From Watersipora subatra (Eukaryota > Bryozoa > Gymnolaemata > Cheilostomatida > Watersiporidae): a DNA stretch of 64,000 nt. The notes below the pieces were generated by a model that did no database searches, had not been told where the DNA came from, and saw nothing but the letters and a program-made list of their open reading frames with translations. The position numbers were made by a program, and so were the translations under genes. Shown here one piece after another: positions 1 through 64,000 of the stretch. The first letter of the stretch is position 1. Each line of letters opens with the position of its first letter. The stretch spans positions 19,516,108 through 19,580,107 of the forward strand of contig NC_088717.1 of the NCBI RefSeq assembly GCF_963576615.1, given 5' to 3'.

Positions 1-1623
1 AGCCGTATCAAATATAGATGCTCAATACTTTACAGTTTCATTTCAGCCTGGTCTAATCATCTAGTTGTAATCTGATCATGTGACCCATACTTCTTGCCAA
101 ACAGCGCGAATAATTTATGCAGCAGTTTTCGACTTTCACATGTGACCAACAGGCTTGTTATGTTTATCAAGGGATGATATGTACTCCTTCGAGCTAAGGT
201 TAAAAAAAAATTAGACGAGTTTTACAGTAGGTTTTGCGATATCAGTGCTCAAACTGACAGAATTACAATGATGATAAAACAGACGTGTAAGGACAATAGA
301 CATGGTTTTCTTTAATGCGTGAAGTATATTTGTAAAAATATTTCGACGAATGAAGTTGCATGAAAGTCTAACCAGAAGCCATCGTGTTCAACTACGTCCC
401 ATTTGAGCCGTTTTGGAAAGGGATTTCAATCTATGGCGTTTTTGTGATGGCTGCGATTAACTGTTCGCTTTTAAGAGCTTGTAATCATATTTTCACATAT
501 TTGGCACCTACAACACAGAGTAAGACATAGTGAATCTTTTGATACCAAATAACTGTAATGTGAATTTTGTTTCAAGTAAAGCTTTAAATTGCAGATAATT
601 TTAAAAAATGCATGTCATATTTTTAGAGCCAAAATGTAATTACAACTTGTGTAACAAATAAAAATATGTTGATGGTACTTTTTTTTTGCTGTGAGGAAAT
701 CTTCAGAAAAGCCTGCTATTTATGAAGCACAGTTTATTGATGACCTTTTTATAGGTGAACACGTTTGCAGTCTGGTTAATTTACAATGATTTTTGTTTAT
801 AATATGAAAGAAAAATATGTGACTTTTGCTAGACATGGCTTCAGACAAGCATTCTAGAAGGTATCACAAATGATCATGTACTACAGCTGCCCTAAATAAA
901 TACATGTAATTATTTGTCCATATTTGATAAGGTTTGAAATAGAGAAAACAATTCCAATTTTCATAAGCAGTAATGGGTGATTGTTCGCAATGCATTTGTA
1001 ACTTGTTCGACGCACAGTTATGCAAAGTTGCATTTAGTGCTTGATGGTGTCATGAATTTTTCTAAGACTAAAATAGTATAACTTTTTTTCAGTTTCTGTT
1101 TTGATTGTAGCTTTTGATGTTCTATGTGCTGTTATATCATACGTAAGAGCTATCTTTTCCTGCCACCTGTTAGTGATTACTCATGGCCTGGTGGTCTAGA
1201 ACGTCTGACCGGCGTATGACAGGTTGGGGTTCAATTCTCAAAAATTCTTTGTTGGTGACAAAAATGACATCCAACCCTAATTGCTCTCTGCAACAGAGCG
1301 TTTCTCTAGACGTCGAGGCTCCCTTGTCACTGGACGCAGACATGTTTAGGTCAAGATCGCAGAGCCATTGTCTGAGCAACAATACTCTAAAATAACACAC
1401 AGACAGCCTCTGCTTGCAGGTGTTATACTCGATCTTAGAGGGATTGCTCAGAACATTCTGGTGAAAAAATGTTGAACTGTCTTTCCTATGAACTTGTAGC
1501 ATCACAAACAACTAGATTATGCTTTTGACTTCCTGCAGTACTGGTGCACTATTATCATATGACAGTTTGGTGATCAAGTAGCTTGCAGATAAATAGTTCT
1601 GTTAGTTCCTCTTCTGTTGCCAG
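1..1623. other. Intronic or upstream sequence of the NHL-repeat gene
   Basis: The first recognised exon starts in phase 1 at 1624, so at least one earlier exon lies to the left of the window and this stretch is most simply intron. Apart from the tRNA-like SINE near 1183, I see only AT-rich sequence with no coding exon on either strand. Confidence 0.5.
1183..1400 (+). repeat. tRNA-derived SINE-like repeat
   Basis: The left end looks like a tRNA: a box A-like stretch (TGGTGGTCTAGAACGTC) is followed about 30 bases later by a box B-like GGGGTTCAATTC. The sequence then continues into an unrelated body. This order, a tRNA-like RNA polymerase III promoter fused to a non-tRNA body, is typical of SINEs. 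The short reading frames on both strands here have no gene-like content. The right boundary is a guess. Confidence 0.45.
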
Positions 1624-4600
1624 GACTCATAGTGGCAGCAGACAGTGTGGTGCCTGCTGTGTGCACTTTATCAGGACGAGGAGAGCTCCTGCGTTGGTTT
1701 GATTGTTCTGATGAAATGAAGGAACCTAGCGACATTGCTGTAACAGATAATCTCTTTTATGTTTCTGATTTTAAGGTAGGTATTATAATTGTTATATTAT
1801 GTCCTCGGCTCAATGCCAAGTGTTATATGTAAGTAATACGTTGTCAATGATTTCATGGTAAATACTATATACATATACATGAATATCTATAGATCTCAAA
1901 GTTTAATTGTTGTTTTTTATCATCGCTGTGTCCAGTTTTAGAGATTAAAATCTAGCAATAAAGTATCTGTAACGCACTGTATTTGAACTCACGACAGTTG
2001 CAATTACACATATACAAATACATGTACTTAACCACAAGGCTAAGCCGTTCTTATCAGTCACATCTATTTTATCCACGTATCCTATCGGGATTGCAGGTTA
2101 CAAGCTAAGTGGGTATGTACTTTTTTATTATTAATTTACCTTCTGCGTTTGTTTTCCTTCTAAAATTTTTCAAGTCATTTCAAAATCCTTTACCTATTTA
2201 TTTATTTGTAATTTCGAAATGTGTCGTTTTAATTTCAAAGGTCCTGTCATCCCCTTCAATTTCCAGTTCTTTTTAAGGCTATCGCTAAAAACTATGAAAT
2301 TAAATAGATTTACATGTGGACTGCCTAGTCTCCTTACAAGGAGATGCCTCTACATTCTCTCTTCATTCAGTTAGATAAAGTACCCTCTTGCGCTGCATTG
2401 CTATGTATTAGTACCAGTATCGAGAAGTACCTGTATCGTCTATTAAAACTTTGAATACAACAAGCTGTCGCAACAATAACCTTTTTATACACTTATGGAA
2501 TCATTGTTATTATTACTTCAACGTTTTCATAGTTTTTATTTAGTTTTCTTGGTTCGAATTAATTGTATCATTATCAAATATTTTTTCATTGTAGGAAAAC
2601 AAACTATCTAGCCATTATTTGCTATTTATTTTACATTTAAACTCATTTACAGTTGTTTTATTTTTTATTTTAAATTATTTGAACCGCACAAAATACTTTT
2701 CTCATGGTATAAAGTTTAAAAGCTAGAAAGGAGACTGCTGTACATGTTAACTAGAAATAAATTTTCTATGCATTACCTCTTTTTTACCTCTCCAATACCC
2801 GAGCGACACAAAACATTAATCTATTTTATATATGTCTGTCTGTCATCCATATGTCCAGTTATAGCCAAAAGGTTTTGTGGCGAAAAAAACTGCTTTGTAC
2901 TGCAATTCAGCTCGGAAGCTCCCAGTTCTGCAGACTGGTGTGTTATCCACGACACCACACAGCCTACTTGCAATACTATGGAACCATTGTGCACATACTT
3001 ATTACATTTGTTAATCTTTAATAGTAGTTGGTTAAAATACTCACACTTCACCTAGCACGTTTGGTCTAATTTACTAAAAGAAAAAGTATTTTATTAAAAC
3101 TAAAATATGTGCCTAGACATCCCCAAAATGCTATAAAGATATAAATACTAGCTGTGCCACCCAACGTTGCCCAGGTATTAAAAATCAGCTTATAAACAAT
3201 GAGAGGTAATGTAGTTGCCTGCCACTTGCTGTTAGCCTGGCACATAACCAATGGATAATTTGAGTAAGCTTACTAATAAGAGCTACCCCTCTCCACAACA
3301 TTACGCCATCACGCTACGATGTAACGGAGAGCGGTAGTGTATTTGCTTTCTTATACCGACATATATTGCCTAATGAATACATCAACTCGGGTGGCTTAAT
3401 TGGTAAGGCATTGGACTGGTGAATGGAAGGGTCCGCGATCATATCTTCTGCGATAAGGTTCTTTTTTCCAAGGTTTTAATAGCTCTCGCTGAACAAACAC
3501 AGACACTAACATTGAGAAATATAGATTTAGCATAAATTTAATTAAACTTATGGCACACAGAAATTATCCAACCCCTTCATTTAAAAGTTGAAATGGTAAA
3601 TGTTGTATGTATATATTAAATAAAGACAAATTTTCTGTCCAAAGGCTTTTTTATTGCCCGGGCAACGCCGGGCATTCACCTAGTGTGAATTATACTATTA
3701 TCTCTAATGTCAATGTAGTTTTCCTGTGTGGGTAAAGCAGGTTGATCAACAAAGATATGAGTTAGGGGAGTTTTTTTCATTGTACACATAGATAAGCTTT
3801 TATAAAAACCCTCAAACAGCTTGGGTCACCACACAGTTGTTCTGTTGCTCTTATCCAAAGATGTATTACCAATAGACTTACTCTTGCCATGTGTCTGTTC
3901 TAGGGACATTGCATTGTGGAATTTCACCCATATGGTCAGTTCCTTCGACGTATTGGTAGAGATTCATCCATCAGCTTCCCAAATGGAATAGATATATCCC
4001 ACAGAGGATACCTACTGGTAGCTGACAGCCACGGTAATAGAGTTCATATAACTGTGTTCAGGCCGGATGGCACACAAATAGGTGAGTTTAGATGAAACAA
4101 TAAACATCATGTATAAGCATAACAGTCATATAATTCACTATACCATAAGATGGTGAGTCCATTTCAAATACAGTGGAACCTCGGTTCTCAGCCAACTCGG
4201 TTTTCGATCAAAGAATTTGAGATTTGTTTGTCTCGGATCTCGAACATAAATTCGGTTCTCGACCAAACCGGAGCATGCGCATTGGAATTAAACGTTCGGA
4301 ACAGCTCCGGAAACGGCATGGAAACATTCGTTAACAAAGGAAAAGCAAGTTACGCTTCATAAATTCTTTACAAAAAGGAAGGCACCATCTTGGACAACGT
4401 CCCTCTACCAAAGAGATTTGCTAGGGAGACAACTCCTTCAGTCGACTTACCCTAAATTGTTTCAGAGGAGGATTCTCCTTCAAAGATGTGAAGTAAACAT
4501 GCTATTGCTGTTTATATTTTCTTTTTCACACGATTTTGGATGTAACTGATCTGTTGCATTTTTGCTGTTTCCTGAAATTTCTGCAATTTCCGGTATTGTA

Positions 4601-7600
4601 TCTAAACCTGCAATGTTTTTGATGCTGTAAGAGCAAAACATACGAAAATTTTACATTTACTTTTTGTTTTCTCTTTTCATCATCATAGATAGAAAAATTT
4701 TTATTAGAATTAAACACGATCTATATCTACCCATTTTTATTTAAAGTATGTAATATACAGTACAGTACTGTTCATGGTGTAAAATGTTGAAAAACTACTT
4801 TACCGAAGTTGTTTTCTTGGTTTGGAATGGATTAAAATTTATGTACATTAATTCTAATGGGAATAATTGTTTCGGATCTCAAACAACTCGGATTTCGAAC
4901 AACCTTCTGGAACGGATTATGTTCGAGACCCGAGGTTCCACTGTATGTATTGTTCGCAGCAGGCCAAAGAAAAGGTTCTATTACTGTATATATGGTTTGT
5001 TTGCTGTGCTCTCACTCTTTAGGGTTACCGTAATTAATAGGATATCATCAGCTTTCAATGACACTTACAAACCCACAGGCAAAAAACTAAAAAACTCACA
5101 GAAACCCTAATAAACATGTACAGACACTCATAGACACTGCAAGAAACTCATAGACACTGATAGATCATAAACACTCATAGACACTGATAAATCATCATAC
5201 ACACTCATAGACACTGATAGATCATCATAAACACTCATAGACACTCATAAACCTCAACATACGTAAATACTCACAAACATTGACATTATTGACAATCAAA
5301 AACTCTTGTGGACTCTATCAGACAATCCTAAACAAACATAGACACTCCTAAACAAACATAGACACTCTTAAACAAACATAGACACTCCTAAACAAACATA
5401 GACACTCCTAAACAAACATAGACACTCCTAAACAAATATAGGCACTCAGACACTCACAGACACTTCTGAACAAACATAGACATTCCTAAACAAACATAGG
5501 CACTCAGACACTCACAGACACTCACAGACACTTCTGAACAAACATAGACATTCCTAAACAAACATAGGCACTCAGACACTCATAGATACTCCTGAACAAG
5601 CATCGACATTCCTAACCAAACATAGGCACTCATAGACATGCACAGACACTCCTAAACAAACATAGACATTCCTAAACAAATATAGGCACTCATAGACACG
5701 CACAGATACTCTCAGACACTCCTAAACAAACAGGCACTCACAGACACTCATAGACACTCCTAAACAAATACAGGCACTCATAGACACTCTTAAGACACTC
5801 CTAAACAAACAGGCACTCACAGACACTCATAGATGTTCAAAGATCAAGAAAAAAAGCCAATCTAATTAGATAATTATGTGAATGTGTATAATTATAGGCT
5901 TGCACATTTCCATTCTTAATGGTAACCGGTTCTGAAATCAAAAGGCATATATATATATATGTGTAGGTTTTGCTAAATTAATTTATCAATAATAAGTCAA
6001 ATGTTACTTTTGTCAACTGAGCTTTGCTAAAAAGGGTGTTTGAGTGGTTCAAGTTAATTTTTTTTCACATAAGGCTTAGACATGTGTGAACATCAGCCTC
6101 AATGCAAGTTATATTCAGTTTAACATAAGGCAAGTGTCTACAAACTAGGTTAACTTTATAAAAAGATCTACTTATTTAAGAACAAAAGGGAACTGAATCC
6201 TGTGATAAATTACACAGCTTTGTCTTGTTTCATGTGCAATTTCCGGTTGTCACCATGTTTGATATAATTGGTGAAAGGTTTACATAAAAAGTTAGGCATG
6301 GAGCAATCTATTTAAATACTGTTTGGTCAGGCAAGTGTAGGCGGCTATGCTTAACTTTTAGTGGAGGTGCCCTTAGTTATAGACCCTTAGTTATCTACGA
6401 CCAAACACGAGCGGATCGAATGTTTGAGAGTTTTATGATAAATGCATGTGCACACAACTCACGAAAATTATTCATCAACAACATCGCAAACCCTTGTACC
6501 GAAATCTCATCAACAAATTTAACCATTTTTCAATGGAGTCATTTAAGCATATTAACGCTACAAAACACATAAAAATCTATTTAAATATGTTACCAAGTCT
6601 TTGTAAATTGTCGACAATATCTTAAAACTTACCCATCTGATCGGATTCTACACAAACTAGCTGTACCACCCGGCGTTGCCCGTGTATTAGAAAAGTATTT
6701 GGACAGAAAATTGATTTGTATTTAATATATAACAACATTTGCCATTCTAACTTTCAAACTACATATCATGAGAAAAATAAAAACAACTGTAAAGGTTTTA
6801 AAACTTGGTCAAACAACTGTAACTTTCAAGCTAGTAGCCTGACATATTGCCAATGGAAATTTCCACTAAACTAGTTAATAAGGTTAGGCTTCCAATGATG
6901 GTAAGCCATGACTTTGAGTCTGCATTGTTGTCCAGCTCAGGTGTTCTAATGATAGCTATAGCCGGAAAACGTACAGACGGATCCGCAGACGGACTTTGAG
7001 AAATATATATATACATGTATATAGACAGACAGATATATTTGGCTGAAAATCGTTATTAAAACTTGCCAAGCCTTATTTTTATTAAAATTGAGACCGGCAA
7101 ACGAAACGCCGAACGACTGAGAATAGAACCATTAAGTCGTGCGCATTTCACGAAAAAATAATGTGCACACTTCACCAGTCTATAGCATTGTCGAATTGAC
7201 GAAGTTTTCTGTAATTAACGTAGAAGTACTGAAGTATAATCGTTTCTGTTTTGCCGGTTTCAAAGTACCTGAAATTTTGGACACTTCTGAGTACTTTGGT
7301 ATTCTAACTGATGTCCAAAGCAGTGAAAGTAAAGGAAATGACGATGATATTTTTTCTAACGATTCTTATGAGATTATTACAATATTTAATTATAAGTTTG
7401 GATGACTATTGAAGTGTTATAGTCACACTAACAACATCGATGATGGGCAATATGTTACTGTTATTATTTTTTCTAAATAGTTTTGTTAAATAGATTTTCT
7501 AAAAATCTATATAAATATCACTTCTTGATATTGTTAGCTATGACGTTTTGAAATGTAAATAAAATTTTGCATTGGTTTTCTATTATTACTGTATTACTAT

Positions 7601-8031
7601 ATTAATAATATTGGTTATTCTAATAATATCAGTGCATTTTACTTCTAATATTGCATTTCTCCTATTGCAGGAGGAGAGATATAAACATATAAACTTTTCC
7701 TTTCATTATTGCTGTTTGTTGTACATAATAACACATTACAGCTACCATTGCAGTTATCCTATTGCACTACAGTGCCATTTGACTGCTAATATTGCATTTC
7801 TCAACCATCGGTACCCTTTATTTTTTCCAATATCACTTTGGTCGTGGGCTGTATGACAGGGGAATTTCTAGTAGTTAGTTATGGTTGGTGTATGTTGTTA
7901 CAGGAGCGTTTGAATACAGTGATCTAGAAGTAAGTCGTTGCTGTGGATTAAAGATAACAGCCGAGGGCTATCTCGTTACACTCGCCAAGACTGACAGCCG
8001 GGGTCTCATCTTTGACAGACTATACATATGA
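1624..8031 (+). CDS. NHL-repeat protein (TRIM/NHL-like), last three exons
   Basis: Exons: 1624-1775, 3904-4081 and 7904-8031. The donors are GTAGGT and GTGAGT, the acceptors are pyrimidine-rich, and the phases agree (in phase 1, then 0, then 1). The pieces encode successive beta-propeller blades of the NHL type: '[16 protein letters not shown]', then '[18 protein letters not shown]' and '[18 protein letters not shown]' followed by GNRV. The chain ends in 'GLIFDRLYI' and a TGA at 8029-8031, in the place where NHL proteins close with an RVLVF-like strand. NHL propellers bind RNA or protein and often sit C-terminal to RING/B-box/coiled-coil modules in TRIM proteins, but no such N-terminal module is inside the window, so TRIM membership is inference. 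An AATAAA lies about 100 bases after the stop. The 5' part of the gene is missing. Confidence 0.85.
1885..2740 (-). repeat. Dispersed repeat with tRNA-like segment, minus copy
   Basis: Read on the - strand, this copy ends in the TTTGAG-A-TAT tail shared by the copies at 3147, 6656, 21190, 23540 and 47446. It carries a tRNA-like segment near 1982-2045 (on the + strand 'TTTGAACTCACGAC' and 'TTAACCACAAGGCTAAGCC', the complements of box B and box A). The usual start (GCGTTGCCCGGG) is missing, so it is truncated or diverged. It lies in intron sequence of the NHL gene. Confidence 0.5.
3147..3530 (+). repeat. Dispersed repeat family copy (CTAGCTGTGCCACCC start)
   Basis: It starts with ACTAGCTGTGCCACCCAACG, then TTGCCCAGGTATTA, and continues with 'AATCAGCTTATAAACAATGA', also found at 47446 and 62165. 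A tRNA-like segment follows: box A-like TGGCTTAATTGGTAAGGCA near 3392 and box B-like GGTCCGCGATCATATC near 3431. It ends in a GAGAAATATAGATTT tail. The conserved head, internal pol III-like promoter and AT-rich tail suggest a non-autonomous retroelement, but I cannot place it in a named family. Confidence 0.6.
3575..3684 (-). repeat. Head fragment of the same dispersed repeat, inverted
   Basis: On the - strand it begins ACTAGGTGAATGCCCGGCG, TTGCCCGGGCAAT, then TTTGGACAGAAAATTTG. This is the same head found at 22137 (minus) and 23540 (plus). It sits only 45 bases after the plus copy ending near 3530, so the two form a small inverted pair in the intron before the second NHL exon. Confidence 0.55.
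4171..4943. mobile_element. Non-autonomous pogo/Tigger-like DNA transposon (MITE)
   Basis: The ends are matching inverted repeats: left CAGTGGAACCTCGGTTCTC, right the complement of a sequence ending in CGAGGTTCCACTG. Each is flanked by a TA dinucleotide (4169-4170 and 4944-4945), the target duplication expected for the Tc1/mariner/pogo superfamily. The 773-bp interior has short reading frames but no recognisable transposase. It lies in the last intron of the NHL gene. Confidence 0.75.
5117..5835. repeat. Degenerate 20-bp minisatellite
   Basis: Tandem variants of GACACTCCTAAACAAACATA run for about 700 bp, grading into shorter CACTCATAGA units at both ends. It is intronic in the NHL gene. No protein-coding sense is evident. 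Confidence 0.85.
6656..7033 (+). repeat. Dispersed repeat family copy
   Basis: It starts with ACTAGCTGTACCACCCGGCG and TTGCCCGTGTATTAG, then TATTTGGACAGAAAATTGAT, as in the copy at 23540. It ends in TTTGAGAAATATATATATAC followed by a short GACA-rich tail. The tRNA-like middle is poorly preserved. It lies in the last intron of the NHL gene. Confidence 0.6.
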
Positions 8032-8134
8032 CAATATGTTTATTCCGTATGATATACATATGACATATCTAGTCTTTAGTTAGTAATTGATATTGTTGCC
8101 ATCTGGTCAAAAGGTTTTAATTGCTTTATCTCAC

Positions 8135-8140
8135 AATAAA
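8135..8140 (+). promoter_or_regulatory. Poly(A) signal of the NHL gene
   Basis: A canonical AATAAA lies 104 bases after the TGA at 8031, on the coding strand, in a suitable place to end the NHL transcript. Confidence 0.7.
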
Positions 8141-10181
8141 AATGCTAAATATTTGAAGCATTATTGACCCAGCTGCTGCAGTCGGATGTGAGCAGAGTCT
8201 GATGGGAGGGCGTGTGCAGCTGAAGCAATCTGTTAGCAGTTTTGTTAAGAAGAGCCTTTCATGTATAATTGTAAAGTTTTAGGTCATTGGATGCATCACT
8301 TCTCTTGTAACTGGATTAAATATACATTTATATTTGGTCAAAGCTTGGAAAAACAACAGCATTTTCAACAGGTCATTTGTTGATGTACAAAAAGAATTAC
8401 ATCATACTTTTTAGGGCAGCTCACCAATGAACTAGCTGACCAATGAACTAGCTGACCAATGAACTAGCAGCATTTCAACATCACATATAAAATCATCGTG
8501 CAAAAACTGATAAATGAATTTCCCAGTTATACTATTTCTTAAAGCTGGATAATTGCTGAGACAGATAAAGAAATATCTACCCTTGCATCTCTTTTTATCA
8601 TTTCTAATAATATCGCTCTTTCAAAAAGGTTGAAAGTTTCAATGTTTCAGTTATGCGTGGAGCAGGCTCCGACGTTTAAGCTCAAATTTTGCTCCAGTTC
8701 TATAAAACATTATTCATGCCCGTGCCGGAGTACCTTCGAAATGTTTTCGCAATAACTGCAAGCAGGAGATCTTTTCTCTGATAATAAAATAGGATTGGTT
8801 GAAGAATTTAGTAACTCTAACTAGCATTTTGTAGATAATAATGCCCAATTATTTTTATACATCTTCAAATGATTGGTTAAAACCGTATTTGTTTTTCAAG
8901 CCATGGTTAACCCTGGGTAACATGTAAAAGTTAGCCAGTTAAAGGAAAACTGTTGGTTCAATTGATCTAACGTTTAGTGTGTCTATGAAGGTGTCTTTGC
9001 TGAACAACATGGTGTTAACTGAAAAACAGAACACGTTGAAAATTGTCCCACAGGGCTTCCAAGTGTTTGCATACCTTTGTAATCCTAGTAGTTTTGCATC
9101 ACTATGATGAGCACTTTATGCTCTGATAAGCCGTATCTTCTCTTATGTACCTTGATAAAAGACCTTGATACTTGTCTTAGATCACTTTTTCCTGTTCCCA
9201 TTCACGTGCAACATAGCGTAGAGTTTGTTACTTCGTTAGTCATGCAGGGATCAGCTGCTGCCGTTACTGTTTGCTCAATTTTCATTTCGATATTGTTCAC
9301 TCCTGACTCGCTTATAGCAAAGAAGGTCCTCTCCTTTTTCTATTTTAATTTATCGTTTGCTCTTTTGGTAATATTTTCGTGTTGGTGGTTTTCTCTTGGT
9401 TCTATTTTACGGTTTTGGATTGTTCTCTCCTACTTCTCTTTTGGTATGTGTAGTTGTTCTCTCCTAGTTTTCTTTGTGCGTTTGCAATTGTTCTTTAGTG
9501 TTGGTAGTGGTTCTCTCTTGGTTCTATTTTAGTGTTTTGGATTATTCTCACCTAGTTCTATTTTGATGTTGGTTTTGGTGGTTCTAGTAGTTGCTCTTTC
9601 CTGGTTTTCCTTTTGCGTTAGTAATTGCTCTTTGGTGTTGGTAGTTGTTATCTCCTGTTTTTATCTTAGTGTTGGTAGTTGCTCTCTCCTGGTTCTTTTC
9701 CAATTAACATTGCAATGTAAGTCTTTACTAAATATGCAACTACATGTATCTGATGACTGTTGAATTAAAAATTTTCTAATGATTTCCAAGAACACGCATA
9801 CAACCATTGATTGTTGCTCAGGTACAATGCCCAATGATACCCAAAGCTGCAATTAAATACTGAGTACAAGACCAGTGTAAATATACCTCCCTCGAGACTG
9901 CGCATGCCCTATGTTAACTGCCTAAATAATAATGGAAAGAGTATTTTTCAAGCTTGTCGTTTAGTAGGAGTGATAATTTGTTGACTACCGCACTCACACT
10001 ATTGATTAGTATCATATATGACCAATAAAAATACCATAGAAGTGCACAGAATGCATAAGCTAACCTACTGCGTGTAAATAATAAACATTTGATAATAAGT
10101 AACATCTATTTACCATATTATGTCATTAGCAATAAATTGTCACCTCTCAGAATGGAAATCGCCATATATATGCAATAAAAT
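8141..10181. other. Intergenic DNA without a recognised gene
   Basis: There is a triplicated 16-mer (CCAATGAACTAGCTGA) near 8418-8470. A degenerate T/G-rich repeat lies at about 9360-9710, with variants of GTTGGTAGTGGTTCTCTC. The long open frame over it (9104-9532) comes from the repeat, and its protein has no recognisable motif. I see no exon with supported splice sites. Confidence 0.5.
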
Positions 10182-10828
10182 TTACCATAAAATCTTTATT
10201 TGAATGCCACCTATATTTGAACACCATCTCTAGTAGAATGCCACTATAGAATTAGGGTTAAAAAATAGAATGCCACCCTTCAATTGAATGCCAGCTGTAT
10301 TTGACTGCCACTTTGACATTCTTTCATCTATACAAACTCAAAATAGCAAATGATATTGAAAAATGTCTACAAAATGGTGCCAATAATGTTCGGTGACGTC
10401 ATTAACAAACAATTCTTTCGTTGTTTCTGTTCATATCGAAGTCCATTTTCTAATGCCAAAGCTTTTTGGTTTGGTTTTCTTAGAACTTTGGAAGCAACAC
10501 CAAAGAAGTGATTAATAACTGTATCAGACTAATAGTAGTTCCTCGTTTAACTCGGTCTGATACCTCAACATGTATGAAAAACAGTTTAGCATAAATGTTG
10601 AGGCCGACGGCATTAATGTCGATCTGGCCAAAGAATAGTGTTAAATATAGAAGACATTATCATCGCTCCGCGTGTCCAAGGGTTAAATTTATCTTCCCAG
10701 AATTCTGACAAGCTAATCGAAAAGTACAGCGCCACCCTTTACTTGACTACCACTTCTAATTAAATGCCACTATAGGGGAAAAGTTGAAAAATAAGCGGCC
10801 ATGGTGTTCAAATAGTGGTGGTACAGTA
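10182..10828. mobile_element. Possible MITE with AATGCCAC motifs
   Basis: The left edge (TACCATAAAATC, then TTTGAATGCCACC) is loosely mirrored by the right edge, whose complement reads TACTGTACCACCACTATTTG. Motifs such as AATGCCACTATAG recur inside in both orientations. This pattern fits a diverged inverted-repeat element, but the boundaries and target duplication are not clear. Confidence 0.35.
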
Positions 10829-11252
10829 AATACAAAATAAATATTTTTTTCCCTTTCGCAGCTAATAAATGTTTAGTACATTTTCACGCAATCTTACGGC
10901 TGAACACTAGCTAGAGCACACCTTACTTAATATTACATTCCCATTCTTCCTAGTCTGTGGTACCAGCTATCGTGCTAAGCTTGTAATCTATCAGCTCAGA
11001 TGTATCTTATTTCATTTTGTCTGGAGAAAATATATACAGCTGAAGTAAACAATTATCGATTGGATAATTACTCGAGTTAAACTAATAAAGAGTAGAATAG
11101 ATTGTACTTGGCTTTCAGCGACTGTCAGCTTTAAGAACATAGCCTTTTCTCTCATCCAGCTCTCATCTGATGGGAGGAAAGACTGAATCCTTGAAACTGA
11201 GTGTAGCTGAAAGCTTAGTACGCCCTATTCTTCAAACTGTATATACTATATA

Positions 11253-12487
11253 CAGTAATACTTCAACTTACGAGTGCTCCAACGTACGAGAAACTTAAGA
11301 TACGAGCCAGCTTTCTAGCAAGTTTTAGCACTAACATACGAGCCATGTTTGAGATACGAGCACTTGAGTGAGTTGCCAAGTATGCCGGAGGTGTTTTATT
11401 AGAACAGCATCACTCTGTATTTTTCAACTGCTCAGGTTATACTGTTGTACCGTGTTTTTTTGTGCACGATTTTCTGTGCAGAATTATGTGAATTAAAAGT
11501 ACTGTGCGTAGACCGAAAGTTTGCCAGTAAAATGAAAGATAATACAAAGAAAAAGCAAATGATAACAGTCGATATTAAACGGAAAAGTATTGAAAAATAT
11601 GCGAAATGTGTATGCGTGATTCAGATAGCTCGGCAATATGACAGAAATACATTCATAATTATCAAACAGAAGGATTATATTCAGGGCATTTAGTTCGCAA
11701 AAGGACTAGCCATAGTTTCTAAACGGTGCAGCGATCTTCACGACCGCTGATGGCATTAGACAAACAATTGGCCGGTGACAGCGTAACTGAAACGATGCAA
11801 TGTGAAAAGGCCGGCGCTATCTATCCAAACTGTTTAATAGACATTCGGACAAGTTGGCTAGTGATCGTGTGTTAACCATTTGTGACGACACCTGTGTTCG
11901 TCCTAATCGCAACATGTTGCAAGGGCGACAAAGGCAAACGTCCTTAGATAGGTTTATCTTAAAACGGCTGGCTAGTCGTGAAAGCGAAAAAAAGGAAAGA
12001 TTTCTCGCTAACCAGTGAGAAATTTCAAACTATGAACGCCGAAGAAATTTTAATTACGTTTAGTTGAAAATGAAAGTTTGCTTTTAGGTTTGCTTCTAAG
12101 TTTGTCTTTTAACACTTTGATAAAATCTAAATTTATCAAAGTCAACTGTTGTAATGAAGGATAACTTATATCTCCCTCCCTGGCAAATGCGAGTGTTAAC
12201 TGCTATTGTATGTATTTAATTTTACATTTTAATTAATCACATTTCCTTGCATTATTTTTTATTTGTTGCTTTTTGAAAGCATGTAGTACGTAAGGACAAT
12301 AGCCAACATGTTCTTTCTGTTACAACATCTTGTTTTGAGTGTTTTATTTGCCTTTTTTTAGAGTATGGAAACCTATCAATATATATTTAATTGTTCTATA
12401 TATAAATTAATTGCACCAACATGCGAGTAAATTGACATACGAGCTCAGTCTCGGAACGCATTAAGCTCGTAAGTTGAAGTATGACTG
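11253..12487 (+). mobile_element. Degenerate pogo/Tigger transposon, copy A
   Basis: The terminal inverted repeats are CAGTAATACTTCAACTTACG on the left and its close complement on the right (ending GTTGAAGTATGACTG). TA dinucleotides flank both ends (11251-11252, 12488-12489). Inside, around 11530-11690, a short frame encodes a helix-turn-helix resembling the N-terminus of Tigger/CENP-B-type transposases ('MITVDIKRKSIEKYAK', then 'QIARQYDRNTF'). Near 11880-11980 are remnants of the C-terminal part. The catalytic region is missing and the frames are broken, so this is a dead copy. Copy B is at 28184-29437. Confidence 0.85.
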
Positions 12488-12489
12488 TA

Positions 12490-13799
12490 CTGTACATGTT
12501 ATGATGAGTTGGAAACTAATATGAATTGTCTTCTCTTAGTAGTACCGTTTCGCTGTAGCTCATGATCTGATTTACTGCTTGAGCCTGTTTGCAGTAACGT
12601 ACAAGAACTATAGTCCATAACATGATGAAATGAGTAATAGCCTTTTCCTACTGGTTGAAATGATGACAGATCATTTTGTTACATTTTGCTCGGGAGGGGG
12701 GGGTGCTGACATTTTATTGAATTTAAAGGAATTGCGCCAAGTTTTTATTATGTTCTTCTCCCTGATTAATTTGAAACTTTAAATGCACCTTCCATGACGA
12801 GGCCTGTAAACAATTGTTGGTATCATTGTGCTGCCAGCTAATCTGAGGTTTTTATTTGTACACGGTGGCAGCGCTTTTAAGTAAATCAGTGTGAGCAAAA
12901 CATGTTTTATGTGTTGGAAAAAATATAGTCATAATTTGTTGAGCCTCAGGACATTTGATTGTGTAGTGATTCTTCAAGTTGTTTCTCAAAGGCATGTCTG
13001 TGACAATCTTCAACATTGATGAAAATCTTTTACATGACTTAGTCCTTTGTGTAATCTTAAAGCGTCGTAAATGTTCTTTCTGTTCAAACATAAGACAGTG
13101 ACACGCAGATCTATGAAAAGTACGAGATGATAATTAAATTGTTATACATAAATAAAAAACTTGCTAGTGATTTCAACTGATTTATGTTCATGTGAGATGA
13201 GAACTAATCACAGTATATCATCTAGTGACCATTGGGCGCCATTTTTTTAGTAGAGTCCTCTGGTGAAGCTAATATTACTAATATTACTTATTTGCTAATA
13301 TTACTAATGCGCACGCATTTTGTGACCCAGTATACTTATTAGGCCAGCTAATAGGCATATAACTACTCAAGCTTTGCAGGTAGGAAGCTTGAGATTAATC
13401 ATATTTTTTATTAGTTTTTATGCATCAGATGGCATTTTAGCATCGAAACATAGATAACCTCTGGCTCACACTTTGAGTCGTTCGAGACATAAACTCCTAA
13501 ATATGCTCTGAAATAATGTTAAGATCGCGAGAACAAATGGCTATTTTCATATATCTTTTGCATTTCTTTTTTTTGTCAATTTAAATATTGATTATGTAGA
13601 TTTTTAATATCACTTGCTCTAAATTAATGCTGAGTTGTCGAGATAGCTGCCATATTTTTTAGTCAATTGGCAAGGAGAAACTTACTACAACACAAAATAT
13701 GTACCAGAACCATATAAAAAATTACATGTTTCTCTTAGGTTGTTCTAATGCAATATGCGTTAGATTGACTTAATAATGCCGATATCTTCACATTATTGC
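12490..13799. other. Intergenic DNA without a recognised gene
   Basis: AT-rich sequence with a run of eight or more G near 12695 and a short ACTAATATTACT reiteration near 13270-13310. I see no supported exon or RNA gene. Confidence 0.5.
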
Positions 13800-14435
13800 A
13801 CTAATCACATCTAGAATCTATCAAATCAATCACATCTACAATCTATCAAATCAATCACATCTACAATCTATCAAATCGATCACATTTACAATCTATCGAA
13901 ACACTCACATATACAATCTATCAAATCAGTCACATTTACAATCTATCGAAACACTCACATATACAATCTATCAAATCAATCACATCTACAATCTTTTGAA
14001 ACAGTCACATATACAATCTATCAAATCAATCACATCTACAATCTATCAAATCAATCACATTTACAATCTATCGAAACACTCACATATACAATCTATCAAA
14101 TCAGTCACATTTACAATTTATCGAAACACTCACATATACAATCTATCAAATCAATCACATCTACAATCTTTCGAAACAATCACATATACAATCTATCAAA
14201 TCAATCACATCTAGAATCTATCAAATCAATCACATCTACAATATATCAAATCAATCAAATATACAATCTATCAAATCAATCTCATCTACAATCTTTCGAA
14301 ACGATCACATATACAATCTATCGAAACACTTACATATACAATCTATCGAAACACTCACATATACAATCTATCAAATCAATCACATCTACAATTGATCAAA
14401 TCAATCACATCTACAATCTTTAGAAACACTCACAT
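13800..14435. repeat. 25-bp minisatellite
   Basis: About 25 tandem copies of a unit based on AATCACATCTACAATCTATC plus AAATC. Variants contain CGAAACACTC or TTTCGAAACA. The open frame across part of it is a product of the repeat. Confidence 0.9.
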
Positions 14436-15244
14436 CTCTAATATGTAATTTTGATCTATCATGAAATCACATGCTCAAGATGCAATCAAGCTCATCGTTT
14501 GATTGCATCTCCAATTTATCAAGACAATCATATTTCTAATTTGTCACTCAGGTCACACTCACTATATGCCATGACAGTTCTATCACAAATGTATGACTAT
14601 GCTCATATCTCTACATGACGACGATCACTTCTATTTTATGATTATCGTATTTTCACCCTACTACAGCTATCCTGTTTAATTTGTCTTGCGCATAACAAAC
14701 CAATCAAAAAGTTATCAAGCCAGTATCCGATCCTCAAGTAGTAAGATATAAAGAACGATGTAATTTGAATAGACATCGGCGCCTGAAGCAACTCGGGATA
14801 TCAGTCAGTGACTATTGTACTTATAGACAGCTTTTGTAAGCAGTGAGACATGCTATTAATCTGGTCTGCTAACGACAGGATGTTAATCAATTGCTGGTTT
14901 TTCTTCACTTACATGTATGTGTTGTGAGGAGATAATCATAACAATATTGTCAACTAATTGAACTCCTTCAACTACTAGAGAAGTAGAATGGTTTCTATCA
15001 TAAAACTAAAAGTTTGTTTCTTAATGATTTGCTGTTGAACTTTATTTCAAAGTATGCTATTTTACTTCTTAGAAAAGAAGTTTTATAACCGTATAATTTA
15101 TAAGAAATGGTTTAAAAATTGAATTTTAGTACAGTCAAAAAGTGACTCTGTCCTCTGTAATCATTGGTCAACAAGTAGTTCTATCCTCTGTAACCATTGG
15201 TCAGAAAGCAATTCTGTCCTGTTTAGTCATGGATCGGAACATAT
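14436..15244. other. Intergenic DNA, small 33-bp triplication
   Basis: Diverged remains of the preceding minisatellite continue to about 14550. Three related units of about 33 bp (TTCTGTCCTCTGTAATCATT and variants) lie at 15146-15232, next to the foldback element. I see no gene. Confidence 0.5.
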
Positions 15245-16654
15245 TTTAAAGAATAGAGAAAGCATAATATTATTATGCTTTATTAGTTATCTTGAGGTGT
15301 TGACTGATGTTCTAAAAAAAGAATCAAGGAGATTGACCCACTAGAAGCTGAAATATAGCCAGCCAAACACAGGTCTACTTAATAAAGAATTAGAGGAAAA
15401 CCCTTCGAAAATCCCGAAAACTGTGACGTATAAAATCGACTTAATGGTCATGTGCCGGAGTTGCGCACCTTTACCGCCGTTATGTATAATGATTATTTTG
15501 GCTACGAGATGTGAAACGCTTCTCGCGATAGTTAATAATTTACAGACTAGCTCTGGTTTCTCAGAAAAATCAATCAAACATTGTGTGGTAAAGGCATTTG
15601 CCCACAACCCCTCGCCATGATTTTTCAAAGCAGAAGAGCAGATTTTGACTATTGTGCTTCAAATTTTAACTCGATCTCCACGGATATGCTCCGAAGATCA
15701 TCTGTTCAACGAACGGCGCGTGTATAGTCTATATGCGATATCCGCGAGATGCAGTTTGTTTAGAATAAGAAATAGGAATGGGACTTTTTGTTCCTTCATC
15801 ATTTTTCTACTGTGTATCTTACTGCAGCATTCTTCTACTGTGTATCTACTGCAGCATTCAGTTGATTTTCATGATTATCGTCACTATTAACAGACTGGAA
15901 GTTCATTACAGCCATAATCTTAAAAAGACTAACTTGACCGTGCTGCTCTTGCTATAAGAAAAGAAAACAATAACTTTTGCTTTGATTTTTCTATTGATCT
16001 ATTATCTTATCTATGATTATTTTTTATGATTTATATAATATTCATAATGTATATTATACAAAATAATAATATAGCTGCGTATAGAATAAATGATGTAACT
16101 AATATAATTTGTAGAAAATTCCAAATGATAACCGAGATTGATGATTGATTTAATTGATTCCATTTATTAGCTATAGTTAAAAAAATCTGAACAACGCTAA
16201 AGATGAGTCTGAATAAGGAAGCTAAGTAGGAGAACAACAAAACTGAGCTGAACTAGCAAAATAGCGAAATGTTGCGAAATAATAGATGCGTGTAATTATT
16301 TTATCCTAAAACTAATCTACACGTCAGAGGGACTGGTTCGGAAGTCTAGGAGCGATGATTGTTAGGCCCAATTTGATTGTTCTATACTTCCAGGGATTAA
16401 ACCAATTAAAACGCCGTGATTGTTATAGGAGAGCGCATTAGTTGGCTTAATTGACCAATGGCACACAAGTCGATTTCATACGTCATATATTGATGATTAC
16501 CAAAACACTTATGTTTTTTGGTAGACCTGTGTTTGGCTGGCTATATTTCAGCTTCTGGTTGGTCAATCTCCTTGATTCTTTTTTTAGAACATCAGTCAAC
16601 ACCTCAAGATGAATAATAAAGCATAATAATATTATGCTTTCTCTATTCTTTAAA
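15245..16654. mobile_element. Foldback element with ~135-bp inverted repeats
   Basis: The left arm (about 15245-15385) and right arm (about 16520-16654) are inverted copies. Both contain AAAGAATAGAGAAAGCATAA, TGACTGATGTTCTAAAAAAA, GAATCAAGGAGATTGACC and CAGCCAAACACAGGTCTAC, with few differences. The 1.1-kb interior carries a minus-strand frame of 95 codons (15341-15628, with 'CKLLTIARSVSHL' and 'LRHMTIKSILY'), which I cannot assign. The element is probably non-autonomous. No clear target duplication was found. Confidence 0.75.
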
Positions 16655-17057
16655 CTACTTCAAATTGCATGAATAATCTCTAAGCCGATTATGAGTTTCA
16701 AAACATAAAATTTAAATTAATCTGTCATTCTGTAAGCTTTTTGGGAACAAAACTTTTCAATGTCTTTTGCTATATGGATTGACTGTTTCACCAATTGTGA
16801 TGCTTCAATGTTTTGCTCAGCAGGAAATGGAATATTATTATATAACAATCCATATTACTAATATATTATTATCTACCATATCCTTTACAATAAAAAAGAA
16901 AATGCAAATATTTTATATGATTTTACTCTTTCGCATTGAGGATCGCAATCAGCACATAGTAATCGATACTGTAAAAAAATCCAGTGCTAGTATGTTTCCA
17001 AAAGTATAGTCCCTTGTGCTAGATTAATTGCTCTGTATATAGCAGTTCTAAAAGTCA

Positions 17058-18017
17058 TTAGAAAGGATTGCTTAACGCAGTCACCGTAGTCTTCTTGCCG
17101 GTCGTCAACTCAATCGCCTGCACCTCACTGCGTCTAATCAACCTGTATGCCTGTACTCTGTAGTTTTCATTCAGCCAGCCGTAGGTCACTGTGTTCGCTA
17201 TGCCATATAAGGTAAAAAGTAGCACGGTGAACCATGTCATCACCAATGGGCAATGGTCCTTCAGATTCAAACCAAAGCATATGATCACAGGACAAAGACA
17301 GATTACAAACTGAATATTAATAATCACGATATATAAGGTGGCCTTCACCACCTGATTGTCTTTAGTTATTTTATGTCGTTTGTGCATTCGATAAAGTTCG
17401 ACACAAATTAGTAGTTGCAGTCCTGAGGTTATCGCAAAAGGTATGACAAGAAAGATGGTGGAAAAGGATGATGGAGCAACATCGACATAGTTGCTAGCTC
17501 CAAAAATTGTGTTCAAGCAAAGGCCAGACGAGAAGGCCGTGTCCCTGATGATGCTGATGAGTAAAATGAATAACCATCCACTCGCGATCCATATATAAAA
17601 GTGTTGGGTCACCTTATTCTGCTCGTAGGTGAGAGGTTTACACAGAGCTAGATACCTGTCATAGCTGCCTAGAGTGAACAAATAGTAGCGAAAGTGTGGA
17701 GCGATGGTCGTGAGGATGCTGACGACAGCAGCGATTGCTTTTGACCTTTGGTATGTAAAATTATGCAGCTCACAGTTTATCTGTAAGAAGACAGAGACGT
17801 TTGAGAGAATGTCAACAATTCCTATATGAATTAAAATTTTGAGATACGGCTTCTTCCTCAGCGATGGCATCTTGACGAGCACTACGATATGCAAGGCGTT
17901 AATCATGGTTGAGATGAAACCGAGGCTCGAACAGATGATCTCCCAGTACCTGTTGTGGCAGACCACAGTCGAAAAAGCGCAAAAAGGTAGAGTGCTGTTG
18001 CTTTCACCTTCGTTCAT
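17058..18017 (-). CDS. Rhodopsin-like (class A) G protein-coupled receptor
   Basis: A single intact exon of 319 codons, ATG at 18017 and stop at 17058-17060. Seven hydrophobic segments are visible. Class A hallmarks: Asn40 in TM1; Asp69 in TM2 (IGIVD); Cys82 and Cys167, placed for the extracellular disulphide; an intact DRY at 120-122 after TM3; Pro243 in TM6 (CLCP); and NTVTY at 275-279 in place of NPxxY, with the proline lost. N-glycosylation is possible at Asn7 (NST). The C-terminal tail is short, about 35 residues, with several Ser/Thr. The receptor should sit in the plasma membrane and couple to heterotrimeric G proteins. The ligand cannot be inferred; it resembles the expanded, intronless orphan or peptide/amine-like receptors of invertebrates. 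The next ATG in frame (Met38) would remove part of TM1, so the first start is preferred. Confidence 0.88.
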   Translation of the reverse strand: MNEGESNSTLPFCAFSTVVCHNRYWEIICSSLGFISTMINALHIVVLVKMPSLRKKPYLKILIHIGIVDILSNVSVFLQINCELHNFTYQRSKAIAAVVSILTTIAPHFRYYLFTLGSYDRYLALCKPLTYEQNKVTQHFYIWIASGWLFILLISIIRDTAFSSGLCLNTIFGASNYVDVAPSSFSTIFLVIPFAITSGLQLLICVELYRMHKRHKITKDNQVVKATLYIVIINIQFVICLCPVIICFGLNLKDHCPLVMTWFTVLLFTLYGIANTVTYGWLNENYRVQAYRLIRRSEVQAIELTTGKKTTVTALSNPF

Positions 18018-18910
18018 AGTGATGATGATACCTCAAACGTCTTCCGTGAGTGAAAGCCAGGTTCAATGGCGCAGAGTTGGCTTTCAATGCTGATACGGTA
18101 AGTGAAAGATTTTACTCTATATTGCAAGGTGAAAATACAATAAGATGCGGCGTCTCAAGAGAGTCTTTATCAATCTTGATGATCGCGTCATAGCAACCTT
18201 TATATTGCCTTTTTTCTATTGTCCGTAACAATTAAAACATGCCATCTGATTTCATCACACTAGTTAAACTTTTGCACAAGTATATTTAGCTTCTCCAACA
18301 TACTTTCATACTTTGGGTATTTTCGCAGCTTCTTTCCATGCGATAAGAAGATAACATTGTTCATAATTATTTTCAAAGAAGCTGCCCATTAGAGGGTCAA
18401 AATAAAAATCCAAAAAGGGCTCTTACAGGGTACTCCTCTGCTTGACCTCTGCTTGACCTCTACTGACTTCAGGCGTTACTGTAGAAGTATTTGGTTTTAA
18501 AAGCTTAATAAAATGTAATTATATTATGCCTTTTCCAGTTTCGTTGTAATAAAATTAATTTTACATACATAAAAGTAGACAAAATGTTGAACACTGTCAA
18601 TGTATACAAATTATCTCTTTAGTACTAATAAAATGCAAATATGATACATAGAATTCTGTTTAAACTCAAGAGCTTTAATGCAACGTGTCTTCAAATAGAT
18701 CTTTGAATATGCCGTTGTTTATATTCTAAAGATTTACAGACATTCAGACCTACAGACTAGATGCCAAAATGCCTAAAATGCCTATATATATATATATCAG
18801 ATATATATCTGATATATATCTGATATATATCAGATATATATTTGATACATACAATAAAGTATAGGCTAAAAGTCAGCATAAAGGGCTCGATACTAAAGTA
18901 GAGCTTACTA
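18018..18910. other. Upstream region of the GPCR with AT palindrome
   Basis: This would hold the promoter and 5' UTR of the receptor. No TATA box or other element can be assigned with confidence. A palindromic AT microsatellite made of ATATCAGATATATATCTGAT-type units lies at about 18782-18843, beside the Penelope-like block. Confidence 0.5.
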
Positions 18911-20146
18911 TAAATTTGGTAAGAAATTTATTAAAATTTGACTAAGCAAAAAATTACTAAAAGTTTCATATTACACAAAAGGTGTGTAACACTCATCAAA
19001 TAAAATGCTTAGTGAGGACTATACACAAAATTCTGCATTAATTGGTAAACTGAAATAAAAGCTCAGGTATTAAAAGCTAGATGGATAGGGTCTATTATGT
19101 AGTGCTATTTCCTAAAAGATGTTTCTTAGAATGTCTACACGTAAATATTAGTTCACTACGTTTGTTTAGAGTTGCCTTCTCAGGTCTGTAAATGATGAAA
19201 TATTTTTTCAAAGTACATAATTTGCAATTTCCGTTGTTTTTAGAGTATGGCTTGGCGTGTGATAAAATCTTCCAGGCTATGTGGTAGTCGGTGCTGCTTT
19301 CTTTGAGGTCCCATATGTAGCTGCTTAGCTCGGTATAGTAGCGTTTAGAAATGTCCTTGAATGTCGATTTGTGAAGGTTATATCTAGTTTTGAAGCTGTT
19401 TTTGGTTAGCCCTACATATGTGGCTACAATTTTTTGTTATCGGTGGTTGTTACGCTTGCCTGGTATATCACCGATTTTGCTAGGCAATTGTCTGGTAATG
19501 GGCAGATGTTCTTATTTCGCAAATTGCAGCCGGGATTAGTTGTTTCTTGATAGTTCAGTGATAGTAGCTTCTGATTGTGAGAGTTGATAGCCTGCTTCAC
19601 ATTGTTCATGTAGCTATAGCTTAATTTTATAATACTTCTGTTAAAGATTTTGTGTAGCTTGTGGTCAGTAGAAAATTCTTCGTCGATTAATTTAAAGAAA
19701 GTTTTCCCGATGTTGGTGAGTACGGTGTTGCTGTAAGGGGTGTTATACCAGATTGTGTTTCTCTTTCTTTGTTTATTTCTTGCCTTTAGTTGTTGAGCTT
19801 TAGGTGAGGAGAATTCTAGCTTGTGTTGGCATCCACTTTTTACTAAGGCTTCCTGATAAAAAGGGGCAGCTTTGCTGAAGGCATTTTCATCAGATGAAAT
19901 TTCTGAGAGTCTTTTGTTGATTGCCAGTGGTATATTTTTAATGATGTTAGGCGGGTGGTTTGAATCTTTGTGAACATAGGTAATGGTGGTGTTTGGCTTA
20001 GTGTAGGGCTCATACTCCCTATTTTCTAGGTTTCGGGTTACGTCTAGGAAATTTACTATTTCCCTGTAGGCTTCTATTAATATTTTTAGATCATGTGAGC
20101 CAAAGATAGCACACAGGTCTTTCTTGATGTGATTCAAACCACCCAC
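18911..20146 (-). mobile_element. Penelope-like element, left (minus) copy
   Basis: This copy carries the end of the reverse transcriptase, a Cys-rich linker and a GIY-YIG endonuclease, all read on the - strand. The endonuclease part lies beyond the stop of the annotated frame, in the -1 frame ('YVGLTKNSFKTRYNLHK', then IWDLK and CKLCTLEK). The 18911-19955 part is repeated in inverted orientation at 20142-21188. The 5' part of the element, including the main reverse transcriptase catalytic motifs, is absent. It is a 5'-truncated, dead copy. Confidence 0.85.
19424..20146 (-). pseudogene. Penelope-like polyprotein fragment (end of RT and linker)
   Basis: An open frame of 240 codons, truncated at its start. 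It contains 'NTIWYNTPYSNTVLTNIGK' and 'FFKLIDEEF...HKLHKIFNR', the conserved region between reverse transcriptase and endonuclease in Penelope-like elements. Next come a Cys-rich linker (C-NLRNKNI-CPLPDN-C) and 'VIYQASVTTTDNKKL', then a stop. The endonuclease resumes one base back, at a run of six A. The right copy has the same stop and run. The first ATG lies in the unduplicated spacer. Either the frame change is an old inactivating indel or it is a -1 frameshift site; I think an indel is more likely. Confidence 0.8.
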
Positions 20147-21188
20147 CTAACATCATTAAAAATATATCACTGGCAATCAACAAAAGACTCTCAGAAATTT
20201 CATCAGATGAAAATGCCTTCAGCAAAGCTGCCCCTATTTAACAGGAAGCCTTAGTAAAAAGCGGATACCAAAACAAGCTAGAATTCTCCTCACCAAAAGC
20301 TCAACAACTAAAGACAAGAAATGGACAAAGAAAGAGAAACACCATCTGGTATAACACCCCTTACAGCAACACCGTACTCACCAACATCGGGAAAACTTTC
20401 TTTAAATTAATCGACGAAGAATTTTCTAATGACCACAAGCTACACAAAATCTTTAACAGAAATGTTATAAAATTAAGCTATAGCTGCATGAACAATGTGA
20501 AGCAGGCTATCAACTCTCACAATCAGAAGCTACTATCACTGAACAATCAAGAAACAACTAATCCTGGCTGCAATTGCAGAAATAAGAACACCTGCCCATT
20601 ACCAGACAATTGCCTAGCAAAATCAGTGATATACCAGGCAAGCGTAACAACCACCGATAACAAAAAATTGTAGCCACATATGTAGGGCTAACCAAAAACA
20701 GCTTCAAAACTAGATATAACCTTCACAAATCAACATTCAAGGACATTTCTAAACGCTACTATACCGAGCTAAGCAGCTACATATGGGACCTCAAAGAAAG
20801 CAGCACCGACTACCACATAGCCTGGAAGATTTTATCACACGCCAAGCCATACTCTAAAAACAACGGAAATTGCAAATTATGTACTTTGGAAAAATATTTC
20901 ATCATTTACAGACCTGAGAAGGCAACTCTAAACAAACGTAGTGAACTAATATTTACGTGTAGACATTCTAAGAAACATCTTTTACGAAATAGCATTACAT
21001 AATAGACCCTATCCATCTAGCTTTTAACACCTGAGATTTTATTTCAGTTTTCCAGCTTATGCAGAATTTTGTGTATAGTCCTCACTAAGCATTTTATTTG
21101 ATGAGTGTTACACACCTTTTGTGTAATATGAAACTTTTAGTAATTTTTTGCTTAGTCAAATTTTAATAAATTTCTTACCAAATTTATA
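20142..21188 (+). mobile_element. Penelope-like element, right (plus) copy
   Basis: Inverted partner of the left copy. Its frame has an additional stop near 20235 (CCTATTTAACAG, where the left copy has a Phe-Tyr pair) and then stays open through the Cys-rich linker (20488-20673). The -1 frame continues through the GIY-YIG part to about 21000. The linker keeps a Cys that the left copy has lost (CNCRNKNTCPLPDNC against CNLRNKNICPLPDNC). The 3' non-coding part (21000-21188) also mirrors the left arm. Confidence 0.85.
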
Positions 21189-21189
21189 T

Positions 21190-22137
21190 TTGATATATAT
21201 ATCTCAAAGTTTGTCATCTGTCTGTCCTTCGGTATATTCAGCTATAGCTATTAAATTCTTGGAATTAAAATTTCACAGTCTGCTGGATTTGAACTCGTGA
21301 AGATTGAGACTGCATGTTTGTAATCCACTTCTCTAACCACGAGACTACAAAAGCTCTTACGATTCATAGCTTTTACTAATATAATGGTTACACTCTTTTT
21401 CAGTTTTCACGCTCAAAATGATGTAATAATTGAAACTCTGTTAACTCTATGGAATGTGATGTTTTTTTCGTGAACTTTTATTTCCTGTTTGTTTTTTGTA
21501 AGTTTCTGTTGCTAAATTGTGTTATCTCAAGTAGAAATAACTCCTACATTCTCTCTCCGTTCGGTCCGACAAAGACAGTCCAATATCTCATTTTTACATT
21601 TGTACCAGTGTCGAGAGGTACCAGTATCATAGTGTATAAAGTTTTGATGGATAGCTTCTGCTGGAACAGTAACCTTTTTTATAACAACACACTTCTATGC
21701 ACGAATCGATACCGGTGTTATTAATTCAACATATTCAGGATTTTTATTTAGTTTTCTCAGATCGTATGAATTGTATCTTTACCGAGTCATCTTTTATTAT
21801 AATCGTAGCAAAACAGACTTAATTTAGCTATTACTTGCACTTGCTTATTATTTCACATTTAAACACTTGTATAGTTGTTTTATTTTGTTTCTCAATTTAT
21901 TTGTTTATACAAAACATTTTCCTCATGATAGTTTGAAAGTTACAGTTGTTTGACAAAGTTTGAAAACTTTTGCCGTTGTTTTTATTTTTTCTCTCATTTT
22001 ATTTAAACTGCACAAAACACTTTTCATAATATGCAGCTTAAAAGTTAGAATGGTAACTGTTGTTATATATAAAATACAAATCAATTTTCTGTCCAAAGAC
22101 TTTTATTACCCGGGCAACGCTGGGCATTCAATTAGTA
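21190..22137 (-). repeat. Long copy of the dispersed repeat family
   Basis: On the - strand it begins ACTAATTGAATGCCCAGCG, TTGCCCGGGTAATA, and ends in CTTTGAGATATATATATC. With about 950 bp it is the longest copy in the window. A good tRNA-like segment lies at 21283-21355: box A TAGTCTCGTGGTTAGAGA and box B GAGTTCAAATCC. It directly abuts the right end of the Penelope-like block. Confidence 0.65.
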
Positions 22138-23539
22138 CATATATATTTATCAAGAGTGATATTCGATCATATCGATATATATATATTTTAATATGCATGT
22201 AAGTTAGTTAAACAGTGTATAAACCTTGAGGTACAGAATTTTTTCATGTAGCCTGGGTTACAAGAAGTAGGCAAAATAAAATAAGTCTATTCAATAATAC
22301 GACACTTGTAGAATAAAAAGACAAATACGGACCAACAATACATTGGGTTTATATAGAGACAGTTGAGGCAGCCATGTGCGAGATGAATTTTAGTGTACCA
22401 AATGACAGTTTAAAGATAGCTCTGGGGACAAAGAAATGTGAAAGCACTTGGTCACCATGTTATCATCAGTTCACATACATGTAGAGCACCTGCACTCAAC
22501 TGCCACCTTGGTGTACAAAGCACGCTGATCAATAAACTATCAGCATACAGTAGTGCAGGAAGTCTTTGTCCTCTCAAGAGTAAAGATACTGCCTATGAAT
22601 AGAAAGGCTTGGAGTATATTTTGGAAAAAAGGGAAGACAACCTCCTATTAGCAGGTATGTTGAATATTAAAAGCGTTAGAGTTAATGCTTTGATGTTTTA
22701 AAACTTGCTATAAAAACCAACTTAGAGTCTGAAGCACATTGAAAGTGCTCAAAATCAAATGATTATTAGTGGTTTTATCATAAAGTCTGTAAATAAGATG
22801 AGAAGAGAAAAGTTTTGGTCTGTTTAGAATAATGTTGTTCTTAGGATGTTGTTAGCTATTGCTTGCTTGTGCTCAATTATTAGAGGAACCATCAGTCTGT
22901 ATGGTAATGGCCTCTACACCACAATCACCATAGAGGAGTCTATTTAATATGGTAAACAGATGAGACCTTGGAAAAAAGCAGAATACTAGTTTCTGAAATC
23001 CATCACAATGCATCAATGGCCAAGCCGCCATTGGACAGTTTTGAACCCCCATGGTGGGTTTAAATTAAATTTAGGCTAGAAGATATAGAAGGAGCAATGG
23101 AGAGGAGAACATGAATTTGATGAAGTCAATATACTTTGGCTATAGCAAGTTCTTACATGCTTTGCAATCGCTCAGTTTTCGGTTACTGACTTTTAGAGAT
23201 GGTAACCTTGGCCCACTAGAAACTCAATAGGTGGCATCGATGAGCCAACATCTTTTGACAGTGGAAATTCCTGAACAAGGGTAACGCATTTATGTCGGAG
23301 TCTCTAGAGGGAGGGCATCCTTGAATTAGTACTGCTAATGAGCATAAATTCAATGAGTACAAATAAGAGACTTCTCACTGTGTGATATCTCTATGATATT
23401 TCTATGATATCTCTATGATATCTCTATGATATCTCTATGATATCTCTATGATAAAGACTATACTTGTCGGTATATATTGAGGAGAGGAGAGAAACATCAA
23501 GAAACATTTTTTTGGACAATTATTTGTTTATATTAATCA
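22138..23539. other. Intergenic DNA without a recognised gene
   Basis: Between the dispersed repeat copies at 22137 and 23540 I see no supported exon. An 11-bp tandem repeat (TGATATCTCTA) occupies about 23385-23452. Confidence 0.5.
23385..23452. repeat. 11-bp tandem repeat
   Basis: About six copies of TGATATCTCTA, nearly perfect. Confidence 0.85.
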
Positions 23540-23975
23540 ACTAGCTGTGCCACCCAGCGTTGCCCGTGTAATAGAAGAGTATTTGGACAGAAAATTGATT
23601 TGTATTTAACATATAACAACATTTGCCATTCTAACTTTCAAACTACATATCATGAGAAAAGTTTTTTGTCTTATAAACAATGGGAAGAAGTGAGGGTTTG
23701 CTATTAGCCAGTTTAATAATGTGAGAGAACAGCTTCTCATGACGTTATGCTATGACCTGCATCATACGTAAAGCAGTTAGGTTTTGCTCTGATATAATGA
23801 CTTATATCGCAGGCTAGTAATTCGACTTTTGTAGTCTTGTGGTTAAGGCAGGCACACTGGTGAACGGCTTGGCCCGAGATCGAGTCCTCTTTGGTACGGA
23901 ATATTTATTCCAAGATTTTAAGATAAATAGCCGGATTTCCGACCAATACATGGAGTTTGAGAAATATATATAGAT
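23540..23975 (+). repeat. Dispersed repeat family copy
   Basis: It starts ACTAGCTGTGCCACCCAGCG, TTGCCCGTGTAATAG, then TTTGGACAGAAAATTGAT. A tRNA-like part near 23833 has box A-like TAGTCTTGTGGTTAAGGCA and box B-like CGAGATCGAGTCCTC. It ends in TTTGAGAAATATATATAG. It is colinear with the inverted long copy at 21190-22137. Confidence 0.65.
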
Positions 23976-25455
23976 AATACGTCATCAACCTGGAACACTG
24001 CAGAAGTTGTATTTGTTCAATATTCAGCTCCGCGTCTATTTGCATTTTTCAACACTTTGTTATCGCGAGACACTGAGAGGCATATTTGTTTGTATCATTA
24101 TTGGTTATCAAAACTATTCTTTTTATTTGGCCTTTGTACCAGTAATAACATCAATTGTTTTTGTAAGGAATAGTGTGATACTGTTATTACCAAAATAGAG
24201 ATCAAAATATAATTTAACTCGTACTTACGGGAACTATGAACTCTTTTTCTCTTTACCACACACGCTGTCTCCGTATGAAATATTACTAGCGACTAGCACA
24301 ACTCTCTTTGACTAGATTTAAATTGATTCTTTCAAAAGACCATCATATGCATGTATAAGCAGGCAATCATATCATAGGTCATATCATTGCAATCAGCAGG
24401 TTATTCTGCTGTACATCAGTCAACCCTCATGTGCAAACTCACAAAAGTGTGTGTGCAATTACCGACATAAAGGGCATATGATACAAACTTAAATGTTATG
24501 CTCAATCAATGGTTTTGTCTTCCTTGGCCGATGTGAAGCATTACGGTGTGTAGATTGAGCTACAAGTGCCCAGCGTTGTGTTTATGTGCTATATGAAGCC
24601 AGTGCAAATAGAATTAAATCTTTTTGTTAAGGTTATATATGTTGGTCGTATCAAAAATTAAAGAAAGCTTTTCATGACGAATCTTAAGCTTTTCAACATG
24701 CATATTTTAGGAAGCGCACATTTGGATACGTCATGTAGAGCTCGATGCACCTAGTGGTAATTGTACAGCGACCTTGAGTCTTGTTTGTTGAGTGTAAGGG
24801 AAGAATGAATCATATGGTAGAGTTTGGTTTGCCCTGATTCATCAAGGTTAGTCTATACCTAATTTAATATTTTATCTGTTTTGGCCTTTTTCAGCTGGCA
24901 GACAGTACAGTCAAATCTTTAATGTTTATGGTAATGTAATTAAAACACTATTATAATACTTAGAAAACTTTTGATGTTTTATTCACGGTCTCTAATTAAA
25001 GCTTTATCTAATAAAATTTGACAATGAATAGAGATATCTTAAAAACTCAACTTATGTTCTCATTAACAGATAAATTTTGTATATATAACATATGCCTTTT
25101 AACACAATTCACTTTTATGCATTCAGGTTTGTTTGTATATTTAGCTTGAAGTCAGCAAGGCTAACAAACTTATAGTGCTAGAAAATGTGGAGTACCTAAA
25201 CATGACAGTTGTTATTGGAAAGAATATTGTGTCCGAAACTTCAGCATACGATAAGTAGAAGATTTTAGTTTTAGGCTCAACTAGCAAAAACCTCGTGTTT
25301 GTGTCTTTTAAACGTACCCACCAATTACAAGAGATTTTTGTTCAGCTGCAACCCAAAGATGTAGGCTTTGTAAGTAAACAAAAAGTAGCTGAACTTTTCT
25401 ATTAGTAGTGGCACTGCTATAAGATATAACTCAATTGCGCTACATCCCATTCTAG
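23976..25455. other. Upstream region of the large coiled-coil gene
   Basis: AT-rich. The first recognised coding exon starts with an ATG directly after a plausible acceptor (CATCCCATTCTAG), so one or more 5' UTR exons probably lie here. One candidate acceptor is the TTTTTCAG near 24895. I cannot define a promoter. Confidence 0.4.
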
Positions 25456-28400
25456 ATGAGACGCAAAGACAGAAATGTTAATGCTAAGACAAGCGAATCA
25501 CACAGCGAGAGCTCACAGGCATCTCAGTCAGGAGATGAAACGTCAGCAGATGCCACTCTGGCTGAGGAATCGGCAGTAACCAGTTCTGACTACAATGCTA
25601 GTCGCAAGTCATCGACATCTAATGACAGGAGGCAGCGAGATGCTGAGTCATCTGACCAAAGCAAGCCAGAAAAGGCTGATTACAGCAAATTCACTGATCT
25701 TCTGTCTGACTCGGTAAGCTAATTACAGACATACCATCACCAATATTAAAAGCTACTTTTGTTACATAAATGGTGATCTTTACTGTAATAAGAGATGTGT
25801 TTGTCACTATGTGTGGCACACGAACTTATTTTTGATGTTTTATCCTTATATACTTACATATAATTACTCTTATATATATTTTGCATATTGTGTCTGTCTT
25901 TCTTACGTGTCTTATTGCTAATACTTAGTTAGTTAGGCAGTAACTAAGCCAACATGTTGGCCACTATATTAATCATTATTCTTATACGGTTTCCTACCCG
26001 GTTCTATTATACAGTCAGGGGAAAATATATGTATATGTAGGGAGCGCTCTCGCTAGGAGAGCAGATTAGTCGCAGCTACACGACTAATGGAAGTTCCTTC
26101 GGAATAAAACGAACGAAAAACCAAACTCACTTTTCTTACAATTTATGCAACATTTATTATAATCTAGATTGTGCCTGAGTAAAGGCCAGATACAGTAAAT
26201 CTTTTACACATGCTTTGAAGTTTAGGAAAAATGATTCCCTTCAGCGGAAGTCGAACTTGAGACGTTTGACTTTCTAGAGCGACACTCTACTGTTTCCCAA
26301 ATCCATCACTTTTAACAATTGTGCAGTTTGTTATTACACCTCATGAACTCTGACGGTTCACCGGACTGCCAGATACTAGTATATATTATTAGCTAATTTC
26401 TTTCCCTACTTTGCTGACAAAATTTAGTTAAAAAACAGTAACTTATACATCATTGGCTGGTTTATCACCAATGCTTAGCTAAGAAGGAACCAAAATCTCC
26501 ATGAAAAAAATTTCCAAATTCAAAAAACAATACTAAAGTTTTATTTAGTACAAATTGAATACTTAATGCTTAAAGTTTAATTGAGGTGCTTGCACAGATT
26601 TGTTTGTGTCCAAGACTGTTCCATGAATGAATCTATACTACTCTGGGCTATGAACTTTCAACCCTCAACCATACCTAATTTACCCCCAGCCATCATCATT
26701 TCACTCTCAATCATGTCCATTTCAACCTAAACTGCACCAATTCCATCTTCCCTATTCATACCATCCTTGTCTACATTTATTCTATACTCAACCAGGTTGA
26801 TTTTATTCTTAATCCCATTTTACCATAGATATAGTAAACCCTAGATTGGCGAATAGCTATCATTACAATGGAGCAAAAGTGAGGCCTATAATTGGCTGTT
26901 GTTTTCACGACGTTATGTCGTAGTGATGTGCATCACAGCATCAAAGCCTTCAATTGAGCAATAAGTTTAGTAGTGGAAGCACGCTTGGCATGCTAGTTTT
27001 TAAGTCATAAACATAACAATAAGACCAAATTCTTAGTGAAATGTCATCAGAAGAGACCACAACACCCCAGGTATATCCTGAATTGCCCATAACAAAACAG
27101 AACTTCAACTCAAAACAAGAAGTTCTCAACAATATCATAAGCTATCTATGCCGATTAAAGACACCAAGCTGAAAGCTGCTAGTGGAAAATAATAGGAAAA
27201 TCATCATCATTTCGTCATTGGTTTTGAGTCAGCAGCCAAATCTGTACATGGCATTGCTCAATATCTTTTCAGCAACTACCCTTACATCAACTATTTCCTA
27301 ACCTTAAAGATCAACCAGGATCACATCGAGATTCTGTTTTCAACAATACGATCTAAGGGTGGCTATAACAATAACCCGGATGTGCAGTGCTTTAGATCTG
27401 CACTTCGAGCACTGTTCATAAAAGCAGATATCACACCGTGTCCCAATGTTAACTGTATTGATCTGGATGTGAGCAGGGCTGAAAAAACTGGCCAACTCCT
27501 GCTACATTCTCTGGCTAGAAAGAAAAAGAAAGAAGAGACAAAAGCTGAGGAAGGTGAAGATGAGGAGTTCGGTGATGAGGATTTTTTTCTAACTCAAATG
27601 TGATGAATGTATTAAGTTCTTGACCGATGTCGAAGTAGTGGGAAGTAGAAATAGTGATGACATAACCCTAATCTCAGTTAAAAACAGAGGAGGATTGGTG
27701 ACCAGATTGATAGGCCGAATATGTTTTGCTGCAGAAAAGTGCCTACGTTCACACATGGAGAGCTGTGGTATCACACAGAGAGCTTTTAAACAAGTAACAT
27801 CACAGACAGTAACATATATGTCTTATTGCATAACGTCCATCAAGGTTTTACATGTACAGTGCATGCCAACAGTCCACTCAAAACTATAGTAAATCGCTAT
27901 ACTAAAATTAGAATACACTATGTCGCTTCAAAGCAGGAATCTAGTTCAACCAACCTTAGACAAAAACTATCTCGTCTAGTTATTTTCAGTCATGTCTAAT
28001 GGGTGTTTAATACAGTGGTCCAGCGTAACTGCTTCTAAATATCATTTGATTCATTAGTTCATTATTAGTTTAATTTCTATTTGGTCACTCTTTGTATTAT
28101 CAATGATATAGAAACTTCTAAATCATTGGTATTATCCATTACCATGTGTTTAAGATTCTTGCCTTTCTCATCCAAAGTCATTACAGTCATACTTCGACTT
28201 ACGAGCTTAATGCGTTCAGGGACTGAGCTCGTATGTCAATTTATTCGCATGTTGGTGCAATTTATTTATATATAGAACAATTAAATATATATTGATTGTT
28301 TTCCATACTCTGAAAATGCAAATAAAACACTCAAAACAATATAGCCTATTGTAACAGAAAGAACATGTTGGTTATTGTCCTAACTTACCACATGCTTTCA

Positions 28401-31400
28401 AAAAGCAACAAATAAAAATAATGCAAGGAAATGTGACTAATTAAAATGTAAAATTAAATACATACAATAGCAGCTAACGCTAGCATTTGCCAGAGAGGGA
28501 GAGATAAGTTATCCTTCATTACAACAGTTGACTTTGATAAATTTAGATTTTATCCAAGTCTTAAAAGACAAACTTAAAAGCAAACCTAAAAGCAAACTTT
28601 AATCTTTAACTTAACGTAATTAAAATTTCTTCGGCGTTCATAGTTTTAAGTTTCTCGCTTGTTAGCTAATTTTTCTTTTGTTTCGCTCTCAGGACCAACC
28701 GGCCGTCTTAAGATAAACCTATCTAAGGACGTTTGCCTTTGTCGCCCTTTCAACATGTTGTGATCAGGACGAACACAGGTGTCGTCACAAAAGGTTAATG
28801 CCTGACCACTAGCCAACTTGTCCGAATGTCTATTTTTTATAGTCTTGATAGATAGCACCAGCCTTTTTACGTAGCATCGTTTCAGTTACGCAGTCACCGG
28901 CCATTTGTTTGTCTTTTATCCAAAGCCTGAGCAGTCTCTCCATCAGTGTTCGTGAAGATCGCTGCATCGTTTAAAAGCTATGGTTAGTCCTTTTGCAGAC
29001 TAAATGCCTTGAATATAATCCTTGTTTGATAATTGTGAATGCATTTCTGTCATATTGCTGAGCTAGCTCAATCACGCATACATCTTTTGCATATTTTTCA
29101 ATAATTTTCCGTGTAATATCAATTGTTATCATTCGCTTTTTCTTTGCATTACCTATCCTTTTACTGGCAAACTTTTGGTCTACGCACGGTACTTTTAATT
29201 CACATAATTCTGCACTGAAAATCGCGCACAAAAAACATGGTACAAAAGTATAATCTGAGCAGTTGAAAAATACAGAGTGACGCTGTTTTCATAAAACACC
29301 TCCGACATACTTGGCAACTGACTCATGTGCTCGTTTCTCAAACATGGCTCGTATGTTAGTGCTAAAACTTGCTTAAAAGCTGGCTCGTACATCAGGTTTT
29401 TTGTACGTTAGGGCACTCGTAAGTTGAAGTATTACTGCATATAAGTTTTACATATTTTCAATAAAATATGCAGTCTCAGATGCACAAACTATGGAAAAAT
29501 TGAGCGGTTTTTAGTGCTAAGTCAATAGGAGTTAATAGATCAGCTGATCCGCTTTGCACATCACCATGACGTTGCGTCATGCTAATTATAGGCCTCACTT
29601 GTTTTGATTATTCGCATATCTAGGGTTTACTATATCTATGAATTTTACCTTCAACGATAGCCATTTTACGTTCAACGATAGCCATGTTACGTTCAACGAT
29701 AGCCATTTTACGTTCAACGATAGCCATTTTACGTTCAACTAATCTTGCACTCATGGCACTCAACTAGGTAATAGGTTATTAGTACGCTGCTAGTACGCTG
29801 GTAGTACATGCTATGTCTGCTTTAAGCCCCACACAATGATCATTATTGTTGTTTTTACAGGTGCTCGATATCAACAGTAATTATGATTATCCCAAGAAAC
29901 TCGTCAAGGACTATAAATTGGATTTGTGAGTTGCTATAGTGAGTGCAAGAGCTTTGCTAACTGTCTATTACCTCTTTTTCTTCGCTTCATGTTTTGAGAT
30001 ACATATTGATTTTTGCTTCAACCTGTTTTAACACCTGCGCAATCCTCTCATATCAGTCTCTCAATATCTTACAAGTTGAATGATAGTGTAATTCATTCAG
30101 TTACCATTCTTTATAATTAAAACTAAAACAGGCAGGATTATTCAAAGTAGTTTTCCTTTATTGTCAGAAATAATAATGTGTAGTATGGAGATGTTAAAGC
30201 CTTTTATTATGCTACAATAGCAGTTGTTTTAAATGTTGTAATTTTTATACAAATACAAAACTTTGCATAAGCAATTAATGATATGGCTAAAATGTTGGCC
30301 AATATGGGGCTCGAACCCATGACATTCAGCTTATTAGACTGACGCTCTAACCAACTGAGCTAATCGGCCGCACTGGTATATAATAAAAGCCTCAGAGTAT
30401 ATCATAAAATCTTTATTCCCTAAGCTTTGTGATAGCAATGATATACAGCTCTGTATATCATTGGTGCTGGAAATATCATCAGGGGCTGTATATCATTGGT
30501 GATAGCGAAAGTAAACAGTTTGACAGAAAGTTCAAAGGGTGAGCTAAGAAAACACAACACTAGGAATATACCAAAGCCATAGATATATAAACCTTTTATA
30601 TATCTACGACCAAAGCTTTATAAGAATGCGACCTAAATAACAAGTTAGTTTTTATTAGGCTAGACAAGATTAAAGTCCCCCAAAGAAAATATGTTTTGTT
30701 TAACAAGCAGCAAGCCTTATGAGTCAGAATATAAAATCTCCTGACATGTTATTTTACAGAGCTGCTGAGCTGCAGACCAAGCTCGATGAGGTACGGGTGC
30801 AGTATGATGTGCTCAACTATAAACTTTCCAAGGTGCACTCAGGCTACAGTTTATTGCAAGGCTACTAATTGAGAAATAGCCCATACACCAGGCTATAGTA
30901 GGCCTTACAGCTATTACTACCATTACTACCTAAACAATAGTGTATTCACCTGTCCTCAGGCTATATTAGACTGAAGACATCATTACTTAGTCTATGCTAA
31001 TGGACCTTTTTTATTGCAAAGCCAATACGTAAACAAGAGTGCATACGGTAGTCCTCAGGCTATATTACAATGAGGATATCAAGACTTAGTCTACGTATAA
31101 TCGACCATTTCTCGTATTGCAGGTTACTATATGAACAGCAGCACATGCATCGGGCTATCTGTCATATACAATAGACTATGCTGAAACAGCTAGCAATTCA
31201 CATTGCAATGTCATATTATTATTTTTATTTATGGCTTTGTAATATCGTGATACTTTGAGCCCATGTCAACCACTTGTCAACCCATGTCAATAACTACATG
31301 AACTTTTTAAAAATTAACTAAAACTTCTAGTTTTATTTTTAAAATTTTATCCAGTAATAACTACTTTAATGCTTCCAGAATTCTCTCTAACATATAGTCC

Positions 31401-34400
31401 AGTTATTCAGTCAAATTTGCAACTGCTTGTCCTTCACAGAGCAAGACCACTTGCGTTAACTTGGAGCGAGAGAATAAACGGTTGAGAAAGCAACTCCAAT
31501 TGCAGAACGAGTATGAAGTGAAAACCGGTCAAGTTTTGTTAAAGCATGCAACGGATCTGAATGAAATCAGAGCTAGATACAGGGACACGAAAGCTGAGTT
31601 GGAGAAGGTATTCTGATATTACATTCAGCCTAAAAGTTGACTAGTCAGAAAGAGTGTATTACTCAAATGTCTCTCAAAGAGACCATTTACCTGAAATCCG
31701 TTTTAATATGGGCCTATGTACAAAACGGCAATTTATCTGACCAATAATTATATTCATTTCAAAACTGGAAAAATGAAAATTTAAATTTCTTGACTCAGTA
31801 CTTTTTTTCAACACTATGAATGTCGATCATGAAAACTGTACCTTTCAACTTTGTGCAGAAAATGCTGCAAGTATTCTGTCATTCAGACTATGTGTCCTCA
31901 TTCGGCAGTAAAAGTAGCAGTGAATCTGATGATTCAGATGGTAGCTGTGATTTCTATTGTAGCTAATGTTTCTAGGAAAAGTAAAGTGAATAGAAATATT
32001 TCTCACCAAATTTTCAATTTTGTTTTATCAAATCTTTAAAAAAATTACTAATATCATTACCACTATTTACGCTTGTCAAAACTCGGCCATCTTGTAGGAA
32101 AATGAACACGATTTTTATTTTGTAGCATTTGAATCAATACTTTTCAAATTATTGTAGAAAATCTAAGACTGTTTCCAAATTAGCAAGCTTTAAAAAATTA
32201 ATTACGTCCTAGCTAAACACTGTGAACGTCGAATATTTTACGGTTTCATACGCATATTTTACATTTGTTGTAATATTTGTTGAGGTGACTCTGAGCAAAG
32301 AAAAAACTTATTTTGAGTTTTTTAAAGCTTGTTAGTACTGACATAATATGTAGACAATAAAATAATACATATATTATTATATTGTAAGCAGTATAATATT
32401 GTTGTCATAGTATTGTTGTATAAGTCAGTTTGTTTTTCCGGCCTCTAGATAAAAATGGGCACAAAGCCCGTAATCAGCTGGAGACCAAAGAAGCAAAAGA
32501 GCCCGAAAAAGAAAACAATGGAAAATTCGGCTTCCGCCAAGTCGGAGCAAGTAAGTACTGAAATATGTGGTTTGTTGCTAAATTGTACAGTAACGGTAAC
32601 ACCTGACAGAATTTTAGAGCAAATAAACTATCGTGGTTATGCAGTAACTGATGACAGGGTTCCAGAGCAAGTATGTAGCTATTGAGGTTATTCAGTAATT
32701 GATGACAGGGTTGCAGAGCGAGTAGCTATTGAGGTTATACAGTAACTGATGTCAGGGTTGCAGAGCAAGTAGCTATTGAGGTTATACAGTAACTGATGTC
32801 AGGGTTGCAGAGCAAGTAGCTATTGAGGTTATACAGTAACTGATGTCAGGGTTGCAGAGCAAGTAGCTATTGAGGTTATACAGTAATTGATGACAGGGTT
32901 GCAGAGCAAGTAGCTATTGAGGTTATACAGTAATTGATGACAGGGTTGCAGAGCAAGTAGCTATTGAGGTTATACAGTAATTGATGACAGGGTTGCAGAG
33001 CAAGTAGCTATTGAGGTTATACAGTAACTGATGTCAGGGTTGCAGAGCGAGTAGCTATTGGGGTTATACAGTAACTGATAGCAGGGTTGCGGAGCGAGTA
33101 ACTATTGGGACTATACAGTAACCTCTGGCAGGGCTGCAGAGCGAGTAACTGTTGGGACTATACAGTAACTGATGACAGACATGCACAATGAAATTTTTTG
33201 AGTCTGTACTGTAGAAACACGCAGCATAGCCCCAAATATGCTTTTATTGTACAGTAAATACTTGAAAATAAACAGTACAATGTTTATTCCTTGCCGTCAC
33301 TCGTAATCTGCTACTGTTTAGTAATAGCTGCTACCTGACGCAATGCTTCCTCGAACAGTTGCCACTTATACAATTTAGCTTTGAGGTACCTGTAGTTTGC
33401 TTACATACTAATTAATTGTTTAAACAATGCATAAGAATTCATCTTTAAGAATTAAAATTATATTCAAATTTATAAATAAATATGTTAAAATCTATTATAG
33501 TTAAGTTTACAGAAATCTGATTAATGTGTAAAAATCAATAAATAGTAGCAGGTTGTTTGACCCCATGTGTTAAATAGGCAGTCTAAATCTATGTAGCAGT
33601 CTAAATCTATGCAGTAGTCTAAATCTATATAGCAGTCTAAATCTATGTAGCAGTCTAAACCTATGTAGCAGTCTAAATCTATATAGCAGTCTAAATCTAT
33701 GTAACAGTCTAAATATATGCAGCAGTCTAAATCTATGTAGCAGTCTAAATCTATGTAGCAGTCTAAATCTATGTAGCAGTCTAAATCTATTTAGGACTCT
33801 AAATCTATGTAGCAGTCTAAATTTATATAGCGGTCTAAATCTATGTAGCAGTCTAAATCTATGTAACATTTATACTTTTATAACAAATAGTAAGCTTCCA
33901 TTTTGGTCCAGTAAGCTAGTGTACATCTATGACAAAGATACAGGGCTATACCTATAGCAAAGACACCCTTACATCTATGACAAAGATACAGGGTTACATC
34001 TATGACAAAAAGACACGCTTACATCTATGACAAAAATACAAGGTTACATCCATGACAAAGAGACATGCTTACATCTGTGACAAAGACACTGACCTACATC
34101 TATGTATTTTAAATAGATGTCTATATTAGATATTGTTATATTATCGATGTGCCATGTTTTGCAGGATTCATTAGGAGATGACTTGAATGCAGATGTGCAA
34201 ATAAATAACAGTACGTATTGAATATAATACAAGGGTTGCATTTAGTAGCTTGTCATTGCAGATTAGTAGGACATCTCAGACGACCAAATGGGAAACTGTA
34301 ATTCTTGTTCATTTTGTTGCAGATCGCCGAAGTTCTACCATGTTGCATCCTATCAGGAGGCCATCTAGAAGTAGAACAAAACATGCCCGGACTCGGAGGG

Positions 34401-37400
34401 GCAGAAGTAAGGGAACACAATTTGCACCGAGTCACCATCTTAACTCTAACAGAAGAGAGCTGCATAAGGATCCTATTGTTATTCTTCATGCCCCGATCAT
34501 TGGACGAAAGTCAACAAAAAGGTCAAGAAGTGAAGGTCATTTGAACCGGAGAGAACGCTCTTTGAATCGAAGGCAGCTAGCATTGCCTACAAACAAAGTG
34601 AATTCTTATAGAACTGTCAGGGATTGGCAGAGGTACAACACTGTTAGTCCTAAAAAGCACTCGAAAAGTAAAAATAGACACGCCAGTTATCACAAAAAGT
34701 CTCTACCTGTTCGCCCCAAGCATTCACCAGTTTGGAAAAAGTCTCCGGTCCTTCTTCGAAGACATTCTCCTAATATTTTAAGACAAGGGAGAAAAAGGTT
34801 TCAGCCCTTACGTTATCAAAGTTTTTCAGTTCCCCGCCAAAGCAAGTCAGTCCCTACCAGAGGTCAAAGTCGACGCAAAGCGGTTCAACGTCACCGATCG
34901 CTCTACAGCAAACGACCCAACAAGTCCACAAACAACTTGGGATTGAGCAATGAAAACAACCATGCAATTCAATTGTTGAACAGTATGCTGGAAGGAGTGC
35001 ATTTCAATTCCAAAAAGAAACTTTTCTTGCCTGGAAAATTATCCGACACCACTGGTCAACGACATATCTCAATTTTACCCTCAGTTGATCCACCAGTCGC
35101 GACTTTGAGCAATCTAGGCATTGCTTCGACTGCAGCAGTTTCAGAGCACCCTCTCAAAGCCAAAGCTTCTCGAGAAAGCGTGAACACGAAACGATACGTT
35201 CGTATGATTCATGCTAAGCTTGACGATTTAAACAGCAGAAAAAAGCTTAACAAAAATGAAGTATACATTAAAGATCAATACAAAAAACTTCTACTTTCAA
35301 ATGTACGCCAGACAGGCCATTTCCTGCCGTATAAACAGAAGCCCCTAAACCAAAATAACAACGCTGATGACCCCGAACATATCAGCGACAGGGATGATCT
35401 GAGTGACCAATCTAAATCTGCAACTCAGCTAGAAAATCCTCAAGAAACGCTGTCGAATGTTGGATTAGCAGCATTTTCTTCAGCAATGGAAGACGCTAAA
35501 GAACAACTGGAGACAAACGACAACGACAATGCAGCATCGGCAGTTTTCCGTCCAGTCTTTGATAACGTGAATGTGAGTGTAGCTTTGTTTGTGATTGCAA
35601 TATGAACTCATATGATACTACCCAATCTACTTGTGACACAATTGAAATTCTTATAAAATCTTTTCGTAACGAATGAGCGGTTGTTGTAAGTACGTGTACG
35701 TTTAAAATAAATTGAATGAATAATGCAGTCCAATTTTTCTCTACCAGACCAATGCATCCTATGGTGACCTCCATCCCGAGGTCTCACGCCTGCAGCACTT
35801 GCTGAATCATAAGGAGATTCATCATCATGAATTTCTCTCCGCTTTCACAGGTACAAATCCTGAATATCTTTGCCTTCCGGAATATCTTTTTCCTCTGGAA
35901 TATCTTTTTCTTCTGAAAAATCTTTTTCCTCTGAAATATCTTTTTCTTCTGGAAAAATCTAACATGTCTGATAATCGATTAATTACTATTTATTGATGTT
36001 TCTAAAGATAAGGAGTTGTTCCCACTTTATTGTGAATCTGGATGAGATTATACTGTTACAAGTCTTCTTCATGAAGTGAATTTAGGAATAATTAACAGAA
36101 TAATGAATTTAGTTCAAAATTTTGAGTCTAAACTTTTAGTTATTGGACTGTTTGTTAGGCAGTAAACAAATCTAATTATTAAAGCCTCTTCTTGGTGTCA
36201 GAATTAAATGCAATGTGATTAATAAACTCGCTGAGAAGATGGGCAAGTTAAACGGAACGCGATTGAAGCTGAGTTGAACTTTGAAGTAGTTGCAAGCTGC
36301 AATCAGTTAAAACAGCTTCTCCAGTTTTTTTCAAAGACTGCAACACTTGCACCTTTTACTCAGTTATATCCAGCATCATGTTTGTATAACAGCACTACAT
36401 CCTCCACTGAATCTATATTATATTAAACATATATATCATTATTGAAAAGGTAAGAAATCATTGTTCCTCCGTGTAGTGATGAAAATAGATAAATCCAATA
36501 TTAGTTTGTCAAGACTGTTGTTTAGATGCGTTAGTAGCAAAGGAAGCAGCAGTGGACTTGGCAGAGGAGCAGCAGGATACAATCCACATGTTGGATAGAG
36601 AGATGAGCAAAATGAGAGATGAGTATGAAGACATCATTCACATAAAAGTATGTTATAGCAAGGAAGCAACTGGCATTGTAAGGTTAGCAGTTGGTAGAAA
36701 AAGGTTAATAGTCGATAGACTAAGGTTAGTAGCTGGTAGAGTAAGGTTAGTAGTCGGTAGACTAAGGTTAGTAGCTGGTAGAGTAAGGTTAGTAGTCGGT
36801 AGAGTAAGGTTAGTAGTTGGTAGAGTAAGGTTAGTAGTCGGTAGATTAAGGTTAGTAGTCGGTAGAGTAAGGTTAGTAGTTGATAGAGAAAGGTTATTAT
36901 TCGGTAGATTAAGGTTGGTAGTCGGTAGACTAAGGTTAGTAGTCGGTAGATTAAGGTTAGTAGTCAGTAGAGTAAAGTTAGTAGTCGGTAGATTAAGGTT
37001 GGTAGTCGGTAGACTAAGGTTAGTAGTCGGTAGAGAAAGGTTAGTAGTTGGTAGAGTAAGGTTAGTAGTCGGTAGAGTAAAGTTAGTAGCTGGTAGAGAA
37101 AGGTTAGTAGTTGATAGAGAAAGGTTATTATTCGGTAGAGTAAGGTTAGTAGTCGGTAGAGTAAAGTTAGTAGTCGGTAGAGAAAGGTTAGTAGTTGATA
37201 GAGAAAGGTTATTATTCGGTAGAGTAAGGTTATTATTCGGTAGATTAAGGTTAGTAGTCGGTAGAGTAAAGTTAGTAGTCGGTAGAGAAAGGTTAGTAGT
37301 TGATAGAGAAAGGTTATTATTCGGTAGATTAAGGTTAGTAGTCGGTAGAGTAAGGTTAGTAGTCGGTAGAGTATGGTTATTATTTGGTAGATTAAGGATA

Positions 37401-40400
37401 GTAGTTGGTAGAGTATGGTTATTATTCGGTAGAGTAAGGTTAGTAGTCGGTAGAGTAAAGTTAGTAGTCGGTAGAGAAAGGTTAGTAGTTGATAGAGAAA
37501 GGTTATTATTCGGTAGAGTAAGGTTATTATTCGGTAGAGTATGGTCATTATTCGGTAGAGTAAGGTTAGTAGTCGGTAGAGTAAAGTTAGTAGTCGGTAG
37601 AGAAAGGTTAGTAGTCGGTAGAGTAAGGTTAGTAGTCGGTAGAGTAAGGTTAGTAGTCGGTAGATTAAGGTTAGTAGTTGGTAGAGTAAGATTAGTAAAT
37701 GGTAGAGTAAGACTAACATAATTGTGCAGTGAATGCGGAAACCTACTGGTGTTGTTTAACAACAGAACAGCCACGAATACTGTCGAAAAACTCCACTTCA
37801 TAAACTTTTTTAAAGAGATAATATTTCACTAGAACGTTTATTTAACATCCACTAAAACTCTTTCTCTTCCAGTCACCGACTTCAACCACTGATTTTCACT
37901 AAAAATAGAATACGTAATATAAAATAGTCTGCATGATTCATTTCAAAAATTAAACCATTCAGCATACCATGATTTGATTCTTCAGAACAATGAGATAGAT
38001 TTACAAAATGAGGTGCTGTCTTCTTACAAAGATGAACGATTTTCTTTGACTAAAGCCCTAGAAAAGGCTACAAAGTGCATGGTCAACAAACTACAGGCTA
38101 AAAATGCTGCTCTCAGGGTAGGTGTTTGAACATCCTAGAGCTAAGTTACATTACTTATAATACATGTACATTGTATGTACCAGTCAGTTTAAATCTGTCT
38201 TAACACTCTGCTCATGCGTTGGTTTGTCTTTTTATTCTTCCACATGATATTTTTCTAGCTATACTCTATGTTATGGTTATTGGTGTGCCCCTTGTTTGTC
38301 GATTGGGTAATACCATTATTTGTTGTCATTGCTACTGATATACTTCATCATACTACATCAGCTGCTGGGCTTAGAAAAGCTTTCCATTTCAACTTTTGAG
38401 TCAAATGTAAAGATATTGATGGTGCCATGGTGCACCAGCCGCTCAATGTTACAGTTTCATTGGGCCACAAGCTAGAAGTTTGACTAGGAGGTTCACATTA
38501 AGTTCCTCTACTCTGAATTTTTGCCAAATTCAATATAATATATAAAAAGAAGAATATAATATAATAAGAAGGGATAAGAAAAATTAGCTTAAAATCTTTT
38601 TAAACATAAACAAGAAGTTTGGGGTTTATCAACCAATTGATACAAAAATGCATTCAGTTTAACAAATGAGTTAAAGTTTTTCTGGTAACCAACATTTTAA
38701 GTGGGCCATTATATAACGTGTTATAAAACTTTGAGTTCTGTAGAAGAAGAACATGGCTCACCATGATGAAATATCTGAACTAAGAAGAATAGCGCTGCAA
38801 CAAGAGGCACAGCTTAAGAATCTTACCGAAACTTTACAGGTTGGTTTACAAATGCATGATTGAAATATAAGATCAACTGGATCTCTTGGAGTCATCTAAC
38901 CTTGATTCTACATACCTTGTCCTCATGGAAAGTTCTAGAAAATACATTTGAAAATCCTGATAGCAGCCTGCTTTAAAGAATATAGCATTGTTGAAACTTT
39001 CTTATTGCGCTGTTAAACACATTGGTCTTTGTAATCATTTTCAAGCTCAACAATATATTAATATTGTATTAATTTTATTAATATAATAATTACCTGCAAG
39101 CATTTTTTATCTCTGAAAACTGAAAAATTGCACCAATACTTTATTTTATTTTTAAGAAGGCCTTTTGATGTAAACTATGTGGCTATTTTTCTGAAACGTT
39201 GAAATGCTGCTTTTATTGAAACTAAGCTTTGCTGTTACAAATTATTGTGTTAATTTAACTGTAACGCCTTTTCAAATGCTGAATTAAAATATGGTGATTT
39301 ACTTTTAGAGAGTGAAAATATTTCACGAAAGAGAAGTCGCCATATTCAATACGAAAATAAGACAACTTTATGACTTGACAAAAACGAAAGAGGCAGAAAT
39401 CCATGTATGTTAACTACTCTGTAAATATTATTGTGAATAATAATTTTTTGTGTAAAAACTTTGTGAGTGACTTGAATATGTTTGAAACAGAAACTTTATC
39501 TGTGAGTTTATAGGAACAGGCTGTGTTGTTCTCCTCTCTAACATCTATATTATAGTATTCAAGGTTACTCACAAACAGCTGGTATTGTTGTTTCTAGATA
39601 CATGTATATCCTTATAACAGCAGTGTTTAACTGTTCTAATATATGACATATATGACCTATGTGTATGGAAAATACAGTATATATAATATGTTTGTCTTCA
39701 CGCATGTATATATAATTGTATATACAAATTTTTTTTCTTTCGAAATCAAGCTTTTTCTAAACCTGATGAGAGCAGATTTTTATCTGCTTCAAACAAATTT
39801 GTATTGATTAACACCAAGATTTATAGCTGATGCAGAGAGATTTCAATTCCTAATTAGACGTAGTTCCCAAGCGTGTAGGACATAGTATATCTATGGAATA
39901 ATAGGCCGTAACAATAGAGTAGGAAGCACAAGCTAAACTACATTGAAGTAGCCAAAGGCAGATCACTGCTGACAGCCTATAAAAACAGTGTGTCAGCTTA
40001 ATAAGTGAATAAAAATACTCTGAATGGCATCCGAGACAACATCTTCAAACATCATGCGATCATTTATATATAAATCAAAAATCATAGAAGTGAAGTTTTC
40101 ACTGTAATCTATTTAATCACTGGTTGGAAGTACCGCTTTCATCACTAATTGTTAACAGATTGTTTAGTATTCTATACTAAACAATAGCCCTTAATCTCTG
40201 TAATTTCATTTGTTTCTCATTTGTTTTACATTTGTGTGTTTCTAGTGTTCTGTATGTTTCATGTTTCATATTTATTATGTAGGTAAGAAACTTTTTTTAA
40301 TATACACAAGGAATGTTGGAAAACACGAATTCCATTCCAGCGCACTAATTTCGTTAGACAAATTTTTTGTAGGTTGCAAGTAAATGTTTTTACTGACACG

Positions 40401-43400
40401 AGTAATTTAGCGTTATGATTTGCTACAAGACAATCAGTACCGAATAATTGTTCAAAAAAGTCTATGTGGTGATCTGATCAACTAATTTTCTTATAATTAA
40501 TCTGAATAGTGAATGTGAAGGTCAATTATGACTGCTCCAGAAAGTAATGAGTCTATTGTTGCTAAGGCTAGTAGGCACCATACACTTCTGTAACATTTTT
40601 CATAAACACTTTGTCAGTCTTATAACTTCATTCCATTAACTTCTTTTCGTCTGCAACGCTCGATGATTTATATTGTTTTCTTACTTACTATCTTCCTCCG
40701 TACCCTATAACTCTTCTGCACTACACATTTCACTCCTCCGTACCCTATAACTCTTCTGCACTACACATTTCACTCCTCCGTACCCTATAACTCTTCTGCA
40801 CTACACATTTCACTCCTCCGTACCCTATAACTCTTCTGCACTACACATTTCACTCCTCCGTACCCTATAACTCTTCTGCACTACACATTTCACTCCTCCG
40901 TACCCTATAACTCTTCTGCACTACACATTTCACTCCTCCGTACCCTATAACTCTTCTGCACTACACATTTCACTCCTCCGTACCCTATAACTCTTCTGCA
41001 CTACACATTTCACTCCTCCGTACCCTATAACTCTTCTGCACTACACATTTCACTCCTCCGTACCCTATAACTCTTCTGCACTACACATTTCACTCCTCCG
41101 TACCCTATAACTCTTCTGCACTACACATTTCACTCCTCCGTACCCTATAACTCTTCTGCACTACACATTTCACTCCTCCGTACCCTATAACTCTTCTGCA
41201 CTACACATTTCACTCCTCCGTACCCTATAACTCTTCTGCACTACACATTTCACTCCTCCGTACCCTATAACTCTTCTGCACTACACATTTCACTCCTCCG
41301 TACCCTATAACTTTTCTGCACTACACATTTCACTCCTCCGTACCCTATAACTCTTCTGCACTACACATTTCACTCCTCCGTACCCTATAACTCTTCTGCA
41401 CTACACATTTCACTCCTCCGTACCCTATAACTTTTCTGCACTACACATTTCACTACACAAGTCTAGAGCTCTCAGTTCAGTTCCTGCACCGTACACGATT
41501 ACGACATTTTCTGTTCATTTTCTGGTCAATCCAACTCCCCATCTGGCCTCTCATTATTTTTATCCAGACATCTGTTGTCACGTTTTCTCCCTTGGGCAGT
41601 TCTCCTAATGCTATCTAGGTTATCTTCTATACTCCACCTTCTCTTAGTAACATGATTTACTGTTGTCTGTTCATCTATATCAAACCTGTGTTTCTCTGTT
41701 CACATCTGGTGGGTTTCTTGAAGATATCTAGTCTTATCTGGTTGACTGGCATCATAGCACTCTAATATCACTATAGTATCTTTGCTAGAATATTTTTCCT
41801 TTTAATTTTTGTCAGTAGATTGATCAATGTCTTGATGCACCAGCTCTTGCACAACATCTCTTCACAGCCAGGTGCGCTAGACGTGACTCAATGAGCAATT
41901 CGTGCGATTTCAGTTTTTTGTCTTTAAGAGTTCATAATAAGCATGAGTGCTAGTTTGTATTCAGGGTGACTGCCTTATGCTTCTTCTGTACCAAGTTGGC
42001 TCACTTAATTAGTTATTGAACAATTTTTTAACTCATGTTTTAAAAATCGGATCTGTTTCATCTATACACTTGCCAAGAGTTATAGGTAACACATAGGTTC
42101 ACCTGCCAAGAGTTGTATGTATAACATGTGTTCACCTATTGGAGGTCGTAGTAATACATGTGCTCATCTACCAGATTACTTTGAAATAGATAACTACAGT
42201 TGAATCTAAACATACCGCAAATGTACATTCACAATAGATTTAGTCAAACTAGACATTTTATAGAACTACCAGCAGATTTCTTCTGATGTGGTCCACATGG
42301 CAGAACAGATGAATCTTGACCTGCACATCAAGGATGAAATTATCAAGGTCGGTCACATGACGTGGGTAGACAGTGGCTAACAGTCTATCATATTCATCCA
42401 ACTGTTAATTCAAATTGTTCAATGTATTTTGCTACTAGTAACTAGCATGCGACACGTCTGCAGCTTTCATATCTCTAATGACTTGAAGGTTTTCTTTTCA
42501 TAGAGATCATCACTTTATCATGAGAAAAAACAAAGTCCTGAAATTTAAATAGCAGATGTAATAACTGTAACAAGTGTAATAACTGTGAGCTAAAGTATTT
42601 TTATAAGTGTGGCTAAAGCTTGGTTCACATACAAACCACATCGTAGTGCAAGATGCGTCCAAACTATACAACGAGTTGTTGTTGTTGTTGTGAATGCTGT
42701 AATCCTAAGTACATGTACATGTATATGAGCATCCCTAGAATATGGTCTAGTAAGACTAAATTGTGTGTGATGATGTGTGATGACAGGTGCTTTAAGGTTC
42801 ACATGAATAGCTGTAAGTATTAATAGTAAAATTTGCTATTTTAGAGGTGCAATCGATGATGTGTGATGACAGGTGCTTTACGGTTCCCATGAATAGCTAT
42901 AAGTATTAATAGTAAAATTTGCTATTTTAGAGGTGCAAGCAATGATGTGCGATGACAGGTGCTTTAGGGTTCACATGAATAGCTATAAGTATTAATAATA
43001 TAATTTGCTATTTTAGAGGTGCAAGCGATGATGTGCAATGACAGGTGCTTTAGGGTTCCCATGAATAGCTATAAGTATTAATAGTAAAATTTGCTATTTT
43101 AAAGCGCAAGCAGTTTTTGCTTCCTTATTTCATTCCTTCCTTATAATTACTGAATTGTGATAAATGCTAGTGTTTAATTGAGGTTAACTGTCATTTTATG
43201 TAGCTTGTTAAAGAAACACGATAACTATAAAACAACAGCAGAGTGTAGCATAATCTATTGCAGGCTGTGAAATATATGTGAATCAGATTTAATAGCTTTC
43301 ATTAGCCATACTCAAAGCACAATTTAACAATAGAGATAAATTGAAAGTTAGTGACATATAACAACATTTGATTCTCTCAGTATGATGTTCTGCAACACTT

Positions 43401-46400
43401 GTCAGTCACCTGCCATTGCTTGCCAAGGATTATTTCTATTCTTATATGGATCAACCATGTCGCTCCAGTTAGTGGGTTTCTGTCTGAAACCGTCTAAAAG
43501 TTTTTTACAAAAATATCAAGCATTGCAGTTTAATAATAAATGTGACATGAATGTTGATAAAAATACTTTGAACTTTTAGGAACAGACATTAAAGTTTGCA
43601 CAAATCTTTTTTCTCACATGCAGTGGGTGACATGTTTCAGTGTTTCTGGCATGGACCAAATAGCTAGCGCAAGCAAGGAGCTTTTCGAAAAGGTTTTTCT
43701 TCTTTTGTACTTCCAGTGTCACATGCCAAACTGGAGTGCTCAAAGTTTCAAAGTATCAGTTGTAAATCTAACCACTTGCACCTGTCTGTTATTGTCATTT
43801 GAATTTCCTTCTTTAGCAACTACGCAACGACCTGGCCAATTTCGAGGTTGGCTTAAATGAGGTGGAAGGTGACCGAGTACTTGTTAAACAGAACAGAGCA
43901 GACAAGAGAGTGACATCTCTTGGTTTTCCACGTATAGTAGATGGAAGCCTCGTCATCTGGTACAAGAGCAGATCACATGGCGATAACTTCCTTGTCCTGA
44001 GGATATTCGGTGGCAAACTTTTTGTTGTAGAGTATGTGGTACATCATAGCACGCTAGTCATACAAGTAGAACAGGTTTTCTTATAAAGTTTGTCGATGGT
44101 TATATCCGCATAGAAGTTTCTAATGCTTACCATAATATGCAAAATGAAACATTATTGACTAGCTAAAAAGTATATTTGACAGTTTATTAGGAGAAGCATT
44201 TAAATCTAACCTCTATATGAAGAAACATGATAAGATGAATAAGATTGTTCAGTCAAGTAGAGACATTAAATTTTCACTGTTATTACTAACGTTAATGACA
44301 ACCTTTGAGTGATCTCGGAAAGAGACAAGGACCTAATTGCTATCGACGCAAATAAATACCCCTGCATTAAAATGGCGCAGATTTTGGTCTACCGGTTTGA
44401 TTGGCTGATTTGGCTGATAGCTCAAGGCATAAAAATATTTTTGTTTTTCTACTCACCTTTCAGCGGTCAATTAAATTAAGTTCAGTTTATCAACTAAAAG
44501 AGTGATAGGGCACTGGATTACTACCTAATTACTGGGTCAGGGAAATGTGGTTAACTGTGAACTAAGTGGGAGTGTTGTTCTAAGACTTGTTTGTAACTTT
44601 ATAGTTTACAGTTAGTGTTTTGGTGTCTAGGAGTTGTCTTCTCCCTTAGTTACTGATATCAGTACTATAAACCACCAAGTCGATATGTACCAATGATACA
44701 AACCCTCACTAGTGAGGGTTTGTATCATTGCTGATATTCAGTTTTTGACCTACTTTTTGATACAGCTGTTTGCTAGTGCCGCTTGTGTTTTCGTTAGCCA
44801 ATCATATGTTAGTGATTCATCACACGTTATAATGATAATCACTTTGCTTTCTGTTCTCTACCTGGGTGGCCACAATAAAGTTTGCTTAGCTACAAACTAA
44901 TTCTTAAACACTATTAGATGATGCCAAAAGTGATAAGTTACCATAGACTCTATTCCCTGCCACCCTTTGAAACAAAAATGGTGTGTGGCAATCAGACTAA
45001 TAATGGTTTACCTATATCTCTGTAAATTAGTGTGTACATGTACCCTACAATGTTAATCATATAGGTCTGTCTAGCTACCCTGATGATCATAGCAAGTTAT
45101 TTTATAGAAAGTCTGACATCTTACCCGAGTTGAACAGAATTCTACCCAATTTGGTCAACAGCCCCATATTCACTCATGCAGTCCTCAAGCTAGACAAGGG
45201 TACTCAATGGCCCACCCCTAAACAGGTGAAACTTGAATCATAGTTTTAAACTACTCAGGAGTATGCATGTACACAATGTAGATGTATGCTTATTAGGTAT
45301 GAAGATATTGAAATAATATTATTTCATTAGTTTTTATTCTACAAAGTGATACAAAGTGACATTAATAAAAATATTAGTACGATGTAAAAAGCTCTGATTG
45401 TTATATTTTTAAATTCAACCTCAAAATTAAAAATATCCTTAGAGCCTTGAGCTTCAGGGCTATACTATAGAAATCTAGTCTGAACCTTGTATTTAAGAAA
45501 CTGAGCCAATGGCTGGACATAATAATAACAGGAACGGGTAAAGTTGATTGTTGATTTGATCAAGAATAAGAATTCTCTCTTTCAATAAGTAGCTTTACTG
45601 GAACAATAGAGTGTCCATCTTTCACACTCACAAAAACTTTGATGTTAACTCATGCGCAAAATAGTAGCATTGATTAGGTCTTCCAAATAAACTTAATCCT
45701 TAACACTATGCTTTTTGAACCCCTTGCTCTCTACAAACATACGGACATACAGACAGACATACAGACACACTGACAGGAAAACATGCAGAGGGGCAATGCG
45801 ACAAACGCTTGAATAAGCGTGTAGAAAACATGCAGACAGCACCCAAACAAATGCACAAACAGACCCGTGGACAAATACTTAGACAGACAGGCAGAAAGCA
45901 AACTGATGATCCAACAGATGTGCAGACAAGCTCCTAGACAGAAACCCCAACAGACAACCAGACCGACATCAAGACAGACACTCAGAAAGACATATAGACA
46001 GACAAACATCCAGACATACATCCAGACAGACATACAGACAGACATCCAGACAGACATCCAGACAGACATCCAGACATCCAAACAGACATCCAGACATCCA
46101 AACAGACATCCAGACAGACATCCAGACAAACATCCAGACAGACATCCAAACTGACATCCAAACTGACATCCAAACAGACATCCAGACAAACATCCAGACA
46201 GACATCAAAACAGACAACCAAACAGAATCCAAACAGACATATAGACAGACATCCAGACAGACATCCAAATAGACATCCAAACAGACATTTAGACAAACAT
46301 TTAGACAGACATCCAAACAGACATCCAGACAGACATCCAGACAGACATCCAGACAGTCATCCAGACAGACATCTAGACAGACATCCCATCCAGACAGACA

Positions 46401-49400
46401 TCCAAACAGCCATCCAGACAGACATCCAAACAGACATCCAGACAGACATCCAGACAGACATCCAGACAGACATCCAGACAGACATCCAAACAGACATGTA
46501 GACTAACATTCAGACAGACATCCAAACAGACATCCAGACGAACATCCAGACAGACATCCAGACATTCACCCAGACAAATATCGGCATTGTATGAGCAGAC
46601 AAATGGACAGTCAGACAGGCAAACAGACATCTAAACAGATGGGCAGACAGACACCTAAAGAAACGGGTAGACAGACAGACACCATACAGATGTTAAGGAG
46701 ACGCACCAATGGATACATCGACTTATGCTCAGCAGACACTTGGAAGAACATGCAGGCGCTTCTATATAATCTAATGGCTATAATATTGATGACATGATTA
46801 GCCGGGACACTAAAAGTTAGTGGCTCACAGAGAACAGAGATGGCCATATCATATTCAACTTTTAGTGTAGCATGTGTGATAATATTGCATAGTATGAAAT
46901 TTTGCCTGGCAACCAACCAGCAGGTAAATCTCTTTAGTCATCTTTCAATAGGAGTGCCCTGGTCAAAGCGCACTGGCTATGCAAATCCATCTTGTTGGAA
47001 ACCGAGCTCATCTGGCAATGGAAGGTCGACATCTTTGCTCACAAAAGCCTGTTCTATTTGTCGATGACGAGACGGAAGAGAGTATGCGTAAAGAGATAAC
47101 TTCACGTCCTTACCAAACAGGTTTGATGAGTTTAACCTACAAGTCTAGTTTCTATGTTGTCCAAATTTATTCGGTCCTCAGACCCCAAAACATTGCCAAT
47201 ACATTGTCTATAATTTTTTGGAGTTTTCTATGATAGTCTAGGACAGTCTATAGTCTATAGTCCATAGTCTAGGACACTAGAAAACCAACTCAGACTTTTA
47301 TTTAAGAGGATTGTTTTCCGTGTCAGGTTTGTCTTTGATTCTCTGTTTGTGTGTGATCGCCTATAATTTTCTATTATTGCGCACATTAGTCGACAATAAT
47401 TGCCTGTTATTTTTCATAGTTGTCTAGACCTGTCTTTATTTGTCTACTAGCTATGCTACCCAGTATTGCCCAGGTGTTAAAAATCAGCTTATAAACAATG
47501 AGAAGTAATGAGAGTTGCCTGCCATTTGCTATTAGCCTGACAGATTGCCAATGGAAAATTTTAGTAAGCTAACTAATGACAATCACTTATGCAATCACCC
47601 TGCATGGTATGCAAAGGTGTTGGGTATGTGCTACCATATAGCAACTTATATCGGCAAGCAAACAACTCAATCTCTGTGGCCTATTGGGTAGGGCATCGGA
47701 CCGGCGAAGGGTAGGGTCCGAAATCAAATCTTCTTTAGTATGGATTCCTAATTTTAAGATTTTAATAGCTATAGCCGGAATGCAGGCAGACATCGACATA
47801 AAACTTATTTTGAGAAATATATATGTATATAGATGGTCCAAATGGCAGCACAGCCACTGAGAGTAGCCCTAGTTTAGTTGTTTTTTTACCTGCTATATAG
47901 ATCTTATGTTCGTCTTCTCACCACTCATTTCACCTTGACCTTTTGCTGTATTATTAATGATTAATGTCTAGCTGATTGAGAATCAATCTAATTAAGTTAG
48001 AACTTTCTAGAAGACACATTCTCTCAAAAGCATATACTGTCTGTATCAAAATCTTGCAGCTTCTTTTAAGGGCAGCAAGGTCTTTTACTTAGAATTATTC
48101 TACTAGTGGAAATAAGAGTGTTTACGGACTTCCCATGGTGCACCTCTATAGTACACTTAGAAAATATTTTGTTGATATTGAGGACATGTGATATGCAACT
48201 ACTTACGCTTGCGCTGGATTTTGGAGTTATCCTCTACACAAACACGACATTAAACTTTAGACATCATACTAAATACTTATATTCGCTAAAGGCTTTGCTA
48301 AGCGACTAATGGTCGTCATGCCAATTTTTCAAGCGCTCTGCTAACTAAATTTTCTTGTAACCATTACGACAGTTACTACAAAAAATAATTGATCAGGGCA
48401 CCAGTAAGTATTCATACAAATTGTGGTAGCCCTAGGTGTGTTGTACTGCATTTAAGGGCTGTATATATGTACACCCACAGCTGCCAGCAATCTAGAAAAA
48501 GCTATCCTCTTATCCAAAGTGCAAGAGACAAAACCAAAGAAGACTAGCTCAGACTTTTATTTAGGAGGATCGTCTTCCGAGTCAGGTTTGTCTCCTCCCT
48601 ACAATTAATATTTGATCTTATTCGATTAATTATCTGGTTAATTGTTTATCCTGATAAATTAGTATTAAATCTTATTTGTTTGTGTATTTATCAGTTTAGG
48701 TGTTTTTTGCAATTAATATCAACCTCTGTTTCTTCTACTGTAGCTTAGGAATGCATTTAGTAAGCTTGTTGAACAAGTTGAGTCGGCCTACAGACAAAAA
48801 AAGTTTGAAATGATGCAATTAGTACTGAAAGTAGTCACGTGCTGTAAATTAAAACAAAATCTGCAGCGTAAAGCATACAGACTTAAGAATGCAGTGTTGT
48901 TGAGCTTTGTCAACTACAGCTGTGTTTGAGTAGATGCTAGCGCAAGAGGTGAACAGAACGAAAGCCCCGGATCAGATGATTCAGAAGGGGAAACAGGAAC
49001 TAGTTCAGGTGATGAACCAGGAACTAGTTCAGGTGATGACAAAAGTGATGGCAGCAGCACTAGCAGTGGCAGCGGAAGCAGCAGCAGTGGTACTCAGTCT
49101 AGTGCAGGTTGGTGTTTGGTAGTTCATGGTAATGCTTCGGGTTTAGTAGTCTCGGGCAATGGTACTCAGTCTAGTGCAGGTTGGTGTGTAGTAGTTTATG
49201 GTAATGACTCAGGTCTAATGGTCTCGGGCAGTGATACTCAGTCTAGTGCAGGTTGGTGTGTAGTAAGTAGTTTATGGTAATGACTCAGGTCTAATGGTCT
49301 CGGGCAGTGGTACTCAGTCTAGTGCAGGCTGGTGTGTAGTAGTTTATGGTAATGACTCAGGTCTAATGGTCTCGGGAAGTAGTACTCAGTCTAGTGCAGG

Positions 49401-52400
49401 CTGGTGTGTAGTAGTTCATGGTAATGACTCGGGTCTAATGGTCTCGGGCAGTGGTACTCAGTCTAGTGCAGGCTGGTGTGTAGTAGTTTATGGTAATGAC
49501 TCGGGTCTAATGGTCTCGGGCAGTGGTACTCAGTCTAGTGCAGGTTGGTGTGTAGTAGTTTATGGTAATGACTCGGGTCTAATGGTCTCGGGCAGTGGTA
49601 CTCAGTCTAGTGCAGGCTGGTGTGTAGTAGTTCATGGTAATGACTCGGGTCTAATGGTCTCGGGCAGTGGTACTCAGTCTAGTGCAGGCTGGTGTGTAGT
49701 AGTTCATGGTAATAACTCGGGTCTAATGGTCTCGGGCAGTGGTACTCAGTCTAGTGCAGGCTGGTGTGTAGTAGTTCATGGTAATAACTCGGGTCTAATG
49801 GTCTCGGGCAGTGGTACTCAGTCTAGTGCAGGTTGGTGTGTAGTAGTTCATGGTAATGACTCGGGTCTAATGGTCTCGGGCAGTGGTACTCAGTCTAGTG
49901 CAGGCTGGTGTGTAGTAGTTCATGGTAATGACTCGGGTCTAATGGTCTCGGGCAGTGGTACTCAGTCTAGTGCAGGCTGGTGTGTAGTAGTTCATGGTAA
50001 TGACTCGGGTCTAATGGTCTCGGGCAGTGGTACTCAGTCTAGTGCAGGTTGGTGTGTAGTAGTTTATGGTAATGACTTGGTATGAATGTTCAACCTGCTA
50101 AAGATACAAAATGCAGTTGCTGCTTGTTCCTTAGCTGCTGCTTGTTCCTATTGTTAGTTCCTTTGGTTTTGTTCAAGATTTCAATTGTTAGGATTGACTG
50201 GAAGCGGAAGGTCTTTAGTAGCTTAATAGCTGTGTTTGCTAGCTATATAGCTGTATTTAGTAGCTATATAGCTGTATTTAGCAGCTATTTAGCTTTGTGC
50301 AAAGGTCTCTGCAGCTTTCATCATGACCTCCGATACGACCTTTAAAACTGCTGAATATTCTAAATATTTGTTAAAATCTATAGAGTTAATGGAAAACCTC
50401 TGGGAAGGTAAGTAGTTCTGATTTTTTTACGGTGTAAAATAATGTCAAGGTCATCAAAATGTCACTCCAACCAGCCGTCATCTTCTTAAATCTGAGAAGC
50501 CTTAAGTGGCAAACCAAAATCTCACCAGTTTTCCTAAAGTTTTTTTGTAAATTTGTTTGCATTGATTTCTTTGTGCTTTTTAATGGTGATATGATGAAAT
50601 ACAGATTTTTGCATAATAAGCATTACTTTAGATGTTGTTGTGATTGGTGCTGCAAAATTTAGTAGCTATTCTTAATATTTCATATTTAGAATTATCTGGT
50701 GTGTAATATCTATCATCCAGACATCATTGAAGTGCAGTATACAGCTGATTAAGTTTTCTTCACAGAGAATCGCTCGTCCAATGCCAGAACTAACTTCAGT
50801 CGAAATGCTCGAGCAATGTCCTCTACAAGCGATGAAAGGCGAGATTATGAAGCTGCAGATGAAGACCTTGATGATTTCACAAGCCGACTGCTACAGGAAC
50901 TTAATGACGACCGCAAAAAAACCACTAATGAAGCGAAAGGTAAAAATTACTACGAGTTAGAAGCCTGGGAATCGCAGGTTCTAGTATAATAACAGATCTC
51001 TAATTCAAACGTTAGGTATTAGGCTATTTACAAAGTTGATATGAAGTATTAAAATATAAGCAGAAAAGCAAAAGATTTTAAATGTTGATATTTGCAGGAC
51101 TAAATATTTACCAGCCAGCAATAAATATATAGTACATGTAGCTGTTACCTTATAAGCCCACTTATTTGCCAACTGTAGACAACGAAAAATGTTTAGTAAA
51201 CTGAAAGTCGACTTATAGGAGCATAAATCCAATTGAGCTCCAATTATAGACAAGACAATTTCTCAAATAACCCAAAATCACTCGTGTCTCATTTGCTGCT
51301 ACAAACTGCAATAAAACTTATTTAATAAAACAATTTGACAAATAAAACTCTGTTTTACTGTTTTTACTCTGGATGTCGCATTCTAGCTAGTTCAATAATC
51401 CAACCATAAAAATAGATGGTCATTCAAGTGGCTGTTTTCATGTTGATCAAATAGAACCTTAGTTTCTTTATGTTAGTAAAATTCAGAAAAGTTAAGCTAT
51501 TCTTTGATAAGGAACACTTATGAATGCACAGCATATCGATACTCTGTTGTTATTAGCCCAAAGGTACTACGAGCTTTCTTATTTGAGTGATTCTAAACTT
51601 TTCATCATTTTTGGAAGGATTTTAAGAGTCAGCATGACAGCGTATACTGTAAGATTTTGAAGCCATTTCGCATGCTGGTCAATCCTTAGATGAAGCCATT
51701 TTAGTATGAGCCATTTTAATACTAACAGTCACACAAAATCGTTTAAAACAACTTAACCACTGGCTTTATGGGAAATTCAAAGCATTTTTTGCTATGAACT
51801 CTCAATGGATATCTACTGAGGGTCAAACTATTATCTCTGGTTCACCTAAGCCAAAGGAAACTGACTTGGAGCCATACGAGCTTGTAGATGGTTTTCCTAA
51901 CCCCCCTCAAAGAGCAATATTGCTGAGATCTACGGCTAAAGTTGGAGGTTCTGTCAACCCTCTTCTCTATACTAAATAGTTTGGCATGACTTCAAGTAGC
52001 GTAATGAGATTGCTATTATAGCGGGACACTGGGGAAATAGGATAGGGAGGTGTGAATAACAAGGATGTTGAGTATATTTGGGGTACACAAACTAGCTACA
52101 CAAATGTCTGAAAGCTATGCACAAGTTGGTGACATCTTCACACAAGCGTGTGATGGCTATGTGTGTGTGGCAGCTACACACAAGTGTGTGACAGCTACGC
52201 GCAAGTGTGTGACAGCTATGTGCAAGTGCGTGACAGCTATGCGCAAGTGTGTGACAGCTTTGTTTGGGTATGTGACAGCCTTATTATTAGGGTATCTGAC
52301 ATTTTGTTTTGGGTATTTGCTCTTTGAGATTTTAACCTTGTTAGCATCGTCTCATATCATTGCAAATGTGAGCTTTTTGCAGAACTATGTCCAACTAAAG

Positions 52401-55400
52401 TTCATATATATGAATTTGATTTGAGGTCACAAGGTCATAAATGCTCACGTTTTGCGTATTGTCAGCCTTCATAGCCAATGAAATAGTTGATTATACCTAA
52501 GGGGAAAAACTAAAGTTGTACATACAATAGACGCTCCTATAACGTAAATTCCAGATAATGTAAAGAATTTATGCCAAGTTTTTGCTTCATACTACGTAAA
52601 GAATTCCATATAGCTGAAAGTGTCAAATCAGGCGAGTTCTCAAGTTTGATTTGAATAGTAACATATTCCGATGAACTTGCAAAAGAAAAACTGGCATACA
52701 GTGTTTTATCTATTATATATTTAACTTTTGTGACATTCTAGTTCGTCGTGATAGGTAGTCAGATGTGTCTACAAAACAGAGAATAGGATGGCTGCGCAAT
52801 TAATCATAAATACAAAGGCGATCGATTGGTGCAGGTTTTACAGCGTCGGTCTACCAATCTGAATGTGATGAGTTTGAGAATCGTCGAAAGCTCTTTTTTA
52901 TCCTAACCTTGATTCCTGGATACAGATAAATGACAAACAGGTAGTACGGCTTTTTACAGTAAAAATATTTTGTTGTTTTGTTTTATTGTGGATTAATAAA
53001 ATATTTGCTATTAGTTTTACTTTGCAGAGTACGCTTTGCTGCTTAGAAAATTAAGCGAATCGTTGTAAATGAAAGTCGAAGATGTGCACTCCCATCAACT
53101 TAATGGAAAATTACTGCAATCATGGTCTATAAAACCAGTGAAGTTGATCAGAAAAAAAGAAAAGTTGTTGATGCAAACCAATAATATTGCAGTTACTGTG
53201 CAGTCATTACTACAGTTACTATACAGTCATTACTACAGTTACTGTACAGTCATTACTACAGTTACTGTACAGTCATTACTACAGTTACTGTACAGTCATT
53301 ACTATAGTTACTATACAGTCAGTACTACAGTTACTATACAGTCATAACTACAGTTACTATACAGTCATAACTACAGTTACTATACAGTCATTACTACAGT
53401 TACTATACAGTCATAACTACAGTTACTATACAGTCATTACTACAGTTACTATACAGTCATTACTACAGTTACTATACAGTCATTACTACAGTTACTATAC
53501 AGTCATTACTACAGTTACTGTACAGCCCATAAATTAAAATAGTCAAGTCAAGTTTTTCCTTTTTCATGGCCAAAGGTGTGAGTTTGGAAAGATTTTAGAA
53601 TAGATTAGGCAATTTATATGTACTTTACTGTTCTTATAACATAAAATCGCTATAACCTAAACATTCCTGTAACGGATTATTTACATTGTAGAAATGCCTA
53701 CTGTATTTCTTAGTGCCAGTTTTTTTTCTAGTTGTGTAGTATTTTCTCTAAAAAACATGTATGCTTCTGTGAAGAACCTTGGTTAAAAGTGTTTGAATTG
53801 AATGCAATACACCGTACTAATAACAAGCCTTCCCAATGGTGCAGTGTGTGTGACAAGCCTAATCATTGGTCCAGTATGTATGACAAGCCTGATCATTGGT
53901 GCAGTATGTGTGACAAGCCTGATCCTTGGTGCAGTGCGTGTGTGTGAGTGAGCGCGTGTGTGCGTGTGTGTGACAAACCTGATCATTGGTGCAGTGAGTG
54001 TGTGACAAACCTGATCATTGGTGCAGTGAGTGTGTGACAAACCTGATCATTGGTGCAGTGAGTGTGTGACAAACCTGATCATTGGTGCAGTGAGTGTGTG
54101 ACAAGCCTGATCATTGGTGCAAAGTGATAGGTCTTAGACAGAGCCTCATATTAGGTCAAGTGAAGTCACCAGGGTCACTACAGATCCTTCAAGTTCACTT
54201 TTAAAACCATAATTCAAATATAGGTGCTTAGTCTTACAAAAAATAAATATCTTTTAATAGTATGCCTACTTAACAAAAGTACTTTTGCTGTCGATAAGTT
54301 TTATAGAAGGCATCTGAGAATGCCTCAGATAGCCTTTGTTCTTTTTCAGAGTCTCTCCAAAGATCAATTGTATTAATATGACGCGTGCCTTGTACAAACA
54401 TCCTCCATCTTTAACTCTTTTTATCGTGGTCTAAATGAGCGGTGATAATAAAATTTATATATATCTATCTATAACAACCACCACTATTCTTTGCAACACA
54501 ACCATAATATAGAAAATGAATACCATAATATTATCATGGAGATTTGTAATGCTTCAAGTATATCATTCCCAAAAACCATCTGAAAGCGTTGTGGTTTACG
54601 CATTTATGTAAATCTGAGTCTATGTTAAATTTTGGTCGCTAGTTAACGAACATGGAAAAATGGCAGTCTTTTGGTAATGAACTCTTTGAACTTGCATCGA
54701 ATTTGGAGCCTACATGAGTGTTGCTGGAGTGAGTGACCAGACTCTACATAGTAGCTAAACGTACCAGCCATAGTAAGTTGCTCTGGTAATCTTTACTAAC
54801 TTGGTTTTGCTACTGTGGCTTAGATGTCTAAAGCACCCGAGCTACAAAAGTCGCTAGTAGTGGGAGGCAGGACACCAGGCCTTAAGATTTCATCAAGTGG
54901 AATTAGTAAACAGACTAAAGCACTTGAGTTGATCACTGATTTTTTATATGACAGTCCTCTTCAGATCTATTGGCACGCCTTTCCTCAGATACCATTCTTC
55001 CTCTTTTCCTCAATGAAGATCTCTTCAGCGAGGAATATGCTTGATCAACGCAACGACCAACCAAGCGCGCTTTCACAACCTGGCAGAGTTCCAAATTGAT
55101 CTCTTCAGCATTGTCATTGATCTTGGCATGCTTTAACATTACATGCATATCGATTATGTAATGCCCTGCTTAGCATGGTACTCAAAAACTTACAGTAGAA
55201 CTTAATGATGACTATAAAAAACCAGCTTATTAACGAGGGAAGCTTCTTGATACCTGTGCTTCAATATACAAGTAGTGCAGTTTTGTTAGCGGCAGGAAGG
55301 TCCTATTTTCAGCTTGTTTTAGAGTCGCATTTCGTAAGTTGAGTTCCTTACAGAAATAAAGTATACATACACATAGCTGAGTTACATCTTCGCCCAATCC

Positions 55401-57757
55401 ACCCACATACAGAGACATAAAGAGTTCTTCAGCATTGTCATTGCGTTAACTAAATGAGAAACAATTATTCATCCTTGAACTATGACCTTTGGTCATGTTT
55501 CTTACTTGAGCTGTCTTTAACAAAGTTACATATAAAATAATGCATTATCATTCTTTGCGAAAGGATTACTAGCGGGGCTAACTAGCTACATTGTATTCTC
55601 TCATCTAGCCCCTGCTGTTATGTAGAACTGGAAGAAATCCAACCGATCACACATAGTTACGAAAACTATGACCTTGATTGGCTCGAGGAATCCTTGGCGC
55701 ATGACAATACGAGAGAAACTTGTGCTAGTCCTCGGCAGCGCCTCAAAAAGGTGGAAGCAGATATCAGCAGACTCAACAGAAGGCACATTAAACTAGCGGC
55801 ATCTAGTCATGGGGCATTCAAGCCTTCAATTCCAGCAGCAGGCAACGAGAGGGTAATACTTACGCTTCAAGAGCTCATTCTAGTGTATTATGTACCTTCG
55901 CCTAATAATATTCTTCAAAGATACAAAATCACCAGTTAGTCAGCCAGATGAAGTCTGGGTAATATAATTATTACGTTTAATTATAGTAAATTATTTAAAT
56001 TTATTAAGTTTATGAAACTATGCTAAAACTGCCAAAAGTTTGGGCATTTCAGTTTAGCAGTTTACTATTTAGGGAAGCTTCTTGATTACGAATCAAATTG
56101 ATGCCGTTGATTAATTAAAGTTGGAGATAGTTTGAGGTGTGCCAAGGAAGTGGTATAATTAGTAACCATCATACATTTCCGTAAGTTTCGTAAGGGTGTA
56201 AGTAAAATTTAAGATGGTGACATTAGCATGCAGAACATGCCCATAATACTCTCATCTATCTACTGACCCCAGTAAGAATCCTTTAGCAAACAATTAAAAA
56301 TCAGAGAGACAAACCAGTGAGCAGAACCGGAACCTAACAGCTGGCAGCTGCTGACTTCTTTTACTGATATTTATATGGCGATACAACGATCTTATAAATT
56401 AGTAAATAACAATATATAATAAAGTAAACAAATACATTAATATCCTGACACCTGCTAATACTTGCTTACGTTTGTCACTCATGCTAGAAGTTGAACGGAT
56501 TTTAGGTGCTAAACAATGAGGCGGAGCTTACAGGATGGAAAGCTAACAAACTGGGTGAAGACTACAAATTCACCCGCCTGTCCGGAGATGAGGACTTGAG
56601 GCAGTTCATAAAAGAACACACCCTTGATCTTGAAGGTTTGGTTTTTGTCTTCTCTTTGCTATTTAGCTACAGTAGCTGGAGAGTAGTGAATAAAAATGAT
56701 GGACAAAAACATTCCCTCTGTAACGAATAAGTATGCAGATATCACACCAAACAGGACACTAAGGTCACCCGGATGCATAGCGTTATTGCAGGGACTGCTT
56801 GGGTTGATCGAGATTGGGGTGCCATTGCGTGCAGAATGTGAAACAGGGTTTTTAGAATGCTCTGGGCATGAGCTGGTTATATTGTGCGCTGTAACAGACA
56901 GAAACGGAAAAAGGGGTGAGTGACATTGCTTTTTAGTTCTAATGATAGCGTGGTCTACTGATCCAGAGTACTTGACTGGTAAAAACAAGTTTCTGGTTAA
57001 CTCTCAAAAAGGTTTGAGGTTGGTTGTGACTTTCAGACCACCAGTCAGACCTTTTCCAGAAAGATCTGACTGGGAGTGACAGCAAGAGAATCCAACCGTA
57101 AGATCTCACACACTCTTCTCTCCTCCTCTCTTCGCTTGCACTCTCCCGCTCTCTTATCAGACCAATAATAGACATTTATTTAGATGTTCAGTGGTAGAAA
57201 GTAATTACACACAGACCCATGATTAACATTAGAGAACAAGCTAGAACATATTGACTTACCTAAAATCTAATGCTTACCTGCGCCATCAAAGAACCTGTTA
57301 ATTAGAGGGGCAGCTAGGGATCTGCTAACTCGAGCAATCCTGGTAGGAATGGAAGTGTTACATGTCCAATACCATAGTGTTGCAACTTTTACTATAGATG
57401 ATATTTTCTACCTACGTATTAATGCATAGGGAATTAAGTAAAATCCCATGTATCACGGAGCGCGTATGCATTTTAAAGATGATGGTGGGTACGAACCGAT
57501 GCCAGATGTCTTGTACAATGAAGAAACAAGAAGATTTTCGATTCCCTCTCCCTCCGAAAAAATGAACAAAGTAGGAAGTACCAGGTGAAGTTTTAAGACT
57601 ATTTTACGAGTACCTGGTTATACTAGACTTACAGTTATGTAATCCTTAGGGCTTCTTTTATTCAGCGGGTTTATATTTTAGAAAGCATGGAGCCAAGGCT
57701 AAAGATAAAAAATCATCTGAAAAGAAAAGAACAAAAGAGGTGAAGAAAGAGTACTAG
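25456..57757 (+). CDS. Large coiled-coil protein gene, 24 exons, unrecognised
   Basis: Exons: 25456-25713, 29861-29925, 30760-30832, 31440-31607, 32449-32550, 34165-34210, 34323-35572, 35748-35850, 36526-36647, 37986-38117, 38744-38839, 39309-39404, 42273-42347, 43624-43692, 43817-43846, 46952-47120, 48481-48585, 48934-49107, 50315-50407, 50766-50939, 55626-55852, 56506-56635, 57461-57584, 57682-57757. All phases match and the sum is 3,957 nt (1,318 residues plus TAG). Residues 1-86 are Ser/Glu-rich. About 108-190 is heptad-like coiled coil. Exon 7 (about 238-654) is mostly basic. About 690-860 is a second coiled coil. About 986-1044 is Ser/Gly/Asp-rich. The tail is Lys-rich (KHGAKAKDKKSSEKKRTKEV). 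No catalytic motif is seen. Such composition suits a scaffold, for example of cytoskeleton or centrosome, but that is inference. Weakest points: the starts of exons 14 and 23, the 30-bp exon 15, and the donor of exon 3 (an alternative lies after 30790). Confidence 0.78.
26235..26305 (-). pseudogene. tRNA-like relic
   Basis: On the - strand it reads like the 3' half of a tRNA (CTAGAAAGTCAAACGTCTC, then AAGTTCGACTTCC). A box A-like CAGTAGAGTGTCGCTC lies before it. The acceptor stem does not close well, so I take it as a tRNA-derived repeat or pseudogene. It lies in intron 1 of the large gene. Confidence 0.35.
27205..27870 (+). pseudogene. P-element/THAP9-like transposase C-terminal remnant
   Basis: Conserved signatures can be read: 'LKINQDHIEILFSTIRSKGG', then YNNNPD and CFRSALRAL. 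These match the P-element transposase stretch that usually reads close to QDHLE-FF-IRxRGGxNNNP. Downstream, after a stop at 27601-27603, 'ITLISVKNRGGLVTRL' and CFAAEKCLRSH match the end of the family. The N-terminal THAP DNA-binding domain and RNase H-like core are missing, and the frame is interrupted, so it is not functional. Confidence 0.8.
28184..29437 (-). mobile_element. Degenerate pogo/Tigger transposon, copy B
   Basis: Same family as copy A (11253-12487), inverted. The terminal repeats are CAGTCATACTTCGACTTACG and the complement GTAAGTTGAAGTATTACTG. The left TA is intact, but the right flank reads CA. Minus-strand frames give the helix-turn-helix part (28971-29231, 'MITIDITRKIIEKYAK', ELAQQYDRNAF) and a C-terminal piece (28646-28858, MLKGRQRQTSLDRFILRR). 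Copies A and B share the same missing centre, so both probably derive from an internally deleted, mobilised version. It is nested in the P-element relic. Confidence 0.85.
29650..29735. repeat. 21-bp tandem repeat
   Basis: About four copies of ACGTTCAACGATAGCCATTTT directly after the P-element end. Related TTTCA/CCATCC-rich degenerate units lie before the left end (about 26650-26820), so the transposon probably landed inside a minisatellite. Confidence 0.8.
30296..30369 (-). tRNA. tRNA-Ile (anticodon AAU)
   Basis: The - strand folds as a complete 74-nt tRNA: acceptor stem GGCCGAT/ATTGGCC with discriminator A; D arm GCTC-AGTTGGTTA-GAGC; anticodon stem TCAGT/GCTGA around loop CTAATAA (anticodon AAT, decoding AUU); T arm ATGGG-TTCGAGC-CCCAT. 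Box A (TAGCTCAGTTGGTTAGAGC) and box B (GGTTCGAGCCC) are intact. No CCA is encoded and there is no intron, as usual for this eukaryotic isoacceptor. It lies in intron 2 of the large gene, on the opposite strand. Confidence 0.96.
32635..33180. repeat. 47-bp minisatellite next to the exon 5 donor
   Basis: About 11 units built on CAGGGTTGCAGAGCAAGTAG and CTATTGAGGTTATACAGTAA. More diverged units (AGAGCAAATAAAC, then CCAGAGCAAGTATGTAG) connect it to the end of exon 5 (GGAGCAA|GTAAGTA), so the array seems to have grown from the exon edge. Confidence 0.88.
33575..33866. repeat. 18-bp minisatellite
   Basis: About 16 units of TCTATGTAGCAGTCTAAA in intron 5 of the large gene. The 18-bp period makes the - strand open for 99 codons of HRFRLL repeats; I regard this as fortuitous. 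Confidence 0.9.
33900..34110. repeat. ~25-bp minisatellite
   Basis: About eight units of ACATCTATGACAAAGATACA plus a variable GGGTT or CGCTT end, in intron 5, 55 bases before exon 6. Confidence 0.85.
34323..35572 (+). CDS. Exon 7 of the large gene: basic Arg/Ser/Lys-rich block
   Basis: The largest exon of the gene (416 codons). It follows the acceptor TTGTTGCAG and ends at AAT|GTGAGT. The first two thirds are rich in Arg, Lys, Ser and Pro (for example RRPSRSRTKHARTRRGRSKG), like intrinsically disordered nucleic-acid- or microtubule-binding regions. A short helical part (KLDDLNSRKKLNKNEVYIKD) and an acidic end follow. No folded domain is recognised. An ORF-only view would start it at 34250, but 34250-34322 is intron containing the acceptor tract. 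Confidence 0.8.
35858..35960. repeat. 18-bp minisatellite directly after the exon 8 donor
   Basis: About six units of GGAATATCTTTTTCTTCT, starting only some ten bases after the exon 8 donor (35850|35851). Confidence 0.85.
36660..37715. repeat. 21-bp minisatellite after the exon 9 donor
   Basis: About 50 units of AGGTTAGTAGTCGGTAGAGTA, starting within 15-35 bases of the exon 9 donor (36647|36648). The period is a multiple of three and the unit lacks stops in several frames, so both strands are open for more than 350 codons. The + frame is continuous with exon 9 and would read as RLVVGRV heptads if the intron were retained. Confidence 0.92.
38118..40685. other. Introns 10-12 of the large gene, no additional gene
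   Basis: Besides exons 11 (38744-38839) and 12 (39309-39404), I see only AT-rich sequence. No transposon ends and no RNA gene were recognised. Confidence 0.5.
40692..41455. repeat. Highly homogeneous 40-bp satellite-like array
   Basis: Nineteen tandem copies of CCTCCGTACCCTATAACTCT plus TCTGCACTACACATTTCACT. They are nearly identical (the main difference is CTTTTCTGC for CTCTTCTGC in two units). It lies in intron 12 of the large gene. The unit is T/C-rich on the + strand. Confidence 0.95.
42767..43105. repeat. 86-bp tandem repeat, four units
   Basis: Four units spaced exactly 86 bp (TGACAGGTGC at 42781, 42867, 42953 and 43039), each with AAGTATTAATAGTAAAATTT and GCTATTTTAGAGGTGCAA. The TTTTAG|AGGTGC looks like an acceptor. 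It lies in intron 13 of the large gene. Confidence 0.9.
43847..44060 (+). pseudogene. Possible Ty3/gypsy integrase C-terminal relic
   Basis: Directly after the donor of exon 15 an open stretch reads VEGDRVLVKQNRADKR, close to the V-GD-VLVKQ motif at the start of the chromodomain-proximal end of Ty3/gypsy integrases. It continues with GSLVIWYKSRSHGDN, which could match the GS-V-A...H--TRN end of that region if a small frame change is allowed. No LTR, RNase H or integrase core was found nearby. It is in frame with exon 15, so read-through would join them. Confidence 0.35.
44691..44730. repeat. Perfect 40-bp palindrome
   Basis: CAATGATACAAACCCTCACT is followed without spacer by its exact reverse complement. 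A second, 14-bp palindrome (TACTGATATCAGTA) lies at 44651-44664. It lies in intron 15 of the large gene. Confidence 0.95.
45725..46610. repeat. 12-bp minisatellite (CAGACATCCAGA)
   Basis: About 70 degenerate units of CAGACATCCAGA/CAGACATCCAAA, with CAGACAGACA edges. Open frames on both strands (Cys/Leu/Asp/Val repeats on -, Arg/Gln/Thr on +) come from the 12-bp period and are not genes. It lies in intron 15 of the large gene. Confidence 0.92.
47285..47333 (+). pseudogene. Decayed copy of the exon 17 end plus donor
   Basis: CTCAGACTTTTATTTAAGAG and the following bases match the end of exon 17 and its donor (48550-48592, ending GTCAG|GTTTGTCT) at about 41 of 46 positions. It lies 165 bases after exon 16, in intron 16. 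The reading frame of the copy is still open, and the GTCAG|GTTTGT donor is kept, but I see no good acceptor before it. Confidence 0.65.
47446..47835 (+). repeat. Dispersed repeat family copy
   Basis: It starts ACTAGCTATGCTACCCAGTA, TTGCCCAGG, then AAATCAGCTTATAAACAATG. The tRNA-like part has box A-like TGGCCTATTGGGTAGGGCA and box B-like GGTCCGAAATCAAATC. It ends in TTTGAGAAATATATATGTAT. It lies in intron 16 of the large gene. Confidence 0.65.
48744..48929 (+). other. Orphan open exon-like segment (alternative last exon?)
   Basis: After a good acceptor (TTTCTTCTACTGTAG) a 61-codon frame runs to a TGA at 48927-48929. It encodes a helical, charged sequence (LRNAFSKLVEQVESAYRQKK at its start). 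It needs a phase 0 donor, whereas exon 17 ends in phase 1, so it cannot join the main model without a stop. It could be a terminal exon of another isoform or a dead exon. Confidence 0.35.
48934..49107 (+). CDS. Exon 18 of the large gene, Ser/Gly/Asp-rich
   Basis: Phase 1 to phase 1, 174 nt. It encodes a low-complexity stretch with duplicated GTSSGD motifs and a poly-Ser/Gly end (DGSSTSSGSGSSSSGTQSSAG). The acceptor is GTGTTTGAGTAG. The donor GTGCAG|GTTGGT is the first of 14 tandem copies in the 72-bp array that begins inside the exon. Splicing at the second (49179) or third (49251) copy would lengthen the exon in frame by 24 or 48 codons. Confidence 0.7.
49089..50075. repeat. 72-bp minisatellite made of an exon end plus a donor site
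   Basis: Fourteen units, each with GGTACTCAGTCTAGTGCAG (the end of exon 18), then GTTGGTGTGTAGTAGTTTAT and TAATGACTCGGGTCTAATGG. Donor-like junctions are at 49107, 49179, 49251, 49327 and then every 72 bp to 50047. The third unit carries 4 additional bases (GTAGTAAGTAG), which shifts the frame. From 49294 the array is open in another frame for 263 codons. Units 4-6, 8-10, 12 and 13 have GC instead of GT at the junction; units 1-3, 7, 11 and 14 keep GT. Confidence 0.93.
52140..52290. repeat. ~21-bp tandem repeat
   Basis: About seven units of GTGTGACAGCTATGCGCAAGT in intron 20 of the large gene. The frame across it is a product of the repeat. Confidence 0.85.
53196..53530. repeat. 23-bp minisatellite
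   Basis: About 14 units of TACAGTCATTACTACAGTTA plus CTA, with CTG/CTA and CATT/CATA variants, in intron 20 of the large gene. Confidence 0.92.
53825..54125. repeat. 32-bp minisatellite
   Basis: About nine units of CCTGATCATTGGTGCAGTGA plus GTGTGTGACAAA, with a short GTGTGC-rich patch in the middle, in intron 20 of the large gene. Confidence 0.9.
55190..55240 (+). pseudogene. Decayed copy of the exon 20 end
   Basis: GAACTTAATGATGACTATAA and then AAAACCA match the end of exon 20 (50896-50930, GAACTTAATGACGACCGCAA then AAAAACCA), with a stop shortly after. It lies in intron 20, about 4.3 kb downstream of exon 20. The match is short, so homology is likely but not certain. Confidence 0.5.
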
Positions 57758-57896
57758 AGACTCTAGCCTATCTGTACATAAGACGGACCTGTCTCGGACA
57801 CCCTGTACAGTCCTCCAAGGATTAGCCTAAAAACTCATACATTGTATCTAGTTTCATAGAGTCACACACAGATGTATAACTTCTTAGACTCTAAAA

Positions 57897-57916
57897 TTTA
57901 TTCTTTAGAAAATAAA
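57897..57916. promoter_or_regulatory. Paired poly(A) signals of two convergent genes
   Basis: TTTATT at 57897-57902 is an AATAAA on the - strand, 266 bases past the ATG16L1-like stop. AATAAA at 57911-57916 on the + strand lies 154 bases past the stop of the large gene. If both are used, the two 3' UTRs overlap by a few tens of bases. Confidence 0.65.
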
Positions 57917-58167
57917 ATAATGGCATTCATCATACAATGTAATACGAACAGCAAATGTGCTACTGGCAGTACACCCAGAACAGAATAACTGTTATGAATT
58001 GCTTGCAACATTGTAAACAGTTGGTGATAGTAAAAATACAGCAAACACAAGATATAGCACTATTGCAAATGCTAGATATATAACACTATAGCAAATGCTA
58101 GACATATCACTACAAAGTCAATTTAACAATCCAACTGGAGTTTCTGGTGCGTGACTAGGAAGTCGAA

Positions 58168-64000
<5,833 letters not shown>

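Follow-up and report, generated by a model that had tools for sequence, protein, structure and literature searches.

A 72-bp tandem array in the window (the whole stretch of 64,000 nucleotides analysed here) carries in each unit what looks like an exon end with its splice junction. This raises the question of whether the array is read as part of an intron, as protein-coding sequence or as the tail of a gene, and whether selection on splice signals has shaped it.

Structure of the 72-bp array

The array itself is genuine, past doubt, and the repeated junction, its phases and the stop within the array are observed directly. TRF reported a period of 72, 13.8 copies and 95% matches, and the units start at 49092, 49164, 49236, 49312 and so on up to 50032, with a step of 72 bp and a unit 3 of 76 bp. 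In its own genome the array occupies a single locus, where all seven matches of the own-genome search (7/7) fall. The genome comprises 784 Mb, and the G+C content of the window is 36%.

Each unit contains a copy of the last 24 bases of putative exon 18 (49084-49107) together with the junction. Compared with unit 1, these 24 bases have one mismatch each in units 2 and 3, none in unit 4 and, according to the column table, two in unit 5. The junction reads GTGCAG/GT in units 1, 2, 3, 7, 11, and 14 (6/14), and GTGCAG/GC in units 4, 5, 6, 8, 9, 10, 12, and 13 (8/14). Since CAGGT lies inside the repeated segment, a donor-like site is present in 6/14 units and an acceptor-like CAG/G in 14/14. The first-pass annotation had described a 72-bp array covering the 3′ boundary of an exon together with the 5′ splice site there, which the unit structure, TRF and the unit listing support for a plausible exon end. 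The repeated exon end was also correctly noted, its size of 19 bases was not. Fourteen tandem donor-like junctions had been claimed as well; the fourteen units were found, but as a count of donors this is too high, as eight of them carry GC, and units harbour other donor-like sites, TG/GTGTGT and ATG/GTAATG.

The extra 4 bp of unit 3 are a tandem duplication of AGTA, after which the exon frame reaches the stop TAA. Except for this slip, every unit can be read through in a common 24-codon register. The open frame that covers the rest of the array had Pfam matches below the cut-off, the best of them DUF7652 with 26.7 bits against 27, which was taken as a repeat artefact. An RNA hairpin was also considered, and the fold of two units (z -2.15, equalled by 4/200 shuffles) was too weak for use.

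Table 1. Coordinates of the array, the predicted exons and the candidate splice sites in the window.
Feature	Position	Strand	Score or support
Putative exon 17 (LRNAFSKLVEQVESAYRQKKFEMM...), 3′ end uncertain	48744..48867	+	acceptor score 4.94, open frame
Putative exon 18, acidic/Ser/Gly-rich	48934..49107	+	RNY codons, open frame
72-bp tandem array, 14 units	49084..50077	+	TRF and unit listing
Candidate 5′ splice site GTGCAG/GTTGGTGT, unit 1	49102..49115	+	score 5.25
Third candidate donor, last one in phase	49246..49259	+	
AGTA duplication in unit 3, creates GTA/GTAAGT (score 4.21, phase 0), followed by stop TAA 49278	49260..49280	+	
Rest of the array, 272 open codons in the frame entered past the duplication, then TGA	49267..50082	+	
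Putative exon 19, acceptor weak, donor strong	50315..50407	+	acceptor 2.67, donor 8.32

Predicted exons and candidate splice sites

Splice scores were compared with 30 donors and 30 acceptors inferred from chaperonin genes; three of the 33 chaperonin junctions were left out because of a low total score, one of them with a GC donor. A Viterbi gene finder called too many exons (213 for the plus strand between 22 and 60 kb), and its output was used solely for exon candidates. As to the identity of the gene, 10 ORFs and 3 proteins had no Pfam match above a curated cut-off, and PDB searches yielded no homologue.

Putative exon 17 has only weak donor candidates (1.70 at 48843, 0.82 at 48830, and 0.78 at 48867), the best of which scores below every one of the 30 chaperonin donors. 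Putative exon 18 shows 31/52 RNY codons in the frame of 48936, against 7/52 in each other frame. The frame of the ATG at 48934 is likewise open across the exon, and the codon model gives these two frames the same score (0.33 vs 0.32 and 0.19 vs 0.19 per codon). Joined to an acceptor at 50305, the ATG frame gives chains that score 12.07 and 11.76. The acceptor of putative exon 19 is equalled or undercut by about 1/30 of the inferred acceptors, and from 50315 a phase-1 entry alone keeps the exon open as far as its donor, with stops in the other two frames.

Sites 49107, 49179, and 49251 are identical and leave the exon in one phase (phase 1), which matches the sole open phase of acceptor 50315. 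As the first-pass annotation had noticed, these three junctions are 72 bp apart in a shared phase, and the 4-bp insertion in unit 3 throws the eleven later junctions out of frame, each shifted by one. The score of 49107 is an ordinary one, at or above 37% of the 30 inferred chaperonin donors. Donors of the GTTGGT type are present elsewhere in the genome, such as the predicted donor 38839 of the same gene, and T at +3 occurs in 3/30 inferred chaperonin donors, one of which is GTTGGT.

Five phase-1 sites are candidates for the end of exon 18, namely 49107 and, besides it, 49008, 49032, 49179, and 49251. The donors TTCAG/GTGATG at 49008 and 49032 lie outside the array and score 5.56 against 5.25 for 49107, so as a donor 49107 is a candidate with slightly higher-scoring rivals in the same phase. 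Were exon 18 to end at 49008 or 49032, the array would be wholly intronic and its first unit would merely start in exon-like sequence; the two top chains do use these donors (13.13 vs 12.82). Nonetheless, the score gap between the donors is trivial, and the RNY-rich acidic/Ser/Gly pattern, measured across the whole of 48936-49091, continues without a stop beyond 49032, so that the later sequence looks coding. We consider an exon end outside the array unlikely.

The weak acceptor at 50315, the lack of a good donor in exon 17, and an ATG with A at -3 just inside exon 19 (50322) suggest that exon 19 could begin another gene. Exons 17 and 18 would then end a first gene, with the array as its C-terminal tail or 3′ UTR, and a second gene would start from this ATG. 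However, the scan for AATAAA and ATTAAA, the two signals covered, detected neither within 48849-51047, and an AATAAA is present at 57911, after the end of the downstream gene part, which favours onward splicing. The phases of exons 18 and 19 also agree, and we find an arrangement in two genes quite improbable. Given the low scores, the rival donors and the second open frame of exon 18, the gene model is less secure than implied in the first-pass annotation.

Reading frame and GT/GC variation of the units

The array could also be a coding minisatellite, with 24 residues (TQSSAGWCVVVHGNDSGLMVSGSG) repeated in the frame of exon 18; this allele would then have been frameshifted by the AGTA duplication. 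In agreement with this, the 14/14 units are open in the register that continues the exon frame, bar the slip in unit 3, 12/24 codons of the unit are RNY, compared with five in either of the other frames (matched by 4% of open random 72-mers), and the GT/GC change gives a synonymous Gly codon. However, the frame is lost in unit 3 and runs into the stop, and an open 72-mer is common, as 24% of random ones are open. Six of the fifteen variable sites are synonymous, which for so few sites is no clear excess over expectation (P=0.18). Variable columns amount to 4/24 in the exonic part and 11/48 in the rest (P=0.76), that is, the exonic part is not less variable. A translated repeat is in our judgement decidedly unlikely.

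The distribution of GT and GC had been called compatible with selection against out-of-frame donors or simply with the spread of one GC variant within the array. The counts agree with those reported, with GT in 3/3 units before the frame slip, and GT in 3/11 and GC in 8/11 units after it. Selection was rejected for lack of evidence, since the split has P=0.055 even when the units are treated as independent, which tandem units are not. In the exon frame GGT and GGC encode the same residue, the C variant gives a different donor 4 bp further on a higher score (5.63 against 4.17), and splicing from any of the later array donors would retain the stop 49278 in the message. Spread of GC is the simpler of the two options and is preferred here, and there is no sign of splice-signal selection shaping the array.

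Candidate boundary arrays in this genome and known systems

With slightly more confidence than doubt, we explain the array as a 'mirage', a minisatellite that arose where an exon meets its intron, with 49107 as the donor. A segment of 72 bp, 24 of them from the end of exon 18 and 48 from the intron behind it, would have been duplicated and then amplified via slippage or unequal exchange, with the copies placed in the intron. The existence of exon 18, the use of 49107 and the removal of the array by splicing are inferred. The likeliest working donor would be this first junction, joined to 50315, and donors 49179 and 49251 could give rise to minor products that are 24 or 48 residues longer and stay in frame. 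The later units would be inert intron, with a GT/GC state that arose from variant spread and homogenisation.

Units could instead act as 24-residue cassettes, with CAG/G as acceptor sites and the GT units also as donors, and tune in-frame isoforms by copy number outside lancelets. Splicing from unit to unit would drop whole units and also the frame slip of unit 3, and so the array could supply in-frame isoforms. If true, it would be a mirage on its way to alternative exons or introns; we hold such cassettes to be very improbable.

A second boundary array, of 11 x 43 bp with GATATT/GTRAGT, was found at a CCT4-like exon end, where the first of the 11 copies is the exon's own. In this it is similar to the predicted boundary minisatellite at 49107, in the same genome. 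The CCT4-like donor was positive in the nearby-copy test and lies outside the 30 sampled donors because the family match ends there. A 41-bp array in a chaperonin gene on C11 begins near the donor TATG/GTAGGT. A 57-base query spanning this junction matched the array with a score of 26, reached by 2/2000 shuffles, and one set of 500 shuffles contained a score of 31. A 32-base query centred on the same region of the junction scored 13, below the 95% mark of the shuffles (18), so the resemblance appears mostly intronic, and C11 is suggestive only as a boundary array.

Arrays cover 21.6% of 36326-57882 and span 1/24 hand-placed boundaries (donors 1/11, acceptors 0/13), and chance could account for the overlap of the 72-bp array with an exon end. 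In an ungapped test, at least two nearby copies were present at 0/30 chaperonin donors and 0/30 acceptors, compared with 30/1500 random positions. Among 11 donors of the window, of which a few were placed about one base away from the true site, 49107 alone was positive. Donor motifs were not richer in array units than in shuffles (28 arrays, KS P=0.18). A general pull of arrays to 5′ splice sites was rejected, since the chaperonin donors were negative and only one of the 24 boundaries was spanned. The 21-bp array at 36678-37711 possesses many GTAAGG sites but lies downstream of the predicted donor 36647 and holds no copy of it. The present case shows neither selection nor any particular affinity of arrays for splice sites.

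Coding VNTRs have unit lengths that are a multiple of three. Similar to them, 72 bp correspond to 24 codons here, in a single open register continuous with the exon, but unit 3 interrupts the frame and synonymous changes are in no clear excess. The genome is presumably unlike that of a Branchiostoma. The array resembles the mirages of amphioxus, which are described as minisatellite-like tandem duplications of exon/intron boundaries in Adh3 and the globins BflGb6 and BflGb9, with similar repeats in TnC and PGBD5 (PMC3087553, PMC3902484). The unit here would likewise cross an exon/intron boundary, a predicted one with rivals at 49008 and 49032, and its 72 bp are within the published sizes, 10-72 bp in Adh3 and 150-160 bp in the globins (PMC3087553). 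AG/GT is kept in many but not all mirage units, similar to CAG/GT in 6/14 and CAG/GC in 8/14 units here, and a further resemblance is that the central units are homogenised and the edges of the cluster diverged (PMC3087553, PMC3902484). In amphioxus, splicing is described as undisturbed and length as polymorphic and somatically unstable (PMC3087553, PMC3902484).

Intron gain via tandem duplication of an AGGT-bearing exon segment, the Rogers model, is illustrated by the potato RdRp case (PMC4974935). Similar to that model, AGGT copies are present in the repeated segment; unlike in it, the boundary here probably already had an intron, and the AGGT copies alone are seen, at the DNA level. Mirages have also been proposed as raw material of new introns, and the mirage reports found in our literature search come from lancelets. 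With two candidate mirages in one non-lancelet-looking genome, of which one lies at a conserved chaperonin exon, the process would become countable in terms of how frequent boundary arrays are, whether it is always the first donor that prevails, and whether a unit ever turns into an exon.

Structure and reading frame of the 72-bp array

The genome around the window comprises 784 Mb in 239 contigs, and the window itself is AT-rich with abundant minisatellites. The tandem array at 49084-50077 has a period of 72 bp, 13.8 copies and 95% matches according to TRF. Its first unit starts at 49092 and the later ones follow at 72-bp steps; only unit 3 is longer, at 76 bases, because AGTA is tandemly duplicated, in agreement with the 4-bp insertion claimed in the first-pass annotation. 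A two-unit query against the window's own genome returned seven matches, all inside the array locus, in a search that passes over very common words and thus gives lower bounds for match counts. The 24 bases ending at 49107, the predicted end of exon 18 (48934-49107), are repeated 5′ of later junctions with 0-2 changes in the units checked. All 14 units share a single open register save for the slip in unit 3, and the exon upstream reads into this register in frame. The exon 18 frame is open across units 1 and 2, enters unit 3 and ends at TAA 49278, 3′ of the AGTA duplication. In the shifted frame, the rest of the array forms a single open stretch of 272 codons, ending at 50082.

The stretch 48936-49091 of exon 18 is acidic and Ser/Gly-rich. 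We take frame 48936 as the putative coding frame, because 31 of its 52 codons are RNY, against 7 of 52 in either other frame. However, the frame of ATG 48934 is likewise open through this stretch, and a codon model placed the two competing frames level (0.33 vs 0.32, then 0.19 vs 0.19 per codon).

Splice models and the GT/GC state of the units

Splice sites were scored with a generic donor/acceptor matrix of hand-set values. The matrix was checked against 30 of 33 junctions inferred between adjoining exons of chaperonin genes of the same genome, a partly circular yardstick since these junctions were inferred with the same matrix. The donor GTGCAG/GTTGGT (slash, junction) scores 5.25, at least as high as 37% of the 30 inferred chaperonin donors, among which T at +3 occurs in three and GTTGGT in one. 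GTTGGT is also found at 38839, a predicted donor of the same gene as exon 18.

Putative exon 19 (50315-50407) is open with phase-1 entry only. As had been proposed, donors 49107, 49179 and 49251 are mutually in phase, all leaving phase 1, and the eleven sites after unit 3 are out of frame, shifted by one. Another donor-like site created by the AGTA duplication, GTA/GTAAGT at 49262, scores 4.21 and leaves phase 0; it would require acceptor 50293 (1.61) or 50305 (2.49). Outside the array, TTCAG/GTGATG at 49008 and 49032 scores 5.56 in phase 1. In all, 553 chains linking exon 17 to exon 19 kept the frame and passed the score thresholds; the best use 49008 or 49032 (13.13), followed by the three array donors (12.82), and the ATG 48934 frame yields chains of up to 12.07. 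Sequence alone cannot choose among them. The least secure element here is the local gene model, because acceptor 50315 (2.67) and the exon 17 donors (1.70 at most) are weak. A gene ending inside the array is disfavoured, since neither AATAAA nor ATTAAA occurs between 48849 and 51047 and an AATAAA is present at 57911, 3′ of the end of the downstream part.

Six units carry GT and eight GC, a pattern previously considered compatible with selection against out-of-frame donors. We found no support for selection on the array splice signals. The probability of the first three units all being GT (P=0.055) assumes independent units, and they are not independent, given how little interior units differ from one another. 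The change is synonymous in the exon frame (GGT to GGC, glycine); it also turns TTG/GTGTGT into CTG/GTGTGT, raising that donor's score from 4.17 to 5.63, and mRNA spliced from any donor 3′ of unit 3 would retain stop 49278. Synonymous differences account for 6 of 15 variable columns, without clear excess over expectation (P=0.18), and the exonic part of the unit is no less variable than the remainder (4/24 versus 11/48 columns, P=0.76). The first 17 unit columns are invariant (P=0.010, for columns chosen after the data were seen).

Arrays and exon boundaries in the same genome

Tandem arrays cover 21.6% of the region 36326-57882 and span one of its 24 hand-placed boundaries (donors 1/11, acceptors 0/13). 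Arrays there tend to miss boundaries, because at most one spanned boundary has a chance of 0.022. Coverage is 12.4% in the window versus 3.2% in the surroundings of chaperonin exons (99,911 bases). In chaperonin genes, an ungapped test detected nearby copies at 0/30 donors and 0/30 acceptors versus 30/1500 random positions.

A 21-bp array at 36678-37711, of about 49 units, many of them bearing the donor-like GTAAGG, lies inside the predicted intron after 36647; read in the frame of the exon, it also stays open, as far as 37718.

Features in the window, and arrays near exon ends in stretches L048 and L051 of its own genome (G000; contigs C7 and C11)
Feature	Location	Strand	Description
Rhodopsin-type GPCR ORF	17061-18032	-	7tm_1
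Transposase fragment	27196-27600	+	TNP-like RNase H C-terminal domain
WD40 exons	60375-61870	-	minus-strand gene
CCT4-like boundary array	L048:8358-8834 = G000:C7:2954857-2955333		43-bp array, 11 copies of GATATT/GTRAGT, spacing 43-45 bp
Chaperonin-gene array on C11	L051:6512-6908		41-bp, near exon end/donor TATG/GTAGGT

With the array on C7, this genome has two arrays at predicted exon boundaries. The C7 array begins at the predicted end of an exon that we take to be CCT4-like, the first copy being the exon's own end, KIDDI (GATATT/GTGAGT). For the C11 array, a 57-base cross-junction query aligned as well in only 2 of 2000 shuffles, and a 32-base query around the junction did not stand out.

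Twelve chaperonin-like matches with open frames of 391-519 codons are scattered over 8 Mb of contig C3 (22.6-30.7 Mb), four of them with a stop within the match; they may be retrocopies or an intronless family that has spread.

Comparison with known boundary minisatellites

Literature searches for "mirages", partly confined to amphioxus, gave lancelet reports only (PMC3087553, PMC3902484). PMC3087553 also came up, beside a human genome paper, for minisatellites and tandem duplication at splice sites, and other searches on minisatellites at splice donors or boundaries gave nothing related. In amphioxus globins and Adh3, the first report describes under this name duplications of exon/intron boundaries that resemble minisatellites; Adh3 units measure 10-72 bp, AG/GT is kept by many, not all, units, splicing is apparently undisturbed and length is unstable (PMC3087553). 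PGBD5 and TnC were added to these cases (PMC3902484), and intron gain via tandem duplication is treated in PMC4974935. The array at 49084-50077 is genuine and probably belongs with the mirages. Past its first unit it is probably intronic, with in-frame alternative donors possible but unproven, and it would add a new example to this already known kind.
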